Source of the DNA: Hyphomicrobiales bacterium | Lineage (GTDB): Bacteria > Pseudomonadota > Alphaproteobacteria > Rhizobiales > Rhizobiaceae | Length of the DNA: 64,000 bases | Assembly (NCBI GenBank): GCA_900466475.1 | Contig: UBMI01000020.1 | Location: 62,001-126,000 of the forward strand | Direction: 5' to 3' | Shown: piece after piece, positions 1 through 64,000 of the stretch | How positions within the stretch are numbered: position 1 is the first letter of the stretch | Layout of the letters: each line of letters starts with the position of its first letter | Program-made: the position numbers and the translations under genes | Notes under the pieces: model-generated | Database searches by the model: none | Told to the model about the DNA's origin: nothing | What the model saw: only the letters and a program-made list of their open reading frames with translations

Positions 1-1146
1 AAACAAACGATCAATTTTGATTCCGAGGGTGTTTGCGACGCATGTCGAGTGGCGGAGCAGAAGGACGGCAATATCGATTGGGAAGCGCGGCGCCGGGAAT
101 TGCAGGTACTGTGTGACAAGTACCGCTCGAGGAACGGCCACTATGACTGCCTGGTGCCCGGTTCGGGCGGCAAGGACAGCTTCTACCAATCGTGGATCCT
201 GAAATACGAATTCGGCATGAACCCACTCACGGTAACATGGGCGCCTCACGTCTATACCGAATGGGGCTGGCGCAATTTTCAGCGCTGGATCCACTCGGGT
301 TTTGACAACTATCTTCTGACGCCCAACGGCCGGGTAAAGCGCTTGATCACACGCCTTGCGGTGGAGAACCTGTTCCATCCATTCCAGCCGTTTATCTTCG
401 GCCAGAAGTCATACGCGCCGAAAATGGCGGCGCGTATGAACATACCTCTGATCTTTTATGGTGAGAATGAAGCGGAGTACGGGAATCCGATCGCAGATAT
501 GACATCTGCAAAACGCGACTATTCCTATTTTTCGACTGCGGATGACAGTGAGATCTTTCTCGGCGGCACGTCCATTCAGTCGCTGATCAACGATTATGGT
601 GTTCGTGCGCCGGATCTCGATGTCTACCGTCCTTCCAATCCGGACGAACTGAGGGAGAAGGGCATCGAGGTCCATTATCTCGGATACTATCTGAGGTGGC
701 ATCCGCAGTCGGCTTACTATTTCGCTGTCGAGCACGGCGGTTTTGAAGCGTCGCCCGAGCGGACGCCCGGCACTTACTCGAAATACAACTCGATCGACGA
801 CCGTATCGATGATCTTCATTATTATACGACGTTCATCAAGTTCGGTATTGGCCGCACAACCTACGACGCCGCGCAGGAAGTTCGATCCGGTGACCTGGAA
901 CGCGAAGAGGGCGTGGCTCTCGTCCGGCGCTATGACGGCGAGTTCCCCGAGCGTTTTGCCGATGAACTGATGGAATACCTCAGCTTGCCGGAGAAAGAAT
1001 TCCCCGATGCCTCAAAGCAGTTTGAAGCGCCGATCATGGATCGCGCCTATTTTCATGCGCTATCAAACCGCTTCCGGTCCCCTCATCTTTGGGCCTATGA
1101 CAATGGGGAATGGAAGCTGCGCCGCAGCGTCTTTACCCAGAACTGA
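1..1146 (+). CDS. N-acetyl sugar amidotransferase, copy 1 (5' end outside window)
   Basis: ATP-dependent enzyme of the WbpG/PseA/WbuX family, which turns an N-acetyl group of a nucleotide sugar into an acetamidino group using ammonia from a HisH/HisF pair. The frame is open from base 1: the residues before the first possible start (GTG at 49) read INFDSEGVCDACR, the conserved zinc-site segment with the second CxxC, so the true start and first CxxC lie left of the window. The PP-loop reads PGSGGKDS, followed by blocks typical of this family (TVTWAPH, GFDNYL, ENEAEYGNP). HisF-like and HisH-like genes follow at once. This copy differs clearly from copy 2 (9459-10565), whose loop is GVSGGVDS. The family call is firm; which sugar it amidates cannot be read from sequence. 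Confidence 0.9.
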   Translation, partial: KQTINFDSEGVCDACRVAEQKDGNIDWEARRRELQVLCDKYRSRNGHYDCLVPGSGGKDSFYQSWILKYEFGMNPLTVTWAPHVYTEWGWRNFQRWIHSGFDNYLLTPNGRVKRLITRLAVENLFHPFQPFIFGQKSYAPKMAARMNIPLIFYGENEAEYGNPIADMTSAKRDYSYFSTADDSEIFLGGTSIQSLINDYGVRAPDLDVYRPSNPDELREKGIEVHYLGYYLRWHPQSAYYFAVEHGGFEASPERTPGTYSKYNSIDDRIDDLHYYTTFIKFGIGRTTYDAAQEVRSGDLEREEGVALVRRYDGEFPERFADELMEYLSLPEKEFPDASKQFEAPIMDRAYFHALSNRFRSPHLWAYDNGEWKLRRSVFTQN

Positions 1147-1157
1147 GTGCCAGGAAT

Positions 1158-1934
1158 ATGAACATTCGCCTTATCGCACGTCTTGATGTCAAGCTGAAGC
1201 ACCTGATTAAGGGTGTGCAAATGGAAGGCTGGCGCAAGATGGGCAACCCTGGTGAACGAGCGAAGCTCTATTACCATCAGGGTGCGGACGAACTCTTGTA
1301 CATGGATGTCGTTGCAAGCCTTTATGAGCGTAACAATCTGACGGACATCGTTCGTGAGGTCGCACAGGAGGCGTTTGTGCCGATCACCGTCGGGGGCGGA
1401 ATAGGCGATCTCAGGTCGGCCAAGCAATTGCTCGATGTCGGTGCCGACAAGGTGGCGGTAAATACAGCTGCGACCAAGCGGCCCGCAATATTGCAGGAAA
1501 TTTCCGATACCTATGGCTCTCAGGCGATGGTTCTTTCCATCGAAGCAAAGCGCCTACCGCAAGGTGGCTGGGAAGCTATGACGGATAATGGGCGTAATCA
1601 TACCGGGTTGGACGTCGTCAGATGGGCTGTGAAGGGTGCGGAGCTTGGCGCAGGCGAGATCCTCATCACGTCGATTGATCGCGACGGTACAATGAAGGGT
1701 ATGGATACCGAACTTATCGAAGCCGTCACGCGAGAGGTCGATATTCCCGTAATTGCTTCCGGGGGAGCAGCAGGCGGCACCCATGCAACCGAAGCTGTCC
1801 GGTCGGGCGCGACGGCTGTTGCCTTCGCGAAGGCCCTCCATTCCGACTCAACCGATTTTGGGCAATTACGGCAAGAGCTAAAGCAGGTTGGAATACCGGT
1901 CAGAACACCAAAGAAAGTAGTGGTCGGAGTATGA
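1158..1934 (+). CDS. HisF-like cyclase subunit of sugar amidotransferase, copy 1
   Basis: 258-aa (beta/alpha)8-barrel protein of the HisF family. Here it probably channels ammonia from the HisH-like glutaminase to the neighbouring WbpG-type enzyme and does not make histidine. The first barrel strand reads RLDV with Asp10 at the place of HisF Asp11, and the second conserved Asp is in SIDRDGTMKG. The phosphate-site loops GGGIGD and ASGGAAG are present. The ATG at 1158 lies 11 bases after the previous stop and starts at the family N-terminus; a start at 1110 would overlap the upstream gene and add unrelated residues. It overlaps the next gene by ATGA. Its N-terminal part (RKMGNPGERAKLYYHQGADE) differs from the more usual WbuZ form seen in copy 2. 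Confidence 0.88.
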   Translation: MNIRLIARLDVKLKHLIKGVQMEGWRKMGNPGERAKLYYHQGADELLYMDVVASLYERNNLTDIVREVAQEAFVPITVGGGIGDLRSAKQLLDVGADKVAVNTAATKRPAILQEISDTYGSQAMVLSIEAKRLPQGGWEAMTDNGRNHTGLDVVRWAVKGAELGAGEILITSIDRDGTMKGMDTELIEAVTREVDIPVIASGGAAGGTHATEAVRSGATAVAFAKALHSDSTDFGQLRQELKQVGIPVRTPKKVVVGV

Positions 1935-2587
1935 ACCAATCAGTTGTTGTTGTTGATTATGGCATCGGTAATGTTTTCTCCGTCTGCAACGCTCTCAAGC
2001 AGATTGGCGCTGAGCCGCAGTTGACGCGCGACATCCCTACAATTCTGCGGGCTGAAAGAGTAATCTTGCCTGGCGTGGGTGCCTTCGGCCGTGCCATGGA
2101 TGCATTGCGGGGCTTTGGTCTCGACGAGGCCCTTGGCAGTTACGTCGCGACAGGCCGTCCTTTTCTTGGGATCTGCATCGGCATGCAAGTCCTGATGGAT
2201 TCATCGCTGGAGTTCGGAGCCCATGCTGGTCTGGGGTTTATTCCGGGCACGGTAGAACGCATTCCGTCGGTGGATAAGGCTGGCAACCCTTTGCGTGTGC
2301 CGCATATTAGCTGGAGCAAGGTGAAGCCGGCGGCGGGCGTTCTTCTCCCGGAACAATGGCAATCTACGCCGCTCTCTGGCGATGAGGATCACCAGGAGTT
2401 CTATTTCGTTCATTCTTATCATTCAAAGCCGAACGATGCTTCGAATCTTCTCGCCGTCGTCGATCACGGGGGCAACGACGTGACCGCGGCCATTACGAAG
2501 GACAATATAGTCGGCGTGCAATTTCATCCTGAGCGCAGTGGCTTGGCGGGCCTGAATCTGCTCGGAAAGTTTATGGGCGGTCCTTAA
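1931..2587 (+). CDS. HisH-like glutamine amidotransferase, copy 1
   Basis: 218-aa class I glutaminase that releases ammonia from glutamine for the linked amidotransferase. The catalytic triad is visible: Cys82 in GICIGMQ, His199 and Glu201 in QFHPE. The N-terminus (VVVDYGIGN) and the oxyanion-loop region (LPGVGAFG) fit HisH. The start overlaps the stop of the HisF-like gene by four bases, so the pair is translationally coupled. Histidine biosynthesis is unlikely because no other his gene is near and a WbpG-type gene precedes it. With the two upstream genes it forms amidation set 1, in the order synthetase-HisF-HisH. Confidence 0.9.
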   Translation: MNQSVVVVDYGIGNVFSVCNALKQIGAEPQLTRDIPTILRAERVILPGVGAFGRAMDALRGFGLDEALGSYVATGRPFLGICIGMQVLMDSSLEFGAHAGLGFIPGTVERIPSVDKAGNPLRVPHISWSKVKPAAGVLLPEQWQSTPLSGDEDHQEFYFVHSYHSKPNDASNLLAVVDHGGNDVTAAITKDNIVGVQFHPERSGLAGLNLLGKFMGGP

Positions 2588-2701
2588 CCACAACAACTCT
2601 ACGAAAGATCGTGCCTGTCATGCTCTATCAGGTTGCGAAACGCTCGGACGGTGGCTAAGGCAGTAACCCTCAAGAGGAAATCTCTAGAATTGGATAGGCG
2701 C

Positions 2702-3769
2702 ATGCTCAATTTCGCTCTCGTCGGATGTGGTCGGATTGCTGTTCGCCATTCCGAACTCCTGGGCCTCAACCAGATTGATGGCGCACGTCTCGCGGCAGTC
2801 TGTGACATCGTTCCGGAAAAGGCCCGTGCGATTGGAGAGCGGTTCAACGTCCCCTATTTCACTAATATGCATGAAATGATGCGTGAGATTGACGTCGATG
2901 CAGTTTCAGTCCTGACTGAAAGCGGCAATCACGCGACGGACGTCATTGCACTTGCAAAATACGGCAAGCCTATCATTGTCGAAAAGCCGATGGCCTTAAC
3001 TCTTGAGGACGCCGATGCGATGATTGATGCCTGTGATGCGTCTGGGTCGCGATTGTTTGTCGTAAAGCAGAACCGCTTTAACGTCCCTGTGGTCAAGCTT
3101 CGCGACGCGCTTGAAGCCGGTCGTTTCGGCAAGATGGTCATGGGCACGATCCGGGTCAGGTGGTGTCGCGATCAGAGCTACTATGATCAGGATCCGTGGA
3201 GAGGTACCTGGGCTATGGACGGTGGTGTCCTGACCAATCAGGCCAGCCACCATATTGATCTGCTCGAATGGATGATGGGCGATGTCGATAGTGTTTTTGC
3301 GAAAAGCACGACAGCGCTTGTCGATATAGAGACGGAAGATACGGCTGTTGTGCTTCTGAAGTTCAAGAACGGAGCACTGGGCCTCATTGAAGCAACCACC
3401 GCAACCCGACCCAAGGATCTTGAAGGCTCGATTTCAGTTCTGGGCGCGACGGGAACCGTCGAGATCGGTGGCTTTGCCGTCAACAAGATGAAGGTCTGGA
3501 GTTTCACGGATGGTCGAGACAATGTCGATGAAGTCATGGACAAATACTCGGTCAACCCGCCGAACGTCTACGGCTTCGGCCATCAGATGTATTACGAGCA
3601 TGTTGTTGATTGTCTGGTGAGCGGTCGGCAGCAGGATGTGGATGGGCGCATCGGTCGCAAGAGCATTCAACTGATCCACGCGATCTACGAATCCATCGAG
3701 ACCGGCAAGGAGGTCTTCCTCCCGGTGGTGCCGCGTCATTCCAAACTCGGGCGCGGCAAGAATGGCTGA
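2702..3769 (+). CDS. wbpB: Gfo/Idh/MocA oxidoreductase, WbpB-like nucleotide-sugar 3-dehydrogenase
   Basis: 355-aa NAD-dependent dehydrogenase. WbpB oxidises C3 of UDP-N-acetylglucosaminuronic acid to the 3-keto sugar that WbpE then aminates. Seen in the sequence: a Rossmann fold with GCGRIA at residues 8-13, the EKP motif at 94-96, and an ASHHIDLLEW catalytic-helix region. The ATG at 2702 begins exactly at the Rossmann strand; an ATG at 2633 would add 23 unrelated residues. It overlaps the next gene (3762) by eight bases. The following acyltransferase and aminotransferase reproduce the WbpB-WbpD-WbpE set of Pseudomonas aeruginosa. The dehydrogenase WbpA that supplies its substrate is not in the window. 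The family is certain; the WbpB role rests on the neighbours. Confidence 0.78.
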   Translation: MLNFALVGCGRIAVRHSELLGLNQIDGARLAAVCDIVPEKARAIGERFNVPYFTNMHEMMREIDVDAVSVLTESGNHATDVIALAKYGKPIIVEKPMALTLEDADAMIDACDASGSRLFVVKQNRFNVPVVKLRDALEAGRFGKMVMGTIRVRWCRDQSYYDQDPWRGTWAMDGGVLTNQASHHIDLLEWMMGDVDSVFAKSTTALVDIETEDTAVVLLKFKNGALGLIEATTATRPKDLEGSISVLGATGTVEIGGFAVNKMKVWSFTDGRDNVDEVMDKYSVNPPNVYGFGHQMYYEHVVDCLVSGRQQDVDGRIGRKSIQLIHAIYESIETGKEVFLPVVPRHSKLGRGKNG

Positions 3770-4232
3770 ACTGACACGCAGAACGGTTGGTATTGCTTCT
3801 GACGTCCAGTTCGGTGGCAATGTCACCGTAGTCGAACCCGTCAATTTGTACGGATGCGAAATCGGCAGCGACGTTTTCATCGGCCCTTTCGTCGAAATTC
3901 AGAAAAGCGTCTCCGTCGGCTCTGGAACACGCATTCAATCACACAGTTTTATCTGCGAGTTCGTCGATATCGGCAACGATTGTTTCATCGGTCACGGTGT
4001 GATGTTCATCAACGATCTTTTTGCTACCGGCGGACCGGCCCGAGGTGACAAATCGAAGTGGAAAAGTACCCGGATCGGTAATCGGGTGTCGATCGGAAGC
4101 AACGCCACAATTTTGCCAGTAGCCATATGTGATGACGTCGTCATCGGCGCGGGAAGCGTCGTAACACGCGATATCTCTCAGCCGGGAATCTACGCTGGAA
4201 ACCCATGTCGTAAACTGCGGAATCTGCCATGA
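3762..4232 (+). CDS. wbpD: hexapeptide N-acetyltransferase, WbpD-like
   Basis: 156-aa left-handed beta-helix acyltransferase that would acetylate the 3-amino group made by the WbpE-like enzyme, giving a 2,3-diacetamido-uronic acid nucleotide. Hexapeptide repeats run through the protein (VTVVEP, IGSDVFIGPFVEI, VSVGSGTRI, VDIGNDCFIGHGV, TRIGNRVSIGSNATI, VVIGAGSVV). The His in FIGHGVMFIND is at the place of the family's catalytic base. It is slightly shorter than typical WbpD. Both ends overlap neighbours (8 bases with the dehydrogenase, ATGA with the aminotransferase), so the three are co-translated. Other sugar O- or N-acetyltransferases share this fold; context decides the name. Confidence 0.75.
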   Translation: MAELTRRTVGIASDVQFGGNVTVVEPVNLYGCEIGSDVFIGPFVEIQKSVSVGSGTRIQSHSFICEFVDIGNDCFIGHGVMFINDLFATGGPARGDKSKWKSTRIGNRVSIGSNATILPVAICDDVVIGAGSVVTRDISQPGIYAGNPCRKLRNLP

Positions 4233-5326
4233 TAAAATTCCTCGACCTGCACGCACAATATCTTTCGATCAAGTCGGATATCGATAATGCAATCGCCAAG
4301 GTTCTGGCGAGCAGCGCCTTCATCGGCGGTCCGAATGTCAAGGAATTCGAGCAGGCCTTTGCCGATTATCTCGGGGCTGAATTCTGCATCGGCGTGGCAA
4401 ATGGGACCGATGCGATCGAGATCGCGCTCGAAGCTCTGGCGCTCCCTGGTGGTTCGGAGGTCATCATTCCCGGTAATACCTTTATCGCCAGTTCGGAAGC
4501 TGTCACGCGAAGCGGTTTGAAAGTGGTTTTTGCCGATGTCGATCCCGGCAACTATACGCTGACCGCAGAGACGGTGCGGGCAAAGCTCACTCCTCGTACC
4601 AGCGCCATCATGGCCGTCCACCTCTATGGTCACCCATGCGATATGGTTGCCCTCAAGGAGGTTGCGGGTGAGCATGGTCTGAAAATTCTTGAGGATTGTG
4701 CGCAGGCGCACGGCGCGACGTGCCACGGCAAGACCGTTGGCACGATCGGCGATATCGCCACGTTCAGCTTTTATCCCGGTAAGAATTTGGGCGCCTATGG
4801 CGACGCCGGCGCAATCGTGACAGGGGATGATGATCTCGCAAAGCGTGCCCGCATGATTGCCAATCACGGGCGCGTTGCGAAATATGACCACGACTTCGAA
4901 GGGAGAAATTCCCGCCTCGACGGTCTCCAGGCGGCAATTTTGTGTGTAAAGCTGGCGAACCTGCCAGCGTGGACGGAACGGCGTATTGCAATTGCCGATC
5001 GCTATATCGCTGAGCTTTCCGACGTACGTGAGATAGTCTTGCCGCGTCGCGCAAACTGGGCCACGCAAGTCTACCATCTTTTCGTTATCCGAACCGATAG
5101 ACGAGACGAGTTGAGCGTGTGGCTGTCCGAAAAGGGCATTGAAACAGGCGTCCACTATCCGGTCGCCTTGCCGAAATTGAAGGCCTACGATTATCTCGGC
5201 CAAGGCCAGGAAGACCTTTTCGTCAATCGGGCTGACAAGACACTCCTCAGCTTGCCGATTGGTGAACACATGTCCGACGCCGACGTTGTGACTGTATCGA
5301 CCGCGATCAAATCCTTCTTCGGTTGA
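4229..5326 (+). CDS. wbpE: DegT/DnrJ/EryC1 aminotransferase, WbpE-like
   Basis: 365-aa PLP-dependent sugar aminotransferase; in this set it aminates the 3-keto group left by the WbpB-like dehydrogenase, usually with glutamate as donor. The PLP lysine is Lys185 in SFYPGKNLGAYGDAG. The cofactor region GVANGTDAIEIAL (about 55-67) and ILEDCAQAHGA (about 153-163) are in place, and the N-terminal FLDL start and full length match the family. The start overlaps the preceding stop by ATGA; a flippase gene follows after four bases. Confidence 0.82.
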   Translation: MIKFLDLHAQYLSIKSDIDNAIAKVLASSAFIGGPNVKEFEQAFADYLGAEFCIGVANGTDAIEIALEALALPGGSEVIIPGNTFIASSEAVTRSGLKVVFADVDPGNYTLTAETVRAKLTPRTSAIMAVHLYGHPCDMVALKEVAGEHGLKILEDCAQAHGATCHGKTVGTIGDIATFSFYPGKNLGAYGDAGAIVTGDDDLAKRARMIANHGRVAKYDHDFEGRNSRLDGLQAAILCVKLANLPAWTERRIAIADRYIAELSDVREIVLPRRANWATQVYHLFVIRTDRRDELSVWLSEKGIETGVHYPVALPKLKAYDYLGQGQEDLFVNRADKTLLSLPIGEHMSDADVVTVSTAIKSFFG

Positions 5327-5330
5327 TTAG

Positions 5331-6614
5331 ATGTTCAACCTGCAGGTCATTCGTTCGGTATTCGTATTCACTGCCACGAATGCATTGGCCTCGGGACTTC
5401 CACTGCTTCTTTTGCCGATCCTGACGCGAGTGCTTTCGCCAGAGGACTACGGTCTCGTCGCTATGTATTCCGTGTTCTTAACGGCACTTGGAGCACTGAC
5501 CGGACTGAGCGTTCACGGCGCTGTCGGGATGCGTTACTTTGATCGTGCCGAGATTGATTTTCCCAAATATGTGGGTTCGTGCCTGGCAATATTGGTTGCG
5601 ACGACGAGTGTCGTTTTCGTTTCAGTCACTCTTCTCCAGGTTCCCTTAATCGCTTTGACCAATCTGCCGGGAAAATGGCTGCTGATCGCGGTGATAACCT
5701 CTGGGATGCAGTTCCTCCTGCTGACAATGCTTTCGATCTTCCAGTCTGCAAAGCAAGCCGGCATGTTCAGCCTGCTTCGAATTGGTCAGGCTGTAATTGA
5801 TGCCCTGCTATCTCTGGTGCTTGTCGTTTCTTTTGGTCTTGCGTGGGAGGGACGGCTAATCGGTATGTCCGTGGCGATCGCCATTCTCGGCACAATATCG
5901 CTGGGGATACTATTTTACGGTCGCTGGATCGATCTCAATATTCGAGTCGACTACGTGCGAAACGCCTTGAAGTTCGGTGTTCCCCTCGTTCCCCATGTTG
6001 TCGGTGGCATGCTTATCGCCATGGTCGATCGGCTGTTGATCACCAATTTTCTCGATCTCGCGAGCACTGGCATCTATATGGTCGCTATCCAAATCGGATT
6101 GGGTGTGAATTTGCTTTCGGACGCTTGCAGCCGTGCGGTGTCACCGTGGCTGATCGAGGCGATTAAGGAGAATAGACATCAGAAGAACGTGCTCATTGCG
6201 AAATTCTGTATGATCTATTTTGCTGCTCTTCTCATCTTAGCGATGATGGTGGGGTTTTTTGCCCCTTGGATCCTTCCGTTCCTTGTTGGTCAGGCGTTTA
6301 CGAACGCGTCTTCTTTCGTGATGCTCATTGCACTGGGTCAGGCTTTTGGAGGTATGTATCTGGTTGTCGCCAATGTGGTCTTCTATCGCGAAAAGACAGC
6401 ATATCTTGCCGGCATTACGATATCTTGCGGCGTATTGAATCTCGCGCTGGCTTACTTGCTCCTACATGTCGAAGGCCTGCAGGGTGTCGCCCAGGCCTAT
6501 GCCATTGCGCAGCTCTTGATGTTTTTGTCAGTCTGGATTTTTTCGCAAAAGTTGCATCCACTGCCATGGTTCGAAGCATTGCGGTCTCTGTTTTGGGGAA
6601 AGCTGGTCTCATGA
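5331..6614 (+). CDS. polysaccharide flippase, Wzx/MATE-like
   Basis: 427-aa integral membrane protein with about 12 hydrophobic segments along its whole length. The N-terminal stretch (ATNALASGLPLLLLPILTRV, then LSPEDYGLVAMYSV) is characteristic of the oligosaccharide-flippase family that moves lipid-linked repeat units across the inner membrane. It sits between the uronic-acid genes and a putative glycosyltransferase, and its stop overlaps the next ATG by four bases. This points to a Wzx/Wzy-dependent pathway, consistent with the polymerase-like gene at 18883-20253. No gene symbol is given because wzx genes are defined by context more than by sequence. Confidence 0.8.
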   Translation: MFNLQVIRSVFVFTATNALASGLPLLLLPILTRVLSPEDYGLVAMYSVFLTALGALTGLSVHGAVGMRYFDRAEIDFPKYVGSCLAILVATTSVVFVSVTLLQVPLIALTNLPGKWLLIAVITSGMQFLLLTMLSIFQSAKQAGMFSLLRIGQAVIDALLSLVLVVSFGLAWEGRLIGMSVAIAILGTISLGILFYGRWIDLNIRVDYVRNALKFGVPLVPHVVGGMLIAMVDRLLITNFLDLASTGIYMVAIQIGLGVNLLSDACSRAVSPWLIEAIKENRHQKNVLIAKFCMIYFAALLILAMMVGFFAPWILPFLVGQAFTNASSFVMLIALGQAFGGMYLVVANVVFYREKTAYLAGITISCGVLNLALAYLLLHVEGLQGVAQAYAIAQLLMFLSVWIFSQKLHPLPWFEALRSLFWGKLVS

Positions 6615-8047
6615 CACAAGAGACTAATCTCACGGAAGCTGAGGTCAGCGCAATCGTGCGCTCATTTGAGGAGCGATGGGATCTTTTTTCGAAACTTGTT
6701 GACGGCGTCTGCTTATGGCAGCTCATCCGCTTTGAAGTGTCGTTGCGGAAACAGCGGGGAGGGCTTGTTCGCGCTTCGTTGTCACGCAAACGACTGATCA
6801 CTGGCGCACTTATTGGTGTCCTGCAGTATCTTTTGCCGAGCCGACATTACCATTACCTCTGCAAGACCTATGATTCCGCCCATCGCGGCATGCAGGGAGA
6901 CCAATCGGTCGACATCTACTTTGACGCCTTGTGTGACGAGATCGACGGCGGTGCCAAGATGTCTTCATACGATGCCGCCGGCTTTGAAGATACAATCGCG
7001 AGGGCGAAGCGCAGTCCAGTCTTCGACGATACGTCGCTTATCGTTCTTAGTGCAGTTCTCGGTCGCTATTTTCCTTACAAGAAAACAGACCCAGTCTTCG
7101 ATCTGCTTGCCAAGGCGCTTGCCCTTGAGTTCGGCTACAACGATTACACGGCTGGGCGCTTGGCGAGGCAGTATAATGTGTTTCGTTGGCGGTCTTATCT
7201 ATACGGGCTGGTTCTCAAAAAATTTATGCCAGTTATAGTTCTGGCGCCTGATAGCGGCCAATTTGCATTGATGGATGCGTGCCGAAACCGAAAAGTGGGA
7301 TTTGTTGAGCTGCAGCACGGCGTGTTCACCGCAGTCCACCCCAATGTTCTGCCAAAGGAATTGCCGTCGCAGGCGAGTGTCATCAAGCCTTCGATCCTTG
7401 CCGCTTATGGAAATTATACCCGCGAGGTACTTCTGGGCACTGCACTGGAAGCAGATGGCCGGATCGAAGCCGTGGGTGCGCCCTTCATAGAGCGCGCGCG
7501 GATGCTACGCGATTCGACTTTCCAACCGGCTGAAGAGGTGAAAGTTACGATCACGACCCAGGGTGTCGCTACGGAACAATTATGTCAGTTCGTTACTGTA
7601 TTCCTGCAGAATGCAAATTTGCCGATGAAGATTTATATAAAGCTCCATCCCGCATACGACGTTGAAGAGGAATTGTATGTTCGCTATCTCGGGTCGGAGC
7701 CGCGAGTGGAAATTATCTCGGGAAAATCAGCTCGTTCTACGCATGAATTGATCGCGCTTTCCGATCTGCATTTGAGCATCTCATCAGCTTCGCATTACGA
7801 TGCGCTTGGAATCGGTACGCCCACTGGGATTATTCCTTTTGAAACTTATCAATCGGTTTCGTCAATATTGCAGCATGAGGGTGCGTTTCTGGTGGACAAT
7901 CCTGAGAGGTTTGCAGCAATTGTCTCCAGGAGAGGTTGGCCGGCGGTGCCTCTAGAGACTAAGGATCATTTCTTTGCGAGTGGTTTCGTAGGTAATATGA
8001 AGCGAGTGCTGCAACAACGAGCAGAAGGTAACGAAGCGGCGAAATGA
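6611..8047 (+). CDS. putative glycosyltransferase of GT-B type, unrecognised family
   Basis: 478-aa soluble protein not recognised as a named family. The C-terminal half carries features common to GT-B capsule or glycerophosphate-type transferases: VGFVELQHGV (about 232-241), a strand-rich region VKVTITTQGV, IYIKLHPAYD (a KLHP element), then SDLHLSISSASHYDALGIGTPT, which resembles the donor-binding end of such enzymes. The N-terminal third has no recognisable motif. The ATG at 6611 overlaps the flippase stop by ATGA and is preferred to the upstream ATG at 6266, which lies inside the flippase gene. It overlaps the following HisH-like gene by ATGA. Position inside the polysaccharide operon supports a transferase role, but this is inference. 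Confidence 0.6.
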   Translation: MTQETNLTEAEVSAIVRSFEERWDLFSKLVDGVCLWQLIRFEVSLRKQRGGLVRASLSRKRLITGALIGVLQYLLPSRHYHYLCKTYDSAHRGMQGDQSVDIYFDALCDEIDGGAKMSSYDAAGFEDTIARAKRSPVFDDTSLIVLSAVLGRYFPYKKTDPVFDLLAKALALEFGYNDYTAGRLARQYNVFRWRSYLYGLVLKKFMPVIVLAPDSGQFALMDACRNRKVGFVELQHGVFTAVHPNVLPKELPSQASVIKPSILAAYGNYTREVLLGTALEADGRIEAVGAPFIERARMLRDSTFQPAEEVKVTITTQGVATEQLCQFVTVFLQNANLPMKIYIKLHPAYDVEEELYVRYLGSEPRVEIISGKSARSTHELIALSDLHLSISSASHYDALGIGTPTGIIPFETYQSVSSILQHEGAFLVDNPERFAAIVSRRGWPAVPLETKDHFFASGFVGNMKRVLQQRAEGNEAAK

Positions 8048-8667
8048 CCGAAATCACCATCATCGACTATGGCACCAGTAATCTTGGTTCGATGCAGAAC
8101 ATGCTCAAGAAGCTGGGTGTCGGTTCACGCTTCGCAACTACGCCGGAAGATGTACTTTCTTCGGAGAAGATTATCTTGCCAGGGGTCGGCTCCTTCGATG
8201 CGGGCATGCGGACGCTGAAGGCTACCGGAATGATCGAGAGTTTAAATCATGTGGTTCTCGAGAAACAGGTTCCTATTCTCGGAGTTTGTCTCGGTATGCA
8301 GATGTTGGGTGCCGGGAGTGAAGAGGGCGTGGAGACGGGCCTGTGCTGGATCGATTCTCGTGCAATTCGGTTTGACAATGCAAGCAACCCCCAGATGCGC
8401 GTACCGCATATGGGCTGGAATGAGGTCGATGTGAGAAAACTCTCGCCACTGACGGAGGCAGCTCCCGGGCGGCCGCGGTTCTATTTTGCCAACTCCTATC
8501 ACGTCGTTTGCAATGACCCTGCAGACGCCCTGTTGGAAACCGAATACGCTGGCCTGCGCTTCACATCGGGCATCGAGAGAGGCCACATTCGTGGCGCCCA
8601 GTTCCATCCTGAAAAGAGCCATCGCTACGGAATGTGGTTGCTCAAGAATTTTGCAGAAAATTGCTGA
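8044..8667 (+). CDS. HisH-like glutamine amidotransferase, copy 2
   Basis: 207-aa class I glutaminase with catalytic Cys82 (GVCLGMQ), His188 and Glu190 (QFHPEKSH). It would supply ammonia to the HisF-like barrel encoded immediately downstream. It is only moderately similar to copy 1: it has LGSMQNMLKKLG where copy 1 has VFSVCNALKQIG, and it lacks the insertion near residues 130-150. It is therefore not a recent tandem duplicate. The start overlaps the putative transferase by ATGA. In this set the order is HisH-HisF-synthetase, the reverse of set 1. Confidence 0.9.
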   Translation: MTEITIIDYGTSNLGSMQNMLKKLGVGSRFATTPEDVLSSEKIILPGVGSFDAGMRTLKATGMIESLNHVVLEKQVPILGVCLGMQMLGAGSEEGVETGLCWIDSRAIRFDNASNPQMRVPHMGWNEVDVRKLSPLTEAAPGRPRFYFANSYHVVCNDPADALLETEYAGLRFTSGIERGHIRGAQFHPEKSHRYGMWLLKNFAENC

Positions 8668-8674
8668 GGTTGAG

Positions 8675-9436
8675 ATGCTCGCGACAAGAGTAATTCCCAG
8701 CCTGCTCCTAAAAGGTTCCGGGCTCGTCAAGACGACAAAATTCAAGAACCCTGTTTACATCGGCGATCCCATAAACGCGATCAAGATCTTCAACACCAAG
8801 GAAGTTGATGAGTTGGTGCTTCTGGATATCACCGCATCGAAGGATGGGCGGGGCCCTGCGTTTGAAACGATCAGAAACATTACAAATGAGTGTTTCATGC
8901 CGCTCTCCTACGGCGGCGGCATTCGATCTATCGATGATATTCGCGCGATCCTGAAGGCAGGTATCGAGAAGATTGTCGTCAATCATGCAGCGATCGCTGA
9001 TCCGGAACTCATCAAGAAGGCCGCCTCGGAGTTTGGAAGCCAAGCCGTCATTGTCTCAATCGACGTGAAGAAGTCACTGTGGGGAGGTTACCAAGTCTAT
9101 TCCTCAAGCGGCGCAAAGGTCTTGGAAAAAGATCCGGTCCGATGGGCCAGAACGGTTGAAGGACTGGGAGCCGGCGAGATTTACCTCACGGCTGTCGACC
9201 ACGAAGGCACCATGAAAGGTTATGATCTGGAACTCATCCAGTCTATTTCCACTGTCGTCGGAATTCCGGTTATTGCGTCGGGAGGCGCCGCTACGATAGA
9301 AGACTTTCGAAAGGCAAAATCCCACGGTGGTGCGTCGGCTGTGGCTGCTGGTGCGATGTTCGTCTTTCAGGGGCCGCACAGAGCGGTTCTCATCACATAT
9401 CCGCCTCGCGATGCGCTCGAACGCGCGCTCGGCTAA
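8675..9436 (+). CDS. HisF-like subunit of sugar amidotransferase, copy 2 (WbuZ type)
   Basis: 253-aa barrel protein of the WbuZ/HisF2 type. At the position of the first catalytic Asp of true HisF the sequence reads IPSLLLKG, so the cyclase Asp is replaced by Leu. This fits an ammonia-conduit role and argues against histidine synthesis. The second Asp region (TAVDHEGTMKGYDLELI) and the loops YGGGIRS and ASGGAAT are intact. The ATG at 8675 follows the HisH stop by seven bases; in-frame starts upstream lie within hisH and give unrelated residues. Copy 1 keeps the first Asp, so the two HisF-like proteins belong to different subfamilies. Confidence 0.88.
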   Translation: MLATRVIPSLLLKGSGLVKTTKFKNPVYIGDPINAIKIFNTKEVDELVLLDITASKDGRGPAFETIRNITNECFMPLSYGGGIRSIDDIRAILKAGIEKIVVNHAAIADPELIKKAASEFGSQAVIVSIDVKKSLWGGYQVYSSSGAKVLEKDPVRWARTVEGLGAGEIYLTAVDHEGTMKGYDLELIQSISTVVGIPVIASGGAATIEDFRKAKSHGGASAVAAGAMFVFQGPHRAVLITYPPRDALERALG

Positions 9437-9458
9437 GCTTTCAGGAGATCCCGTGCCG

Positions 9459-10565
9459 ATGATCGTTTGCACGCGTTGCATCATGGATACGACTGACCCG
9501 GATATCAAATTTGATACTGCCGGGGTCTGCAACCATTGCTATCGATATGACACGGTTTCGAAGACGCGCCTTGTCGCAGTGGAGGAACGCGAAAGCCGGT
9601 TGAATGCGCTGGTAACGGAGATCCAGCAGGCCGGCGCCGGCAGGGACTACGATTGCGTTATCGGTGTAAGTGGCGGCGTTGACAGCACCTATGTCGCCTG
9701 GCTCGTGAAAGACCTTGGATTGCGTCCCCTGGCCGTTCATCTCGACAACGGTTGGAATTCCGAACTCGCTGTCGCCAATATCGAAAAAACACTGAAAACC
9801 CTGAATATCGATCTGCACACACACGTTCTCAACTGGGACGATTTTAAGGATCTGCAGCTGTCCTTTCTCAAGGCCTCAACGCCTGACGGAGAGGTACCGA
9901 CCGACCACGCGATATTTGCGCTCCTTTACAAATTTGCCGCGAAATATGGGCTACGCCACGTCATCACCGGCACGAATGTAATCTCTGAGGCGATCCTTCC
10001 CGAGAAATGGGGCTACGGTTACTTTGATTGGCGCTATGTTAAGAGCGTCCATCGCAAGTTTGGTCGTGCAAAAATCAGCAACTACCCTCACTTCTCGCTT
10101 TTGGATTTATTTTACTACGTCTTCCTAAGAAAAATACGGATGGTTTCCGTCTTGAATTTCGTCGAATACGACAAGAAGAAGGCGATGAGAGTTTTGGAGG
10201 ATGATCTTGGCTGGGTGTATTATGGCGGGAAGCACTATGAATCCATATATACACGTTTCTACCAAGCGTATATTCTTCCGCAGAAATTCGATATTGATAA
10301 AAGGAAGGCTCATTACTCGAATTTGATACTGTCCGGGCAAATGACTCGGGATGAAGCCATCGAGGCGATGCTGCAGCCTGCCTACCCGGAACACATGCTG
10401 GAGGAAGATAGGGAGTACACGATCAAGAAGCTCGGCATGTCGGAGGAAAGCTTCGAGGCGATGATGCAGGCTCCCCGCAAGACGTTTGAAGATTATCCAA
10501 ACAGTCACGGCTTCTTCGAGTTTGCCAAGAAGGTGGTGAACGCGACGCGTCAATATATCGGCTGA
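9459..10565 (+). CDS. N-acetyl sugar amidotransferase, copy 2
   Basis: 368-aa WbpG/LfnA-type enzyme of the PP-loop ATP pyrophosphatase superfamily. A zinc site of two CxxC pairs (Cys4/Cys7 and Cys24/Cys27) opens the protein. The PP-loop is SGGVDS at 71-76, and ITGTNVISEAILP and WGYGYFDWRY are conserved family blocks. Family members form acetamidino sugars such as FucNAm or ManNAc3NAmA with a HisF/HisH pair. A GTG at 9453, five bases after AGGAG (9443-9447), is an alternative start that adds two residues. With its fnlABC neighbours downstream, one possible substrate is an L-FucNAc residue, as for LfnA of P. aeruginosa O12; this is inference. Confidence 0.9.
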   Translation: MIVCTRCIMDTTDPDIKFDTAGVCNHCYRYDTVSKTRLVAVEERESRLNALVTEIQQAGAGRDYDCVIGVSGGVDSTYVAWLVKDLGLRPLAVHLDNGWNSELAVANIEKTLKTLNIDLHTHVLNWDDFKDLQLSFLKASTPDGEVPTDHAIFALLYKFAAKYGLRHVITGTNVISEAILPEKWGYGYFDWRYVKSVHRKFGRAKISNYPHFSLLDLFYYVFLRKIRMVSVLNFVEYDKKKAMRVLEDDLGWVYYGGKHYESIYTRFYQAYILPQKFDIDKRKAHYSNLILSGQMTRDEAIEAMLQPAYPEHMLEEDREYTIKKLGMSEESFEAMMQAPRKTFEDYPNSHGFFEFAKKVVNATRQYIG

Positions 10566-10575
10566 TCCGTTTCCG

Positions 10576-12594
10576 ATGCGCTATAGGCCCGAAATCGACG
10601 GTCTGCGGGCAATATCCGTTGTCGCAGTCGTTATTTTCCATGCAGAGTTCTTCTGGCGGGGCAAGCAAATCCTGCCGGGAGGATATCTTGGGGTCGACGT
10701 ATTTTTTGTCATCTCCGGCTACCTGATTACCAGCATTCTTCTCGATGAGTTGGCTGGCGGTCGGGTGGATTTCTGGCGTTTCTATATGCGCCGCATTCGA
10801 CGTATATTACCCGCCCTAAACGTCGTTATCGGCATTTCGACGCTGGCGGCTATTTGGCTTCTTCCACCGGATTCGCTGAAGGAGTTTTCGAGAAATGGCT
10901 TGGCTGCCCTGTCTTTTGTCGCAAATATATATCTATGGCTGACGCAGGATTATTTCTCTGAGGCGGCGGGCCTTTCAAGCCTCCTCCATCTCTGGTCGCT
11001 TTCGGTAGAGGAACAGTTCTATGTTGCTTATCCGCTGCTGCTTGGTCTCATTTATGGATTTAGTCTCGGGAAGCCCGCGAAATATCTGATCGGCCTCAGC
11101 ACATTTTCGCTTATTCTTGCTCTTGGATTTCAACGTTCACAACCGGCGGATGTATTTTATCTTGTTCAATTTCGCGCGTGGGAGCTGTTGGCCGGCTCCA
11201 TAGTCGCTGCTGTTCTTAGGTATCGATCGCCGCTCGTCCTGACCGGGTTGTTCGGGAGCCGACTTTTTCCGTTGTTTGGAGGCATGGCGCTCCTGGTGGC
11301 TTTCGTTCTTGGTCAACCATTGGGCCTTGCAGGTTACGCCTTCACCGTTCTCTCAATTGTCGGCGCCTGCAGTATCATAGCTTTCGCGGGGAACGGCGAT
11401 TGGATGAGCCGCCTGCTCTCCTCCCGTCCTTTCGTTGGTATAGGGCTCGTTTCCTATTCCCTCTACCTTTGGCACCAGCCGATATTCGCTTTTGCTCGTC
11501 ACTATGCCATCGGCGAGCTTTCGAATTTGCAACGAGCTCTGCTGATCGCAACCGCAGTGACGATGGCGGTCTTGACTTGGTTGCTTGTTGAAAAGCCCTT
11601 CAGAAAATCGGTTGCGTTCAGCAATATGACGGTATTGGTGACATGTACCTCGACCACGGTGGTTCTTGCGATCATCTTGTCGGTAAATCTGGTCACCGAA
11701 GGGTTGCCACAACGCTATACACCAGACCAGCAAGCAATTATGTCAGTGTCAGCTGAACGCGGGACATTGAGCCTCAAGGGGCAAGACTGCAAATCGGCAT
11801 CGATTGAAAAGGCTTGCATGATTGGCTTGCGGAGCATTCCTCCCACGTGGGCGGTGCTCGGTGACAGTCATGCCGAGACCCTTTCGGACGCGTTGTCGGG
11901 GCTTTTTGAAAAGCTTGGCGTGTCCGCCGAAATCCTCACCTATCCTGGCTGCCCGTATGTTTTGGGCGTCGATCCTGTCTATACAACGGAGCATTGTGCG
12001 AATTTTGCAAGCGCCGTTTTGGAAAAGCTAAAGAACGACCGCATTACCACTGTCGTGATAAACGATCGGGTCAATGCCTATATGGAGGGGACGCGATTTG
12101 ACAACCATGAGGGTGGTGTAGAACCGGGTCAGCCGATTCCCGTGGAGGTGAGGGGGGTAACGCCAGCAAACGAGCTCGACCGGATCTCGGGAGTTCAAGG
12201 CGCGCTATCGAGCACGATACAAACATTGCTCGATAGCGGACTGACCGTGATCTACATCGCGCCGGTACCGGAGGTCGGCTGGAACGTGCCCCATACAGTG
12301 CTCAAACTGACTGCGACAGGAGCAATGCCGCTTACCACGGCGCGGCAGGCCTATCTTGATCGCAATCGAAGAGTATACGACGTCCTGCAGATGTTTGACG
12401 GCCGGTCGAATTTTCTCGCAGTCTATCCGGACGACGTTTTCTGCAACAAGGAAAGCGGGCGCTGCATCACTCACACCGCCAACCGATTGCTGTACACGGA
12501 CACCGACCATCTTAGCCGGGAGGGCGCTACCATGCTCGTTGATTATATGACAGAGCAGCTACGGAAGTCTCGCATGATTCCAACGGAGCGATAG
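10576..12594 (+). CDS. OafA/YrhL-type O-acyltransferase with C-terminal SGNH domain
   Basis: 672-aa inner-membrane acyltransferase that probably O-acetylates the polysaccharide. The N-terminal half (about 1-370) is the acyltransferase-3 membrane domain: it opens with YRPEIDGLRAISVVAVV and contains the catalytic-His segment VIFHAEFFW, FFVISGYLIT, FWRFYMRRIRRILPAL and LWSLSVEEQFY. The C-terminal half is a periplasmic SGNH hydrolase-like domain with the nucleophile block LGDSHAE (Ser431) and DTDHLSREGA near the end supplying Asp and His. This two-domain form is common in O-antigen O-acetyltransferases. It sits 10 bases after the amidotransferase gene and 10 bases before a glycosyltransferase gene. 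Confidence 0.9.
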   Translation: MRYRPEIDGLRAISVVAVVIFHAEFFWRGKQILPGGYLGVDVFFVISGYLITSILLDELAGGRVDFWRFYMRRIRRILPALNVVIGISTLAAIWLLPPDSLKEFSRNGLAALSFVANIYLWLTQDYFSEAAGLSSLLHLWSLSVEEQFYVAYPLLLGLIYGFSLGKPAKYLIGLSTFSLILALGFQRSQPADVFYLVQFRAWELLAGSIVAAVLRYRSPLVLTGLFGSRLFPLFGGMALLVAFVLGQPLGLAGYAFTVLSIVGACSIIAFAGNGDWMSRLLSSRPFVGIGLVSYSLYLWHQPIFAFARHYAIGELSNLQRALLIATAVTMAVLTWLLVEKPFRKSVAFSNMTVLVTCTSTTVVLAIILSVNLVTEGLPQRYTPDQQAIMSVSAERGTLSLKGQDCKSASIEKACMIGLRSIPPTWAVLGDSHAETLSDALSGLFEKLGVSAEILTYPGCPYVLGVDPVYTTEHCANFASAVLEKLKNDRITTVVINDRVNAYMEGTRFDNHEGGVEPGQPIPVEVRGVTPANELDRISGVQGALSSTIQTLLDSGLTVIYIAPVPEVGWNVPHTVLKLTATGAMPLTTARQAYLDRNRRVYDVLQMFDGRSNFLAVYPDDVFCNKESGRCITHTANRLLYTDTDHLSREGATMLVDYMTEQLRKSRMIPTER

Positions 12595-12604
12595 GACGGC
12601 AGAC

Positions 12605-13813
12605 GTGAAAGTCCTCTTCATACATATGATCGGTACCTTCGGTGGTGCCTCACGCAGCCTCACGGAAGCTGTTCGGGCATTTCCGTCGTCTGTCGAGCCG
12701 CACTTCGTCACGCCCCGTGGCACCGTCATGCCGTTTTTCAGCAAGCTGGGGAAGGTTATCGCGGTCCGTGGTTTGAGCCAGTTCGATAATACCCAATATG
12801 GCTATTATCGGGGCGCGCGATGGATTGTCCTCTTGAGAGAAGTTCTCAACATTCCCGCAACCATCGCGGCCATCGGGAGCGCTCGTCGCCAATGGCCCGA
12901 CATCGATCTGATCCACATCAACGAGTTCACCGGCATTTTCCCGATGTGGATTGCAAAACGAATGTATCAGGTACCGGTCGTGGTCCACGTCCGTTCTGTG
13001 GCGCGCAACGATGATCGTTCCTGGCGCACCACGTGGGTGAATTCGTTCTTGCGGCGAAATGCCAGTGCTATCATTGCAATTGACGAAACGGTTCGTCAAA
13101 GCCTGCCCGCAGATTTGGACGTGGAGGTTATTCATAACGCCTTCACGCCGAAGCCAATTGCTGATCCCGATCCCGCTTTTCGAACGGCTATGGCCAGAAC
13201 GCGCCCCGGCTCGCTGAAAGTTGGCTTTGTTGGCAACCTTTTGAAGGTGAAGGGTATCCTCGACTTGGTCGAGGCGGCGCGAATTCTAAAAGACGGCGGC
13301 GTCGACGTCGAATACGTCATTATCGGTGACGACGCCCGCTCCTCAAAAACAATGCTTGCACGTATTCTCAGCCTTATCGGAATTAACCAGAATATCCGGG
13401 CAGAGGTGGAGGAGCGACTGCAAAGCTACGATTTGGCCAAGGATTTTCACCTGGTCGGTTTCATGTCGGATATCGCTCAAGCTTATCGTTCCATGGATGT
13501 GTTGTGTTTTCCATCGCACTATAACGCGCCAGGCCGCCCCGTATTCGAAGCCGCATTTTCCGCTATTCCCAGCATTGTTGCAGTGACAAATCCAACCAAA
13601 GATACTCTCATCGATGGCGAAACCGCATTGGCTGTTCCGCCACATGATCCCAAGAGGCTTGCGGCTGCGATTTCCACTCTCGCGAATGATCGTGATAGAT
13701 CGAGAAAAATGGGTTTGGCGGCCTTTGAACTCGCGAAAATCAATTTCAGCGTGGATCAAAACGCTTTGAAGCTATATGCGGTATTCCGTCGATGCCTAGG
13801 ATTGTCTGAATAG
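12605..13813 (+). CDS. glycosyltransferase family 4
   Basis: 402-aa cytosolic GT-B glycosyltransferase. The N-terminal domain starts KVLFIHMIGTFGGASRSL, with the glycine-rich acceptor loop. The C-terminal domain has VGFVGNLLKVKGILDLVEA (about 204-222), and then DVLCFPSHYNAPGRPVFEA, the EX7E-like donor-binding region, in which the first Glu is replaced (HYNAPGRPVFE). The start is GTG at 12605, since the protein begins at the usual first strand. It would add one sugar of the repeat unit; donor and acceptor cannot be read from the sequence. It lies directly upstream of fnlA. Confidence 0.85.
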   Translation: MKVLFIHMIGTFGGASRSLTEAVRAFPSSVEPHFVTPRGTVMPFFSKLGKVIAVRGLSQFDNTQYGYYRGARWIVLLREVLNIPATIAAIGSARRQWPDIDLIHINEFTGIFPMWIAKRMYQVPVVVHVRSVARNDDRSWRTTWVNSFLRRNASAIIAIDETVRQSLPADLDVEVIHNAFTPKPIADPDPAFRTAMARTRPGSLKVGFVGNLLKVKGILDLVEAARILKDGGVDVEYVIIGDDARSSKTMLARILSLIGINQNIRAEVEERLQSYDLAKDFHLVGFMSDIAQAYRSMDVLCFPSHYNAPGRPVFEAAFSAIPSIVAVTNPTKDTLIDGETALAVPPHDPKRLAAAISTLANDRDRSRKMGLAAFELAKINFSVDQNALKLYAVFRRCLGLSE

Positions 13814-13826
13814 AGAAGTGGAAGAG

Positions 13827-14858
13827 ATGTTTACAGACGCTTGTCTCCTGATCACCGGTGGCACTGGTTCATTCGGTCATGCAGTGATGCGCCGTTTCCT
13901 GGACAGCGAGATACGTGAGATTCGCATATTCAGCCGTGATGAGAAAAAGCAGGATGACGTTCGCAAGGCGTTCAACAACGACAAGCTTAAGTTCTACATC
14001 GGCGATGTGCGGGATTATTCAAGCGTTCTGAACGCCACGCGCGGCGTCGACTACATCTTTCACGCAGCAGCGCTGAAGCAGGTCCCGTCATGTGAGTTTC
14101 ATCCGCTTGAAGCGGTCAAAACGAATGTGCTCGGCACCGAAAATGTGCTTGAGGCCGCAATCATCAACGGCGTCAAGCGTGTCGTCTGCCTGAGCACAGA
14201 CAAGGCGGTCTATCCGATCAACGCCATGGGAATTTCCAAGGCGTTGATGGAAAAGGTCATGGTTGCCAAGTCGAGGAATCTCAACAATGGTACCGTGATC
14301 TGCGGTACGCGTTATGGCAATGTTATGGCTTCGCGCGGATCGGTTATTCCGCTTTTTGTCGAGCAGATTCTGGCGGGCAGTCCGCTGACGATCACGAACC
14401 CCGCAATGACCCGGTTCATGATGACGCTCGATGACGCCATCGATCTTGTCCTCTATGCTTTCGAGCGTGGCAACAACGGCGATATTTTCGTCCAGAAAGC
14501 ACCGGCAGCGACAATTGAAGTACTCGCTGAAGCTATCCGGACTGTCACGAATAACCAGTCTCATCCCGTACAGGTCATGGGAACACGCCACGGTGAGAAG
14601 CTCTATGAAACGCTTCTTAGCGCCGAGGAGATGGCCTCGGCTGAGGATCTTGGCGATTATTTTCGCGTTGTGCCCGACCTTCGCGATCTGAATTACGCGA
14701 AATATGTCGAAGAGGGCGAAGCGAAGATTTCCGAAAGCCAAGATTATAATTCGCACACGACGACCCGGCTGGATGTCGATGCCATGATCAAGCTGTTGCT
14801 TAAGCTCAGTTTCGTCGAGCAACTGCGGGCAGGCAAACCGATAAGGTTCGATGTATGA
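13827..14858 (+). CDS. fnlA: UDP-GlcNAc 4,6-dehydratase/5-epimerase FnlA (WbjB/CapE)
   Basis: 343-aa SDR enzyme performing the first step from UDP-GlcNAc towards UDP-N-acetyl-L-fucosamine (4,6-dehydration with C5 and C3 epimerisation). The NAD site is ITGGTGSFG at residues 9-17. IFSRDEKKQDDVRKAF, HAAALKQVPSCE and LSTDKAVYPINAMGISKALMEK (the altered active-site region of the CapE/FnlA group) are all visible. Length equals that of the family. A GTG at 13818 would add three residues; ATG 13827 is preferred. It overlaps fnlB by ATGA. With fnlB and fnlC it makes a complete pathway in conserved order. Confidence 0.93.
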   Translation: MFTDACLLITGGTGSFGHAVMRRFLDSEIREIRIFSRDEKKQDDVRKAFNNDKLKFYIGDVRDYSSVLNATRGVDYIFHAAALKQVPSCEFHPLEAVKTNVLGTENVLEAAIINGVKRVVCLSTDKAVYPINAMGISKALMEKVMVAKSRNLNNGTVICGTRYGNVMASRGSVIPLFVEQILAGSPLTITNPAMTRFMMTLDDAIDLVLYAFERGNNGDIFVQKAPAATIEVLAEAIRTVTNNQSHPVQVMGTRHGEKLYETLLSAEEMASAEDLGDYFRVVPDLRDLNYAKYVEEGEAKISESQDYNSHTTTRLDVDAMIKLLLKLSFVEQLRAGKPIRFDV

Positions 14859-15964
14859 GCAGGACGGTTGTCATCACCGGTGCAAACGGTTTTATCGGCA
14901 CAAATCTGGCTGTTCGGCTTCGAGAACGGGGCATCGACGTTCGAGAGGTCGCCCGGGATCTCGATGTTGCAAAAATGGCAAGTGTGCTCGAGGGGGCGTC
15001 TATGGTCTTCCATTGCGCAGGCGTCAACCGACCACTGGATGATACCGAATTTGCGATTGGCAATGTGGGGATCACCGAGCGTCTCTGCCAAGCGCTGGAG
15101 AACCTCAAGGCCGAAATTCCGGTCATATACACTTCATCGATCCAGGCCCTCAGTGACAATCCTTATGGGCGCAGCAAGCAACAGGCAGAAAAGGTCATTC
15201 GCGCCTATGCCTCTAGAGCCGGGGTGGGATGCGCCATCTATCGTCTGCCGAACGTCTTCGGAAAGTGGAGCCGACCGGCCTATAATTCTGTGGTGGCGAC
15301 GTTCTGCCATAACATTTTGAATGGCCTGCCTATCACGATCCACGATCCTGCATCAGCGATGCAACTCGTCTACATCGATGATCTGGTCGCAGAGTTCATC
15401 GATCGCCTTGAGAACGGCCTGCCCGAGAACGAATATCCGTCTGTTAAGCCGGTCTATTCAACAACCGTTGGTGAACTGGCAGAGACGCTCCGGTCCTTTC
15501 ACGTTAGTCGAGAGACGCTGAACCCCGGCGGGGTCGGCGACGGGCTGCGGCGAGGTCTTTACGCAACGTTTCTTTCATTCATGAAGCCGGAGCATTTCGC
15601 GTATGATCTCGTCACTCACCGCGATCCGCGGGGCGAGTTTGCCGAAATGCTCCGAACTGAAAATGCCGGCCAGTTTTCGTTCTTTACAGCCCATCCTGGT
15701 GTGACGCGCGGCGGACACTACCATCATACAAAGAACGAGAAATTTCTCGTGGTCCAAGGTAAGGCGCAGTTCAGGTTCCGTCATGTCTTGAGCAACGAGA
15801 CGGCGCAGCTTTTCACCGAGGGGAGCACGCCTCGCATTGTTGAGACTGTCCCAGGCTGGGCACATGACATTACTAATGTCGGTAAGGACACGATGATCGT
15901 CCTATTATGGGCGAATGAAAACTTCGATCCGGAAAAGCCAGATACAATCGTCAAGCAGGTCTGA
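14855..15964 (+). CDS. fnlB: bifunctional C3-epimerase/C4-reductase FnlB (WbjC/CapF)
   Basis: 369-aa two-domain enzyme for the second step to UDP-L-FucNAc: 3-epimerisation and NADPH reduction of the 4-keto sugar. The N-terminal SDR domain carries VVITGANGFIGTNLAVRL. A CapF-type central region follows (YGRSKQQAEKVIRAYA, YRLPNVFGKW). The C-terminal cupin domain (about 240-369) contains the metal-binding HPGVTRGGHYHHTKNEKFLV and PGWAHDITNVG. Both domains are complete and the length is normal. It overlaps fnlA by ATGA, and fnlC begins one base after its stop. Confidence 0.93.
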   Translation: MSRTVVITGANGFIGTNLAVRLRERGIDVREVARDLDVAKMASVLEGASMVFHCAGVNRPLDDTEFAIGNVGITERLCQALENLKAEIPVIYTSSIQALSDNPYGRSKQQAEKVIRAYASRAGVGCAIYRLPNVFGKWSRPAYNSVVATFCHNILNGLPITIHDPASAMQLVYIDDLVAEFIDRLENGLPENEYPSVKPVYSTTVGELAETLRSFHVSRETLNPGGVGDGLRRGLYATFLSFMKPEHFAYDLVTHRDPRGEFAEMLRTENAGQFSFFTAHPGVTRGGHYHHTKNEKFLVVQGKAQFRFRHVLSNETAQLFTEGSTPRIVETVPGWAHDITNVGKDTMIVLLWANENFDPEKPDTIVKQV

Positions 15965-15965
15965 A

Positions 15966-17105
15966 ATGCCCGAGAAAAAATTGAGAGTTGTGACGGTTGT
16001 TGGCACGCGACCCGAAATCATTCGGTTGTCGCGCGTCATCGCAAAATTGGACGAACATTGTGATCACGTGCTCGTCCATACCGGACAGAACTATGATTAC
16101 GAACTGAATGAAATTTTCTTCAACGATCTTGGCGTTCGCAAGCCGGACCATTTCCTGAACGCTGCAGGAAAGAATGCGGCCGAGACCATCGGAAAGATCA
16201 TTGCTGCATGCGATGACGTCTTAGATATTGTCCAACCCGAGGCCCTGCTGGTTTTAGGGGATACCAACAGTTGTCTGTCTGTGATCGCCGCAAAGAGGCG
16301 CAAGATCCCGATATTCCACATGGAGGCCGGGAATCGATGCTTCGATCAGCGCGTACCCGAGGAGATCAATCGCAAGATTGTTGATCATACAGCCGATATC
16401 AATCTGACCTATTCGACCATCGCGCGTGAATATTTGCTGCGCGAGGGCTTGCCACCCGACCGTGTGATAAAGACAGGCAGCCCGATGTTTGAAGTTCTCA
16501 ATCACTACATGCCTTCAATTGAGAAATCCGATGTCTTGAGCCGGTTTGGCTTGGAGCCACGGCGATATTTTGTGGTGAGCTCTCATAGAGAGGAAAATAT
16601 CGAGCCCGACGTTAGCTTTAAAAAGCTGGTTGAGACCTTGAATGCAATTGCAGAGCGCTACGCCATACCGTTGATCGTCTCCGCCCATCCACGGACGCGA
16701 AAGCGAATTGACGCGGCCGGACTACCGTTTCATCCTTTGATCAACATATCAAAGCCACTTGGCTTTTTTGATTATGTCAACCTTCAGCAGAATGCACGCG
16801 TCGTGTTGTCTGATAGCGGTACAATCAGTGAAGAAGCATCAATACTCAATTTTCCCGCGTTGAATATTCGTGAGGCCCATGAGCGGCCCGAGAGTATGGA
16901 AGAGGCCGCCGTTGTTATGACAGGGCTGTCGCAAACTCGCATTCTGCAGGCGCTTGATGTGGTTGAAGCACAGCATTCGTCCACAGGCCGCGCATTCAGG
17001 CTGGTGTCTGACTACAGCATGCCAAACGTTTCCGACAAGGTCGTTAGGGTCATCTATAGCTACACGGATTACGTAAACCGTCTCGTCTGGCGTACGACTG
17101 AATAG
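15966..17105 (+). CDS. fnlC: UDP-2-epimerase FnlC (WbjD/CapG), makes UDP-L-FucNAc
   Basis: 379-aa non-hydrolysing UDP-GlcNAc 2-epimerase-like enzyme performing the last step to UDP-N-acetyl-L-fucosamine. Visible: GTRPEIIRLSRV (13-24), VHTGQNYDYELNEIFF, HMEAGNRCFDQRVPEEINRK, which separates FnlC from WecB, then VSSHREENI and SDSGTISEEASIL. The ATG at 15966 is one base after the fnlB stop; a start at 15915 would lie inside fnlB. A WbpI-type epimerase is the other candidate given the wbpBDE genes, but the fnlABC order and the WbuB neighbour make FnlC far more likely. The window therefore shows no separate WbpI. Confidence 0.9.
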   Translation: MPEKKLRVVTVVGTRPEIIRLSRVIAKLDEHCDHVLVHTGQNYDYELNEIFFNDLGVRKPDHFLNAAGKNAAETIGKIIAACDDVLDIVQPEALLVLGDTNSCLSVIAAKRRKIPIFHMEAGNRCFDQRVPEEINRKIVDHTADINLTYSTIAREYLLREGLPPDRVIKTGSPMFEVLNHYMPSIEKSDVLSRFGLEPRRYFVVSSHREENIEPDVSFKKLVETLNAIAERYAIPLIVSAHPRTRKRIDAAGLPFHPLINISKPLGFFDYVNLQQNARVVLSDSGTISEEASILNFPALNIREAHERPESMEEAAVVMTGLSQTRILQALDVVEAQHSSTGRAFRLVSDYSMPNVSDKVVRVIYSYTDYVNRLVWRTTE

Positions 17106-17117
17106 GCCGGGACCGTT

Positions 17118-18353
17118 GTGAAGATCCTCGTCGTTACACAATATTTTTGGCCGGAAGGGTTCAGAATCAACGATCTTGTGACTGGTCTCGTTGATCGCGG
17201 GCATGAGGTCACCGTGCTGACTGGAAAACCCAACTATCCCTCCGGCAAAATTTTTCCGGAATATTTGCAGGATCCATCCGCGTTCGCCAGCTATAACGGG
17301 ATTCCGGTTGTCAGGATACCGATGTTGGCAAGGGGAGCGCGGGCGATCACTTTGCTATTCAATTATACAAGCTTTGCTCTTTGCGCCTCGCTCATTGGCG
17401 CATTCAAGCTGCGGGGCAGAAAGTTCGACGCAATATTCGTATACGAACCGTCGCCTATTTCTGTCGGCTTTCCCGCCATCGCCCTGCGCTGGTTAAAAAA
17501 AGCACCGGTTGCCTTCTGGGTATTGGATCTATGGCCTGAGAGCCTAGAGGCCACTGGCGCGGTCCGCTCAAAGTTTGTACTGAGGCAGGTCGGGAAGGTT
17601 GTCAAATTTATCTACGACCGTTGCGATTTGATACTTGCACAATCACGCAGCTTCGTCCCCGAAATTGCGCGCTTCGATCAACTGCCAGACAAGATAGCTT
17701 ATTTTCCAAGCTGGGCTGATAAGGTCGACTGCAATGTTGAGGAGGAGCCAGCTTCCGAAATTCCTGCAGATAGAGAAAAATTCTCCATTGTCTTCACAGG
17801 GAACATCGGGGAAGCTCAAGATTTCGGCGCTGTTCTGGATGCTGCGGAATGGTTGAAACACAACAAGGCGGTTCGCTGGATCATTGTCGGTGACGGAAGG
17901 ATGGCTTCTTGGGTCCGCAAGGAGGTAGAGCGCCGCCAGCTACAAGATTGCGTTCTGCTTCCGGGTCGCTTTCCGCTTGAGCGTATGCGATCCTTTTACA
18001 TGCACGCCGATGCATTGCTCGTTTCATTGAAAGCAGAGCCGATTTTCTCGATGACTATTCCCGGAAAATTGCAATCATACCTCGCCGAAGGGCTACCCAT
18101 CCTCGCCATGCTAAATGGTGAGGGCGCAAATGTCCTAACCCGCGCCCGCGCTGGCTTTGCTTCTCCCGCGGGCAACGGGGCAGCGTTAGCTAAGTCTGTA
18201 CTTAAGATGATGAGTATGAGTAAGCACGATCGGTCTCAGATGGGGCGTAATGGACTTATGCTCAGTGAAAAGGATTTCAACCGAGATAGTCGTATCGACG
18301 AGTTGAGCAGGCTCTTGGAAGGTCTGCGCTTTGCTCAACACAACAGGCAATAA
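17118..18353 (+). CDS. wbuB: GT4 glycosyltransferase, WbuB/WbjE type (L-FucNAc transferase)
   Basis: 411-aa GT-B transferase starting with GTG. The N-terminal block VVTQYFWPEGFRINDLV and LTGKPNYPSGK are typical of WbuB, which is found directly after fnlABC in E. coli O26 and relatives and is assigned to transfer L-FucNAc onto the lipid-linked acceptor. FWVLDLWPESLEATGA, the donor-domain strand FTGNIGEAQDFGAVLDA and LPGRFPLERM are visible. The gene follows fnlC by 12 bases and ends the + strand polysaccharide operon. The WbuB assignment is firm by family and context; biochemical specificity is taken from the family. Confidence 0.87.
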   Translation: MKILVVTQYFWPEGFRINDLVTGLVDRGHEVTVLTGKPNYPSGKIFPEYLQDPSAFASYNGIPVVRIPMLARGARAITLLFNYTSFALCASLIGAFKLRGRKFDAIFVYEPSPISVGFPAIALRWLKKAPVAFWVLDLWPESLEATGAVRSKFVLRQVGKVVKFIYDRCDLILAQSRSFVPEIARFDQLPDKIAYFPSWADKVDCNVEEEPASEIPADREKFSIVFTGNIGEAQDFGAVLDAAEWLKHNKAVRWIIVGDGRMASWVRKEVERRQLQDCVLLPGRFPLERMRSFYMHADALLVSLKAEPIFSMTIPGKLQSYLAEGLPILAMLNGEGANVLTRARAGFASPAGNGAALAKSVLKMMSMSKHDRSQMGRNGLMLSEKDFNRDSRIDELSRLLEGLRFAQHNRQ

Positions 18354-18676
18354 AAAGCTCGTCGCCTTCGAGTCACGTCAGCGTTGCGCGCGAGCGCGCC
18401 TCGATAGGGGAAAAGGAGTTTTCAACGGTGAGGTTGACCTTGCCTCCCCTGAAATTGGTAATCCGATTTAGGATGAGCCGGCGGTGACTGGCCAAGGCCC
18501 GGTTCGACGGACAGAGCTACTTCCGGCCACCTGCGTCGGCAGAAAAAGCCCGCCGAATCGGGCTAGTTTCGGGGGAACTAACAGGGCGGGCAGTGTACGA
18601 AATACGTTGCCACACGATCCTTGCACTCAACTTTGAGACGCGCGCAAAGTTCCGAGGAGCTCAATGATGTCTCCGT
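18354..18676. other. intergenic region between wbuB and a small - strand gene
   Basis: No convincing gene is seen in these 323 bases. A perfect six-base stem (AGCCCG 18547-18552 with CGGGCT 18559-18564) lies between an A run and GTTTC and could be a weak bidirectional terminator for the two convergent transcripts. The stretch from 18435 (TGACCTTGCCTCCCC) recalls an IS3-type end, but no partner end or transposase is present, so this stays unassigned. Confidence 0.4.
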
Positions 18677-18847
18677 TTAGGGCGATTCAGAAGATATATG
18701 GAGGGCAGGCACCACGTTCACGAGCCGGCCTGTTTTTGGGGCGTGAATTTCGGGCCACTGAATTGGTTCGCGCATGTCGGCGGTAAATGCTAACACGAGG
18801 CCGAAAATGCATACACCTGCGATAGCGATAGCAGAGATGCGAACCAT
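18677..18847 (-). CDS. small membrane-anchored or secreted protein, 56 aa
   Basis: Unrecognised 56-residue protein directly downstream of the polymerase-like gene on the same strand (35 bases between them). The start codon at 18847 has a good ribosome binding site (AGAGGA, six bases upstream). The N-terminus is a signal or anchor segment (about residues 5-22, ISAIAIAGVCIFGLVLAF), followed by a short polar tail with KTGRLVNVVPAL. Longer readings that start upstream give low-complexity residues without ribosome binding sites. It may be co-transcribed with the polymerase. Function unknown. Confidence 0.5.
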   Translation of the reverse strand: MVRISAIAIAGVCIFGLVLAFTADMREPIQWPEIHAPKTGRLVNVVPALHISSESP

Positions 18848-18882
18848 AATTGTCCTCTGGTTGGGTTTCCGTTTTGTTGGTA

Positions 18883-20253
18883 TTATTCTTTCTCTCCGCA
18901 TGTTTTGCTGCGTGAGAAGGCTTGAGACCCATTGCCGATGAGTAGGAAACCTAGAGCAAACATCCCGTTGCTGGGATGGAATATGCTTCCCCAACTCATC
19001 ATCAACCATACCATTACCGACAACACCGCTACCGCCCATACATCGTTATCCTTGACGTGGCGATAGCACCGCTCGATCAAGAAGACGATAATCCCGAAAG
19101 CGGGGATGCCGTATGTCGCCACCATGCGGGTGAGGAATGAAACGGAGTCCGATCGCACCTGTCCAGCGTTGATGATGTTTTTCAGCGCACTGGCAGCAAG
19201 TTCGCTTCCATACCCCATCAGATAGGGGCTGCTCCAAAATAACTTCATGTGCTCCCCCCAGAGCCAGGGGCGATACATCTGGCGGTAGATGTCAGTAGCC
19301 GACATATCGGTCTGCCCGCGTAGGAACATGCGCGACACGATGCTCCAGTCCTGCAGCGAATATAAGAGGATTGGCGATAAGGCGACTAGGATGGTAATTC
19401 CAATGGTCATAAAAAGCGCAACAGCAACTCTGAGGCGCGGGCGCTGCGGCAACAGGCTCATTATTGCTATTGTTGCGGAGAATAGTGCCAAACTGACGAA
19501 AACAGCTCGAACGAATGACAAGGTCGCGAAGTAGAGTGCGGATGCCGCCGTCGCCATCTCCAACGGGTTTGGACGAAAGCGTCTGACAATCACCAGGAGG
19601 ATCAGTAGCGAGAATATTCCAGATGTGGCGATGTTTGGAGTTGCCGAGATACGCCATGGCTGGAATGCGACTGCAGTCTGATTCGGCAAAATACCCCAAG
19701 CGTTGATGTTCAAACCATCTCGATCTTGTTCGGGCAAAGCAAGTTCGACGCTATTCCCTTTGGCAGCTTCCGGCGGAGCTATATGCTGCATCAGCCACGG
19801 TTGTTCCTCATAGGAAGGCTGCATCAAAAAGGAAATGCAGCCGGTGCTGTAGAATATCAAGGTCAGAGCGAAAACCGCTCGGGCGCTGATCCCCACCTCG
19901 TCTCGGCACGCCCATCCTGCGACCCACACGATCAGAAAGACAGGTGGGATAGCTCCAAAATCCCGCTGGATGATTAACCAGACGGCGCTGACAATTCCGA
20001 AAAAAGCGATTGGCCGCGCCTTCCCGAAAAGAAGGTTCTCGAGTGTCTGCCTGAAGCGAAGCAGAGGCATAAGAAGACTGGGACCAACAAGTAGCCAATA
20101 GACAACATCGCCGCGCGAGATGATTTGTTCCTGCCCAATGAAGATAGCCGTGGATAGGGAAATCGCGATGAAGACAAGAACGTCTCCGCCTCGCTTGTAC
20201 CACGTCCAGACGCCGGTCGCTGGACGAGGAAGAAAAATTGCTAGATCTGCCAC
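18883..20253 (-). CDS. O-antigen polymerase/ligase-like membrane protein (Wzy candidate)
   Basis: 456-aa polytopic inner-membrane protein with about 10-12 hydrophobic segments. The large periplasmic loop in the second half (about 300-370) contains a WLWGEHMKLFWSSPYLMGYG segment, like the G-[FY]-G region of Wzy/WaaL-type proteins. A GTG at 20253 is preferred as start because GGGAG lies six bases upstream; an ATG at 20286 would add 11 residues without a ribosome binding site. It lies at the end of the cluster on the opposite strand, converging with wbuB. With the Wzx-type flippase it completes a Wzx/Wzy pathway. Sequence alone cannot separate polymerase from ligase. Confidence 0.72.
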   Translation of the reverse strand: MADLAIFLPRPATGVWTWYKRGGDVLVFIAISLSTAIFIGQEQIISRGDVVYWLLVGPSLLMPLLRFRQTLENLLFGKARPIAFFGIVSAVWLIIQRDFGAIPPVFLIVWVAGWACRDEVGISARAVFALTLIFYSTGCISFLMQPSYEEQPWLMQHIAPPEAAKGNSVELALPEQDRDGLNINAWGILPNQTAVAFQPWRISATPNIATSGIFSLLILLVIVRRFRPNPLEMATAASALYFATLSFVRAVFVSLALFSATIAIMSLLPQRPRLRVAVALFMTIGITILVALSPILLYSLQDWSIVSRMFLRGQTDMSATDIYRQMYRPWLWGEHMKLFWSSPYLMGYGSELAASALKNIINAGQVRSDSVSFLTRMVATYGIPAFGIIVFLIERCYRHVKDNDVWAVAVLSVMVWLMMSWGSIFHPSNGMFALGFLLIGNGSQAFSRSKTCGEKE

Positions 20254-20363
20254 GATGTCTCCCAAAGGTGCGCAACAAGATTGCATTCAGCTGCGCTCGA
20301 CTCGCGCCACTACACGTTGTTATCGCAAATGCTAACTCTCGCGGCAAGCGTAGATATTAGTTA

Positions 20364-20375
20364 TCACTTAAGTGA
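20364..20375. promoter_or_regulatory. 12-bp perfect palindrome upstream of the polymerase-like gene
   Basis: TCACTTAAGTGA is a perfect palindrome 111 bases before the GTG start of the polymerase-like gene, in an AT-rich stretch without a gene. It could be an operator; no protein partner is known. Confidence 0.3.
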
Positions 20376-20592
20376 GGCCTTTTGCAGTACTTCGCAGCGA
20401 TATCTCAACTCGACGGTCGACGGAGAAAGACACAGCGGAGTTGAAAGGCTGACTACGCGGGATGCCGGCTATCCCCCTCGAGGGCCTGTATCGGGACGCA
20501 CGTCCGCCTCCTACCTCACCACACCAAAGGAAGTGACAATGACCGCAAGCAATTCCGCGGCGTCGAGCGTGCCAACGCCGAAAGCCGAACCA
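20376..20592. other. non-coding stretch, no gene seen
   Basis: No supported gene. Open frames here have no ribosome binding site and read through antisense or low-complexity sequence. The right part (about 20530-20592) may still be 3' debris of the decayed - strand membrane gene. Confidence 0.4.
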
Positions 20593-21111
20593 CTATCGAA
20601 GGCTGAGCGAGCTTTGGGGCAACCGGTCTTCCGCCTGGACCTTCGAACTGTACGCCAGCCACGAAGCACGATACCGAGCAGTTCGCACATCCATCCGAAC
20701 CACACCGGAGCCCCGATACTCGGCACGGATAGTATCAGTTGCACCCAAACTCTTGCCCATTCGAATGACGGTGCGCTGAGGGTCCTTCATCGCGGTAAGT
20801 CGAATCGCTCCAACGATCAGAAGAACCAGCAGCGAGAGCGCTAGACCTGCCATCCAGAGATAAACTGACTTATTCAAGCGATTTGCTCGCTGGTCGAAGG
20901 ACGCGGCAAGACCAATCGTTGTCGTCACCCGGTAAGCCTCGGAGGCCCGCGCAACAAGTTGATCGCTCTGCGCTGCCTTAATATGAGGAGCTTCCACCAC
21001 GATGTCGGCGGTTCGCTCGGCTTGCTGGATTCTTCCGATCATTTCCGAAGCACTCGAAAAAGCCAGGCGCACCTCGGCTAAGCCAGAGAATGTGAGGGCG
21101 TCTTTCCACAT
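20593..21111 (-). pseudogene. remnant of a coiled-coil membrane protein gene
   Basis: A - strand frame encodes 172 residues with an amphipathic helical part (SEMIGRIQQAERTADIVVEA, LVARASEAYRVTTTIGLAASF) and one clear transmembrane segment (VYLWMAGLALSLLVLLIVGA). It appears broken: after about 20760 the expected second hydrophobic segment (LILSVPSIGAPVWFGW) continues in a different frame, which indicates a frameshift, and the N-terminal part is missing because the frame closes four codons before 21111. The protein resembles a family of rhizobial membrane proteins of unknown function; I cannot name it. The missing N-terminus abuts the equally truncated gene on the + strand. Confidence 0.5.
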
Positions 21112-22194
21112 CGATGTCGTTCAACATATCATTTCGAAATATGCGTCAGGCGCTTTCGAGATCGCCGTGGCATTTGCCGTGAGGGACGGCCAGGAGTTTC
21201 CAGTTATCGCGGTTGGGAGCGGTGTGCGGTCGACTGTAGCCGCCAGGAAGGAGTTGAGTTCATCGGATGGAAAGTCGCTGATCAGGCAACATGCAGTGTA
21301 CTTCCGGACACTTAACGCCAGCGGTGTTCCGGGTTCGTCGCCGGCTCGTTATTCGGACTGGGCGGACATTGTACAGATTTGCTTCGAGAATAGAGAGGCT
21401 AATATTGGGAGATTCCTCCGAAGGCATCTGGGTGCCGAGGGCGCTTCCTCGTTTATTGAACTTGCCAGCGGAAAGTAGGCTCTTAGCGAGAAAGAACAAG
21501 CGCTAGCTCGGTTGAATGAACATGAACAGCGGATGCTTGAAGCTCTCGCCTCAAGGCCAAGGCGGCCCGGCTCAAAACAAGGGCTCATGGAGTGTGCCTC
21601 TCCGGCTCGATCCACCGCTACCGTCAGACGGATCGGCAAGAGATTTCCTAAACACTATAGGCTCGGCAAATCCACAATATATCGGATGACCAGTTTGGCT
21701 GGACTCGCGAGGCTTCCACATCGAGGCAGACCGACCGCAGTTTTTCGAAAAGGTCTGGGAAGCGCTTATTCTGGAGGCTGGCGAGACTTGGAGAGCTCAC
21801 GCAGATTTCTACCGCTTCGATCGTCGAGGAGTTCTATCTGTGGCGAATCCTGCAAAACGATCTTACGGATAAGATTGAGGCAGGCAAATATCTCGATCCG
21901 GCACTGATGATGTATCGAGTGCTAGAAGCGCTCGCGATTGGCATGGCATTCGCAAAGAGCTTTGGACGCGGAGAAGAGGCCACGTTATCCTTTGCATTTA
22001 GATGGTCAAATCTACAAGGTCGAGAACTCGACTCATGGGCCGATCGCAGCAGATATTTTTCTGCTCACGGTATAGCGATGGGTGACACTGAAGAGGGATA
22101 CGTCGAGATGCCTGCTGACACGCCTGTCGCGGCAGTTGCGCCATATGGGGTGGCCGTCACGCACGATTTATTCGCATTGTGGGATGGATGGTAG
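21110..22194 (+). pseudogene. decayed AlbA_2/schlafen-like (divergent AAA-4) domain protein gene
   Basis: Reading across frames recovers a protein of the putative DNA-binding AlbA_2 family. Segments: FEIAVAFAVRDGQEFPVIAV and CFENREANIGRFLRRHL (21145-21440), then LSEKEQALARLNEHEQRMLEAL after an in-frame TAG at 21476, KGSWSVPLRLDPPLPSDGS in a second frame, WLDSRGF after a TGA at 21687 standing where the family has Trp, and EEFYLWRILQNDL to FALWDGW in a third frame from about 21826. That is two stops and two frameshifts. The N-terminal part is absent; homology begins at about 21110, exactly where the opposite-strand remnant also ends. The family call is from recognised sequence pattern. Confidence 0.65.
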
Positions 22195-22268
22195 TATCCG
22201 CTGCACGCTGCCGAACATCAACTTGATTGTCTGCTGAAACGACGCCTGTGATAACTTGTCTTGCACGA

Positions 22269-22526
22269 TTATTCGGACGGCTCGATCCTTGACCGTTTAA
22301 CGTGTGCGCGAAGCCGGTCCATATCAGTTGCACGATCTCGGATTTGTGCAAACTCAGTTTCTAGCCGTTTATAAATCGGCAAGTACTTGTAACCCTCGTG
22401 ACCCAACTGCACGATAATTTCCGCAAGACGGTCCAATGCTCGCTCGATCCGCGCAAGGGTGACCGGCCTTGCCTCCTCCGAATACGTTATATTGCCGGCG
22501 CATCTACGGCGCCGAATTCGTGTCAT
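22269..22526 (-). CDS. small hypothetical protein, 85 aa
   Basis: 85-aa basic, helical protein with a very strong ribosome binding site (AGGAGGGGG, about five bases before the ATG at 22526). The core reads RIERALDRLAEIIVQLG and YLPIYKRLETEFAQI, predicted as two amphipathic helices. It resembles short proteins found next to prophage or mobile genes in Rhizobiales, but I cannot assign a function. It lies between the decayed AlbA_2 gene and tRNA-Val, so it may be the last intact gene of an old insertion at the tRNA. Confidence 0.6.
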   Translation of the reverse strand: MTRIRRRRCAGNITYSEEARPVTLARIERALDRLAEIIVQLGHEGYKYLPIYKRLETEFAQIRDRATDMDRLRAHVKRSRIEPSE

Positions 22527-22776
22527 ACGTCCCCCTCCTGAGCCTCGTTCTCGATCTATCAGAATAAAACGAGAAGAATGAGGCTATGCCGCGAAAAGGC
22601 CGGCTCGAGCGTGGATTTCGCTTGTATCGGTAGCTCGAAAGGTGAGGGGAGCGTTTCAGGTTTCCCTTTAGAATCAACGGCCACTTGGGGCTCGCAGGTG
22701 AGGGGACTTGCGTCCGCTGACGGAGCTTAACAAGCTGAAATCATTAGGAAAATATAGGTTTTTTTGAAAAGGAAAT

Positions 22777-22851
22777 GGTGGGCGATGAGAGACTCGAACT
22801 CCCGACATCCTCGGTGTAAACGAGGCGCTCTACCAACTGAGCTAATCGCCC
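22777..22851 (-). tRNA. tRNA-Val (anticodon TAC)
   Basis: 75-base tRNA with the CCA encoded. The acceptor stem GGGCGAT (22851-22845) pairs with ATCGCCC (22787-22781). The D-arm TAGCTCAGTTGGTAGAGC, anticodon stem CCTCG/CGAGG around loop TTTACAC, and T-arm with GTTCGAGTC are all present. The anticodon TAC reads valine GTA/GTG codons. It lies at the edge of the decayed region 20593-22526. Confidence 0.95.
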
Positions 22852-23010
22852 TCGATGCTCTGTGTCATCGTTCGGTGAAGCGTCTCTAACGATATTGATA
22901 AAGAACCGCAAGCCTCTTTTTGAGTTTCTCTGCAATTTGCTTGTGGGTGTCGCTCTTCCCCACTGTGGGTATTCTCTGTAGAGGTGCGGTTGAAAAAATT
23001 CGGAGCGAAA

Positions 23011-23625
23011 ATGACGACGCGAGAGCAGCGAGCGGCCCTTCGGCAAAGCACCCCCCGGACCTTTTTAGAATATGTCCACACGGAGCATGCGAGATTGTTG
23101 CCCGATCGTAGCAAGCTTCTCGACAATCTGCCGAAAGGTGGGGTCGTTGCCGAGTTAGGTGTTGCGGAGGGTGCCTTCAGCGAGGAGATACTGGCACGGA
23201 ACCAGCCGAGGCAGCTCCACCTCATCGATCCCTGGAATATGGATCGATACTCAGAGGGCCTCGAGATCATCAATGGCAAATTCGGATCGGAAATCACTGA
23301 AGGCCGTGTTGTGATTCGACAGGGCACGTCGCTCGACATGTTGTCACGATTCGATGACGAGACCTTCGATTGGGTCTATATCGATACCGATCATTCCTTT
23401 GCGCTGACATGGGAGGAGCTTCTGCTCGCAGATCGCAAAGTGAAGCAGGACGGCCGTATCGCCGGGCACGATTTCTGCACGGGGAACACTGTCAAACCAG
23501 TGGTCTATGGGGTCGTGGAGGCGGTCAACAAGTTCTGCGTCGAGCATGGCTGGCGCTTCGAGTTTCTGACGCTCGAGCCTGATGCGCATTTTTCCTACTG
23601 CCTCAAGCGCATCGGGGCACCGTGA
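23011..23625 (+). CDS. class I SAM-dependent methyltransferase (Methyltransf_24 type)
   Basis: 204-aa cytosolic methyltransferase. The SAM-binding strand and loop is VVAELGVAEGAFSEEIL (about residues 46-62), the acidic end of strand 2 is HLIDPWN, and FDWVYIDTDHSFAL gives the DxDH region seen in this family. The ATG at 23011 has GGAG five bases upstream; a GTG at 22984 is in frame but lacks one. It is convergent with lpsL (14-base gap). Related enzymes often modify surface sugars, so a role in the polysaccharide is possible but not shown. Confidence 0.8.
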   Translation: MTTREQRAALRQSTPRTFLEYVHTEHARLLPDRSKLLDNLPKGGVVAELGVAEGAFSEEILARNQPRQLHLIDPWNMDRYSEGLEIINGKFGSEITEGRVVIRQGTSLDMLSRFDDETFDWVYIDTDHSFALTWEELLLADRKVKQDGRIAGHDFCTGNTVKPVVYGVVEAVNKFCVEHGWRFEFLTLEPDAHFSYCLKRIGAP

Positions 23626-23639
23626 TGGCCGTCAGCGGC

Positions 23640-24665
23640 TTAGGTGTCGATCGTGCCGAGTTCCCGCCTGGCTTCCAGATACCACTCGACGAAAGCCTTG
23701 GTGCCCGTTTCTAAAGAGGTTTCCGGTCGATAGCCCGTCAGGGCGTGGAGGAGATCTGGGCTTGCAAAGGTGCGCGGCACGTCGCCCTTCTGCATGGGAA
23801 GCATGATACGTTTTGCTTCATGCCCCATCGCGTTTTCCACGTTTTCGACGAAGTCCATCAGGCTGACCGGCTGTCCGCCGCCGATATTGACGATGCGGAA
23901 GGGGGCCTGATGCGAAAGGGTTTCAATTCCCGCATCGGCGACGCGATTGGTTTCCGAGGGAATGATACCGGACAGCCTGACCACGGCCTCGACCAGATCG
24001 TCGATATAGGTGAAATCACGGCTCATATTGCCGTTGCCGTATATCTCGATCGGCTTGTTCTCGATCATGTTCTTGACGAACTTGAAGAGCGCCATATCGG
24101 GCCGGCCCCAGGGGCCGTAGACGGTAAAGAAACGGAAGGCGGTGGTGGGAATCTTGTGGAGATGCGAATAGCTGTGCGCCATCACCTCCATCGACTTCTT
24201 GCTGGCGGCATAGAAGCTCAGAGGCTCGTCGGCGCGGTCGGTTTCGCGGAAGGGGACAGTCGTATTGGCGCCGTAGATCGATGAGGTCGAAGCAAGCATG
24301 AGATGGCGCAGCTCGATGCGACTGGCGAGCTCCAGAATGTTCCAGGAGCCCTCGATATTCGAACGCAGATAGGCGTGCGGATTTTCGTTGCTGTAACGCA
24401 CGCCGGCCTGTGCGGCGAGGTGAATGAGAACATCCGGCTTTGCAGCCGAAATGGCGGCTTCCAGCGTTGCCTTGTCTTCGAGCATGGCGATGACGGGGCG
24501 GAAGGCAGGATACTGCGCCAGCGCGGCATGACGCATCTCCTTCAGCCTCACATTATAATAGCGTGTCAGGCCGTCGAAGCCGGTTACCTCATGTCCATCC
24601 TGCAACAGCCGGCGTGCCAGATGGAAGCCGATGAAGCCTGCCGTTCCCGTAATGAAGTAGCGCAT
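23640..24665 (-). CDS. lpsL: UDP-glucuronate 4-epimerase LpsL
   Basis: 341-aa extended SDR epimerase that interconverts UDP-glucuronic and UDP-galacturonic acid, the donor precursor for GalA in rhizobial LPS and capsule. Seen: [16 protein letters not shown] at the N-terminus, the Ser-Tyr-Lys site (STSSIYGAN, then [11 protein letters not shown]), [16 protein letters not shown], and [15 protein letters not shown]. Length is normal. In Sinorhizobium lpsL follows rkpK (UDP-glucose dehydrogenase) in one operon; here only a short 3' remnant of such a gene precedes it. Confidence 0.92.
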
Positions 24666-24667
24666 TT

Positions 24668-24784
24668 CTACCTTTTTCTCGGGCGCCTGCCGATGGCAAA
24701 GTAACCGAATCCGTATTTGACCGCCTCACTTATCGGATAGACGCTCCCGAGATCAACAATCATCTGGATCTTCGGGACTTTTAA
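24668..24784 (-). pseudogene. 3' remnant of rkpK (UDP-glucose 6-dehydrogenase)
   Basis: Directly upstream of lpsL the - strand frame ending at the TAG 24668-24670 reads KIQMIVDLGSVYPI and [13 protein letters not shown], which is the end of a UDP-glucose/GDP-mannose dehydrogenase (RkpK pattern VDLRNIY...GF.Y..IGR). Further upstream the match ALVLDRLK continues in another frame, with the shift at an A6 run (24779-24784), and then stops at 24814-24816. The rest of the gene, about 390 codons, is missing. The assignment rests on a short stretch but agrees with the known rkpK-lpsL order. Confidence 0.45.
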
Positions 24785-25036
24785 GCGGTCCAAGACGAGC
24801 GCAATCGCATGTCATGAGCCAGCCAACGGCGCGAAAGCCTTCCTAGGATGCCGCTCATAAACAAAAGCCGGCTGAATTCCGTTGTTCATCGTCGATCGGC
24901 CGGAGATCCGGTAGAGCAGATCGCCGGGGCTAGGTCAGAGCGGCATAGCTGGATAGGTTCAGGCTCGGGGACGGAGCGTCGGTGGCGTGTGGGGTCTCCG
25001 ACCGTCAGTATCGAAATCCTGATTGCGTGAATATCT

Positions 25037-25408
25037 TCATCGCTTGAGCACCCAAACGGTCTTGCCGCTCTGCGATGCTTCGATACCGGCTTTCGTCCGC
25101 GTCAATTGAAGGCATTTCTCGGCATCTCCCGGCCGTGGCCTAATGCAAATCCCGCCCGGAGCGGCCCTCCACGTTGGGCTTATACTCACCAGGCTATCGC
25201 TGATGGTCCCGCCGCCATCCGGACGAAACACAAGAATGTTCGAGGCCCTTCGTTTGACGACGACCATTTCCCAAGGCTTGCCGTCGGCGATCACGCTTGA
25301 AAGAGGCTCTTCGGCTTGCGCCGGCGCGCCGGCGAAAATCGAAAAGGTGATCAATGGTTTGAGAAATCGGCAAGTAGAGTAATCGCGCAGCAAGCGAACT
25401 ATGCGCAT
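25037..25408 (-). CDS. small secreted hypothetical protein, 123 aa
   Basis: Unrecognised exported protein. The ATG at 25408 has GGAA about seven bases upstream and gives an N-terminus with basic residues, then a hydrophobic stretch and a likely cleavage site (FAGAPAQA, about residue 30). The mature part contains MVVVKRRASNILVFRPDGGG, two cysteines (GGICIRPR and EKCLQL) and ends TVWVLKR. Longer in-frame starts give proline-histidine-rich residues unlike a protein. Likely periplasmic; function unknown. Confidence 0.55.
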   Translation of the reverse strand: MRIVRLLRDYSTCRFLKPLITFSIFAGAPAQAEEPLSSVIADGKPWEMVVVKRRASNILVFRPDGGGTISDSLVSISPTWRAAPGGICIRPRPGDAEKCLQLTRTKAGIEASQSGKTVWVLKR

Positions 25409-25641
25409 TCGGTGTTCCTTTGTGTGAGAATGACCCTCTCGGGCGGGTCGCGATTGAGGAGAAAAGTGAGCGGGGAGAATGTGGTGATACCCTGATGCCG
25501 CCGGTGATTTGTGGAGATATTCTCCATCGCCCCCGGCATTATCTCTCCGCATAAACCGTTACGTGCCGGTTCATGCTGCGTGTTTGCGAAAGCAGGTGCG
25601 ATCGCCATGCATCTGATATTCAAATTATCATTTGGGCATCC

Positions 25642-25764
25642 TCACAGCGCAAGCCGCTCCGAAAGCAAAATGAGCATCACGATCGGTCCGCCGAGAAGCG
25701 CACCGAACAGGATCGTCGCGAATAGCAGGTTCGCGAGCAGGTGAAGCATGGTCTTGCGCCTCAT
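25642..25764 (-). CDS. 40-aa single-pass membrane peptide
   Basis: A short frame from the ATG at 25764 encodes 40 residues: a basic N-terminus (MRRKTM), one long hydrophobic segment (LLANLLFATILFGALLGGPI, continuing VMLILL) and a short polar tail. It starts two bases after the stop of the 68-aa gene on the same strand, which suggests translational coupling; its own ribosome binding site is weak. Function unknown. Confidence 0.45.
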   Translation of the reverse strand: MRRKTMLHLLANLLFATILFGALLGGPIVMLILLSERLAL

Positions 25765-25766
25765 GG

Positions 25767-25973
25767 TTACACGCCGACCCGTTTTGGGGGGGCAAACAAT
25801 TCAGGTCCCCGATTTATCCCGGCCATCCGCGCCTTGGCTGTCTCGGCGTCGACGAGCCTCCCGGAGAGGATGATCAGCCTTCGCGCCCTGCCGATGCCGA
25901 TCACGACGGCATTTTGAATGGATGCGATAACCGCGAATGCCGCGGTTGGTCCTGCCGCTCGTTTTGAAGCCAT
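25767..25973 (-). CDS. small hypothetical protein, 68 aa
   Basis: Unrecognised 68-aa basic protein with AGGAA about seven bases before the ATG at 25973. It has an alanine-rich N-terminal half (AAFAVIASIQNAVVIGIG) and the block ILSGRLVDAETAKARMAGIN. It forms a tight pair with the downstream 40-aa membrane peptide. No function can be given. Confidence 0.45.
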   Translation of the reverse strand: MASKRAAGPTAAFAVIASIQNAVVIGIGRARRLIILSGRLVDAETAKARMAGINRGPELFAPPKRVGV

Positions 25974-26259
25974 GCGTTGTTCCTAAATTGAAAGCCGATG
26001 AGATCATGCCAGCCATTTTCAGCCAGCATGGCTCTTCATTTGGGCTCCGATAATTGCGGAAGCATGACTGGATTTGCGTTTCCGCTTGTAACGCTTTCGA
26101 TAGGCGAAAGAGCGGCGGCAACGACGGATGGACGTTGGAGCGATCGCGCGCCGGGTTCATCCACAGCTAAAATATGGTGAGCGGCGGGCAATGTAATTGT
26201 GTCGCAATTGTTTGATTCGAGGGTCCGGTCATCGTCATGACCGGAGGCCAACGAGAGAC

Positions 26260-27153
26260 ATGCCCAGCAATTCGCATTCACGTCGTCGATTTTTCAGCCA
26301 GCCGCTTTTCAACCAGCCGTCCAGAGCGTCGCTCCTGGCATTTATTGCTTTACTGACAATAGCAACCGTTTCCGGATGCGCTGCCGTGCCACTCAAGGAA
26401 GCGGGAACGCTCGTCTCCTACAACAATCTCGGTCCATCGAAGGGGACCCTTGCCAAAAAGCGGCTCTATGTCGACGGGCAGCGGTTGGCACGTGTGAAGA
26501 CCGTCGCCATCGTCCCGACCGTCTTTTCGTTCGGTGCTGCGTCCAAGATCAAGTCCGAAGCCGACCGGTCCCTGGTTTCCAATGCTCTCGACAGGGCGCT
26601 TTGCGTGGCGCTGAGTGACAAATACCAGATGGTCCCGGCCGGCCAGCCTGCGGATCTGACCGTTCGCTCGGTCGTCGCCGACATCGTTCCCACCAACAAG
26701 GCCGCTGCCGGGGTCGCGACCGTCGTCAGTGTCGGTTCGGGCTTTGCCCTGCCTGTAAGCGTACCGCGCCTCCCCTTCGGTCTCGGCGGCCTGGCGGTCG
26801 AAGCCGAAGCTGTCGATGCCACGGGAATGCAGAATGCCGCAATGCTGTGGGCGCGTGGCGCAAACTCCATTCAGGATAATCCCCGCGTTTCCGAGGTCGG
26901 GGACGCCTATGGTCTCGCAACAAAATTTGCCGGTGATTTTTCACGGGTGCTGATCGCCGGAAAGGAACCGAAGGGACTGAACCTTTCACTTCCGTCGAGG
27001 CAACGCGCTCGCTCCTGGCTTGGCGGAAAGCCGAAGTATGCTGCCTGCGATGCTTTCGGCCGAGCACCCGGGCTGCTTGGCGCGCTCGCTTCAAAATATG
27101 GGGCTCCGCCGCAGTGGACGGAAAAGAAGTCGAAATCTGCGACGACGCGTTGA
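26260..27153 (+). CDS. DUF3313 family lipoprotein
   Basis: 297-aa predicted lipoprotein. After an arginine-containing leader comes a hydrophobic segment and lipobox VSGC with Cys40 as the lipidated residue. The mature part begins with the DUF3313 pattern GTLVSYNNLGPSKG and continues YVDGQRLARVKTVAIVPTVF. A glycine/valine-rich stretch (about 165-195, VATVVSVGSGFALPVSVPRL) follows. The ATG at 26260 is chosen because the upstream in-frame start at 26197 would add residues before an already long leader. Acts in the envelope; function unknown. Confidence 0.75.
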   Translation: MPSNSHSRRRFFSQPLFNQPSRASLLAFIALLTIATVSGCAAVPLKEAGTLVSYNNLGPSKGTLAKKRLYVDGQRLARVKTVAIVPTVFSFGAASKIKSEADRSLVSNALDRALCVALSDKYQMVPAGQPADLTVRSVVADIVPTNKAAAGVATVVSVGSGFALPVSVPRLPFGLGGLAVEAEAVDATGMQNAAMLWARGANSIQDNPRVSEVGDAYGLATKFAGDFSRVLIAGKEPKGLNLSLPSRQRARSWLGGKPKYAACDAFGRAPGLLGALASKYGAPPQWTEKKSKSATTR

Positions 27154-27465
27154 CGGAAGAGCTAGCCCCGGCGTCGTACAGTCGCTTCGCGAATGTTTGA
27201 CAGGCGCCCGAAATCGGCCGGCCGCTTTGGCCGAGGACGGGCGGAGATAGTGCCGGAACCCCGCGGCATTACTCCGCCCGCCTGTCCTTCGTCTGCGGGA
27301 AGCGTCCGATCCTGATGATCTCGCCGAACGGCGACGTGCCTCTGTGAACGGGTGACCGAACCACGGGCAAGGCGCTACAGGGGACGACCTGATGCAACGT
27401 TCTTTCCTTTGCGTGGAGACCCTGTATTCTGATGTCGCCAGACACACTTCGACTTGAGGAAGAGT
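27154..27465. other. intergenic region, no gene seen
   Basis: 312 bases with no frame that has both a ribosome binding site and protein-like composition. It must hold the promoter of the 192-aa exported protein gene at 27466, but no clear -35/-10 pair is visible. Confidence 0.4.
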
Positions 27466-28044
27466 ATGCCTGTCGATCATTTTGACATCGGTTCGAAAAC
27501 CGTATCTTGGCCGGCTGGTTCGCCCGGCAACATGAAGCACCGCGGCAAGGGATACAGAAACGGTTGGAGACATCTGGCGTGTATGGCGCTCAGCATGGCC
27601 CTTGTCGCCGCCCCATCTTTCAGCTCTCCCGCATCCGCCGCCAATGTCCTCGAGCGAGCGATCGAGGCCGCCCAACCCTGTAAGCCTTTGAAGGTCAGTC
27701 AGCCGGTTTTGGGCGTGAAGGTCGAACTGGGTATCGACAAGCTCGACTTCGTTAAGATCGACACGATCGAGATCAGAGTGGCTGGTGATGTGGCCGAGGC
27801 AAGCGCACTCGGCACGCTCGCATGCAAGACGTCGGACAGCTCCCCTCTGAAGGGCGGCTTCTCGGCGAAGGCTCGAATTCACCTGCAGGCAAATCTTGCG
27901 ACCTGTGCGATGAGCGCAAGTTCGATCGATATCATCGAGGCAAGGGGAGAGTTCGGCGACGTTGTCACGACGTTCGAACCCGAAATTTCGGCTGCCCTTC
28001 GCAAGGGCGTGGAGAAGGCGCTGAAGAAGCTCTGCGCGAGCTGA
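27466..28044 (+). CDS. exported hypothetical protein, 192 aa
   Basis: Unrecognised secreted protein. The ATG at 27466 follows AGGAAGAG closely. An internal ATG at 27532 would give a more normal signal peptide (HLACMALSMALVAAPSF, cleavage after ASA near residue 57 of the long form) and cannot be excluded. The mature part has three cysteines (QPCKPLK, TLACKTS, ATCAMSA) and alternating beta-type sequence (VKVELGIDKLDFVKIDTIEI), and ends with a helix ALRKGVEKALKKLC. Likely periplasmic; function unknown. Confidence 0.6.
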   Translation: MPVDHFDIGSKTVSWPAGSPGNMKHRGKGYRNGWRHLACMALSMALVAAPSFSSPASAANVLERAIEAAQPCKPLKVSQPVLGVKVELGIDKLDFVKIDTIEIRVAGDVAEASALGTLACKTSDSSPLKGGFSAKARIHLQANLATCAMSASSIDIIEARGEFGDVVTTFEPEISAALRKGVEKALKKLCAS

Positions 28045-28127
28045 AATCGGAGCGATAGGTCAAGCAAGGCAACGTGATCGCCCTGCAGGCAGGCCATGCG
28101 AAGGTCTGTCTCGGCGACGCCGCGTCG

Positions 28128-28889
28128 TCAACGGAGATAGTGGATGTGCGGCCGGGCGTGATAGGCTGAGACTTCGACGCGTGCATCCACCGAGAAAACC
28201 TCCCTGAGAACCTCTTCGGTCAAGACTTCGGCCGGCGTGCCGGAGGCGACGATCGTTCCCTTCTGCATGACGATCAGCTCGTCGCAAAACATGGCCGCAT
28301 GGTTGAGATCGTGCAGCGCGATGATGCTGGTGACCGGCAGACCGGAGACGAGCCGCATGAGGCTGATCTGGTGCTGGATATCGAGATGGTTGGTCGGTTC
28401 ATCGAGGATCAGTTCTTTCGGCGACTGCGCCAACGCCCGTGCAATGTGGGTGCGCTGCCTTTCCCCACCGGACAGGCTCTGCCAGCGATCATGACGCTTG
28501 TCGGTCATGCCGGCTCGCGTCAAGGCCTCCTCAACGGCGTGATCGTCAGCGAGTGTCCAGCCGGAAAACATCGAGCGATGCGGAAAGCGTCCGAGCTTGA
28601 CGACATCAATGACCTTCAGATCGGCGTTGGTCGTCGCATTCTGTTCGACGAAGGCGACGCGTTGAGCGATCGTGCGGCGTCCGATGGTCCCTATATCCTG
28701 CAGATCGAGTGAGATGCGCCCGGAATTGGGTTGTTTCAGGCCGGCGAGAAGCCGCAGAAGCGAGGTCTTGCCGGAACCGTTCGGGCCAAGCAGGCCGAGC
28801 ATCTTTCCCGATTTCGCTTCGAAGGAGACGCCATCAAGAATGGTCTTCCTGCCAATTTTCCAGACGAGATTTTCGGCTTTGATGCTCAT
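28128..28889 (-). CDS. ABC transporter ATPase, iron-siderophore/cobalamin type
   Basis: 253-aa FecE/BtuD-type ATPase that drives import with the permease and binding protein encoded just upstream. Walker A is GPNGSGKTS, the signature is LSGGERQR, and Walker B is ELILDEPTNHLD, with the switch His in ALHDLNHA. It overlaps the permease gene by four bases. It is the last gene of a three-gene operon (30945 to 28128). Confidence 0.9.
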   Translation of the reverse strand: MSIKAENLVWKIGRKTILDGVSFEAKSGKMLGLLGPNGSGKTSLLRLLAGLKQPNSGRISLDLQDIGTIGRRTIAQRVAFVEQNATTNADLKVIDVVKLGRFPHRSMFSGWTLADDHAVEEALTRAGMTDKRHDRWQSLSGGERQRTHIARALAQSPKELILDEPTNHLDIQHQISLMRLVSGLPVTSIIALHDLNHAAMFCDELIVMQKGTIVASGTPAEVLTEEVLREVFSVDARVEVSAYHARPHIHYLR

Positions 28890-29926
28890 GATGCGCGCTG
28901 GAACCGGTAGAGAATCACGGAGAAGAAGGGAACGCCAACCAGCGCCGTGACGACCCCAATCGGAAGGATCTGCTGCGGGATCAGCGCGCGCGAAGCGATG
29001 TCGGCAAGGACCATGAAGATTGCGCCGGCAACGGCGCAGGCTGGCAGAAGCCGGATATGGAGCGGCCCGACGACGAAGCGCGCCGCGTGCGGCACGACAA
29101 GACCGACGAAGCCGATCGAGCCGACCATGCTGACGATCGTGGCCGTCATCATTGCGGTCAGCGCAAACAGCACGATGCGCGCCCGGCCGACGTTGACACC
29201 CAGAGATGCGGCCGCTTCATCACCGAAGGCAAAAGCATCGAGAACCCTGGCATGCAGCAGGCAGACGACAAGCCCAAAGCCGACGACAGCAGAAACGAGC
29301 ATGAATTCCGGCCAGCGCACGCCGCCGAAACTGCCGAGCAGCCAGAACATGACATCGCGCGCCTGCTGCGCGTTGCCTGATGTCGTAACCACGTAGGATG
29401 TGGCGGCGTTGAAGAGCTGCGAAGCGGCAACGCCGGCAAGAATTGTCCGGTCGGCACCGCCACGCGTGCCGTTGGATAGCAGGGCCACGAAAAAGAAGGC
29501 CGCAAATGCGCCGGCAAAAGCCCCGGCCGACAACGAAACCGCACCTGCGCCTACGCCGAGGATGACGATGGCAACCGCGCCGGTGGACGCACCGGCGGAG
29601 ATTCCAAGCACATAGGGCTCGGCCAGCGGGTTGCGAAGCAGCGATTGCATGATCGCACCCGACAGCGCCAGTCCCGCGCCGCAGAAAGCCGCCACGAGTG
29701 CGCGGCTGAGCCGATAATCCCAGATCACGGTTTCGTGGATGCGGTTGAGTTCGACCGCCGTCCATCCCAGCCTATTGGTGACGGCGGCAAACGTCGTGGT
29801 CAGCGGGATCGGCAGATCGCCGATCCCGACACTGATGCCGATGACCAGGCCGACCGCCGCAAGGGAGGCCAACAGGAGCAGGGCGAAGGGCGTAGCCTGC
29901 CGGAAGAGGCGGTTTGCGGCGGTCAC
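28886..29926 (-). CDS. FecCD-family ABC permease
   Basis: 346-aa inner-membrane permease of the FecCD/BtuC family with about nine or ten transmembrane segments. Family blocks seen: DYRLSRALVAAFCGAGLALSG, NPLAEPYVLGISAGAS, FWLLGSFGG and GSIGFVGLVVPHAARF, with the C-terminal PIGVVTALVGVPFF. The GTG at 29926 overlaps the stop of the binding-protein gene as GTGA and gives a start like VTAANRLF; the longer frame to 30190 only runs antisense through that gene. Confidence 0.9.
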   Translation of the reverse strand: MTAANRLFRQATPFALLLLASLAAVGLVIGISVGIGDLPIPLTTTFAAVTNRLGWTAVELNRIHETVIWDYRLSRALVAAFCGAGLALSGAIMQSLLRNPLAEPYVLGISAGASTGAVAIVILGVGAGAVSLSAGAFAGAFAAFFFVALLSNGTRGGADRTILAGVAASQLFNAATSYVVTTSGNAQQARDVMFWLLGSFGGVRWPEFMLVSAVVGFGLVVCLLHARVLDAFAFGDEAAASLGVNVGRARIVLFALTAMMTATIVSMVGSIGFVGLVVPHAARFVVGPLHIRLLPACAVAGAIFMVLADIASRALIPQQILPIGVVTALVGVPFFSVILYRFQRAS

Positions 29927-30945
29927 TTGGTCAGGCCGAGCGCTTTCAGTTGTTCGGCCACCTGTTCGGCGCCGTAGATCGTGCGGATCGTCGGATTCAT
30001 CGCCTGGCCGTCCATGATGACGATTGCCTTGTTTTTCACTGCCGGCATCTGGCTGACGGCCGGGTCGCTGTTCAGGAACTTGATCTTGGCCTCCGGCTTG
30101 TCGAGTTCCCAGCGGTTGCGGTCGAGAGTAGCCACGACGATGACATCGGGATTGGCTGCGATGATGCTTTCCCACCCGAGCGTCGGCCATTCGGCATCCG
30201 CGCTAATGGCATTCCTCCCGCCGAGAAGATCGGCGATGAAGCCGGATGCGGCATTCTTGCCGCCGAGATAGGCGTCTGCGGAAGGGGACTGGCTGGAGAA
30301 CCAGAAGACGTAGGAAAGCTGCTTGCCGTCCCTGGATGCGTTGGCGCGCAATGCCGCTTCACGCTTCTTGAAGTCGGCAATCAGCGCCTGGCCACGATCG
30401 GCGACGTCAAATATTCGCGAAAGCTCGTCGATCTCCTGGTAAAGCAGGTCCATGTTCCAGAGCCGGTCACGGCTGCCATACTGATCCTTGACCTTTTCGG
30501 TGCTGAGGCAGGTGCTGGGCGAAATGTAGCTTGGCACACCGACCTTGTCGAAGTCCTCGCGCTTGGCGACCTTGCTCGTCGGTCCGACCAGACTTGGCAA
30601 GGCCGCGGCCACGAAATCGGGATTTTGCGCCAGAATCGACTCGAAGGTCGGAAACTCGACGGACAGAAGCTTGACCTTCGCATTGGCCTCGGCGAGCTCA
30701 GGCAGAACTTTGCTTGGCCAGAACGCAGTACCCGCCATTTTGTCTTCCAGACCAAGAAGCAGCATGATTTCCGCGCTGTTCTGGCCAAGTCCTATGGCTC
30801 GCACTGGAACCTTGGTGACGGTGACCTTCGCGCCGCAATTTTCGAGCGTCAGCGGATATTGGGTCGGTGCGGAGAATGCCGGCGTCGCGATCAGGCCGAG
30901 TATGGCTGCGAGCCCAGGCACCGTAAGGGACTTGAAAACCTTCAT
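29923..30945 (-). CDS. periplasmic binding protein of iron/siderophore-type ABC transporter
   Basis: 340-aa FecB/BtuF-like protein (helical-backbone binding fold). The signal peptide ends at TPAFSA, about residue 26. VRAIGLGQNSAEIMLLLGLEDKMAG and FPTFESILAQNPDFV mark the N-lobe, and GWESIIAANPDVIVVATLDR the C-lobe. It is first of three overlapping genes. The ligand is not readable: ferric siderophore, haem or cobalamin are all possible. A promoter and a possible RirA-type site lie upstream. Confidence 0.88.
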   Translation of the reverse strand: MKVFKSLTVPGLAAILGLIATPAFSAPTQYPLTLENCGAKVTVTKVPVRAIGLGQNSAEIMLLLGLEDKMAGTAFWPSKVLPELAEANAKVKLLSVEFPTFESILAQNPDFVAAALPSLVGPTSKVAKREDFDKVGVPSYISPSTCLSTEKVKDQYGSRDRLWNMDLLYQEIDELSRIFDVADRGQALIADFKKREAALRANASRDGKQLSYVFWFSSQSPSADAYLGGKNAASGFIADLLGGRNAISADAEWPTLGWESIIAANPDVIVVATLDRNRWELDKPEAKIKFLNSDPAVSQMPAVKNKAIVIMDGQAMNPTIRTIYGAEQVAEQLKALGLTK

Positions 30946-30998
30946 GAAAACTTCCTGTTCTTCGAGAACCCAACATGAGGATTCTGAGGGTGCCGGCG

Positions 30999-31027
30999 GT
31001 ATAACCTGCTTGCCCGAGAAAAAACAA
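30999..31027 (-). promoter_or_regulatory. sigma70-type promoter of the iron-type transporter operon
   Basis: On the - strand TTGTTT (31027-31022) and TTATAC (31004-30999) are separated by exactly 17 bases, about 45 bases before the start codon at 30945. Just upstream, overlapping the -35, TGA-N9-TCT (31041-31027) differs by one base from the rhizobial iron-responsive operator TGA-N9-TCA bound by RirA. The control by iron is inference. Confidence 0.45.
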
Positions 31028-31159
31028 GAGTAACGTAGTCATCTTTTGAGGCGCAGATGCTGGCTCCCATCTCCTATCGGTCGAGCGGATTGAGAAAACG
31101 CTGACTCGCCCCGTTGGAAGCGGCTCCCAAACGTGCCGCCGGAACCGGACCGCGTTCGG

Positions 31160-31425
31160 TCAAGTTGTCAGGACAGCCGCTCCGCTGAGGCGGCCGGCAC
31201 GCAAATCGTCAAGTGCTGCATTCGCATCTTTGAGCTGATAGGTTTTGGTGTGGGAACGAGCGGCAGTTTTGGGTTCGGAAGATCGCCGTCGCAGACATGA
31301 AGATCCGTCCTGCACACTGCGCAGGCTTCGACCCTCAGCATCAATTGTCCTCTACCGGGTAAGGGGTCTGGTCGGTCGACCGGGCGCCGAGGCATCCCGA
31401 TCGCTTCCAGGATCATAGCTTTCAT
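31160..31425 (-). pseudogene. zinc alcohol dehydrogenase gene reduced by internal deletion
   Basis: The N-terminal 57 codons are those of a zinc-dependent alcohol dehydrogenase (MKAMILEAIG, LMLRVEACAVCRTDLHVCDG, with the catalytic-zinc Cys), up to LPLVP, where the family continues with GHE. Instead, sequence from the very C-terminus follows in another frame: KTYQLKDANAALDDL and RLSGAAVLTT, ending at the TGA 31160-31162. About 240 codons, including the structural zinc site and the whole Rossmann domain, are gone; the joint is at about 31240-31250. The gene cannot make an active enzyme. Confidence 0.75.
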
Positions 31426-31479
31426 GACCTGTTCCTCATCTTCATGATGCCATGATGCTGAAATCGCGGCAAACCGGCA

Positions 31480-31493
31480 TTGACGTTTGTCAA
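31480..31493. promoter_or_regulatory. FNR/FixK-like box upstream of the deleted alcohol dehydrogenase
   Basis: TTGACGTTTGTCAA is a perfect inverted repeat TTGAC-N4-GTCAA, one base per half away from the anaerobox TTGAT-N4-ATCAA used by FNR, FnrN and FixK in rhizobia. It lies 55 bases before the ATG at 31425, a suitable distance for an activator site. Confidence 0.5.
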
Positions 31494-31644
31494 AGACGGA
31501 TCACGCCCGTTCTCCTTTGCTTCTATCCAATGAGGGACCTGCCAGGGCAGAAAAGCTCTCCGCCAGAACAGGGAGGCTGGCTTGCCAGCTCAGCCGTCCT
31601 TCATGCCGTGCAAAGTCTGATCTTCATGGCCATAAAGGAAGCTA

Positions 31645-31974
31645 TCAGCGGACGCCGTCGTCGAGCTCTTCGAGCGCGTCGAGCAGACGTTGCTGGATTG
31701 CGGGCTCCTGCCTGTTGATGGCAAGAACAAGGCTGCGCATCGAGCCGCGCATGCCATGGAGCTGATCGACGAGCTCCATGACTATATCGACGCCGGCCTC
31801 GTTGACGCCCATCTGGCGCGTGAGGTCGAGGATCAGGCGGGCGCGGGCAAGATCGGCATCCCGGAACCGACGCCGTCCCTCGGAAATATCGGGGGCGAGC
31901 CAACCCTGCTCGACCCATAGATCGAGCTCGGTCACGTCTATTTTCAGGTAGAGACGGAATTCGCGATCGTCCAT
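31645..31974 (-). CDS. cbpM: chaperone modulator CbpM
   Basis: 109-aa MerR-like helical protein that binds the J domain of CbpA and limits its co-chaperone and DNA-binding activity. The block LWVEQGWLAPDI and FRDADLARARLILDL is the CbpM pattern, with GVNEAGVDIVMELVDQL following. The ATG at 31974 has GGAGG seven bases upstream; an in-frame TTG at 31980 would overlap the cbpA stop. It follows cbpA by two bases, the usual cbpA-cbpM order. Confidence 0.88.
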   Translation of the reverse strand: MDDREFRLYLKIDVTELDLWVEQGWLAPDISEGRRRFRDADLARARLILDLTRQMGVNEAGVDIVMELVDQLHGMRGSMRSLVLAINRQEPAIQQRLLDALEELDDGVR

Positions 31975-31976
31975 GG

Positions 31977-32906
31977 TCAAGCCTCCATGTTCTTTCTCGG
32001 ATCCTGTGTGTCGGCTGCCGCCCAGTCCTTTGCGAAGGCGGTCAGTTGTTCGTCTGGTTGCTCGGGCAGCACGATCTTCAGCGTAACATAGATGTCACCT
32101 GCGTCGCCGCCACGCCTGGCGACACCCTTGCCCTTGAGCCGGAGGACCTTGCCGCTGCTGGAATTGGCCGGCAGGGTCAGGTTGACCGGCCCTGAAGGCG
32201 TCGGCACGCGCACCTTTCCACCGAGTACCGCTTCTCTCAAGGTGACAGGCAGATCGAGGCGGATGTCGTCGCCGTCGCGGGTAAAGAAACGGTGCGGGCG
32301 AACACGGATATCGATCAGCGCATCGCCGGCAGGCCCACCGCCGAAACCGGGTTCGCCCTTGCCGCGCAGGCGCAGCGTCTGGCCGTCCCGCGTACCGGGC
32401 GGGATCTTGACGTCGAGCGCCGGCCCTTCCGACAACCTCACCTGGCTCTGCGTGCCATTCACCGCATCGAGGAAATCCACCTCCATCGTGAAGCGCCGGT
32501 CCTGGCCCTGGGAGCGAAACTGGCCGCCGCCGGCGCTGCCGCCGCCAGAGCGGCGGGAAAAGAAGTTTGAGAAGAGATCGTCGGCGTCTCCAAAATCGGC
32601 AAAGCCGGCGCCGTTGTGATAGGCGCTGCCGGGGCCGTTTGAGGAGGCATAGTCGCGATAATAGCTGCGGGGCGCCTGTTCGGCTCCCGTGATGTCGATC
32701 TCGCCGCGATCGAAGCGGCCCCGCTTTTCCTCGTCGCTCAGGATTTCATAGGCGGCAGAAATCTCCTTGAACTTCGCCTCGGCCTTCTTGTCGCCCGGGT
32801 TCAGGTCTGGGTGAAGCTTCTTGGCAAGCTTGCGGAATGCCCCCTGAATTTCCTTCTGGGTGGCCTCCCGTTTCACGCCGAGAAGCTCGTATGGATCTTG
32901 GCTCAT
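31977..32906 (-). CDS. cbpA: DnaJ-class co-chaperone CbpA
   Basis: 309-aa curved-DNA-binding co-chaperone of Hsp70. The J domain occupies residues 1-70 with HPD in KKLHPDLNPGDKK. A glycine- and serine-rich linker follows (about 100-135), then two beta-rich C-terminal peptide-binding domains (VDFLDAVNGTQSQV, LRLRGKGEPGFGGG, GKVLRLKGKG). The zinc-finger region of DnaJ is absent, as expected for CbpA. The ATG at 32906 is preceded by GGAGA. It is a stress-type gene pair with cbpM. Confidence 0.92.
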   Translation of the reverse strand: MSQDPYELLGVKREATQKEIQGAFRKLAKKLHPDLNPGDKKAEAKFKEISAAYEILSDEEKRGRFDRGEIDITGAEQAPRSYYRDYASSNGPGSAYHNGAGFADFGDADDLFSNFFSRRSGGGSAGGGQFRSQGQDRRFTMEVDFLDAVNGTQSQVRLSEGPALDVKIPPGTRDGQTLRLRGKGEPGFGGGPAGDALIDIRVRPHRFFTRDGDDIRLDLPVTLREAVLGGKVRVPTPSGPVNLTLPANSSSGKVLRLKGKGVARRGGDAGDIYVTLKIVLPEQPDEQLTAFAKDWAAADTQDPRKNMEA

Positions 32907-33161
32907 ACATGTCTCCGTGCAAGGGTAGCCAATACTGCGGATCGGAATCCGCCTTGATATAGGTTGCAGCTTGGCTGTCGGGGAGGGGATGAGCGGAAGC
33001 TTGAACGGTGCCCCTTCTATCTGAAGGCCTGCAAAGGGCTCGCCACGCCCTCCGACCGCTTCGAAGTCGAACATTTTCTGATCGCCCTGCGCCGCGAGCC
33101 AGGTTGACAAATGCTCCCTTCAATGAGAACAAAAATAGAACAGATGAAAAGGTACGCATTT

Positions 33162-33494
33162 ATGATACGTTTCGCGCCGAAGACACTGCAGGACGCTGCC
33201 CCATCGATCAAGATTGCAAAGCCGAACGCCAGCCCACGATCCGAGATCGAGCCATCGGACACTTCCAGCGCTACTGCTGAGAAGGAAACCGACGGGATAG
33301 AAGCGCAGGCTGCCATCACGATACCGGGACCCGCCAAGCCCGCCGCAAAACTCCTTGAGTTATCAGCGGAGCTCCCTCCGAAGGGCAGAAAGACGGGCAC
33401 CAGGAAGGGCAAGGAGGCGGCGAGCCCAAAGCAGCGGGAGATTCGTAGCGGGGGCAACGATCACAATGGTGGTGATCTGCTTCTCGATCTCTGA
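33162..33494 (+). CDS. hypothetical hydrophilic protein, 110 aa (doubtful)
   Basis: A frame from the ATG at 33162, nine bases after AAAAGG, encodes 110 residues rich in Lys, Glu, Pro and Ala (PSIKIAKPNASPRSEIEPSD, PPKGRKTGTRKGKEAA). No family is recognised and an overlapping - strand frame exists. It is listed because it is the only candidate with a ribosome binding site in the 786 bases between cbpA and the ATPase gene. The remaining parts, 32907-33161 and 33495-33692, show no gene; an imperfect hairpin (ACACAA/TTGTGT, 33517-33533) may be a weak terminator. Confidence 0.3.
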   Translation: MIRFAPKTLQDAAPSIKIAKPNASPRSEIEPSDTSSATAEKETDGIEAQAAITIPGPAKPAAKLLELSAELPPKGRKTGTRKGKEAASPKQREIRSGGNDHNGGDLLLDL

Positions 33495-33692
33495 CGAGAG
33501 CTTTTTAAGCACCGGACACAAGGCTTTTGTGTGCTTGTGATTCTTCCCGGATTATCGAGGTCATGCCGCTTCCACGGCATAATCTGCATTCAGTTTCATT
33601 TTGCCCGTTGGCACCGCTCCGTGAAAGAAGATCAAATTGCTGATTTCGGGGGGCGTCCGCTCGATCACGCCGTCCGCCCCCGTCAAATGCAA

Positions 33693-34754
33693 TCAGTTCA
33701 AGGCCGGTTCGCCAACGGTGATGCGTTGCTCGCCTTCGTCGAACAGATGGACGGCATCGTGGAGCGGGGCGATCCGCAGGATATCGCCGGGGGCTGCTCT
33801 GATCCGCTCCCGGAACACACAGCTGATGGTCTGGGTGCCAAGACGGGCAATTACCAATGTTTCGGATCCCGTCGGCTCGACCACGGCAGTCGTCACCTCG
33901 ATCCCGTTGGGATCGAGCGCGAGGTGCTCGGGGCGAATGCCGTAGGTGACGGCGCCGGAAGGGCGCCGCTCGCTCGGCAGGATAAGCCCGTCTGTCGTCC
34001 GGAAACCTTCATTCGTCATGTTCCCCCTGATGAAGTTCATGGCGGGTGAGCCGATGAAACCGGCGACGAAGAGGTTGCTCGGGCGGTCGTAGAGTTCGAG
34101 CGGCGAGCCGGACTGCTCGATCAGGCCGTCCTTCATCACGACAATCTTGTCCGCCATTGTCATCGCCTCGATCTGATCGTGTGTGACGTAGATCGTTGTT
34201 GTCTTCAGCCGCTGATGCAGTTCCTTGATCTCCGTGCGCATCTGGACGCGGAGCTTTGCATCGAGGTTCGACAGCGGCTCGTCGAACAGGAAGACGGCAG
34301 GGTCCCGAACGATCGCGCGGCCCATGGCAACGCGTTGCCGCTGACCGCCCGACAGTTGCTTCGGATAGCGTTCCAGGAGGGCCTCAAGGCCGAGGATCTT
34401 GGCGGCATTGCCGACGCGCTGATCGATCTCCGTCTTCGCCATACGCTTCAGCCGCAGAGAGAACCCCATATTCTTGGCGACCGTCATATGCGGATAGAGG
34501 GCATAGTTCTGGAACACCATGGCGATGTCGCGATCCTTCGGCGCCAGCTCGTTGACGATATGCTTGCCGATCTGGATCTCGCCCGAGCTGATGTCTTCCA
34601 GACCCGCGATCATCCTGAGAAGGGTGGATTTTCCGCAGCCCGAGGGGCCGACGAGGACGACGAACTCGCCGTCACGGATATCGACCGACACACCTTTGAT
34701 GGCTTTGAACGCACCGTAATCCTTGCGCGCATCGTTCACTCTAACATGAGCCAT
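33693..34754 (-). CDS. sugar ABC transporter ATPase (UgpC/MalK type)
   Basis: 353-aa ATPase. Walker [10 protein letters not shown] (about 38-46), signature LSGGQRQR, Walker [12 protein letters not shown] and the H-loop YVTHDQIEAMT are intact. A C-terminal regulatory OB-type domain (from about residue 240, with YGIRPEHLAL) marks it as a CUT1-family sugar importer subunit. It is the last gene of the - strand operon that begins with the binding protein at 40076, so it very likely powers the permeases at 36941-38709. Confidence 0.93.
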   Translation of the reverse strand: MAHVRVNDARKDYGAFKAIKGVSVDIRDGEFVVLVGPSGCGKSTLLRMIAGLEDISSGEIQIGKHIVNELAPKDRDIAMVFQNYALYPHMTVAKNMGFSLRLKRMAKTEIDQRVGNAAKILGLEALLERYPKQLSGGQRQRVAMGRAIVRDPAVFLFDEPLSNLDAKLRVQMRTEIKELHQRLKTTTIYVTHDQIEAMTMADKIVVMKDGLIEQSGSPLELYDRPSNLFVAGFIGSPAMNFIRGNMTNEGFRTTDGLILPSERRPSGAVTYGIRPEHLALDPNGIEVTTAVVEPTGSETLVIARLGTQTISCVFRERIRAAPGDILRIAPLHDAVHLFDEGEQRITVGEPALN

Positions 34755-34775
34755 TTTCGTCCTCCCCAGTCGCTC

Positions 34776-35633
34776 TCAGAGCTTGTCCAACACGTTTCTG
34801 AGGTAGGCGAGGCCGAGGCGTTCCCCCTCTTTTCGCGCTTCGAGATCCTTGCCCGGCCATCCGTAGGCGGCGTCCTCGTGCTCGATCGAAAGCGTACCGT
34901 CGAAGCCGTTGCTCCGCGCCTGGCGCAGGAAGCGCTGCCAGTCGAGAAGGCCCTTGCCCGGCAGCTTGTATTGCCACCAGCCCTTGCCGTGATAGCCGAC
35001 GGCCTGCTGGGTGGCGGCATCGATTGCGGTATCCTTGGCATGGAGAATGGCAATGCGATCCTTGACCGCGTCCATCGCCGCATAGGGATCGACGCCGATG
35101 CGGATGAGGTGCGACGGGTCGAATTCAAGACCGAAGCGGGGGCTTGGAATGCGCTTGAAGAGCTCCTGCCAGCCCTTCGGCGTCGTCCCGACGAAATTAT
35201 CCTTGGGGCCGGGCCAGTTTTCGATTGCGAAGACGAGACCGCTTGATGTCGTCTTGGCAATCAGCTCGTTGGCAAAGGCGGCAAAATCATCGTAGTTGGC
35301 TTCGTCATCGGCACTGTCGTCGCGTCCAGGAAAGATCACGAAGATCGGCACGCCGGCTTCGCCGATCGCCTGGGCAAATTCCTCCGTTCGGACGCGAAGC
35401 GCGCCGCGCTTGCCACTGTCAGCATCGAGCTGATTGCCGAAATAGGTAATCGAGGAGACGAAGAGGCCGTGGTCGCGGGCAAGTGCGACGGCAGCCTGCA
35501 CCTTGTCCGGCGTCTTGATATGGCCACCGACATCGATTTCGATCGCGTCGAAACCTGCAGATGCCGCGAAATGCACCACTTCCTCGAGCGGCCGGTCGTT
35601 GAATGTCGACGTATAAAAGCCAATCCTCATCAA
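34776..35633 (-). CDS. sugar phosphate isomerase/epimerase-like TIM-barrel protein
   Basis: 285-aa xylose-isomerase-like barrel protein. The start RIGFYTSTFNDRPLEEVV and metal-site blocks FAIENWPG, GLEFDPSHLIR, ILHAKDT and LSIEHEDAAYGW supply the Glu, Asp, His and Glu ligands of a divalent metal. It probably isomerises or epimerises the imported sugar or its keto derivative. The neighbours are a ROK regulator and the transport ATPase. The exact substrate is unknown; a mannose- or glycoside-derived sugar fits the operon. Confidence 0.82.
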   Translation of the reverse strand: MMRIGFYTSTFNDRPLEEVVHFAASAGFDAIEIDVGGHIKTPDKVQAAVALARDHGLFVSSITYFGNQLDADSGKRGALRVRTEEFAQAIGEAGVPIFVIFPGRDDSADDEANYDDFAAFANELIAKTTSSGLVFAIENWPGPKDNFVGTTPKGWQELFKRIPSPRFGLEFDPSHLIRIGVDPYAAMDAVKDRIAILHAKDTAIDAATQQAVGYHGKGWWQYKLPGKGLLDWQRFLRQARSNGFDGTLSIEHEDAAYGWPGKDLEARKEGERLGLAYLRNVLDKL

Positions 35634-35661
35634 AATCCTCCCAGCGGCCCTGCCGGCCGTA

Positions 35662-36900
35662 TTAATTGCTCAAACGATCCATGAATTTGAGGGGCGATCG
35701 GGTGCGTTGCACAGCATCGGCGGATGCCAGCATCAAGGCCGCTGCCATCGGCATTGCCGCCGCACCGAGGGCTGAAGCATCCTCGCCGATCGAGGCACGA
35801 TGCAGCGTAGGCAGAGTGCTGTCTCCAGCCGTCAGATGTTCGTGGACGTAGCGCAGCAACTCGTCGATCATGCGGATCGGCAGCCTGCCGCCAATGATGA
35901 TGGCGTCGGGATCGACGATCATGCCGATATGCTTGACCGCCACGGCAAGGTGAGCGCTCATTTCCTTCAGCCACTTCGACACCAGAGCCTTGCCGCGCGC
36001 ATCGAGCGTCAGGAGATCCTGAGGCACGCTTGCACGGACGCCGTGCTCGCCAAGAAACTTGTAGAGAAAAAACATCGTCACCACCTCGCCGAGAAGATCG
36101 ACCTTCGGTGCGGTCTTGTCCCGGTCGTCGGCAATCGGCAGCCAGCCGATCTCGCCGCTCAGCGCCATGGCGCCGCGATGGCCATTGCCGTCGAGAACGA
36201 GTCCCCCGCCGAGGCAGGCATTGATGGCGATATAAAAGAAGCTGCGGCTTTCCGCCCCGAGGCCATAGTCGAGCTCCGCAAGTGCGGCCGCATTGGTCTC
36301 ATTTTCGATGAAAACCGGATGCTGCGTCAGGTTTTCGAGTGCTGCGCGTACGTCGAATTCCATCCATTCCGAATAGTCTTCGGGCATGCCGAGGAAGGGG
36401 ATCTCCCCGAGCCAGTCGGGCATGGCGAGCCCGATGCCGGCCAGGTGCGCGTCGTCGATCAGCCGGCTTCGCTGGAAATGCGATATTGCGTCGGCCGTCA
36501 GCTGCATGAATTCGGCAGGACGCACATAGCGCTTTTCATGGTGAACGCGGGCGCGCACGTTGCCGACGGCGTCAACGGCGACAATCGTCAGGTGATCGCG
36601 ATCGATATTGATGCCGATTGCGAAAAACGCATCGGGGTTGATTTCGAGCTCGATTGCCGGTTGGCCTCTCAACCCATGGCGCCGGCGAGCCTCGATGATC
36701 AGGCCCTCGTCGAGCAGGCGATCGACGATCCGTGCGATCGCCGGCTTGGTAAACCCGGTCTGCCGCGCAATTTCGGCACGCGAAATCGGTGCCTGCCGAT
36801 GGACACAACGCAGCACGACGGCCCTGTTGTGCTCGCCCGCATCCTCGACATTGGCCCCCGTCAGATCGGGGGACAGTCTGGCGCCGGTCATCTGGTTCAT
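35662..36900 (-). CDS. ROK family transcriptional regulator (operon copy)
   Basis: 412-aa regulator. The N-terminal winged helix (HRQAPISRAEIARQTGFTKP, IVDRLLDEGLI) precedes a ROK sugar-binding domain (IGINIDRDHLTIVAVDAVG, ALSGEIGWLPI, DAIIIGGRLP). The usual zinc cysteines of the ROK family (CxCGxxGC) are not present. It lies between the permeases and the isomerase of the transporter operon and probably controls it, together with, or in competition with, the second ROK protein at 41416-42552. Confidence 0.87.
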   Translation of the reverse strand: MNQMTGARLSPDLTGANVEDAGEHNRAVVLRCVHRQAPISRAEIARQTGFTKPAIARIVDRLLDEGLIIEARRRHGLRGQPAIELEINPDAFFAIGINIDRDHLTIVAVDAVGNVRARVHHEKRYVRPAEFMQLTADAISHFQRSRLIDDAHLAGIGLAMPDWLGEIPFLGMPEDYSEWMEFDVRAALENLTQHPVFIENETNAAALAELDYGLGAESRSFFYIAINACLGGGLVLDGNGHRGAMALSGEIGWLPIADDRDKTAPKVDLLGEVVTMFFLYKFLGEHGVRASVPQDLLTLDARGKALVSKWLKEMSAHLAVAVKHIGMIVDPDAIIIGGRLPIRMIDELLRYVHEHLTAGDSTLPTLHRASIGEDASALGAAAMPMAAALMLASADAVQRTRSPLKFMDRLSN

Positions 36901-36940
36901 GGTCGGGATCCTCTATCAGCCACGGACACGCAAACCGACC

Positions 36941-37783
36941 TTACCCTTTCACCGCGCCGCTGGTCATGGCGCCGAGGATCAGCCGCTGGAGCGACAGGAA
37001 CGCCACGATCGCCGGTACGACGGAGATCAGGCAGGCGGCCGCAAGCAGCTGGATGGACGAGTCGGTCTGCATGCCACGGAAGTTAAAGATCCCGACGCCG
37101 ATCGGCATCAGATTGTTTTGCGTCAGCAGAAGAAAAGGCACGAGGAATTGTGACCAACCGGCAATGACGGTGATGATGAAGACGGAAGCAATGCCCGGCG
37201 CCGAAAGCGGCAGGACGATCCGCCAGAAGACCGAAAACCGATTGCACCCGTCGATCATCGCAGCTTCATCGAGGCTGCGCGGAATGCCGTCTATCGTGCT
37301 CTTCAGCAGCCACGTTGCGAGCGGTACACCGAGGGCAATATAGACCATCGTCACCGCAAAATGCGTATCGAGCAGGCCGAGACGGTTCATGTAGCGGTAG
37401 AGCGGCACCATGATGACGAGGGGCGAGATCATCTGGAACAACAAGAGCCCCATCATCGACAGGCCCTTGCCGCGGAACTGGAAGCGGGAGAACGCATAGG
37501 CCGCCGGCAGTGCGACGACCAGAACGCCGAAACCGCTGAGTGCTGCGAGTTTCAGGCCGTTCCAGAGATAGATCGGGAAGTAGCTGTTGTTGAGGACCGT
37601 AACGAAATTATCGATCGTCGGGTTGTGCGGTATGTAGCGTGCCACGCCGCGATAGATTTCGCGTTTGTCACGCACGGCCATCGACAGGAGATAAGAGAGT
37701 GGACCGGCGAAGAAGATGAACATCACCAGCATGAAGAGGTAGCTCAGGAAGTCGCCGAAGCGCGTGCCGGTACGCCTGCTCAT
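36941..37783 (-). CDS. sugar ABC permease, MalG-like
   Basis: 280-aa inner-membrane permease with six transmembrane segments. The EAA loop reads LDEAAMIDGCNRFSVFWRIV, the contact site for the ATPase. An N-terminal periplasmic region has the MalG pattern (NFVTVLNNSYFPIYLWNGL). It overlaps the MalF-like gene by four bases and forms a heterodimer with its product. Confidence 0.92.
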   Translation of the reverse strand: MSRRTGTRFGDFLSYLFMLVMFIFFAGPLSYLLSMAVRDKREIYRGVARYIPHNPTIDNFVTVLNNSYFPIYLWNGLKLAALSGFGVLVVALPAAYAFSRFQFRGKGLSMMGLLLFQMISPLVIMVPLYRYMNRLGLLDTHFAVTMVYIALGVPLATWLLKSTIDGIPRSLDEAAMIDGCNRFSVFWRIVLPLSAPGIASVFIITVIAGWSQFLVPFLLLTQNNLMPIGVGIFNFRGMQTDSSIQLLAAACLISVVPAIVAFLSLQRLILGAMTSGAVKG

Positions 37784-38709
37784 TGCTCTTCCTCCTTCGG
37801 CAGGAACGATGCGTAAACGACGGCAAGCCCTAGGCTGATGATCAGCATCAGCACGGAAAGCACGCTGCCGCCGGAAAGGTCGTAATTGCGGAAGACGATG
37901 TTGAATACGTAAAGCGAGATCACCTCGGTCGCACGTCCGGGTCCGCCGCCCGTCAGCGTGATGATCGCATCGAACGTGTTGAGCGTCATGATCGTGATGA
38001 GGATCATGTTGACGAGCATGGCTGCACGCAGCTGGGGGAGGGTGATGAAGAAGAACTGTTGCGGGCCTGTCGCGCCGTCGACATCAGCCGCCTCATAGAG
38101 CGAAGGGTCGATCGATTTGAGGGCGGCGTACATGACGACCATCGAGAAGGCCGTGCCGCGCCAGATGTTCGAGATCAGCGCCGACCATGGCGCGATCGCC
38201 GGATCGGAAAGCCATGCGACGGTCGGCAGGTGCATGAGCCGCAATATGCTGTTCAGCGCCCCATACGGAGCTTCCGAAAACAGCATCTGCCAGATGATGC
38301 CGCCGGCAATGCCCGGGACCACCCAGGCGACAAGCGCCGTGGTGCGTAGGATCGTCGTGCCGAACAGTCCGCGTTTTTCACCTCTGATGACGACGACGGC
38401 GACGGCGAGACCAAAGATCTGCTGTCCAATGACACTGCCGCCAACGAAGATAAGGGTCGCCCACATGATGTCGGGCAATTGCGGTGAGCTCAGCGCATTC
38501 GATATCGTGCTGAGCGTATAGACCGGATTGTCGCCGATCAGCGTCGCATTGGTGAAGGACAGACGAAAAACGTCGATCACGGGGTAGAGATAGAAGATGC
38601 CGATGACGACAATCACGGGCATGATCCAGGGCAACGGCGCCCCGGCAAAACGGCGCATGAACGATCTGCTGTGAGGCGGGCTGGCAGCCTCGATGGCAAT
38701 GGGGCTCAT
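37780..38709 (-). CDS. sugar ABC permease, MalF-like
   Basis: 309-aa permease with six transmembrane segments. The EAA loop is LYEAADVDGATGPQQFFFI, and TLTGGGPGRATEVISLYVF is the conserved MalF C-terminal block. The ATG at 38709 starts at MSPIAIEAA just before the first membrane segment; a longer frame to 38766 has no ribosome binding site. Second gene of the operon. Confidence 0.92.
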   Translation of the reverse strand: MSPIAIEAASPPHSRSFMRRFAGAPLPWIMPVIVVIGIFYLYPVIDVFRLSFTNATLIGDNPVYTLSTISNALSSPQLPDIMWATLIFVGGSVIGQQIFGLAVAVVVIRGEKRGLFGTTILRTTALVAWVVPGIAGGIIWQMLFSEAPYGALNSILRLMHLPTVAWLSDPAIAPWSALISNIWRGTAFSMVVMYAALKSIDPSLYEAADVDGATGPQQFFFITLPQLRAAMLVNMILITIMTLNTFDAIITLTGGGPGRATEVISLYVFNIVFRNYDLSGGSVLSVLMLIISLGLAVVYASFLPKEEEQ

Positions 38710-38777
38710 TGGGCTTCTCTGTCCGGGTTTGACATGACCGGCGGCGCCCGTCACGGGCGCCGCCATGATCTCAATCG

Positions 38778-40076
38778 TCAGAGACGCTTGTAAGCCTCCA
38801 TCGTCGCGTTGAACGCGCCGTCCAGTGCCTCTTCCGGCTTCTTGGTGCCGGACAGCACGTCGCCCATCATGATCTGGATCTGGTTGGAGATTTCCGGATA
38901 GATCGGGGCGCCCGGACGAGCCTGACCATCGACGAGAGCCCCGGCGAAGGTCTTGTTGGCTTCGGTCGCGAAGACATCATATTTGTCGAAGAGCGACTTG
39001 CGCGTCGGCAGCTGCTGCTGCAGCGCATTGGCCGGTCCCATATAGACCTCGCGGGCAAGGTTGGCACACATTTCCACCTTGTCCTTGTCCTTGCTGAAGG
39101 AGGCGATCGTCCATCCGCCGGTACCCGTCGAACGCTGATCTGCGGTCGGGCCGGGGATCGGCGAGAAGGTCCAGTTCTTGAACTCTTCTTCGTCGAGCGT
39201 GACCTTCAGCTGGGCATACTGCCAGTTGCCACCGATGAAGAGCGCAGTGGTTCCGGCTGCCGCGGCGGCGTTGAGGTCGTCATAATTGCCGATGGTCGTC
39301 ACGCGTTTGGGCGCTGCACCGGAATCGACGAGGTCCTTGTAATAGGTCAGGGCCTTGAGGAATTTCTCCTTGTTTTCACCTTCACCGAAGATCGGCTTGC
39401 CGGAATCGTCGACGAGCTTGCCGCCGAGCGCCCAGTAGTTCGCCAGCCAATCGAAGGTGGAACCTTCATAGCGACCGGCATTGAAGAGGATACCTTCCAT
39501 GCCCTGTTCGACGGAGGAGAGCCCGGCCTTCTTCAGGTCGTCCCAGGTTTGCGGCGCATCGGCAACGATGGATTTATTGCGGTAGAGCACGCGAAGATCC
39601 GTGTCCCACCACCATGCACGGATCGTCTGGTCCTTGTCGGTAATGCCGTCGCGGATGAAGGGGAACAGGTCGGCGACTTCTTCCTTCGAGAAATAGGGGG
39701 TGAAGTCGGCAAGCACATGGTTGACCATGAACTGCGAGAGCACGAAGGAGTCGACTGCGGCGCAATCCGGAGCGTTGCCGGCTTTGGCCTGTTCCAGCAT
39801 CTTGGCCTGTTCGGTGCCGATATCGGCCGACATGAACTGCATCTGCAGCTTCCAGTCGGGATGCTTCTTAATGAAGTCGACGAAAAGTTTCTGATAGCCC
39901 TCGGCGATTGCCGGATCGGCATTGTTGGGACTGTCGTTGGTGAGCCGGACGACAAGGGTTTTTGGTGCGTCGGAAGCGCCGATTCTGTCTTTTGTCGCAA
40001 GCTCCTGGGCAAATGCGGCAGGCACTGAAAATAACATTGTGCTCAGCGCTAATGCGCCGATGAACGCTCTCTTCAT
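38778..40076 (-). CDS. extracellular sugar-binding protein (family 1)
   Basis: 432-aa periplasmic solute-binding protein of the CUT1 sugar transporters. The signal peptide ends at VPAAFA (residue 23). Family blocks GNAPDCAAVDSFVLSQFM, LYRNKSIVADAPQTWDDL and ALFIGGNWQYA are visible. The ATG at 40076 is preceded by GGGGAGGAG. It is the first gene of the operon, read from the promoter at 40155-40182. The ligand is probably a mannoside, judged from the co-regulated GH38 mannosidase. Confidence 0.9.
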   Translation of the reverse strand: MKRAFIGALALSTMLFSVPAAFAQELATKDRIGASDAPKTLVVRLTNDSPNNADPAIAEGYQKLFVDFIKKHPDWKLQMQFMSADIGTEQAKMLEQAKAGNAPDCAAVDSFVLSQFMVNHVLADFTPYFSKEEVADLFPFIRDGITDKDQTIRAWWWDTDLRVLYRNKSIVADAPQTWDDLKKAGLSSVEQGMEGILFNAGRYEGSTFDWLANYWALGGKLVDDSGKPIFGEGENKEKFLKALTYYKDLVDSGAAPKRVTTIGNYDDLNAAAAAGTTALFIGGNWQYAQLKVTLDEEEFKNWTFSPIPGPTADQRSTGTGGWTIASFSKDKDKVEMCANLAREVYMGPANALQQQLPTRKSLFDKYDVFATEANKTFAGALVDGQARPGAPIYPEISNQIQIMMGDVLSGTKKPEEALDGAFNATMEAYKRL

Positions 40077-40152
40077 GATGGGTCTCCTCCCCATTTTAAA
40101 CGGATACAGCCTGGTGGTCAGTTGACCTCTCCTCAATTCCATGCTGCATTAA

Positions 40153-40170
40153 TTAGATTAAGTTACTTTG
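40153..40170. promoter_or_regulatory. operator A of the mannoside regulon
   Basis: TTAGATTAAGTTACTTTG matches operator B (42636-42653, opposite strand) in 17 of 18 bases. The core AAGT-N-ACTT is palindromic. It overlaps the spacer and -10 of the transporter promoter, so a bound protein would block transcription. Likely ligand: one of the two ROK regulators. Confidence 0.65.
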
Positions 40171-40182
40171 ATTTGATGTCAA
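40155..40182 (-). promoter_or_regulatory. promoter of the transporter operon
   Basis: On the - strand TTGACA (40182-40177) and TAATCT (40160-40155) are 16 bases apart. The distance from -10 to the start codon at 40076 is about 80 bases. The same arrangement occurs before the mannosidase gene. Confidence 0.6.
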
Positions 40183-40353
40183 GCCGCAGCTTGGGAGGAT
40201 TGAGATGCCGGCGACATTCAACACAAGTTAGCGCGCGCCAGCCGCATTTCCCGATCACAGAAAATCGAGCCATTTCGGGCATCCGCAATGGCGTGGTGAG
40301 GTCTTTGCCCCGGCTGCGTGAGGTGGCCGAGCCTGACATCTATGGAGGATAAG

Positions 40354-41400
40354 ATGCGCTTACTCATTCTCGGCACTGGCGGGATGGCCAACCAGCATGC
40401 TGCAAATTTCAAGGCGATCGACGGCGTCAGCGTGGTGGGAGGCGTCGACGTCGTTCCCGAACGGCTGGCGGCCTTCTGTTCGGAACACGGCATTCCCAAC
40501 CATTTCAGTTCGCTGGAAGAAGCTCTTGCGTGGGGCGAGTTCGATGCCGTTGCCAACGTCACGCCTGACCGCATTCACCACCCGACGACGCTTCAGGCGA
40601 TCGCGGCCGGCAAACATGTCTTCTGCGAAAAGCCGTTGGCGACCGACGCCACCAAGGCGATGGAAATGACCGATGCCATCGAAAAGGCCGGCAAGGTCGG
40701 CATGGTCAACTTCACCTATCGCAATTCTCCTGCCCTGCAGAAAGGCCGGCAGATGGTCCTTGCCGGCGAGATCGGCGAGGTGCGCCATGTCGAGGCATCG
40801 CACCTGCAGAGCTGGCTCGTCGGGCGCCATTGGGGCGATTGGAAAACAGAAAGCAAATGGCTGTGGCGGCTCAGCAAGAAGCACGGCTCGAACGGCGCGC
40901 TCGGGGATATCGGCATCCATATCGTCGATTTCGCGTCCTACGGGTCGGGATTGGACGTCGCCCATGTCTTTGCGCGGCTCAAGACCTTCAACAAGGCACC
41001 GGGTCACAAGATCGGTGAATATGATCTCGATGCGAATGACAGCTTCACGATGAATGTCGACTTCACGACCGGGGCGATTGGCACCATCCAGGCGACGCGA
41101 ACCGCTGCCGGCCAGATGGATCAGTTGCGTCTCCGGGTCTATGGCGAGACAGGCTCAGTCGAGATGATCTACGATACAGGAAAGTCGAAGCTTCGCGCCT
41201 GCCTTGGTGAAGACGTTCACACCGCCACATGGCGCGATATTCCCTTCGACCCGGTCGAAACCAATTACCAGCGCTTCGTGCAGGCGGTGAGGGCGGGCAA
41301 GAGGCAGGAACCGTCGTTCCGCCGCGCAGCGAATATCCAGAAGGTGCTCGACAAGGCGCTTGCCTCGGATGCCAGTCACAGAGACGAGGCGCTTGGCTGA
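40354..41400 (+). CDS. Gfo/Idh/MocA family oxidoreductase
   Basis: 348-aa NAD(P)-dependent dehydrogenase or oxidative glycosidase-type protein. The Rossmann motif is GTGGMA at residues 7-12, EKP lies in VFCEKPLA, and GALGDIGIHIVDFA carries the catalytic Asp/His region. GGAGG lies five bases before the ATG at 40354. It is transcribed away from the transporter operon and converges with the ROK gene at 41416-42552. It likely oxidises the imported sugar or a derivative; the substrate is not known. Confidence 0.88.
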   Translation: MRLLILGTGGMANQHAANFKAIDGVSVVGGVDVVPERLAAFCSEHGIPNHFSSLEEALAWGEFDAVANVTPDRIHHPTTLQAIAAGKHVFCEKPLATDATKAMEMTDAIEKAGKVGMVNFTYRNSPALQKGRQMVLAGEIGEVRHVEASHLQSWLVGRHWGDWKTESKWLWRLSKKHGSNGALGDIGIHIVDFASYGSGLDVAHVFARLKTFNKAPGHKIGEYDLDANDSFTMNVDFTTGAIGTIQATRTAAGQMDQLRLRVYGETGSVEMIYDTGKSKLRACLGEDVHTATWRDIPFDPVETNYQRFVQAVRAGKRQEPSFRRAANIQKVLDKALASDASHRDEALG

Positions 41401-41415
41401 GCCGACTTGGCCGGT

Positions 41416-42552
41416 TCAGGCTGATACCGGCGGCAGCAGGGTGTTGAGGAAGGGCAGCAATGCCGCCCCTAGCGCCACGCCGCCGCCACTGAAGCTTGCC
41501 GGCTTCATCGGCGAAATCCATGGCGTCAGGAAAGGGCGCTTGGATGTGTCGCGCCGTTCGACGGAGAGCTGGTGGATCAGCGCTTCGATCACGCTTCGCG
41601 GCAGGTCGCCGCCGATCATGATGACACCTGGCGCGATGAAGCCGGCCATGGCGATGATGGGATCAAGCAGGTGGCTTGCGGCATCGCGGATCCACTGCGT
41701 CAATTGAGGTGAAGACGGCTCCTCGCCCGCGACGAGCCGCCCGAACTCGTCCTCGCTGACCAGTGCGCGCAGGGCGCCGAAGCCGACCACGGCGTTCAGC
41801 CGGACATTGTCGGGGCCGGTCAGCATTTCGCCGATACTGCCCGCGCGTCCGTGAACACCGGAATAGGGGATACCGCGAACGAGGAAGCCGGCCTGGACAT
41901 CTTCATCGATTATGATCATCGCCAGTCCGCCTTCGGGGGCGGGCGCGCCGATGGTGCGCTCGGCAAGCAGGCTTGCGGTGCACTCGTTTTCCACGTGGCT
42001 GGCCGGAAGCGTCGATGCTGCGTCGAGTTCATCGCTTTCCGCTGCCGTCCAGTCATTGGACCCGATCCCCAGGCCGATGATCGGCAAGCCGACATGCCGG
42101 CCGATCATGTTTTCCGTTACCGAAAGGATTGACGGGACGCGCGTTGCCGGGGTGAGGGGAAAATATTCGCGATCATGGACCTGGCCGCTGAGATCGATCA
42201 GCACCGCTTCGCCTCGGCTTTGGCGAACCCTGATACCGATCGAGAAGGCTCCATCCGGCCGCAGGGCAAATTCCGCCGCAGTGGCGCTGTTGCCCGCGCC
42301 GTTGCGGCGGTGCGACGTCACCAATCCTCCGTCACTCAGGCGGCGCAGGATATTGGTGATGCCCGGACCGGTAAGTCCGGAATGCTGGCCAAGTTCCGTC
42401 CGGGTCAACGGACCATGTCGGCGGATCGCTTCCAGGATGACGCGGATATTTCTGTCGGCGATTTCTCCCGACCGCAGACCGATTGTTTTACCCCGCGTAA
42501 CGGCCGTTTCCTCTGCCTGACGTCGCCGCGGCCCGGATCGAAGATACCGCAT
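41416..42552 (-). CDS. ROK family transcriptional regulator (second copy)
   Basis: 378-aa regulator with an N-terminal winged helix (HGPLTRTELGQHSGLTGPGI, RRLSDGGLV) and a ROK domain (FSIGIRVRQSRGEAVLIDL, GRAGSIGEML, GVIMIGGDLP). Zinc cysteines are absent, and the kinase-type DxGxT phosphate motif is not seen, so it is a sensor and not an active kinase. It is divergent from the GH38 mannosidase gene, and the intergenic region contains operator B. It is the more likely owner of the shared operators. Confidence 0.85.
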   Translation of the reverse strand: MRYLRSGPRRRQAEETAVTRGKTIGLRSGEIADRNIRVILEAIRRHGPLTRTELGQHSGLTGPGITNILRRLSDGGLVTSHRRNGAGNSATAAEFALRPDGAFSIGIRVRQSRGEAVLIDLSGQVHDREYFPLTPATRVPSILSVTENMIGRHVGLPIIGLGIGSNDWTAAESDELDAASTLPASHVENECTASLLAERTIGAPAPEGGLAMIIIDEDVQAGFLVRGIPYSGVHGRAGSIGEMLTGPDNVRLNAVVGFGALRALVSEDEFGRLVAGEEPSSPQLTQWIRDAASHLLDPIIAMAGFIAPGVIMIGGDLPRSVIEALIHQLSVERRDTSKRPFLTPWISPMKPASFSGGGVALGAALLPFLNTLLPPVSA

Positions 42553-42623
42553 GACCGTCTTCCCTAAGCACCTGAATGCTTGTGTATCACAGGCAAAACT
42601 CTAGCAACTTATTTCTTGTGCGC

Positions 42624-42651
42624 TTGACGTGAAAACAAAGTTACTTAATCT
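42624..42651 (+). promoter_or_regulatory. promoter of the alpha-mannosidase gene
   Basis: TTGACG (42624-42629) and TAATCT (42646-42651) are 16 bases apart, the same layout as the transporter promoter. The leader to the ATG at 42764 is about 105 bases. Confidence 0.6.
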
Positions 42652-42653
42652 AA
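42636..42653. promoter_or_regulatory. operator B of the mannoside regulon
   Basis: CAAAGTTACTTAATCTAA is the reverse complement of operator A with one central mismatch. It takes the same position over spacer and -10 of its promoter. Confidence 0.65.
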
Positions 42654-42763
42654 GAGCCGCCACGCGTTTCGGATGGAGGAGACGGGACGCGGCGCCTGCG
42701 GCTCATTTGCGCGACCTGATTTCTCCCCGCTCGTCAGTTGCTTTTTTTCCAATAGGACCCGTC

Positions 42764-45700
42764 ATGTCTCTCACTATCGCCCAACGTCTCGATCGTCTGA
42801 AAGTCCGTACAGCCGAGCTTGCTCACTGGCGCGACCGGCAAAGCGTTGTGATCGACGGCTGGACCTTCGACGGCGAGCCGATCGCCCATCATCAGGATTG
42901 GCCGCACCGCAACGGGACGGTTCATTTCGCGGCGTCCGCGGCCGCACCGCGCGACTGGCCAATCGAACAGGTTCGCCTGCAGCTCGATCTCGGCGGCGAA
43001 AGCTTGATCACATTGCACTATTCGGGCGGTGAGGCCGAGACATTCGGTCTCGACCCCTACCATCAGGAATTCCCGATCAAGGGCAAGGAGTTTTCAATTG
43101 CGACCGAAAGCGTTGCACGCTTTCCCTTCGGTGAGCCGAACCGGGCGCCGAAGCTCAACAGGGCGCGGCTGATCTGGCTGGATGAACCGGTCCATAAACT
43201 GCACCTTCTGTTGCGGCAGCTCGGCGAAGCCGCCGATGTGCTGGAAAACCATGAGGTCTTGCCGCACCTCATCGAGGCGGCCGAACAGGTGCTGCGCAGC
43301 CTCGACTGGCCTTCGGACACGTCAGCCTATATTTCGCGCACATCCGGTGCGGTCATGCAGCAGAAGATCTGGGAACTGCCGGAACTGCAGGAAAACCCGG
43401 CCGGCCTGACGGAAACACAAAGTGCTTCGGCCGCAGCGGCCTATGATCAGCTGGTCGCGCGTCTGAAAGAGCTTCAGAAGCGGTTCCCGCCGAATGGCGA
43501 GCTGTTGCTCACTGGCCATGCCCATATCGACCTTGCCTGGCTCTGGCCCTATCGCGAGACCCGCCGGAAGATGCGCCGCACCTTCAATACCGCGCTCTCG
43601 CTGATGGAGCGGTCGGACGACTTCCGGTTCAACCAGTCGACCGCTCATTATTATGCGCAGATGGAAGAGGACGATCCGGAGCTTCTCGATCGTATCAAGA
43701 AGAAGGTCGCCGAGGGCAAATGGGAAACGGTCGGCGGAATGTGGGTCGAACCCGACACCAACATGCCGACCGGCGAAAGTCTTGCGCGGCAGGTGCTTTA
43801 CGGGCAGCGCTATTTCGAAAAACATTTCGGCCTGCGCCACACGGTCTGCTGGCTGCCTGACTGTTTCGGCTTTTCGGGCGCCTTGCCGCAGATCCTGAAG
43901 CTCGGCGGAATCGACAGCTTCTTCACCATCAAGGTGAACTGGAGCGAGACCAATCATATTCCATCCGATCTTTTCTGGTGGAAGGGTCTCGATGGAAGCA
44001 AGGTTCTGACCCACACATTCGATAATCCCATGCATGGCTATAATGGTTTCGTGCAGCCGGATTGCTTCGTCCCGACCTGGAAGAATTTCCGCGGCAAGAC
44101 GCAGCACGATACGTCGCTCCTGGCAGTCGGCTATGGCGATGGCGGCGGCGGCGTGACACCCGAAATGGTCGAGCGCGAAGTGCAACTGCGCGACTTTCCG
44201 GCGATCCCCAGTGCGCGCTGGGGCACGGTGAAGGGCTTTTACGAAAAGGCCCACCGTACTGCGGAGGAAAAAGAGCTTCCGGTATGGGACGGGGAAATCT
44301 ACCTTGAACTGCACCGTGCGACGCTGACCTCGCAAAGCGGTGTCAAGCGCAAGCACCGGCAGGCCGAGCGGGCGCTCATTACTGCGGAGACGATCGCTTC
44401 ACTTGCGCACTTGCTGGGTGCCGGTAAGCCGGAAAGCCTGGAAGCGGACTGGCGCGTCGTCCTTAAGAACGAGTTTCATGACATCCTGCCGGGATCGAGC
44501 ATTCGCGAGGTCTATATAGATGCCGAGCAGGAGCTTGACGGCGTGATCGTCAATGCCGGGGCAGATCAGGCCAAGGCTTTGAAGGCGCTGTCGTCCCAGC
44601 TTCCGGCAGGCGGACTGACGGACGCGGTCATTGCCGTTAATCCGTCGCTCGCGCCGCGACCCCTGACCGCCAGGCTTTCGGATGGAACGGTCTTGTCATC
44701 TGCCGATATTGTCGCTCCGCTTTCCGTCGCAGTCTTCGATCGCAGGGCATTGAAGCCGGCCGGCATGCTGAAAGCCGATGCGCACAGCCTCGAGAACGAA
44801 CATCTGTCTGTCGTCATCGGCAAGGATGGCGCCGTTTCGAGCCTCGTCCACAAGGCAACGGGCAGGGAGGCGGTCGAAGGCGGGGCCAATCAGCTCTGGG
44901 TCTATCCGGCCGATAAGCCACGCAACTGGGACGCATGGGATGTCGATGCCGACTATGCGGAAAAGGCCGTCCGCCTCGACAAGCCCGAAAGCATCACACT
45001 TGTCGAACAGGGACCGCATCGCGCGGCGATCCGTGTCGTCCATCGATACCGGAACTCGACGGTCACCCAGCTTTACGCGCTGACCGCGAATGGCCGCAGG
45101 CTCGATATCGAAACGACGATCGACTGGCACGACCGGCGCACTCTGCTGAGAACACTGAACCCTGTCGCCGTGCGGTCCCGTACAGCCACTTTCGAATGCG
45201 CCTTCGGTATCGTCGAGCGCCAGACGCATACGAACACTTCCTGGGAACAGGCGATGTTCGAAGCTGCGGCGCACCGTTTCGTCGATCTCAGCGAGCCGGG
45301 CTTCGGTGTCGCGCTGCTGAACAATGCCAAATACGGGCATAGCGCACGCGGCAATGTCATCGGCATGAGCCTCGTGCGCTCACCGATTTATCCCGATCCG
45401 CTCGCCGACGAAGGCGAGCAGAGCTTTACCTATGCGCTGATGCCGCATGAGGGCGCCTGGCATGAAGGCGGGGTCCTGCAGGAGGCGATCGATCTCAACC
45501 AGCCGCTCGTTACCGGCGAGTCAACCGGGCTCTCGGCAGGCACGCTGTCGCCGCTCGGCGTCGAGGGCATACCGGTCGCTTTTTCGGGACTGAAAGCGGC
45601 GGAGGATGGAGAGGGCCTTATCCTGCGGCTTTACGAGCCGGCAGGCCGCCGCGGGCAGCTTTCGCTTGCCCTGCCCTCCGGCTGGCAGTCTTCGGGACCT

Positions 45701-45790
45701 CTGAACATCCTCGAAGAGCCGATCGAACGTGCAGGCCCTGCCGACATCATGCCGTTTGAAATCCGGACCTGGCGGCTGCAACAAAGCTAA
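42764..45790 (+). CDS. alpha-mannosidase, glycoside hydrolase family 38
   Basis: 1008-aa cytosolic (no signal peptide) GH38 enzyme that cleaves alpha-mannosides with retention, using a zinc site. The N-terminal domain (1-240) precedes the catalytic domain that opens GHAHIDLAWLWPYRETRRK, with zinc ligands His254 and Asp256. GMWVEPDTNMPTGESL gives the nucleophile Asp region, and LPDCFGFSGALPQIL and KNEFHDILPGSS are conserved. The middle helical domain and the large beta-sandwich C-terminal domains follow. ATG 42764 (MSLTIAQRLDRL) is preferred to 42629, which lies in the promoter. It would act on mannosides brought in by the transporter of the same regulon. Confidence 0.92.
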   Translation: MSLTIAQRLDRLKVRTAELAHWRDRQSVVIDGWTFDGEPIAHHQDWPHRNGTVHFAASAAAPRDWPIEQVRLQLDLGGESLITLHYSGGEAETFGLDPYHQEFPIKGKEFSIATESVARFPFGEPNRAPKLNRARLIWLDEPVHKLHLLLRQLGEAADVLENHEVLPHLIEAAEQVLRSLDWPSDTSAYISRTSGAVMQQKIWELPELQENPAGLTETQSASAAAAYDQLVARLKELQKRFPPNGELLLTGHAHIDLAWLWPYRETRRKMRRTFNTALSLMERSDDFRFNQSTAHYYAQMEEDDPELLDRIKKKVAEGKWETVGGMWVEPDTNMPTGESLARQVLYGQRYFEKHFGLRHTVCWLPDCFGFSGALPQILKLGGIDSFFTIKVNWSETNHIPSDLFWWKGLDGSKVLTHTFDNPMHGYNGFVQPDCFVPTWKNFRGKTQHDTSLLAVGYGDGGGGVTPEMVEREVQLRDFPAIPSARWGTVKGFYEKAHRTAEEKELPVWDGEIYLELHRATLTSQSGVKRKHRQAERALITAETIASLAHLLGAGKPESLEADWRVVLKNEFHDILPGSSIREVYIDAEQELDGVIVNAGADQAKALKALSSQLPAGGLTDAVIAVNPSLAPRPLTARLSDGTVLSSADIVAPLSVAVFDRRALKPAGMLKADAHSLENEHLSVVIGKDGAVSSLVHKATGREAVEGGANQLWVYPADKPRNWDAWDVDADYAEKAVRLDKPESITLVEQGPHRAAIRVVHRYRNSTVTQLYALTANGRRLDIETTIDWHDRRTLLRTLNPVAVRSRTATFECAFGIVERQTHTNTSWEQAMFEAAAHRFVDLSEPGFGVALLNNAKYGHSARGNVIGMSLVRSPIYPDPLADEGEQSFTYALMPHEGAWHEGGVLQEAIDLNQPLVTGESTGLSAGTLSPLGVEGIPVAFSGLKAAEDGEGLILRLYEPAGRRGQLSLALPSGWQSSGPLNILEEPIERAGPADIMPFEIRTWRLQQS

Positions 45791-45804
45791 TCGCGATCGC
45801 AGCG

Positions 45805-45829
45805 CCTGTCCGGAGAGGATGCGGACAGG
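45805..45829. terminator. hairpin after the mannosidase gene
   Basis: Perfect eight-base stem CCTGTCCG/CGGACAGG with a nine-base loop, 14 bases after the stop codon. No T run follows, so a terminator role is likely only in part. Confidence 0.4.
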
Positions 45830-45920
45830 AGGCCTCGGCGGCTAGATGACGACCGGATGATGAAGTTCTTGGTCGGATTTCAACATGTCGCAGTGGCCCA
45901 GTTCGTATCGGGCACTATCT

Positions 45921-45947
45921 TCGGGTCTGTCCTTTCACCAGACCCGA
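45921..45947 (+). promoter_or_regulatory. leader hairpin touching the transketolase ribosome binding site
   Basis: Nine-base perfect stem TCGGGTCTG (45921-45929) and CAGACCCGA (45939-45947) with a nine-base loop. The last two bases of the stem belong to the GAGGA binding site (45946-45950) of the gene starting at 45958. It could tune translation or act as an attenuator. Confidence 0.45.
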
Positions 45948-45957
45948 GGAAACCATC

Positions 45958-47988
45958 ATGACGGAATCCGTAAAATCCGTACCGGCGCCCCGCGATCAGC
46001 ACCTTCGCGACATGGCCGATTGCATCCGGTTCCTCTCGATGGATGCCGTCGAGAAGGCCAAGAGCGGGCACCCCGGCATGCCGATGGGCATGGCGGACAT
46101 TGCCGTCGTGCTCTTTTCCGAATTCCTGAAATTCGATGCCGAAGACCCATACTGGTTCGATCGGGACCGTTTCCTGATCTCCAACGGGCACGGTTCGATG
46201 CTGCTTTACAGCCTGCTCTACCTGACCGGTTACCAGGATATGACGATCGATCAGATCAAGAACTTTCGTCAAATTGACAGCAGGACGGCAGGTCATCCCG
46301 AATACCGCCATGCGACGGGCATCGAGACGACCACCGGGCCGCTCGGCCAGGGCATTGCCAATTCGGTCGGTTTTGCGCTTGCCGAGCGCATCATGAACGC
46401 CAGGTTTGGCGACGATCTTTCAAGTCATTACACCTATGTGTTCCTGGGTGACGGATGCCTGATGGAAGGCATCAGCCAGGAGGCCATATCGCTCGCCGGC
46501 CACTTGAAGCTCGGCAAGCTGATCGCATTCTGGGACAACAATTCGATCTCGATCGACGGGGCGACAAGTCTGGCGGAATCCGACGATCAGCCGGCGCGGT
46601 TCCGTGCATCGAACTGGCATGTGCAGGAGATTGACGGACACGATACGGACGCGATCCGCGACGCAATCGTCGAAGCGCAGCGGGTCACCGATCGCCCGTC
46701 GTTGATTGCCTGCAAGACCATAATCGGTTTCGGCTTTCCGACGCGCGCCGGTACGCAGAAGGCTCATAGTGACGCGCCGGGCGAAGAGGAGATCGCCGGC
46801 GCCCGCAAGATTCTGGGCTGGACCGCGCCTCCCTTCGAGATCCCGTCCGGCCTGATGGAAGACTGGAGGAAGATCGGCGCCAAGGGACGCAACGCCCGGA
46901 TGGCCTGGGCGGTCCGGGTCCAGACGGCGAAGGCGGATGTTCGCGCTGACTTTGAGCGCCGCATGAAAGGCGAACTGCCTTCAGACTGGACCAGCGCAAT
47001 AGAAGCAGCAAAACAGGAGCTTCTGTCTGCCGACAAGGATTTGGCGACCAGACAGGCGAGCGGGATTGTTCTCAACCACCTTGCCGAAGCCCTGCCCGAG
47101 CTTCTCGGCGGATCGGCGGACCTCACACCGTCGAACAATACGAAAGCCAAATCCATGGTCGAAATTGCGCCGGGCCAGTATAATGGATCCTATATCCATT
47201 ATGGCGTGCGCGAACATGGAATGGCCGCGGCCATCAACGGGATTGCCCTTCATGGCGGGCTGATCCCTTACGGCGGCACCTTCCTGACCTTTTCCGACTA
47301 CGCTCGTCCGTCCATCCGGCTGGCGGCAATGATGGCGGTGCGTTCGATCTTCGTGATGACACATGATTCGATCGGTCTCGGCGAAGATGGACCGACGCAT
47401 CAGCCCGTCGAACATCTGACGGCGCTGCGCGCCATTCCGGGCCTTGCCGTGTTCCGTCCGGGCGACCCGATCGAGACGGCGGAATGCTGGCAGGCCATTC
47501 TCGATGCCCCACGGCAGGCAGCCCTGATCGCTCTATCCCGCCAGCCCATGCCGCTTCTGAGGAAGCAGCCAGGCCCACTCAACTTGTCGGCAAAGGGCGG
47601 ATATGTTCTGCTCGAGGCTGAAGGTGGGGCGCGCGAGCTGACCATCATGTCGACGGGATCGGAATTGCACCTTGCTGTCGAAGCAAGGGCGAGGCTTCAG
47701 GCGGAAGGCGTTCCGACCGCGGTCGTGTCCATGCCGTGCCGGCTGCTGTTTGAGGCGCAGGCACCGGACTACAAGCGTGAGGTTCTCGGAGACGGGACCG
47801 CGCGCGTCGCGGTGGAGGCAGCTGTCCAGGATAGCTGGGACCGATATCTCGGGCTCGATGGCCGGTTCGTCGGCATGCACAGCTTCGGCGCGTCCGGCAA
47901 GATCGACGATGTCTACAGGAAATTCGACATCACCACCGACGCAGTTGTGAAAGCCGCGCGGGGAACGCTGGGGCTTCGCCGTCGGTGA
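45958..47988 (+). CDS. tkt: transketolase
   Basis: 676-aa thiamine-diphosphate enzyme that transfers two-carbon ketol units between pentose, hexose and tetrose phosphates. Blocks seen: KSGHPGMPMGMADIA, ISNGHGSMLLYSLLYL, TTGPLGQGIANSVGFA, the TPP/metal site FLGDGCLMEGISQEA...DNN, HYGVREHGMAAAINGIALHG with the catalytic Glu, and THDSIGLGEDGPTHQPVEHL. It is full length with GAGGA before the ATG. As it stands apart from other pentose-phosphate or Calvin genes and follows sugar-catabolic genes, it may be a second copy serving this region; that is inference. Confidence 0.95.
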   Translation: MTESVKSVPAPRDQHLRDMADCIRFLSMDAVEKAKSGHPGMPMGMADIAVVLFSEFLKFDAEDPYWFDRDRFLISNGHGSMLLYSLLYLTGYQDMTIDQIKNFRQIDSRTAGHPEYRHATGIETTTGPLGQGIANSVGFALAERIMNARFGDDLSSHYTYVFLGDGCLMEGISQEAISLAGHLKLGKLIAFWDNNSISIDGATSLAESDDQPARFRASNWHVQEIDGHDTDAIRDAIVEAQRVTDRPSLIACKTIIGFGFPTRAGTQKAHSDAPGEEEIAGARKILGWTAPPFEIPSGLMEDWRKIGAKGRNARMAWAVRVQTAKADVRADFERRMKGELPSDWTSAIEAAKQELLSADKDLATRQASGIVLNHLAEALPELLGGSADLTPSNNTKAKSMVEIAPGQYNGSYIHYGVREHGMAAAINGIALHGGLIPYGGTFLTFSDYARPSIRLAAMMAVRSIFVMTHDSIGLGEDGPTHQPVEHLTALRAIPGLAVFRPGDPIETAECWQAILDAPRQAALIALSRQPMPLLRKQPGPLNLSAKGGYVLLEAEGGARELTIMSTGSELHLAVEARARLQAEGVPTAVVSMPCRLLFEAQAPDYKREVLGDGTARVAVEAAVQDSWDRYLGLDGRFVGMHSFGASGKIDDVYRKFDITTDAVVKAARGTLGLRRR

Positions 47989-48063
47989 GTTGTTGGCGAT
48001 CGCGGACGATTTGTGATCCCAACTGCTCTCGGCGCATGTGCTTATGCATTATCAGGGATAAGA

Positions 48064-48447
48064 CTATTTGGTCATCCGCTCTGTAAGATGTACTCGCGAC
48101 GGCGATGGTTCGAAACCATCTGCGAAATATTGCGTTTCATGGGCCACCAGCCCGTCGCGAAATTCCATGATGCTGACGACGTATGAGGGTACATCGTCAT
48201 AGGTGAGTGTAAATTCGGTGACCCAAAGATCGCCGTTGCCGACAATTCGTCGGACGGTGAACCGCTTCTTGTTCGGCTGAACGAACCGGCTTTGCCGAAT
48301 ATTGTGCCGGCCGCGAATCCGCTCTCCTGATTGCGGATAATCCAGCAAGGCGTCTTTGTTATAGATCTCGTGTTCGGCATCGAAATCACTCGCGTCCGAA
48401 GCCCGCCAATGGCGCTCCAATCTTTCCTGCACCGTTTGATCTTTCAA
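48064..48447 (-). CDS. NTF2/SnoaL-like protein
   Basis: 127-aa alpha+beta barrel protein of the nuclear-transport-factor-2-like superfamily. The opening helix reads VQERLERHWRASDASDFDAE and the body has IYNKDALLDYPQSGERIRG, TEFTLTYDDVPSYVVSIMEF and GLVAHETQYFADGFEP, the usual pattern. The start is probably TTG at 48447, five bases after GGAG; upstream in-frame ATGs give a run of polar residues without homology. Function is not predictable within this superfamily. It converges with the transketolase gene. Confidence 0.7.
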   Translation of the reverse strand: MKDQTVQERLERHWRASDASDFDAEHEIYNKDALLDYPQSGERIRGRHNIRQSRFVQPNKKRFTVRRIVGNGDLWVTEFTLTYDDVPSYVVSIMEFRDGLVAHETQYFADGFEPSPSRVHLTERMTK

Positions 48448-48697
48448 TGGGATCTCCAACCTTCGTTTGCCGCCCCCATCCTCAGGGCGCCGCAATGGTG
48501 AGTTCGATCGCTGATCGTTCGAAGGATACGCTTGCCGAGAGCTGCCGGCAATTTGCTGATTGTGCGTATCAGCGCGGGGCCGGTACACGCTGATACATTT
48601 CAGCCGATTTTCGAAATATCCAGGACACGTGGATCCCTGAAATCACTCTCCGTTAACAGGCGCCGCGAATGTGGCAGCAATTGAAGGAGAGTGTTTG

Positions 48698-50035
48698 ATG
48701 ACCAAGCCCGACAATGTTTCAATTCGGCGTAGTGTTTCCGATCGAGCGATCGCCATGGCGTTTGGCTCCCTGTTGCTCGTTCCGGTGATCTATGCACTTC
48801 CGGTTCATGCCGCCGATCTTGCGTCGAGCGTTGCCACAACAGCGGTGAGCGCGGACGAAAGTGTCCGCCCGTTTCAGGTCCACGTTCCGCAGTCGCAGCT
48901 CGACGACCTGCGTAGGCGCATCGCCGACACCCGATGGCCGGACAAGGAGACGGTCGGCGACGACTCCCAGGGTATTCAATTGTCACGCGTTCAGGATCTG
49001 GTTCACTACTGGGGTACAGAATACGACTGGCGCAAGACCGAGGCGCAACTCAATGCACTGCCGGAATTCATCACCACGATCGACGGTGTCGACATCCAGT
49101 TCATCCATGTTCGTTCGCGCCATCCCAACGCTCTCCCGATCATTCTGACTCATGGCTGGCCGGGGTCGATATTTGAATTCATCAAGACCATCGGCCCTCT
49201 CACGGACCCGACCGCATATGGCGGCCGGCCGGAAGATGCTTTCGACGTCGTCATCCCATCGATACCGGGCTACGGATTTTCCGGAAAGCCGACCGATCAG
49301 GGCTGGGGCCCGGACCGGGTTGCCCGCGCCTGGGATGTCCTGATGAAACGGCTCGGTTATGACCACTATGTCTCTCAGGGTGGCGATCATGGTTCGGTGA
49401 TCTCCGACGCGTTGGCGCGTCAGGCGCCGAAGGGTCTGCTGGCAATCCATCTCAATATGCCCGCAACGGTGCCGGGCGACCTCATGAAGGCTATCAACAG
49501 CGGGGACCCGGCCCCTGCGAGCCTGTCGTCGCCGGAGCGGGAAGCCTATAATTCTCTGAGCACCTTCTTCGGACGAAACGCTGCCTATGGCGCCATAATG
49601 GTGACCCGGCCGCAGACGATCGGCTATTCGCTTTCCGACTCGCCGGCTGGCCTGGCGTCCTGGATCTACGAGAAGTTTGCCCAGTGGAGCGACAGCGGCG
49701 GCGTTCCTGAACGCGTATTCTCCAAGGACGAAATGCTTGATGACATCACGCTCTATTGGCTGACGAACTCCGGCGCATCGTCTTCGCGGTTCTACTGGGA
49801 AAACAACAACAACAACTTCAGTGCCGAAGCGCAGAAGACGAAGGACATCAAGGTCCCGGTCGGCATCACGGTCTTCCCGAAGGAGATCTATCAAGCGCCG
49901 GAAAGCTGGGCCAAGCAGGCCTATCCCTCGCTGACCTACTATCATCAGGTCGAGAAAGGCGGGCATTTTGCGGCCTGGGAGCAGCCGCAGCTTTTCGCAG
50001 AAGAAGTAAGAGCCGCTTTCAAGTCCGTACGCTGA
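48698..50035 (+). CDS. exported epoxide hydrolase (alpha/beta hydrolase with EHN domain)
   Basis: 445-aa enzyme with a signal peptide (MAFGSLLLVPVIYALPVHA, cleavage at about residue 39). The N-terminal EHN domain reads FQVHVPQSQLDDLRRRIADT and DWRKTEAQLNALPEF. The alpha/beta domain has the oxyanion block THGWPGSIFEF, the nucleophile Asp in SQGGDHGSVI and the catalytic His in KGGHFAAWEQP. AAGGAGAG precedes the ATG at 48698. Most bacterial members are cytosolic, so the export signal is notable. The gene is divergent from the NTF2-like gene; substrate unknown. Confidence 0.88.
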   Translation: MTKPDNVSIRRSVSDRAIAMAFGSLLLVPVIYALPVHAADLASSVATTAVSADESVRPFQVHVPQSQLDDLRRRIADTRWPDKETVGDDSQGIQLSRVQDLVHYWGTEYDWRKTEAQLNALPEFITTIDGVDIQFIHVRSRHPNALPIILTHGWPGSIFEFIKTIGPLTDPTAYGGRPEDAFDVVIPSIPGYGFSGKPTDQGWGPDRVARAWDVLMKRLGYDHYVSQGGDHGSVISDALARQAPKGLLAIHLNMPATVPGDLMKAINSGDPAPASLSSPEREAYNSLSTFFGRNAAYGAIMVTRPQTIGYSLSDSPAGLASWIYEKFAQWSDSGGVPERVFSKDEMLDDITLYWLTNSGASSSRFYWENNNNNFSAEAQKTKDIKVPVGITVFPKEIYQAPESWAKQAYPSLTYYHQVEKGGHFAAWEQPQLFAEEVRAAFKSVR

Positions 50036-50046
50036 CAATGTCGAAA

Positions 50047-50072
50047 GGGTGGCCCCCACGCGAGGGCCACCC
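50047..50072. terminator. strong hairpin after the epoxide hydrolase gene
   Basis: Nine-base perfect GC-rich stem GGGTGGCCC/GGGCCACCC with an eight-base loop, 12 bases after the stop. There is no T run, but the stem stability suggests transcript 3'-end formation or protection. Confidence 0.55.
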
Positions 50073-50159
50073 CAGCCGAACAGGTGACCTGGAAATTTCA
50101 CGCCCTCTTCGCCCAAATGCCATCATCAGTGGCTTTCGCAAAAACCGGGAAGCAGCTTA

Positions 50160-50171
50160 GCACACGTGTGC
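50160..50171. promoter_or_regulatory. 12-bp perfect palindrome before the Fe-type transporter
   Basis: GCACACGTGTGC, a perfect palindrome 98 bases before the binding-protein gene at 50269 and followed by ATTTTGTTT. A likely operator for an unknown regulator. Confidence 0.35.
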
Positions 50172-50268
50172 ATTTTGTTTCCTCCTGTCATTCCGGTGTT
50201 ACGCGCCGGGGCTAGCAAGTCTCAGAACTCATCAGGGGCGCGGCCTCGACAGTGAAGGGAGACAGGGT

Positions 50269-51414
50269 ATGAATAGACGCGAATTTCTGATCACATCGTC
50301 GGCGGCTGCGAGCCTTCTCGCCCTTCCGCGCTTTGCCTCGGCCGCCGTAGGCACGATCGACCTCTACAGCGGGTCGGATTCCAATATCATCGACCTGTGG
50401 AACAACATTATCCGTCCGGCTTTCGAAAAGGCGCATCCGGAAGTCGCGCTGAAGGTTACCGATGCCGGCGACAACAACGGCCTTCGCGCCATCGGCGACC
50501 GCGCTCTCGCTGCGCTTAAGACCAAGACCGATCCGCAGGCCGACCTCTTCGAATCCTTCGATCCGCGCCTTCCGGCCGGCGGTATCGATGCCGGTCTCTG
50601 GGTGAAGTTCTCCGCTGAGAACGTACCCGGCTTCGACCGCGTCAATCCGCTCGCTATCGACACGCCCTACTCGTTGCCCTATCGCGGCTCGCAGGTTCTG
50701 CTCGCCTATGACAAGACCAAGCTCGACCCGAAGGATGCGCCGAAGACCTGGGAACAGCTGACGGCCTGGATCAAGGCCAATCCCGGCCAGTTCATCTACA
50801 ACCGTCCGGACAAGGGCGGTTCGGGCGGCAATTTCGTTCGCCGCGCCATTCATGAAGCAAACGGCCGCGACCCGAAGAAATTCAAGATCGACAACTTCAC
50901 TGCCGATTTTGCCGAGCAGTCGCTGACGCCGGCCTGGAAGATCCTCAACGATCTCGCGCCGTCGCTATATCAGAAGGGCGCCTATACCGCCGGCAACACA
51001 CAGTCGATCCAGCTGCTCTCCCAGGGCGTCGTGACCATGGCTCCGGTCTGGTCCGATCAGGTCTTGCAGGCGATCTCGCAGGGTGTCCTGCCCGAGACGA
51101 CCGGCCTTGTGCAGCTTTCCGACCTCGCGCTTTGCGGCGGTTTTTCGGCTATGACGATCTTCACCAACGGTGCCAACAAGGATGCCGCCCTCAAGCTTGC
51201 CGCCTTCATGCTGACGAGCGAGATGCAGGAAGCCATCATCACCGAAATCGGTGGTTTCCCGGGCGTTTCCTGGGATCACATTTCCGAAGATCTGCGCAAG
51301 AAATATGCCGACGTCATCCCGGCAACCATCCCGACCTTCCCGGGCGGCGATTGGGAAAAGGCGATCAACGACGGCTGGTACCGTACCGTCGCTCCCGGTA
51401 TCAGCCGCACCTGA
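50269..51414 (+). CDS. ABC transporter binding protein (Fe3+/polyamine/phosphate-ester type)
   Basis: 381-aa periplasmic binding protein of the family that includes FbpA, AfuA and PotD. A Tat-like signal (NRREFLITSSAAASLLALPR, cleaved after ASA, about residue 26) is present. The mature start GTIDLYSGSDSNII, then PYSLPYRGSQVLLAYDKTKL and TWEQLTAWIKANPGQF are typical. The ligand cannot be read. The inositol-monophosphatase-type gene at the end of this cluster suggests a phosphorylated compound. It is followed by two permeases and an ATPase with overlapping or short spacing. Confidence 0.85.
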   Translation: MNRREFLITSSAAASLLALPRFASAAVGTIDLYSGSDSNIIDLWNNIIRPAFEKAHPEVALKVTDAGDNNGLRAIGDRALAALKTKTDPQADLFESFDPRLPAGGIDAGLWVKFSAENVPGFDRVNPLAIDTPYSLPYRGSQVLLAYDKTKLDPKDAPKTWEQLTAWIKANPGQFIYNRPDKGGSGGNFVRRAIHEANGRDPKKFKIDNFTADFAEQSLTPAWKILNDLAPSLYQKGAYTAGNTQSIQLLSQGVVTMAPVWSDQVLQAISQGVLPETTGLVQLSDLALCGGFSAMTIFTNGANKDAALKLAAFMLTSEMQEAIITEIGGFPGVSWDHISEDLRKKYADVIPATIPTFPGGDWEKAINDGWYRTVAPGISRT

Positions 51415-52304
51415 TGACGGTCGATACGGCGCAGCCTGCGGTCATAGACCGTGCTCAGCCTCTCAGCAGGGGGAGCCTTTACGGGCTCCTCCTCGTCGGC
51501 ATGCCGGTCTTTCTGGTCGGCTGGCTGATCATCTTTCCGATCTTTTCGGCGGTCGCCACGACCATTTTCGTGCGCCAACCTGACGGAACGACTGCGTTTT
51601 CGCTCGCCTCCTACCATTTCTTCTTCAGCGACACCTACAGCCTGAACAATCTCTGGCTGACGCTCTGGACGACCTTTGTCTGCGGCCTGCTCCTGCTTGT
51701 GATCGGCCTTCCGATTGCGCTTTATCTGCGCTTTTCCGGCAGTCGCCTTGCCGGCTATGTGCAGGGTCTCGCGATCTTTCCGATGTTCGTTCCTTCGATC
51801 ATCCTCTCCTATGCGCTGATCCGCACGATCGGACCGAACGGCACGGTCGACATCCTGCTCAATGCCATGGGCCTGCCGAAGCTGCCGAGCCCCTATCTGA
51901 CGCCCTGGGGGCCGGTCATCGGCCTTGTCTGGGACAATCTGCCTTTGACCGTACTGATGCTGACGGCCGGGCTCACGTCCGTTTCCAACAGTTCCATCGA
52001 GGCGGCCCGCGATGTCGGCGCGACGCCTCCAAGGGTCTTCATCTCGATCATTTTGCCACGTATGGGCAACTCGCTGCTGGTGACCGCTTCCTTTGCCGTT
52101 CTCGGCATATTCTCGGCTTTCACCTTGCCCTACGTGCTCGGCCCCGCCTCGCCAGAGATGATGGGACCCTTCATGCAGCGCACCTTCGCGGATATGAATG
52201 ACCCGCTGAACGCGCTGACTCAGGCGGTCATCAGCTTCGGCTTCTGCCTTCTCTTCGGCATCTTCTATGTCTGGTCGATCGCCCGCAACCGCGAGGGCCG
52301 ATGA
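51414..52304 (+). CDS. ABC permease 1 of the Fe/phosphate-ester-type transporter
   Basis: 296-aa inner-membrane permease with six transmembrane segments. The EAA loop reads IEAARDVGATPPRVFISI. The ATG at 51414 overlaps the stop of the binding-protein gene (TGATG); the longer frame from 51132 runs inside that gene. Stop and next start overlap by ATGA. Confidence 0.9.
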   Translation: MTVDTAQPAVIDRAQPLSRGSLYGLLLVGMPVFLVGWLIIFPIFSAVATTIFVRQPDGTTAFSLASYHFFFSDTYSLNNLWLTLWTTFVCGLLLLVIGLPIALYLRFSGSRLAGYVQGLAIFPMFVPSIILSYALIRTIGPNGTVDILLNAMGLPKLPSPYLTPWGPVIGLVWDNLPLTVLMLTAGLTSVSNSSIEAARDVGATPPRVFISIILPRMGNSLLVTASFAVLGIFSAFTLPYVLGPASPEMMGPFMQRTFADMNDPLNALTQAVISFGFCLLFGIFYVWSIARNREGR

Positions 52305-53122
52305 TGCCTCAGTCGCCAGCTCTGAAATTCGACTGGACGGGGCTGCTGCTGGCATTGCTGCTGACGCTTTTCATCGCGTTGCCGCTGCTGGTCGTCGCGA
52401 CCTGGGCTTTCACCGAGATCTGGCGCTATCCTTCCGTCATTCCCCAGCAGTTCGGCCTGCGTTTCTGGTCGCAGACGCTCGCTCGCAAGGATGTCTGGGA
52501 TGCGCTATTCCTCAGCTTGCGGCTGACGGCGACGGTAACGCTGCTCTCTGCGATCATCTGTCTTCCGGCGGCCTATGCCTTTGCTCGGATGCGCTTTCCC
52601 GGCCGCAACATCCTGTTTCTCTCGTTTCTTGCCTCCCATGCCTTTCCGAAATTCGGTCTGCTGGTGGCGATTGCCGGCATCTTCCTGCAACTCGGTCTGA
52701 TCAGTACCTTCTGGGGTGTGGTGTTGATCCAGCTCGTCGGCACGCTGATGCTGATGATCTGGATCCCGGTCGCGGCTTTCCAGAATGTCGACCGGCGCAT
52801 GGAGGAGGCCGCGCGTGACGCGGGCGCCACGCCACTTCGCGTCTTCTGGTCGATCACGCTGCCGCAGGCCGCTCCGACCATATCAGCGGCCCTGCTCCTG
52901 ACCTTCGTCGGCACCTTTTACGAGATGGAAGGCGCCTGGCTGATCGGTGCGCCGGAGATCCGCACCATGCCGGTGCTGATGATCAGCTTCATCAACAACC
53001 AGATCGTCGTGCAATACGGTGCGGTCCTCTCCGTGATGCTTTGGGTGCCGTCCTTTGCGGCATTGATGTTTGCGCGGCGCGTCATCGGGACCGGCGCCTT
53101 TGCGCGGGGCTTCGGCGCCTGA
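52301..53122 (+). CDS. ABC permease 2 of the Fe/phosphate-ester-type transporter
   Basis: 273-aa inner-membrane permease, six transmembrane segments, with EAA loop MEEAARDAGATPLRVFWSI. A second ATG three bases downstream (52304) is equally possible. It forms the membrane channel with permease 1. Confidence 0.9.
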   Translation: MMPQSPALKFDWTGLLLALLLTLFIALPLLVVATWAFTEIWRYPSVIPQQFGLRFWSQTLARKDVWDALFLSLRLTATVTLLSAIICLPAAYAFARMRFPGRNILFLSFLASHAFPKFGLLVAIAGIFLQLGLISTFWGVVLIQLVGTLMLMIWIPVAAFQNVDRRMEEAARDAGATPLRVFWSITLPQAAPTISAALLLTFVGTFYEMEGAWLIGAPEIRTMPVLMISFINNQIVVQYGAVLSVMLWVPSFAALMFARRVIGTGAFARGFGA

Positions 53123-53145
53123 GCGCCGGCAGAAAGGATTTAACA

Positions 53146-54225
53146 ATGGCACATCTGGCGATCGAAGGCGTTTCGAAGAGCTTCGGCCATACCTATGCCG
53201 TCAGCGATTTTTCGCTTGAGGTCGGTGATGGTGAGCTCGTCTGCCTGCTCGGCCCGTCAGGTTCCGGCAAATCGACGTTGCTGCGTATGATCGGCGGTTT
53301 TGAGCGGCCGACCGGCGGCAGCATCCGCATCGACGCCAGGGATGTGACGACCCTGCCGCCGGAACGGCGCCCAACCGGCATGGTCTTCCAGAGCCATGCG
53401 CTCTGGACTCATATGGATGTCTTCAACAACATCGCCTTCGGCCTCAAACTGCGACGTCTGCCAAAGACCGAAATTCGAGAGCGCGTCGAGAATGCCCTCG
53501 CTCTCGTCGGTCTCGCAGATTACGGGAAACGCGCGGTGACGCAGCTTTCCGGCGGCCAGCAGCAGCGTGTCGCGCTTGCCCGTTCGCTCGTCCTCGAGCC
53601 CAAGATCCTGCTGCTCGATGAACCCTTCGCCAGTCTCGACCAGCATCTGCGCGAGCGGCTGCGTGAGGAAGTGCGCGACATCCAGCAGCGGCTCGGCATC
53701 ACGACATTGTTCGTCACCCATGGCCAGGATGAAGCCCTGGCGCTTGCCGACCGCATCGTCGTCATGCGCGACGGCCGAACGGAGCAGGTGGCGCCGCCGA
53801 GCGTCATCTACCGCGAACCGCAGACGGCTTTCGTCGCCGGCTTTATCGGCTCGATGAATTTCGTCGAGAGCGAGATCCGGGATGGGATTTGCACGCATCC
53901 GCTTTTCGGTTTTTCCATTCCGGTCGCAAATGGTCCCGTGATGCTTGCGATGCGCCCGGAAGCCCTGACTGTGCATCCGGCCAGCGGAGCGGCAGATGCA
54001 ATCGTGCACCGCGTCACCGACTTCGGTACGCACAAGATCGTCGATATCGATCTCGCCGATGGCACCAGGCTGAAGGCGATGGTTGCGCCGGGCGATATGA
54101 TCCGGGCCGGAATGACCGTCGCTCCCAGCTGCTCGGGCTTCTTCGCCTTCCGCGACAATGCGCTGATTCACCAGTCGGCTGGCGCACAGGCGGCTGCGTT
54201 AATGCAGCCGCTCCATACAGCTTGA
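53146..54225 (+). CDS. ABC ATPase of the Fe/phosphate-ester-type transporter
   Basis: 359-aa ATPase with Walker A GPSGSGKST, signature LSGGQQQR, Walker B ILLLDEPFASLD and H-loop FVTHGQDEALAL, where the usual Asp after His is Gly. The C-terminal TOBE-type domain contains MLAMRPEALTVH. AAAGGA lies before ATG 53146. Last gene of the transporter set, convergent with the phosphatase gene. Confidence 0.9.
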   Translation: MAHLAIEGVSKSFGHTYAVSDFSLEVGDGELVCLLGPSGSGKSTLLRMIGGFERPTGGSIRIDARDVTTLPPERRPTGMVFQSHALWTHMDVFNNIAFGLKLRRLPKTEIRERVENALALVGLADYGKRAVTQLSGGQQQRVALARSLVLEPKILLLDEPFASLDQHLRERLREEVRDIQQRLGITTLFVTHGQDEALALADRIVVMRDGRTEQVAPPSVIYREPQTAFVAGFIGSMNFVESEIRDGICTHPLFGFSIPVANGPVMLAMRPEALTVHPASGAADAIVHRVTDFGTHKIVDIDLADGTRLKAMVAPGDMIRAGMTVAPSCSGFFAFRDNALIHQSAGAQAAALMQPLHTA

Positions 54226-54231
54226 ACAGTC

Positions 54232-55065
54232 TCAGGCTTTCGGCTGAAAACCCTCCCGCAGCCAGGGATAGAGTGGCTTGCTTGCTGCCAGGATGTCGCC
54301 TTTGCCGGTCACAGCCGCGCCGGAAAACCGTGTGACGACACCGCCTGCTTCCTCGACCATGAGTGCCGAGGCACCGAAGTCATGGACCGACAGGCCGTCC
54401 TCGAAGAAGCCGTCCAGTCGGCCGCAGGCGACATAGGCGATCGAAAGCGCTGCCGAACCGAGCCGACGCACGCCGGCGGTATTGGCCATCAGCCGCTTGA
54501 CGGCGTCGAAATAAAGCTCTTCCGGGACAGCCTTGACCTGGCCGGGGATCGGCAGGCCGGCGCCAACGAGCACGTTCTGGATATCGGCCACCTCAGCGCA
54601 ATGGATCTGCTCGCCGTTCAGCCAGGCACCGCCGCCGGCCTCTGCACTGAAGAGCTCGTCCTGCATGGCGTCATAGACGACGCCTGAGACGACGCGGCCG
54701 GCCTCGGCGATCGAGATCGTCATGCCGAAATGCGGGATGCCCCAGGCGAAATTGGTCGTGCCGTCGATCGGGTCGATATAGATGACCGGCGCGTCCGCGC
54801 TGCCCTGCCGGTTGCCGACCTCTTCCTCGCCCTTGATCGCATAGGCCGGAAACGCGCTCATCATTTCCTCGACGATGATCCGCTCGACCGCGACATCGAT
54901 TTCCGTCTGGTAGTCGCGGGGTGCCTTGTGGACCATCTCGGCGGCCGTACGCCGTCTGAGGCCATTGCGCGCCGTCTCCCCTGCCTTGAGGGCTGTTTCG
55001 GCGAGCACGAGAAGGCGGGGCGAGGCTGCCGGCGACAGGCGCGCGGCGGTCGAAGACGATTTCAT
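54232..55065 (-). CDS. inositol-monophosphatase family phosphatase
   Basis: 277-aa lithium-sensitive-type Mg2+ phosphatase. Metal-binding motifs are IKGEEEVG (Glu), YIDPIDGTTNFAWGIP (the DPIDGT signature) and, near the C-terminus, SVHDFGASALMVEEAGG, where the usual WD is replaced by HD. Substrates in the family include inositol phosphates, sugar phosphates and PAP. Its close pairing with the ABC transporter suggests dephosphorylation of the imported compound. Confidence 0.88.
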   Translation of the reverse strand: MKSSSTAARLSPAASPRLLVLAETALKAGETARNGLRRRTAAEMVHKAPRDYQTEIDVAVERIIVEEMMSAFPAYAIKGEEEVGNRQGSADAPVIYIDPIDGTTNFAWGIPHFGMTISIAEAGRVVSGVVYDAMQDELFSAEAGGGAWLNGEQIHCAEVADIQNVLVGAGLPIPGQVKAVPEELYFDAVKRLMANTAGVRRLGSAALSIAYVACGRLDGFFEDGLSVHDFGASALMVEEAGGVVTRFSGAAVTGKGDILAASKPLYPWLREGFQPKA

Positions 55066-55197
55066 GAAGACAATCCGTGTGATGACTGGGGATGGCAGGC
55101 GATTCGGTGTTTCTCATTGCAAATGCGCATGATGCTTTTATGAAGCGAGCGCAATGGCATGCGGTGTCGGGTCGACTTTCGTTCTGGACTTCTCAGC

Positions 55198-56223
55198 TCA
55201 TGCTTTGGCCCGCTCACCCGCCGGTGCAGCGCAGGATTCACGAAGGATCAGATTTGGGGAAAAGATCGTCCGCGCGCCACTTGGCGGCGTCCTGCTGGAG
55301 ATCTCGCTGAGAAGGGTGGAGATGGCCTGCTGCGCCATATCGAGCACCGGGGCGGCGACGACTGTCGGCGGCGGGTTCATGATGTTAGCAAAATCGAAAT
55401 CGTCTATCCCGATGACCGAGACGTCATCAGGCACTCTGAAACCCAATTCGCGAAGAGCATTCAGGACGCCGAGCGTCATCATGTTCGATAATGCAAAAAT
55501 CGCGGTCGGCGGATCAGGTTCGCGCATGCGCCGGATCGTGCTGCCATGCGCGCGCGCCTGGTCGAAACGCCCCTCAAGCAACAGCCCCGGATCAACGGGC
55601 AGGCCATGGGCGGCATGGGCCTGCATATAGCCGGCAAGACGATCTTCACCGGTGATGATGTTGGCGCGTCCCGCAGTGACGGCGATCCGTCTGTGGCCAA
55701 GGCTGATCAGATGTTCCGTGGCCATGCGGCCGGCTGCGATATTGTCGAGCTTGATCACGTCATAGGGCAGGCCCTCGATGAAACTGTCGAGCAGGATCGT
55801 CGGCACATGGATCTTGTCGACCATGCGGGCGCCATGCTCGGCATCCGAGCGTGTCGGAATGACGATGAGCCCTTCGACGCGCTGCATGCGCATCATGGTC
55901 AGGATCTGCTGCTCGCGGTCGTGATCCTCGCTCGTCGAATAGACCGCCGCCATGTAGCCGGCATTGAGGCAGGCGGACTCGACAACCTTGGCGACCTTGG
56001 CAAAATGCGGGTTGGTGATATCAGGCAGGATCAGACCGATCAGCCGGGAGCGGCCCATGCGCAGGCTGCGCGCGCCGCCATGCGGGATATAACCGATGTC
56101 GCGGACAGCGGCCTCCACCTTGGCGATCACCTCGTCGCTGACGGGCGCTGAGCGATTGAGTGCCGCCGATGCCGTCGATATGGCGACACCCGCTCGTTTC
56201 GCCACATCCTTGATGGTGGCCAT
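55198..56223 (-). CDS. LacI family transcriptional repressor
   Basis: 341-aa repressor. The N-terminal helix-turn-helix reads TIKDVAKRAGVAISTASAAL with the hinge helix NRSAPVSDEVIAKVE, and the periplasmic-binding-like effector domain follows (LIGLILPDITNPHFA, GLIVIPTRSD, VSVIGIDDFDFANIMNPP). It is divergent from the sugar transporter/GH116 operon. Two perfect LacI-type operators lie between them, one within 60-70 bases of its own start, so it likely represses both itself and the operon. Confidence 0.92.
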   Translation of the reverse strand: MATIKDVAKRAGVAISTASAALNRSAPVSDEVIAKVEAAVRDIGYIPHGGARSLRMGRSRLIGLILPDITNPHFAKVAKVVESACLNAGYMAAVYSTSEDHDREQQILTMMRMQRVEGLIVIPTRSDAEHGARMVDKIHVPTILLDSFIEGLPYDVIKLDNIAAGRMATEHLISLGHRRIAVTAGRANIITGEDRLAGYMQAHAAHGLPVDPGLLLEGRFDQARAHGSTIRRMREPDPPTAIFALSNMMTLGVLNALRELGFRVPDDVSVIGIDDFDFANIMNPPPTVVAAPVLDMAQQAISTLLSEISSRTPPSGARTIFSPNLILRESCAAPAGERAKA

Positions 56224-56281
56224 ACATCCTCCAGCTTTTTCTCAGGCCCTCTTGCCACCGGGCCGTTCTAATGCTCTTATA

Positions 56282-56293
56282 CGAAACGTTTCG
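56282..56293. promoter_or_regulatory. LacI-type operator O1
   Basis: CGAAACGTTTCG, a perfect palindrome with the central CG typical of LacI-family sites. It lies 59 bases before the repressor gene and covers the spacer of a possible promoter for it (TATAAG follows on the - strand). Confidence 0.75.
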
Positions 56294-56359
56294 ACTAAGC
56301 AAATGACGCCATGCGGGACCGGGGAGGAACTGGGTCCGCAATATTTTAGTAGGAATACA

Positions 56360-56371
56360 CGAAACGTTTCG
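56360..56371. promoter_or_regulatory. LacI-type operator O2
   Basis: Second identical CGAAACGTTTCG, 78 bases from O1 centre to centre and 60 bases before the binding-protein gene. The flanks are also shared (A before, A after). Confidence 0.75.
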
Positions 56372-56430
56372 ACCGGTGGAGGCCGGGATACGTGGCAACG
56401 CGCCGGAGGAGGCGCATCAGGGAGGATCAC

Positions 56431-57714
56431 ATGCATGAGTTCTCGCGGCGTTCGCTGCTGATTTCGTCTGCCGCTCTTGCCGTCGGCGCAAGTGTCGGGC
56501 GCGCCTTCGCGCAATCGGATGTCACGGCGACCCTGAAGATGCAGGGCTTCGGCGGTGACGCCGAGCTGTCGGCCATGACCAACGCCATTGCGCGTTTCAA
56601 CAAGAAATACCCGAACGTCAAGGTCGAGCTTTCCGTCGATCCGATTTCGACGGGCTGGGGCGACTACGTCACCAAGGTCTTCAGCCAGTTCAACTCCGGC
56701 CAGCAGGCCGATGTCTACGGCACGGCGATCGAGACCTTCCAGAGCTTCTCGTCGCGCAGCCTCTTTCTGCCACTCAACGATTTCGTTGCCGCAAATCCTG
56801 GTTTCTCGGACTTCGCTCCGAGCCTCTTCAAGCAGTCGAGCTACAAGGGGGATATCAACTATATCCCCATCGGCTGGAACAACATCATGATCAACTACAA
56901 CAGGGATTTGTTCGACAAGGCCGGCATTGCCTATCCCAAGGACGGCAAGTGGACCTGGGATGAGTTCCGCGACGTCGCCAAGAAGCTGACGATCAAGGAT
57001 GCCTCCGGCAACGTTACCCAGTTCGGTTATGAAGTGCCGAACCAGAACTTCTTCATCCAGCCCTGGTTCTTCTCGAATGGCACGGGCATCATCAACGACG
57101 AGTGGACGGCGTCCAACATGCTCGACCCCAAGGTCGCCGAAAGCCTGCAATTCCTGCATGACCTCATCCATGTCGACGGCGTCTCGCCAATCCCCGGCAA
57201 GGATACGATGGACAACCAGTTCATGGCCGGCCAGGTGGCCATGATCAGCCGCGGCCACTGGATCATCCAGAGTGCCAAGAACAACAAGCTCAACATGGAT
57301 GTCGCCATTCCGCCAAGCAAGGAAACCGACACAACCGTGATCGGCTTCGGCGGCTATGCGGTCGCCAAGACGAGCAAGCAGCCGGATCTTGCCAAGGCGC
57401 TGATCCTCGAACTGACAAGCGAGGAAACGCAGAAGGAGGAAGGCGAGAAGGGCGGTGGTGTTCCCGGCCGTAAGTCGGCCGCCGAGACGCCGGGCTTCCT
57501 GAGCTTCCCGCCGAGTGCCGCGCTCTATTACCAGACGTTGCCGAACACCAAGGCTGTGCCGTCTCCTGCCAATTTCCAGGAAGTCGAGAAGATCTTCATC
57601 CGCTATTACACGGCGATGATGGCCGGCGAGGTCAAGATCGCCGACGGCGTGAAGCAGGCGGATGCCGAGCTCAACGCTTCCTTCGAACGGCTGAAGAAGC
57701 GCATGGGCGGCTGA
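56431..57714 (+). CDS. extracellular sugar-binding protein of the GH116 operon
   Basis: 427-aa family 1 solute-binding protein with a twin-arginine-like signal (FSRRSLLISSAALAVGASVG, cleaved near AFAQ). Family blocks include YIPIGWNNIMINYNRDLFDKA, WTWDEFRDVAKKL and GFGGYAVAKTSKQPDLAKAL. AGGGAGGA stands before ATG 56431. First gene of the LacI-controlled operon. The ligand is probably a beta-glucoside or related glycoside, inferred from the GH116 enzyme. Confidence 0.9.
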   Translation: MHEFSRRSLLISSAALAVGASVGRAFAQSDVTATLKMQGFGGDAELSAMTNAIARFNKKYPNVKVELSVDPISTGWGDYVTKVFSQFNSGQQADVYGTAIETFQSFSSRSLFLPLNDFVAANPGFSDFAPSLFKQSSYKGDINYIPIGWNNIMINYNRDLFDKAGIAYPKDGKWTWDEFRDVAKKLTIKDASGNVTQFGYEVPNQNFFIQPWFFSNGTGIINDEWTASNMLDPKVAESLQFLHDLIHVDGVSPIPGKDTMDNQFMAGQVAMISRGHWIIQSAKNNKLNMDVAIPPSKETDTTVIGFGGYAVAKTSKQPDLAKALILELTSEETQKEEGEKGGGVPGRKSAAETPGFLSFPPSAALYYQTLPNTKAVPSPANFQEVEKIFIRYYTAMMAGEVKIADGVKQADAELNASFERLKKRMGG

Positions 57715-57837
57715 TCGATCAAGGGTTCTCACGATCTTCCTCCCGCCGTCGCGGCCGGGTGGCAGGTTGCCGTGACGGCATCTGCCATTCCGGGCGCGGC
57801 GAATGACAAACCATGTCCGCTATCCGAACCAGGTGCC

Positions 57838-58746
57838 ATGACCGCGACCATTGAAAGACGCCAGACATCGCAGCTGCGCCGTGCGCAGGCTGCAACCGGC
57901 TACCTCTTCGTGCTGCCAGCGACAGTGCTTTATCTGACTTTCGTCATCGCGCCGGTCATCGTCACGACGATCCTCGCCTTTGCCTATTACGATCCCATGC
58001 TCGGCTCGCAATGGGTCGGTTTCGACAACTTCATTCGCTTCTTCACCGATCAGCGTTCGCTTCAGATCCTCTGGAACACCTTGCGCTTCGCACTCTTTGC
58101 CGTCACGTTCAACGTGTCTATCGGGCTTGTGCTGGCACTGGCACTGAACCGCGCCATGCCGGGCTGGCTGCTCTATTTCTTCAGGCTTGCCTTCTTCCTG
58201 CCCGTCATCATCGCTGCCGCCTTTGTCTCGATCGTCTGGACCTATTTCTACGGCGATGATCTTGGCGTCATCAATTACTACCTGCGGTTCATTGGCCTTC
58301 CTGGCGTGCGCTGGCTCACCGATGCCGGCCAGGCCATGACCTCGATCATCATCATGGACGTCTGGAAGAATACCGGCTTCTTCATGATCATCTTCATCGC
58401 CGCCCTTCAGGGTGTACCGAAGAACATCCTGGAGGCGGCTGTGATGGACGGGACGCCGGCCTGGCGTCAGTTCTTCCGCATCACGCTGCCCTATATCTCG
58501 CCCGTCGTTTTCTTCTGCATTGTCTATGCCTCGATCGGTGCTCTGCAGGTGTTCGAATCTATCGTCATCCTGACACAGGGCGGTCCGGGCGACGCCACGC
58601 GCTCGCTGTCTATCCAGATCGTCGAGGAAGGCTTCGGCAGTTTCCAGATTGGCTATGCGGCGTCGATCTCTGTCGTCATGACCGTGATCATCCTCATCAT
58701 CACCGCAATCCAGCAGCTCCTCTCGCGCAAGTGGGTGCAGCAATGA
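57838..58746 (+). CDS. sugar ABC permease, MalF-like (GH116 operon)
   Basis: 302-aa permease with six transmembrane segments and EAA loop LEAAVMDGTPAWRQFFRI, plus the TQGGPGDATRSLSIQI block. The ATG at 57838 is chosen; a GTG at 57772 in frame would add 22 polar residues, and neither has a strong ribosome binding site. Overlaps the next gene by ATGA. Confidence 0.88.
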   Translation: MTATIERRQTSQLRRAQAATGYLFVLPATVLYLTFVIAPVIVTTILAFAYYDPMLGSQWVGFDNFIRFFTDQRSLQILWNTLRFALFAVTFNVSIGLVLALALNRAMPGWLLYFFRLAFFLPVIIAAAFVSIVWTYFYGDDLGVINYYLRFIGLPGVRWLTDAGQAMTSIIIMDVWKNTGFFMIIFIAALQGVPKNILEAAVMDGTPAWRQFFRITLPYISPVVFFCIVYASIGALQVFESIVILTQGGPGDATRSLSIQIVEEGFGSFQIGYAASISVVMTVIILIITAIQQLLSRKWVQQ

Positions 58747-59594
58747 ACAATATGATGCAGACGCGCGCGGCCCGACGCTGGATCGACTGGGCGATCATCG
58801 CCACCATGGTGGTGATGGCGATCGGCATGCTCTTGCCGTTCCTCTGGCTGTTCTCGATGTCGTTCCGTCCGGTTTCGGATGCCTACAAGCTGCCGCCGAG
58901 CTTCCTGCCGCCGAATTTCGATCTCACCAACTACCGGCAGGTACTGGCCTCGCGTGTGCCGTTCCTGGAAATCTACTTCAACTCGGTGATGATCGCCGTC
59001 ATCGTCACCGTCGGCCAGATGGTGACCTGTACGCTTGCGGCCTTCGCCTTCGCCAGGCTGAATTTCCGCGGCCGCGACACACTGTTTTTCATCCTGCTCG
59101 TCGGGCTGATGTTTCCTGCACAGGTGACGATCCTGCCGATCTATCTCGGTTATGCGCGCCTCGGCCTGCTCGACAAGCCGATCGGGCTGGCGCTCATGTA
59201 CCTCACCTCCAGCTTCGGCATCTTCCTGGTGCGGCAATTCATGCTCAGCCAGCCGAAGGCACTGGAAGAGGCGGCGCTTATGGATGGTGCCGGCTATTTC
59301 AAGATCTTCTGGCGGATATCGCTGCCACAGCTTCGCCCGGCACTCTCAGCGCTCGGCATCATCACCTTCACCCAGACCTGGAACTATTATTTTCAGGCGA
59401 AAGTGCTTTTGAGCTCGAATGAATCGCTGACGCTTCCGGTCGCGATGGACGTCCTGCGCGGCTACATGGCGTCAGGCAATCTCTCGGTCGTGATGGCCGC
59501 AATGAGCATGTCCATCCTGCCCGTCGTTCTCCTCTTTCTCCTCGCCCAGAAATTCGTGATCGAAGGCATCACGATGAGCGGCATCAAGAACTAA
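58743..59594 (+). CDS. sugar ABC permease, MalG-like (GH116 operon)
   Basis: 283-aa permease, six transmembrane segments, EAA loop LEEAALMDGAGYFKIFWRI. The start overlaps the stop of the MalF-like gene. The glycosidase gene begins 19 bases after its stop. Confidence 0.92.
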   Translation: MNNMMQTRAARRWIDWAIIATMVVMAIGMLLPFLWLFSMSFRPVSDAYKLPPSFLPPNFDLTNYRQVLASRVPFLEIYFNSVMIAVIVTVGQMVTCTLAAFAFARLNFRGRDTLFFILLVGLMFPAQVTILPIYLGYARLGLLDKPIGLALMYLTSSFGIFLVRQFMLSQPKALEEAALMDGAGYFKIFWRISLPQLRPALSALGIITFTQTWNYYFQAKVLLSSNESLTLPVAMDVLRGYMASGNLSVVMAAMSMSILPVVLLFLLAQKFVIEGITMSGIKN

Positions 59595-59613
59595 CATCAG
59601 GGATATTGATTTC

Positions 59614-62205
59614 ATGTGGGATGACCTCGCCTCCATCGAACCCCGCTTTGCCTATAAGGGCGAGCGCACGCGCTATATCGCCTTTCCGCTCGGCGGCATC
59701 GGCTCCGGCGGCCTGTCTATCTCCGGCAGCGGCCGGCTGATCGATTGGTCAATCCGCAACCGGCCTGCGCTGCAGGGCTATAACGGCTACTCGCATTTCG
59801 CCATCAAGGCCGAGAAGAATGGGGAACTCGTCGATGCCCGCGTGCTGAACGGGCCTTATGACCTGAACCCTTCCGGAGCGCCGGGGCTGCGCAAGATGTT
59901 CGATGGCTTCGGTCATGGCGCCAACCGCCAGACGCTGGTCGGCGTGCCGCATTTCCGTGAGGTCGATTTCTACGGCCGCTTCCCGACCGCCGATCTCGTG
60001 TTCAGGGATCAGCGTTTTCCGGGCGGTGTCAGGCTGACGGCATTGAGCCCCTTCATTCCGCACAACGACCGCGATTCCTCGATGCCGGTGGCGATGTTCG
60101 AGTTTGAAATCGTCAACGATACGGCGGACGAGCTGACCTATACGCTTGCCGGCACGCTCGGCAATTACGGCTCGAACAGCGGTATCCATACCTTCAGGCA
60201 GGAAGGCGGCATCAGCAGCCTGCACCTGACTTCGTCCGACACGACGTTGCCGGCAACACAACGCGGCGATCTGACGATCGCAACGGACGCTGACGATGTC
60301 GACCATACGGACCATCATTATCGGGGCCAATGGTTCGATGATCTCTCTGTCTACTGGAAGGAGTTTGCAAGACCCGGTCGCCTGCCGAAACGGCACTATG
60401 ATGAGCCTCGCACCTCTCGACACATGAGCCTGCAACCGGAACACGGCACGCTCGGTGCCCGCTTTGCCGTCGCCCCTGGCGCGCGCAGGAAGGTGCGCTT
60501 CGTCATCACATGGAGCTTCCCGCATGGGGATGTCTATTGGGCCTATCGCGACAAGCCGGATGGCGCCATTCCCGATCGGCCGACGCCGAGCTGGACGAAC
60601 TATTATGCGACGCAATGGGCAGATTCCACCGCTAGCGCCACCGAGGCGCTAAGACGTTGGGACACCTTGCATGCGAATACCGCGGCCTTTCGCGATGGAT
60701 TGTTCGACACAACGCTTCCGGCGGAAGTCAAGGATGCGGCGAGTGCGACCCTGGCGCTGCTGCGTACCGCCACCTGCATCCGCCTGGAAAATGGCGCGCT
60801 CTGGGCCTGGGAAGGCCAGCATGCCCAGGATGGCTCCTGTGAGGGAACCTGCACCCATGTCTGGAATTACCAGCAGGCGGTCTCGCACCTCTTTCCCGCC
60901 ATCGAGCGGACGCTGCGTGAGACCGAATTCACCTATAATCAGTTGCCGACCGGGGGGCTGACCTTCCGCCAGAAGCTGCCGCTGGGTTCCGGCTTCGATA
61001 TCATCGGCCCCTGCGCCGACGGCCATTTCGGTGCGATCATCAAAACCTACCGGGACTGGAAGCTCTGCGGCGATACCGATTGGCTCCGCAGCTACTGGCC
61101 TAGTGTCAAACGGGCGATTGAATATGCCTGGTCGTCGGAAAACCCTGACCGCTGGGATCCCGACCAGACCGGTATTCTCTCCGGCCGCCAGCATCAGACG
61201 CTCGACATGGAGCTGTTCGGCCCGAATTCGTGGCTCGCCTCCATGTATGTGGCGGCCCTGCTCGGTGTTTCCGAAATGGCGGCGGTCCTCGGCGATACGG
61301 ACCTGTCGGAAAAGACGGCGCGCATGGGCAAGGCTGGTGCGGCCTACATCAATTCCGAGCTCTTCAACGGCCGCTGGTTCATCCAGAAGGTCGACCTCTC
61401 TGACAAGGGCGTGCTGATACCCTTCGATGTCGGCCGCGCGGCCGGGGTCCTTGCCGACGGTTTCATGGAAACCTACTGGTCGGAGGAGTTTCAGGAGCTC
61501 AAATATCAGATGGGCGAGGGCTGCATCACCGATCAGATCCTCGGCCAGTGGCATGCCGAGGTTGCCGGTATCGGCGGGTTCCTTGACGCAGACAAGGTGA
61601 GGACCGCGCTGAAATCGGTGCACAGGAACAATTTCCGCCCGACGCTTGAGGATCACTTCAATCCCTGCCGCAACTATGCCTATGAAGACGAGGCAGGGCT
61701 TTTGATCGCAACCTATCCTGAAGGCATCCGCCAGCCGATGGTCGCGGCTCCCTATGCCGAAGAAGTCTGGACCGGCATCGAATATATGGCTGCCTCGCAT
61801 CTCATCATGCACGGCCTTGTCGAAGAGGGCATGGATATCGTCTGCGGTGCGCGTAACCGGCATGACGGTTCGCGCCGCAATCCCTGGAACGACATCGAAT
61901 GCGGTTCTTATTACGCACGCTCGATGTCGGCCTGGCAGTTGGTCAATGCCTTCTCGGGCCTCAGCGCCGATTTCGTCTCGGGTACGCTTGCCTTCACACC
62001 GAAAGTTAAGGGCGATTATCGTCTGTTTTGGTCAGCCGGCAGCGCTTTCGGCACATTGACCTGCGAAGGTGGGGGCCTCATTCTCGCCGTGCTCGGAGGC
62101 AGCCTCAACGCCGCCGAAATCTCGGTGGACGGGCTGACGCATCGTCTTGGGGGCACGACGTCCATCGCAGCGGGCCAGTCGATCGAACTTAAGACGGTGG
62201 CATAA
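59614..62205 (+). CDS. GH116 family glycosidase (GBA2/glucosylceramidase-like)
   Basis: 863-aa enzyme without a signal peptide, so cytosolic. The N-terminal beta-sandwich domain carries FPLGGIGSGGLSISGSGRLI and WSIRNRPALQ, the GH116 opening. The catalytic (alpha/alpha)6 domain has CEGTCTHVWNYQQAVSHLFP with probable nucleophile Glu410, and HQTLDMELFGPNSWLASMY with probable acid/base Asp531. Characterised members cleave beta-glucosides and beta-xylosides. Its place inside a transporter operon, overlapping the ATPase gene (TAATG), indicates that it hydrolyses an imported intact glycoside. Confidence 0.88.
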   Translation: MWDDLASIEPRFAYKGERTRYIAFPLGGIGSGGLSISGSGRLIDWSIRNRPALQGYNGYSHFAIKAEKNGELVDARVLNGPYDLNPSGAPGLRKMFDGFGHGANRQTLVGVPHFREVDFYGRFPTADLVFRDQRFPGGVRLTALSPFIPHNDRDSSMPVAMFEFEIVNDTADELTYTLAGTLGNYGSNSGIHTFRQEGGISSLHLTSSDTTLPATQRGDLTIATDADDVDHTDHHYRGQWFDDLSVYWKEFARPGRLPKRHYDEPRTSRHMSLQPEHGTLGARFAVAPGARRKVRFVITWSFPHGDVYWAYRDKPDGAIPDRPTPSWTNYYATQWADSTASATEALRRWDTLHANTAAFRDGLFDTTLPAEVKDAASATLALLRTATCIRLENGALWAWEGQHAQDGSCEGTCTHVWNYQQAVSHLFPAIERTLRETEFTYNQLPTGGLTFRQKLPLGSGFDIIGPCADGHFGAIIKTYRDWKLCGDTDWLRSYWPSVKRAIEYAWSSENPDRWDPDQTGILSGRQHQTLDMELFGPNSWLASMYVAALLGVSEMAAVLGDTDLSEKTARMGKAGAAYINSELFNGRWFIQKVDLSDKGVLIPFDVGRAAGVLADGFMETYWSEEFQELKYQMGEGCITDQILGQWHAEVAGIGGFLDADKVRTALKSVHRNNFRPTLEDHFNPCRNYAYEDEAGLLIATYPEGIRQPMVAAPYAEEVWTGIEYMAASHLIMHGLVEEGMDIVCGARNRHDGSRRNPWNDIECGSYYARSMSAWQLVNAFSGLSADFVSGTLAFTPKVKGDYRLFWSAGSAFGTLTCEGGGLILAVLGGSLNAAEISVDGLTHRLGGTTSIAAGQSIELKTVA

Positions 62206-63308
62206 TGGCCGGTATTGAACTCAGGGCAGTCCGCAAGGCCTTTCAAAGTCTCGAAGTCATACACGGCATCGACCTGACTATCGCCGACGGTTCGTTCACC
62301 GTCTTTGTCGGGCCTTCGGGCTGCGGCAAGTCGACCCTGCTGCGCATGATGGCAGGGCTGGAGGAAGTCACGTCGGGGGAAATCCGCATCGATGGCATGC
62401 GCTGCGACCATCTTCTGCCATCCGCACGCGGCATGGCGATGGTCTTCCAGTCCTATGCGCTTTATCCGCATATGAGCGTCGAGCAGAACCTCAAATTCGG
62501 CCTGGAAAATCAGAAGCTTGGCAAGCCGGAAATTACTGCCCGCGTCGCCAAGGCGGCCAATATTCTGCAGATCGAGCACCTTATGGCCCGTCGGCCGAGC
62601 CAGCTTTCCGGCGGCCAGAGCCAGCGCGTCGCGATCGGGCGCGCCATCGTCAAGGAACCGAAGGCCTTTCTCTTCGACGAACCGCTCTCCAATCTCGATG
62701 CCGAGCTGCGTGTGAAGATGCGCGGGGAACTGATCAGCCTGCATCGGCGGCTGAAGTCGACAATGGTCTACGTCACCCATGATCAGGTCGAGGCAATGAC
62801 CATGGCTGACCAGATCGTCGTGCTCAACGAAGGCCGGATCGAACAGGTCGGCCCGCCGATCGAGCTATACGCACGCCCGGCCAACCTCTTCGTCGCCCGC
62901 TTTCTTGGTGCGCCGCCCATGAACCTTCTCACGGGCCGCATCGCGCGCATTGGTGGCCTGATGGGGATTACGCTGGAGGACGGCACCCATATTCCCTTGC
63001 CCGGTCGGCAGGTCGATCTGCCTGACGGCGCTCCGGTCATGTTCGGCGTAAGGCCCGAACATTGCGAGATCGGGGAGGGCAGCCTGGAGATCACTGTCGG
63101 TGACACTGAAATCCTTGGATCGGAAACGATCATCCACGCCGAGACTGCGACCGGAAATGGCTTTACCGTGGCACTGCGCGGCATCAGCCGGGCAGCTTCC
63201 GGCTCGCGAATACCGATCGTCATCCGCGAGCCTTTTGTTCATTTGTTCAACGAGGCCGGCGTGACCATCGGTTCCGACGGCGATTGGCGCGATGCCTATC
63301 TGAACTGA
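62205..63308 (+). CDS. sugar ABC transporter ATPase (UgpC/MalK type, GH116 operon)
   Basis: 367-aa ATPase with Walker [10 protein letters not shown], signature LSGGQSQR (Ser in place of the more usual Arg or Gln), Walker [12 protein letters not shown] and H-loop [13 protein letters not shown]-terminal regulatory domain ([10 protein letters not shown]) is present. Last gene of the operon; its start overlaps the glycosidase stop by one base. Followed by a nested terminator-like structure. Confidence 0.93.
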
Positions 63309-63335
63309 ACCAAGCTCAAAGCAGCTACGGCAGTA

Positions 63336-63394
63336 TCGGTCGGTGCCGAGCCCTTGATGGGCTCTTTCCCGCAGGCTATTCCGGCACCGACCGA
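63336..63394. terminator. nested inverted repeats between convergent genes, terminator
   Basis: An inner hairpin GAGCCC-TTGAT-GGGCTC (63348-63364) followed by TTT is a fair rho-independent terminator for the ATPase gene. It is enclosed by a perfect 13-base inverted repeat, TCGGTCGGTGCCG (63336-63348) and its complement (63382-63394), that can fold for transcripts from either side, including poxB. Confidence 0.65.
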
Positions 63395-63409
63395 CGGCAG
63401 CATTCGCCG

Positions 63410-64000
63410 TCAGCGAGACAGGAAATTCGAGACCGTCAGGTCGACGAGTTCGTCTCCACGGCCGTTCATCACCGCGCGAATGGCCCAGAGACCGAAACCT
63501 TTCACCTGCGCCGCTTCGATCCGGGGTGGCATCGACAGTTCCTGTGTATTGGTGACGACGTCGAGCAGTGCCGGACCAGGATGCGCCAGAATTTCCCTGA
63601 TGGCACCGTCGAGTTCGGCGGGGCTCTCCACGCGAACGCCATGGACTCCCGCCGCCCGAGCAACAGCTGCAAAATCCGGATTCTTGAGTTCGGTACCCGT
63701 CTCAAGGAAGCCTGAAGCCTTCATTTCCATTGCCACGAAACCGAGAACGGAATTGTTGAATACAACAACCTTCACCGGCAGGTTCTGTTGAACGAGCGTC
63801 AGGAAGTCGCCCATCAGCATGGCAAAGCCGCCATCGCCGGACATGCTGATGATCTGGCGTCCCTTGTATGTTGCCTGCGCCCCGATCGCCTGAGGAAGTG
63901 CGTTGGCCATCGATCCGTGAACCAGGGATCCGATGAGGCGACGCTTTCCGTTCATTTTCAGGTAGCGGGCCGCCCAGATCGTGGGGGTTCCGACATCGAA
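63410..64000 (-). CDS. poxB: pyruvate dehydrogenase (quinone)/PoxB-like TPP enzyme, C-terminal part
   Basis: The frame stays open to the right edge, so only the last 196 codons are present. The TPP-binding domain is clear: [39 protein letters not shown], the TPP motif [14 protein letters not shown] and [19 protein letters not shown], very close to E. coli PoxB. The enzyme oxidises pyruvate to acetate and CO2 with electrons to quinone, at the membrane. The C-terminal end ([17 protein letters not shown]) resembles the lipid-binding tail region of PoxB. The N-terminus lies outside. Confidence 0.88.

What the first reader, a model, noticed from the sequence alone, without database searches (positions are those of the whole stretch)
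40153..42653. Shared promoter-operator cassette links the ABC transporter and the GH38 mannosidase
Both promoters read TTGAC[A/G]-16-TAATCT and carry the same 18-bp element (one mismatch) in the same phase over spacer and -10, on opposite strands 2.5 kb apart. The core AAGT-N-ACTT is palindromic. This defines a small regulon: binding protein, permeases, ROK regulator, isomerase, ATPase and alpha-mannosidase. The close match over the whole promoter suggests a duplicated control cassette or strong selection.
Basis: seen in the sequence. Interest (0 to 1): 0.65.

Follow-up and report, generated by a model that had tools for sequence, protein, structure and literature searches.

The report
Shared promoter switch for mannoside use
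Two neighbouring gene sets in a soil bacterium, one that imports a sugar and one that cuts mannose off sugar chains, share the same 30-letter promoter sequence; relatives carry it in front of the same genes, and it usually stays with the enzyme gene even when that gene has moved far away.

Summary
Both promoters read CTTGAC...TAATCT with a 16-bp spacer and agree at 26 of 30 bases; no other site within 3 mismatches of the 17-bp core exists in the 7.2-Mb genome. It behaves like a regulator site. In 148 genomes of the genus it precedes the binding-protein gene in 112 of the 112 that have that gene. Among close relatives GH38 carries its own copy in 82 of 84, even when unlinked; the two exceptions lack the transporter and both ROK genes, and there the element is eroded (one of the two assemblies is only 73% complete). 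In other arrangements GH38 sits inside the transporter operon under one copy. A DNA-only search of the order found the same module in 9 genomes of another family.

Corrections: the palindrome is not significant and is broken in relatives; the conserved unit is an asymmetric ~30-bp promoter-operator; it belongs to GH38, not to the adjacent ROK gene. The likelier binder is ROK1 (35662-36900), encoded in the operon it would control; ROK2 is not excluded. Three genomes keep the module but have a GH38 without the element. Binding, repression and inducer are inferred. A well-supported small regulon of a known kind.

The parts
40153..40183 (-). promoter-operator element of the transporter operon, CTTGAC to CTAA
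   Evidence: before SBP in 112 of 112 SBP-bearing genomes of the genus
42623..42653 (+). promoter-operator element of the GH38 gene, CTTGAC to CTAA
   Evidence: own copy in 82 of 84 GH38 genes of 83% identity or more
38778..40076 (-). solute-binding protein (SBP) of the sugar ABC importer; signal-like N-terminus by eye
   Evidence: Pfam SBP_bac_8 and SBP_bac_1
37780..38766 (-). permease A (longest ORF; true start not determined)
   Evidence: Pfam BPD_transp_1
36941..37783 (-). permease B
   Evidence: Pfam BPD_transp_1
35662..36900 (-). ROK1, the likelier regulator that binds the element; gene of the transporter operon
   Evidence: Pfam ROK 88.9 bits, cut-off 22.9; fold; conserved DNA-binding part
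34776..35633 (-). sugar isomerase-like TIM-barrel protein
   Evidence: Pfam AP_endonuc_2
33693..34754 (-). ABC ATPase, MalK/UgpC type
   Evidence: NCBIfam UgpC subfamily 498 bits, cut-off 432
40354..41400 (+). Gfo/Idh/MocA oxidoreductase, divergent from SBP; membership of the regulon unknown
   Evidence: Pfam
41416..42552 (-). ROK2, second, diverged ROK regulator kept with the module
   Evidence: Pfam ROK below cut-off (19.2 of 22.9); ROK fold by model; present in all 112 SBP genomes of the genus
42764..45790 (+). GH38 alpha-mannosidase, Ams1-like, no signal-like N-terminus by eye
   Evidence: four GH38 Pfam domains; closest solved chains include Ams1

Best explanation
The two promoters carry one regulator-binding element, about 30 bp and asymmetric, laid over the -35, the spacer and the -10 of a housekeeping-type promoter. 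A local sugar-responsive ROK regulator, most likely ROK1 from the transporter operon itself, binds it and blocks RNA polymerase until an imported alpha-mannoside or its breakdown product releases it. That opens the transporter operon and the GH38 gene together and lets ROK1 control its own synthesis. In relatives GH38 is a gene of the transporter operon; in this Rhizobium lineage it stands alone and keeps its own copy of the element. Shown: the element, its conservation, its tie to these genes, its erosion where the module is missing. Inferred: ROK1 as binder, repression, inducer, substrate, copying as the origin of the second cassette.
For: Element before SBP in 112 of 112 SBP-bearing genomes of 148; in 56 of 56 named loci before SBP, in 30 of 30 before GH38 when GH38 is in the flank, and no second element in 26 of 26 when it is not, so it goes with GH38 and not with ROK2. 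82 of 84 GH38 genes (83% identity or more) keep a copy 106-145 bp upstream, also on other contigs or far away. The two exceptions, G341 and G366, have no SBP, ROK1 or ROK2 match and carry eroded elements. A DNA-only search of 347 genomes of the order gave 17 matches, 16 of them at promoters of this module, control 0. ROK1: in the element-headed operon in the arrangements seen; 33 of 63 DNA-binding residues invariant against 91 of 349 elsewhere, ROK2 10 of 70 against 23 of 308.
Against: ROK2 is kept as faithfully as ROK1 (112 of 112), so co-occurrence cannot tell them apart. The site lacks the dyad expected of a homodimer, although sites of the ROK regulator RokB also lack perfect inverted repeats (PMC4856308, passages). 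G308, G311 and G347 have transporter, both ROKs and the element before SBP, but a free-standing GH38 of 71-73% identity without it. G341 is only 73% complete, so its missing genes are less certain. No expression or binding data.
Confidence: 0.62

Rival explanations
1. ROK2, not ROK1, binds the element and controls both units; ROK1 has another target or only senses.
For: ROK2 is present in all 112 SBP genomes, lies between the two promoters here, and its helix-turn-helix is more conserved than the rest of it (10 of 70 against 23 of 308 invariant).
Against: Its DNA-binding part, wing included, varies strongly while the element hardly changes. It has no element of its own when GH38 is elsewhere (26 of 26 named loci; 15 further upstream regions with 6-9 mismatches at best).
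Confidence: 0.17
2. The conserved unit is mainly a promoter type read by a special sigma factor, and no ROK protein binds it.
For: It spans -35 to -10 at constant spacing.
Against: A sigma factor would be expected to serve many promoters; the genome holds 2 such sites. The element erodes where the regulators are missing although GH38 stays.
Confidence: 0.06
3. A mixed ROK1-ROK2 pair binds the asymmetric site.
For: The site is asymmetric; ROK1 and ROK2 are distant paralogues and occur together in 112 of 112 SBP genomes of the genus, in 4 of 4 carriers from other genera of the family, and in the 8 of 9 genomes of the other family whose stretch runs far enough.
Against: No mixed pair of ROK proteins is known to me (recall, not searched); asymmetric ROK sites have a precedent.
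Confidence: 0.12

Closest known systems
Local ROK repressors of sugar operons (Lmo0178 of Listeria with operator structure 5f7q, Mlc of E. coli 1z6r; seen; XylR and NagC as operon regulators recalled)
   Same: Winged-helix plus ROK fold, gene within or beside a sugar operon, site over the promoter
   Different: Two ROK paralogues kept together; site asymmetric and unusually conserved; effector unknown
RokB of Streptomyces coelicolor (PMC4856308, passages read)
   Same: ROK regulator with about 30-bp sites, some without a perfect inverted repeat
   Different: Another sequence and another gene set; RokB is linked there to amino acid metabolism
CUT1 transporter SMc04256-9 of Sinorhizobium meliloti with an adjacent putative beta-mannosidase (PMC3454389, passages read)
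   Same: Rhizobial CUT1 importer paired with a mannosidase gene
   Different: Beta-mannosidase, not GH38; no shared operator described in the passages seen
Ams1-type alpha-mannosidases (6lz1)
   Same: GH38 domain set, similar length, no signal-like N-terminus by eye
   Different: Bacterial and tied to an ABC importer; activity untested

Membership tests
ROK-family regulators (ROK1) | ROK domain above the Pfam cut-off with an N-terminal winged helix | tested here: met
   PF00480 88.9 bits (cut-off 22.9), MarR-type HTH; fold match to 7rhe and 5f7q
ROK-family regulators (ROK2) | ROK domain above the Pfam cut-off | tested here: not met
   19.2 bits against 22.9
ROK-family regulators (ROK2) | Winged helix plus ROK fold | tested here: met
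   model pLDDT 82; 7rhe E 1.7e-24, 5f7q E 6.2e-21
ROK-family regulators | Binding of the element and release by a sugar | not testable with these tools
   needs gel shift and expression tests
ROK operators | Inverted repeat | tested here: not met
   no dyad above shuffles; the claim that it is regulated by ROK is weakened, not excluded, as RokB sites show
Regulon (shared operator) | Site conserved before the same genes independent of their place | tested here: met
   exceptions G308, G311, G347
GH38 alpha-mannosidase | GH38 N, middle and C domains | tested here: met
GH38 alpha-mannosidase | Cleaves alpha-mannosides | not testable with these tools
   enzyme assay needed
CUT1-type sugar ABC importer | SBP, two permeases and a MalK/UgpC-type ATPase | tested here: met
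   substrate not tested

The most novel reading that the evidence does not exclude
Two ROK paralogues, always kept together, bind one asymmetric ~30-bp operator as a mixed pair, each reading one half: a two-input ROK switch, perhaps sensing two different products of mannoside breakdown, fixed across two families of the order and carried along when the enzyme gene stands outside the operon.
Probability: 0.12. Interest if true: 0.65.

Novelty: new member of a known kind. Interest (0 to 1): 0.45.

Why it matters
It gives a ready-made, testable regulon for a rhizobial system that probably imports and cleaves mannosides, with sites mapped in more than 100 genomes. It also records, in living relatives, the same enzyme gene inside and outside an operon, with a copy of the operon's control element when outside, and decay of that element where the module is missing. 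If the element needs both ROK proteins it would be an unusual kind of ROK switch.

Tried and rejected
Palindrome as the recognition unit: rejected, no dyad above shuffles. Element as the promoter of ROK2: rejected, it goes with GH38. Special sigma-factor promoter: made unlikely by the count of 2 sites in the genome. Telling ROK1 from ROK2 by broken copies: failed; the stops flagged in ROK2 of G377 and G378 lie at the very end, and the matched stretch of G364 reads open. A larger duplicated block round the cassette: only a borderline likeness of the two leaders, which both hold GGAGGAGAC, a ribosome-binding-like string (P 0.044), and none upstream (P 0.24); copying of a longer segment is not shown. 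Change of the recognition helix of ROK1 (TKP against TKQ) goes with the centre base of the element (A or T against G) in the 28 representatives, but this is one split in the tree, so it is not counted as evidence.

Papers: searches (Rhizobium + alpha-mannosidase + ROK family + ABC transporter; Rhizobium leguminosarum + mannosidase + pRL12; ROK family + Rhizobium + transcriptional repressor + operator; Mlc + operator + cryo-EM + ROK) returned 0 papers. Searches returned lists, of which I saw titles and starts of abstracts. Passages only were seen in PMC3454389, PMC4856308, PMC3333776, PMC11103875 and PMC7674921; none of those passages names this regulon. PMC7674921 describes a database of predicted motifs that includes R. 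leguminosarum 3841 and R. etli; I could not open the database, so this motif may already stand there as a prediction. The library is open-access papers only.

Full report
OBSERVATION. The two promoters are as described. On the minus strand TTGACA (40182-40177), 16 bp, TAATCT (40160-40155); on the plus strand TTGACG (42624-42629), 16 bp, TAATCT (42646-42651). The 18-mers differ at one base. The window holds 2 matches to the 17-bp core within 3 mismatches against 0.04 expected, and the 7.2-Mb genome holds only these 2, against 13 for the reversed control. A looser family-wide core finds one further site, with 3 mismatches, against 2 for its control. Between the two cassettes 26 of 30 bases agree from TTGAC to CTAA; outside there is little or nothing.

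PARTS. The operon under the first promoter reads SBP, permease A, permease B, ROK1, isomerase-like protein, ATPase. A Gfo/Idh/MocA oxidoreductase diverges from it; ROK2 is convergent with that gene and divergent from GH38. GH38 has four GH38 domains and its closest solved relatives include Ams1. R. johnstonii 3841 has the same set on plasmid pRL12 (RL_RS34670 to RL_RS34710).

THE ELEMENT FOLLOWS THE GENES. In 56 Rhizobium-group loci fetched with ROK2 as bait (L038-L093; L094, a 23%-identical Clostridium hit, was dropped) the element, within one mismatch, stands before SBP in 56 of 56. GH38 lies in the flank in 30 of the 56 and has its own copy in 30 of 30; in the other 26 there is no second element, so the region upstream of ROK2 has none. 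Over 148 genomes of the genus: SBP in 112, ROK1 in 112, ROK2 in 114, of which two (G013, G018) are partial and lack SBP and ROK1, GH38 in 130. The element, within two mismatches, precedes SBP in 112 of 112: 61 by coordinates at 75-77 bp, 20 fetched, the window, and 30 in other fetched or listed stretches. GH38 of 83% identity or more has its own element 106-145 bp upstream in 82 of 84 genomes, one of them with one mismatch, including genes on other contigs or far from the transporter (for example G020, G012, G280, G306).

THE NATURAL KNOCK-OUTS. The 2 of 84 without a match within two mismatches are G341 and G366. They are the two of the 84 with no SBP, ROK1 or ROK2 match at the limits used. 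G366 (99% complete) keeps CTTGACGCCAAAACAAAGTTACTTAGTTTAG, changed at the right end; G341 has lost the left half. G341 is only 73% complete, so its missing genes are less certain. GH38 is open in G366 and has one in-frame stop in G341.

OTHER ARRANGEMENTS. In 24 genomes with GH38 of 62-66% identity one element precedes SBP-permease-permease-GH38-ROK1, with ROK2 convergent (23 fetched; G329 by coordinates; in G378 GH38 is in two pieces). In G330 GH38 is the last gene of a seven-gene operon under one element; in G309, and in G003 across contigs, it lies between permease and ROK1. Of 218 genomes of the family, 8 have an SBP at the limit used, 4 of them in other genera; these 4 have the arrangement of the 24, three with a close element and one (G147) with a weak one. 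In the GH38 tree (39 rows) the free-standing genes with their own element form one clade, with the in-operon G330 as sister (99/99 for the pair, 94/93 for the clade); deeper branches hold in-operon genes and also free-standing genes without the element (several forks weak, one outlying row very long). So for this clade leaving the operon looks derived.

RESULTS AGAINST. G308, G311 and G347 have transporter, ROK1, ROK2 and the element before SBP, but their GH38 (71-73%) is unlinked and has no element. In all, 14 free-standing GH38 upstream regions (11 of 71-74%, two of 63%, one of 42%) show only chance-level matches, 10-13 mismatches of 24 informative positions, where random stretches gave 8-14. 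Four further free-standing genes (G010, G024, G320, G321) were not read, but their genomes have no match within two mismatches. Thus 109 of 112 SBP genomes place GH38 under the element: 82 by its own copy, 27 in the operon, of which G003 is inferred across contigs.

BLIND TEST. The pattern CTTGACNNNAAANNAAAGTNAYTTAATCTA, built from sites of this family, was searched in 347 genomes of the order with up to 3 mismatches. It gave 17 matches in 14 genomes, control 0. Seven lie in the genus at known module promoters. Nine, without mismatch, lie in nine genomes of one genus of another family, and each stands before SBP-permease-permease; in 8 of the 9, GH38, ROK1 and convergent ROK2 follow, the ninth contig ending before them. 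One 3-mismatch match (G502) has no module gene in the 14 kb read. An earlier scan of 218 family genomes with the shorter core and one mismatch gave 6 genomes, of which two outside the genus (G185, G103) showed no element-headed module in the 3 kb read, so single chance hits do occur with that core.

FORM OF THE ELEMENT. Averaged over four groups of sites the most conserved positions are CTTGAC, AAA, AAAGT, A and TTAATCTA; the centre base is A before SBP and T before GH38 in nearly all of this clade (G282 and G373 are exceptions), G in the others. No dyad exceeds shuffles.

WHICH REGULATOR. Both ROK proteins are ROK regulators by fold and paralogues of each other (hhalign 99.9%), although ROK2 falls below the Pfam cut-off. 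ROK1 is favoured: it lies in the operon headed by the element in the arrangements seen; its wing, EARRR-x-GLRGQPAIELEI, is nearly invariant in two families (G147 differs at two places); 33 of 63 DNA-binding residues are invariant against 91 of 349 elsewhere in 18 representatives, whereas ROK2 has 10 of 70 against 23 of 308. ROK2 cannot be excluded, nor can a joint action, because it is kept just as faithfully.

MECHANISM. From the overlap with spacer and -10, occlusion by a repressor is the likeliest reading, with release by mannose or a mannoside; this rests on general knowledge of ROK repressors, not on data here. The Ams1-like enzyme and the CUT1-type importer suggest alpha-mannosyl oligosaccharides, such as high-mannose glycan fragments, taken up and trimmed inside the cell (inference).

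VERDICT. A real, old and tightly kept control element for a small, probably mannoside-related regulon. I found no description of it in the searches named in Tried and rejected. It is ordinary in kind, with one open and interesting question: the role of the second ROK protein on an asymmetric site.

Noticed in passing
42595-42617: A string AAAACTCT-A/C-GCAACTTATTTCT just upstream of the GH38 -35 also stands before the unlinked GH38 of G338; it may be a second conserved site.
   Followed up: no
L317-L325, L268-L270: In the other family and in three genomes of other genera the ABC ATPase gene diverges from the element and starts about 20-35 bp from it, so one element may serve both directions there; in Rhizobium of this clade the ATPase is the last gene of the operon.
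   Followed up: no
34776-35633 and 40354-41400: The isomerase-like and Gfo/Idh/MocA genes belong to the module only in the window's wider clade; they gave no match in the 24-genome arrangement, in the other-genus loci or in the other family.
   Followed up: partly
G362:C1:119585-120821: In the genome of the same species ROK1 matches in two overlapping pieces (1-280 and 276-412), which suggests a frameshift in the C-terminal domain, while both elements are intact.
   Followed up: no
35662-36900: ROK1 has GEIGW where ROK sugar kinases have a His (ExGH motif, recalled), and this Trp is invariant in 22 of 22 aligned orthologues; the sugar site may be unusual.
   Followed up: no
45958-47988: A transketolase gene follows GH38 on the same strand here and in 7 of the 56 named loci (L038-L040, L043-L046).
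   Followed up: no
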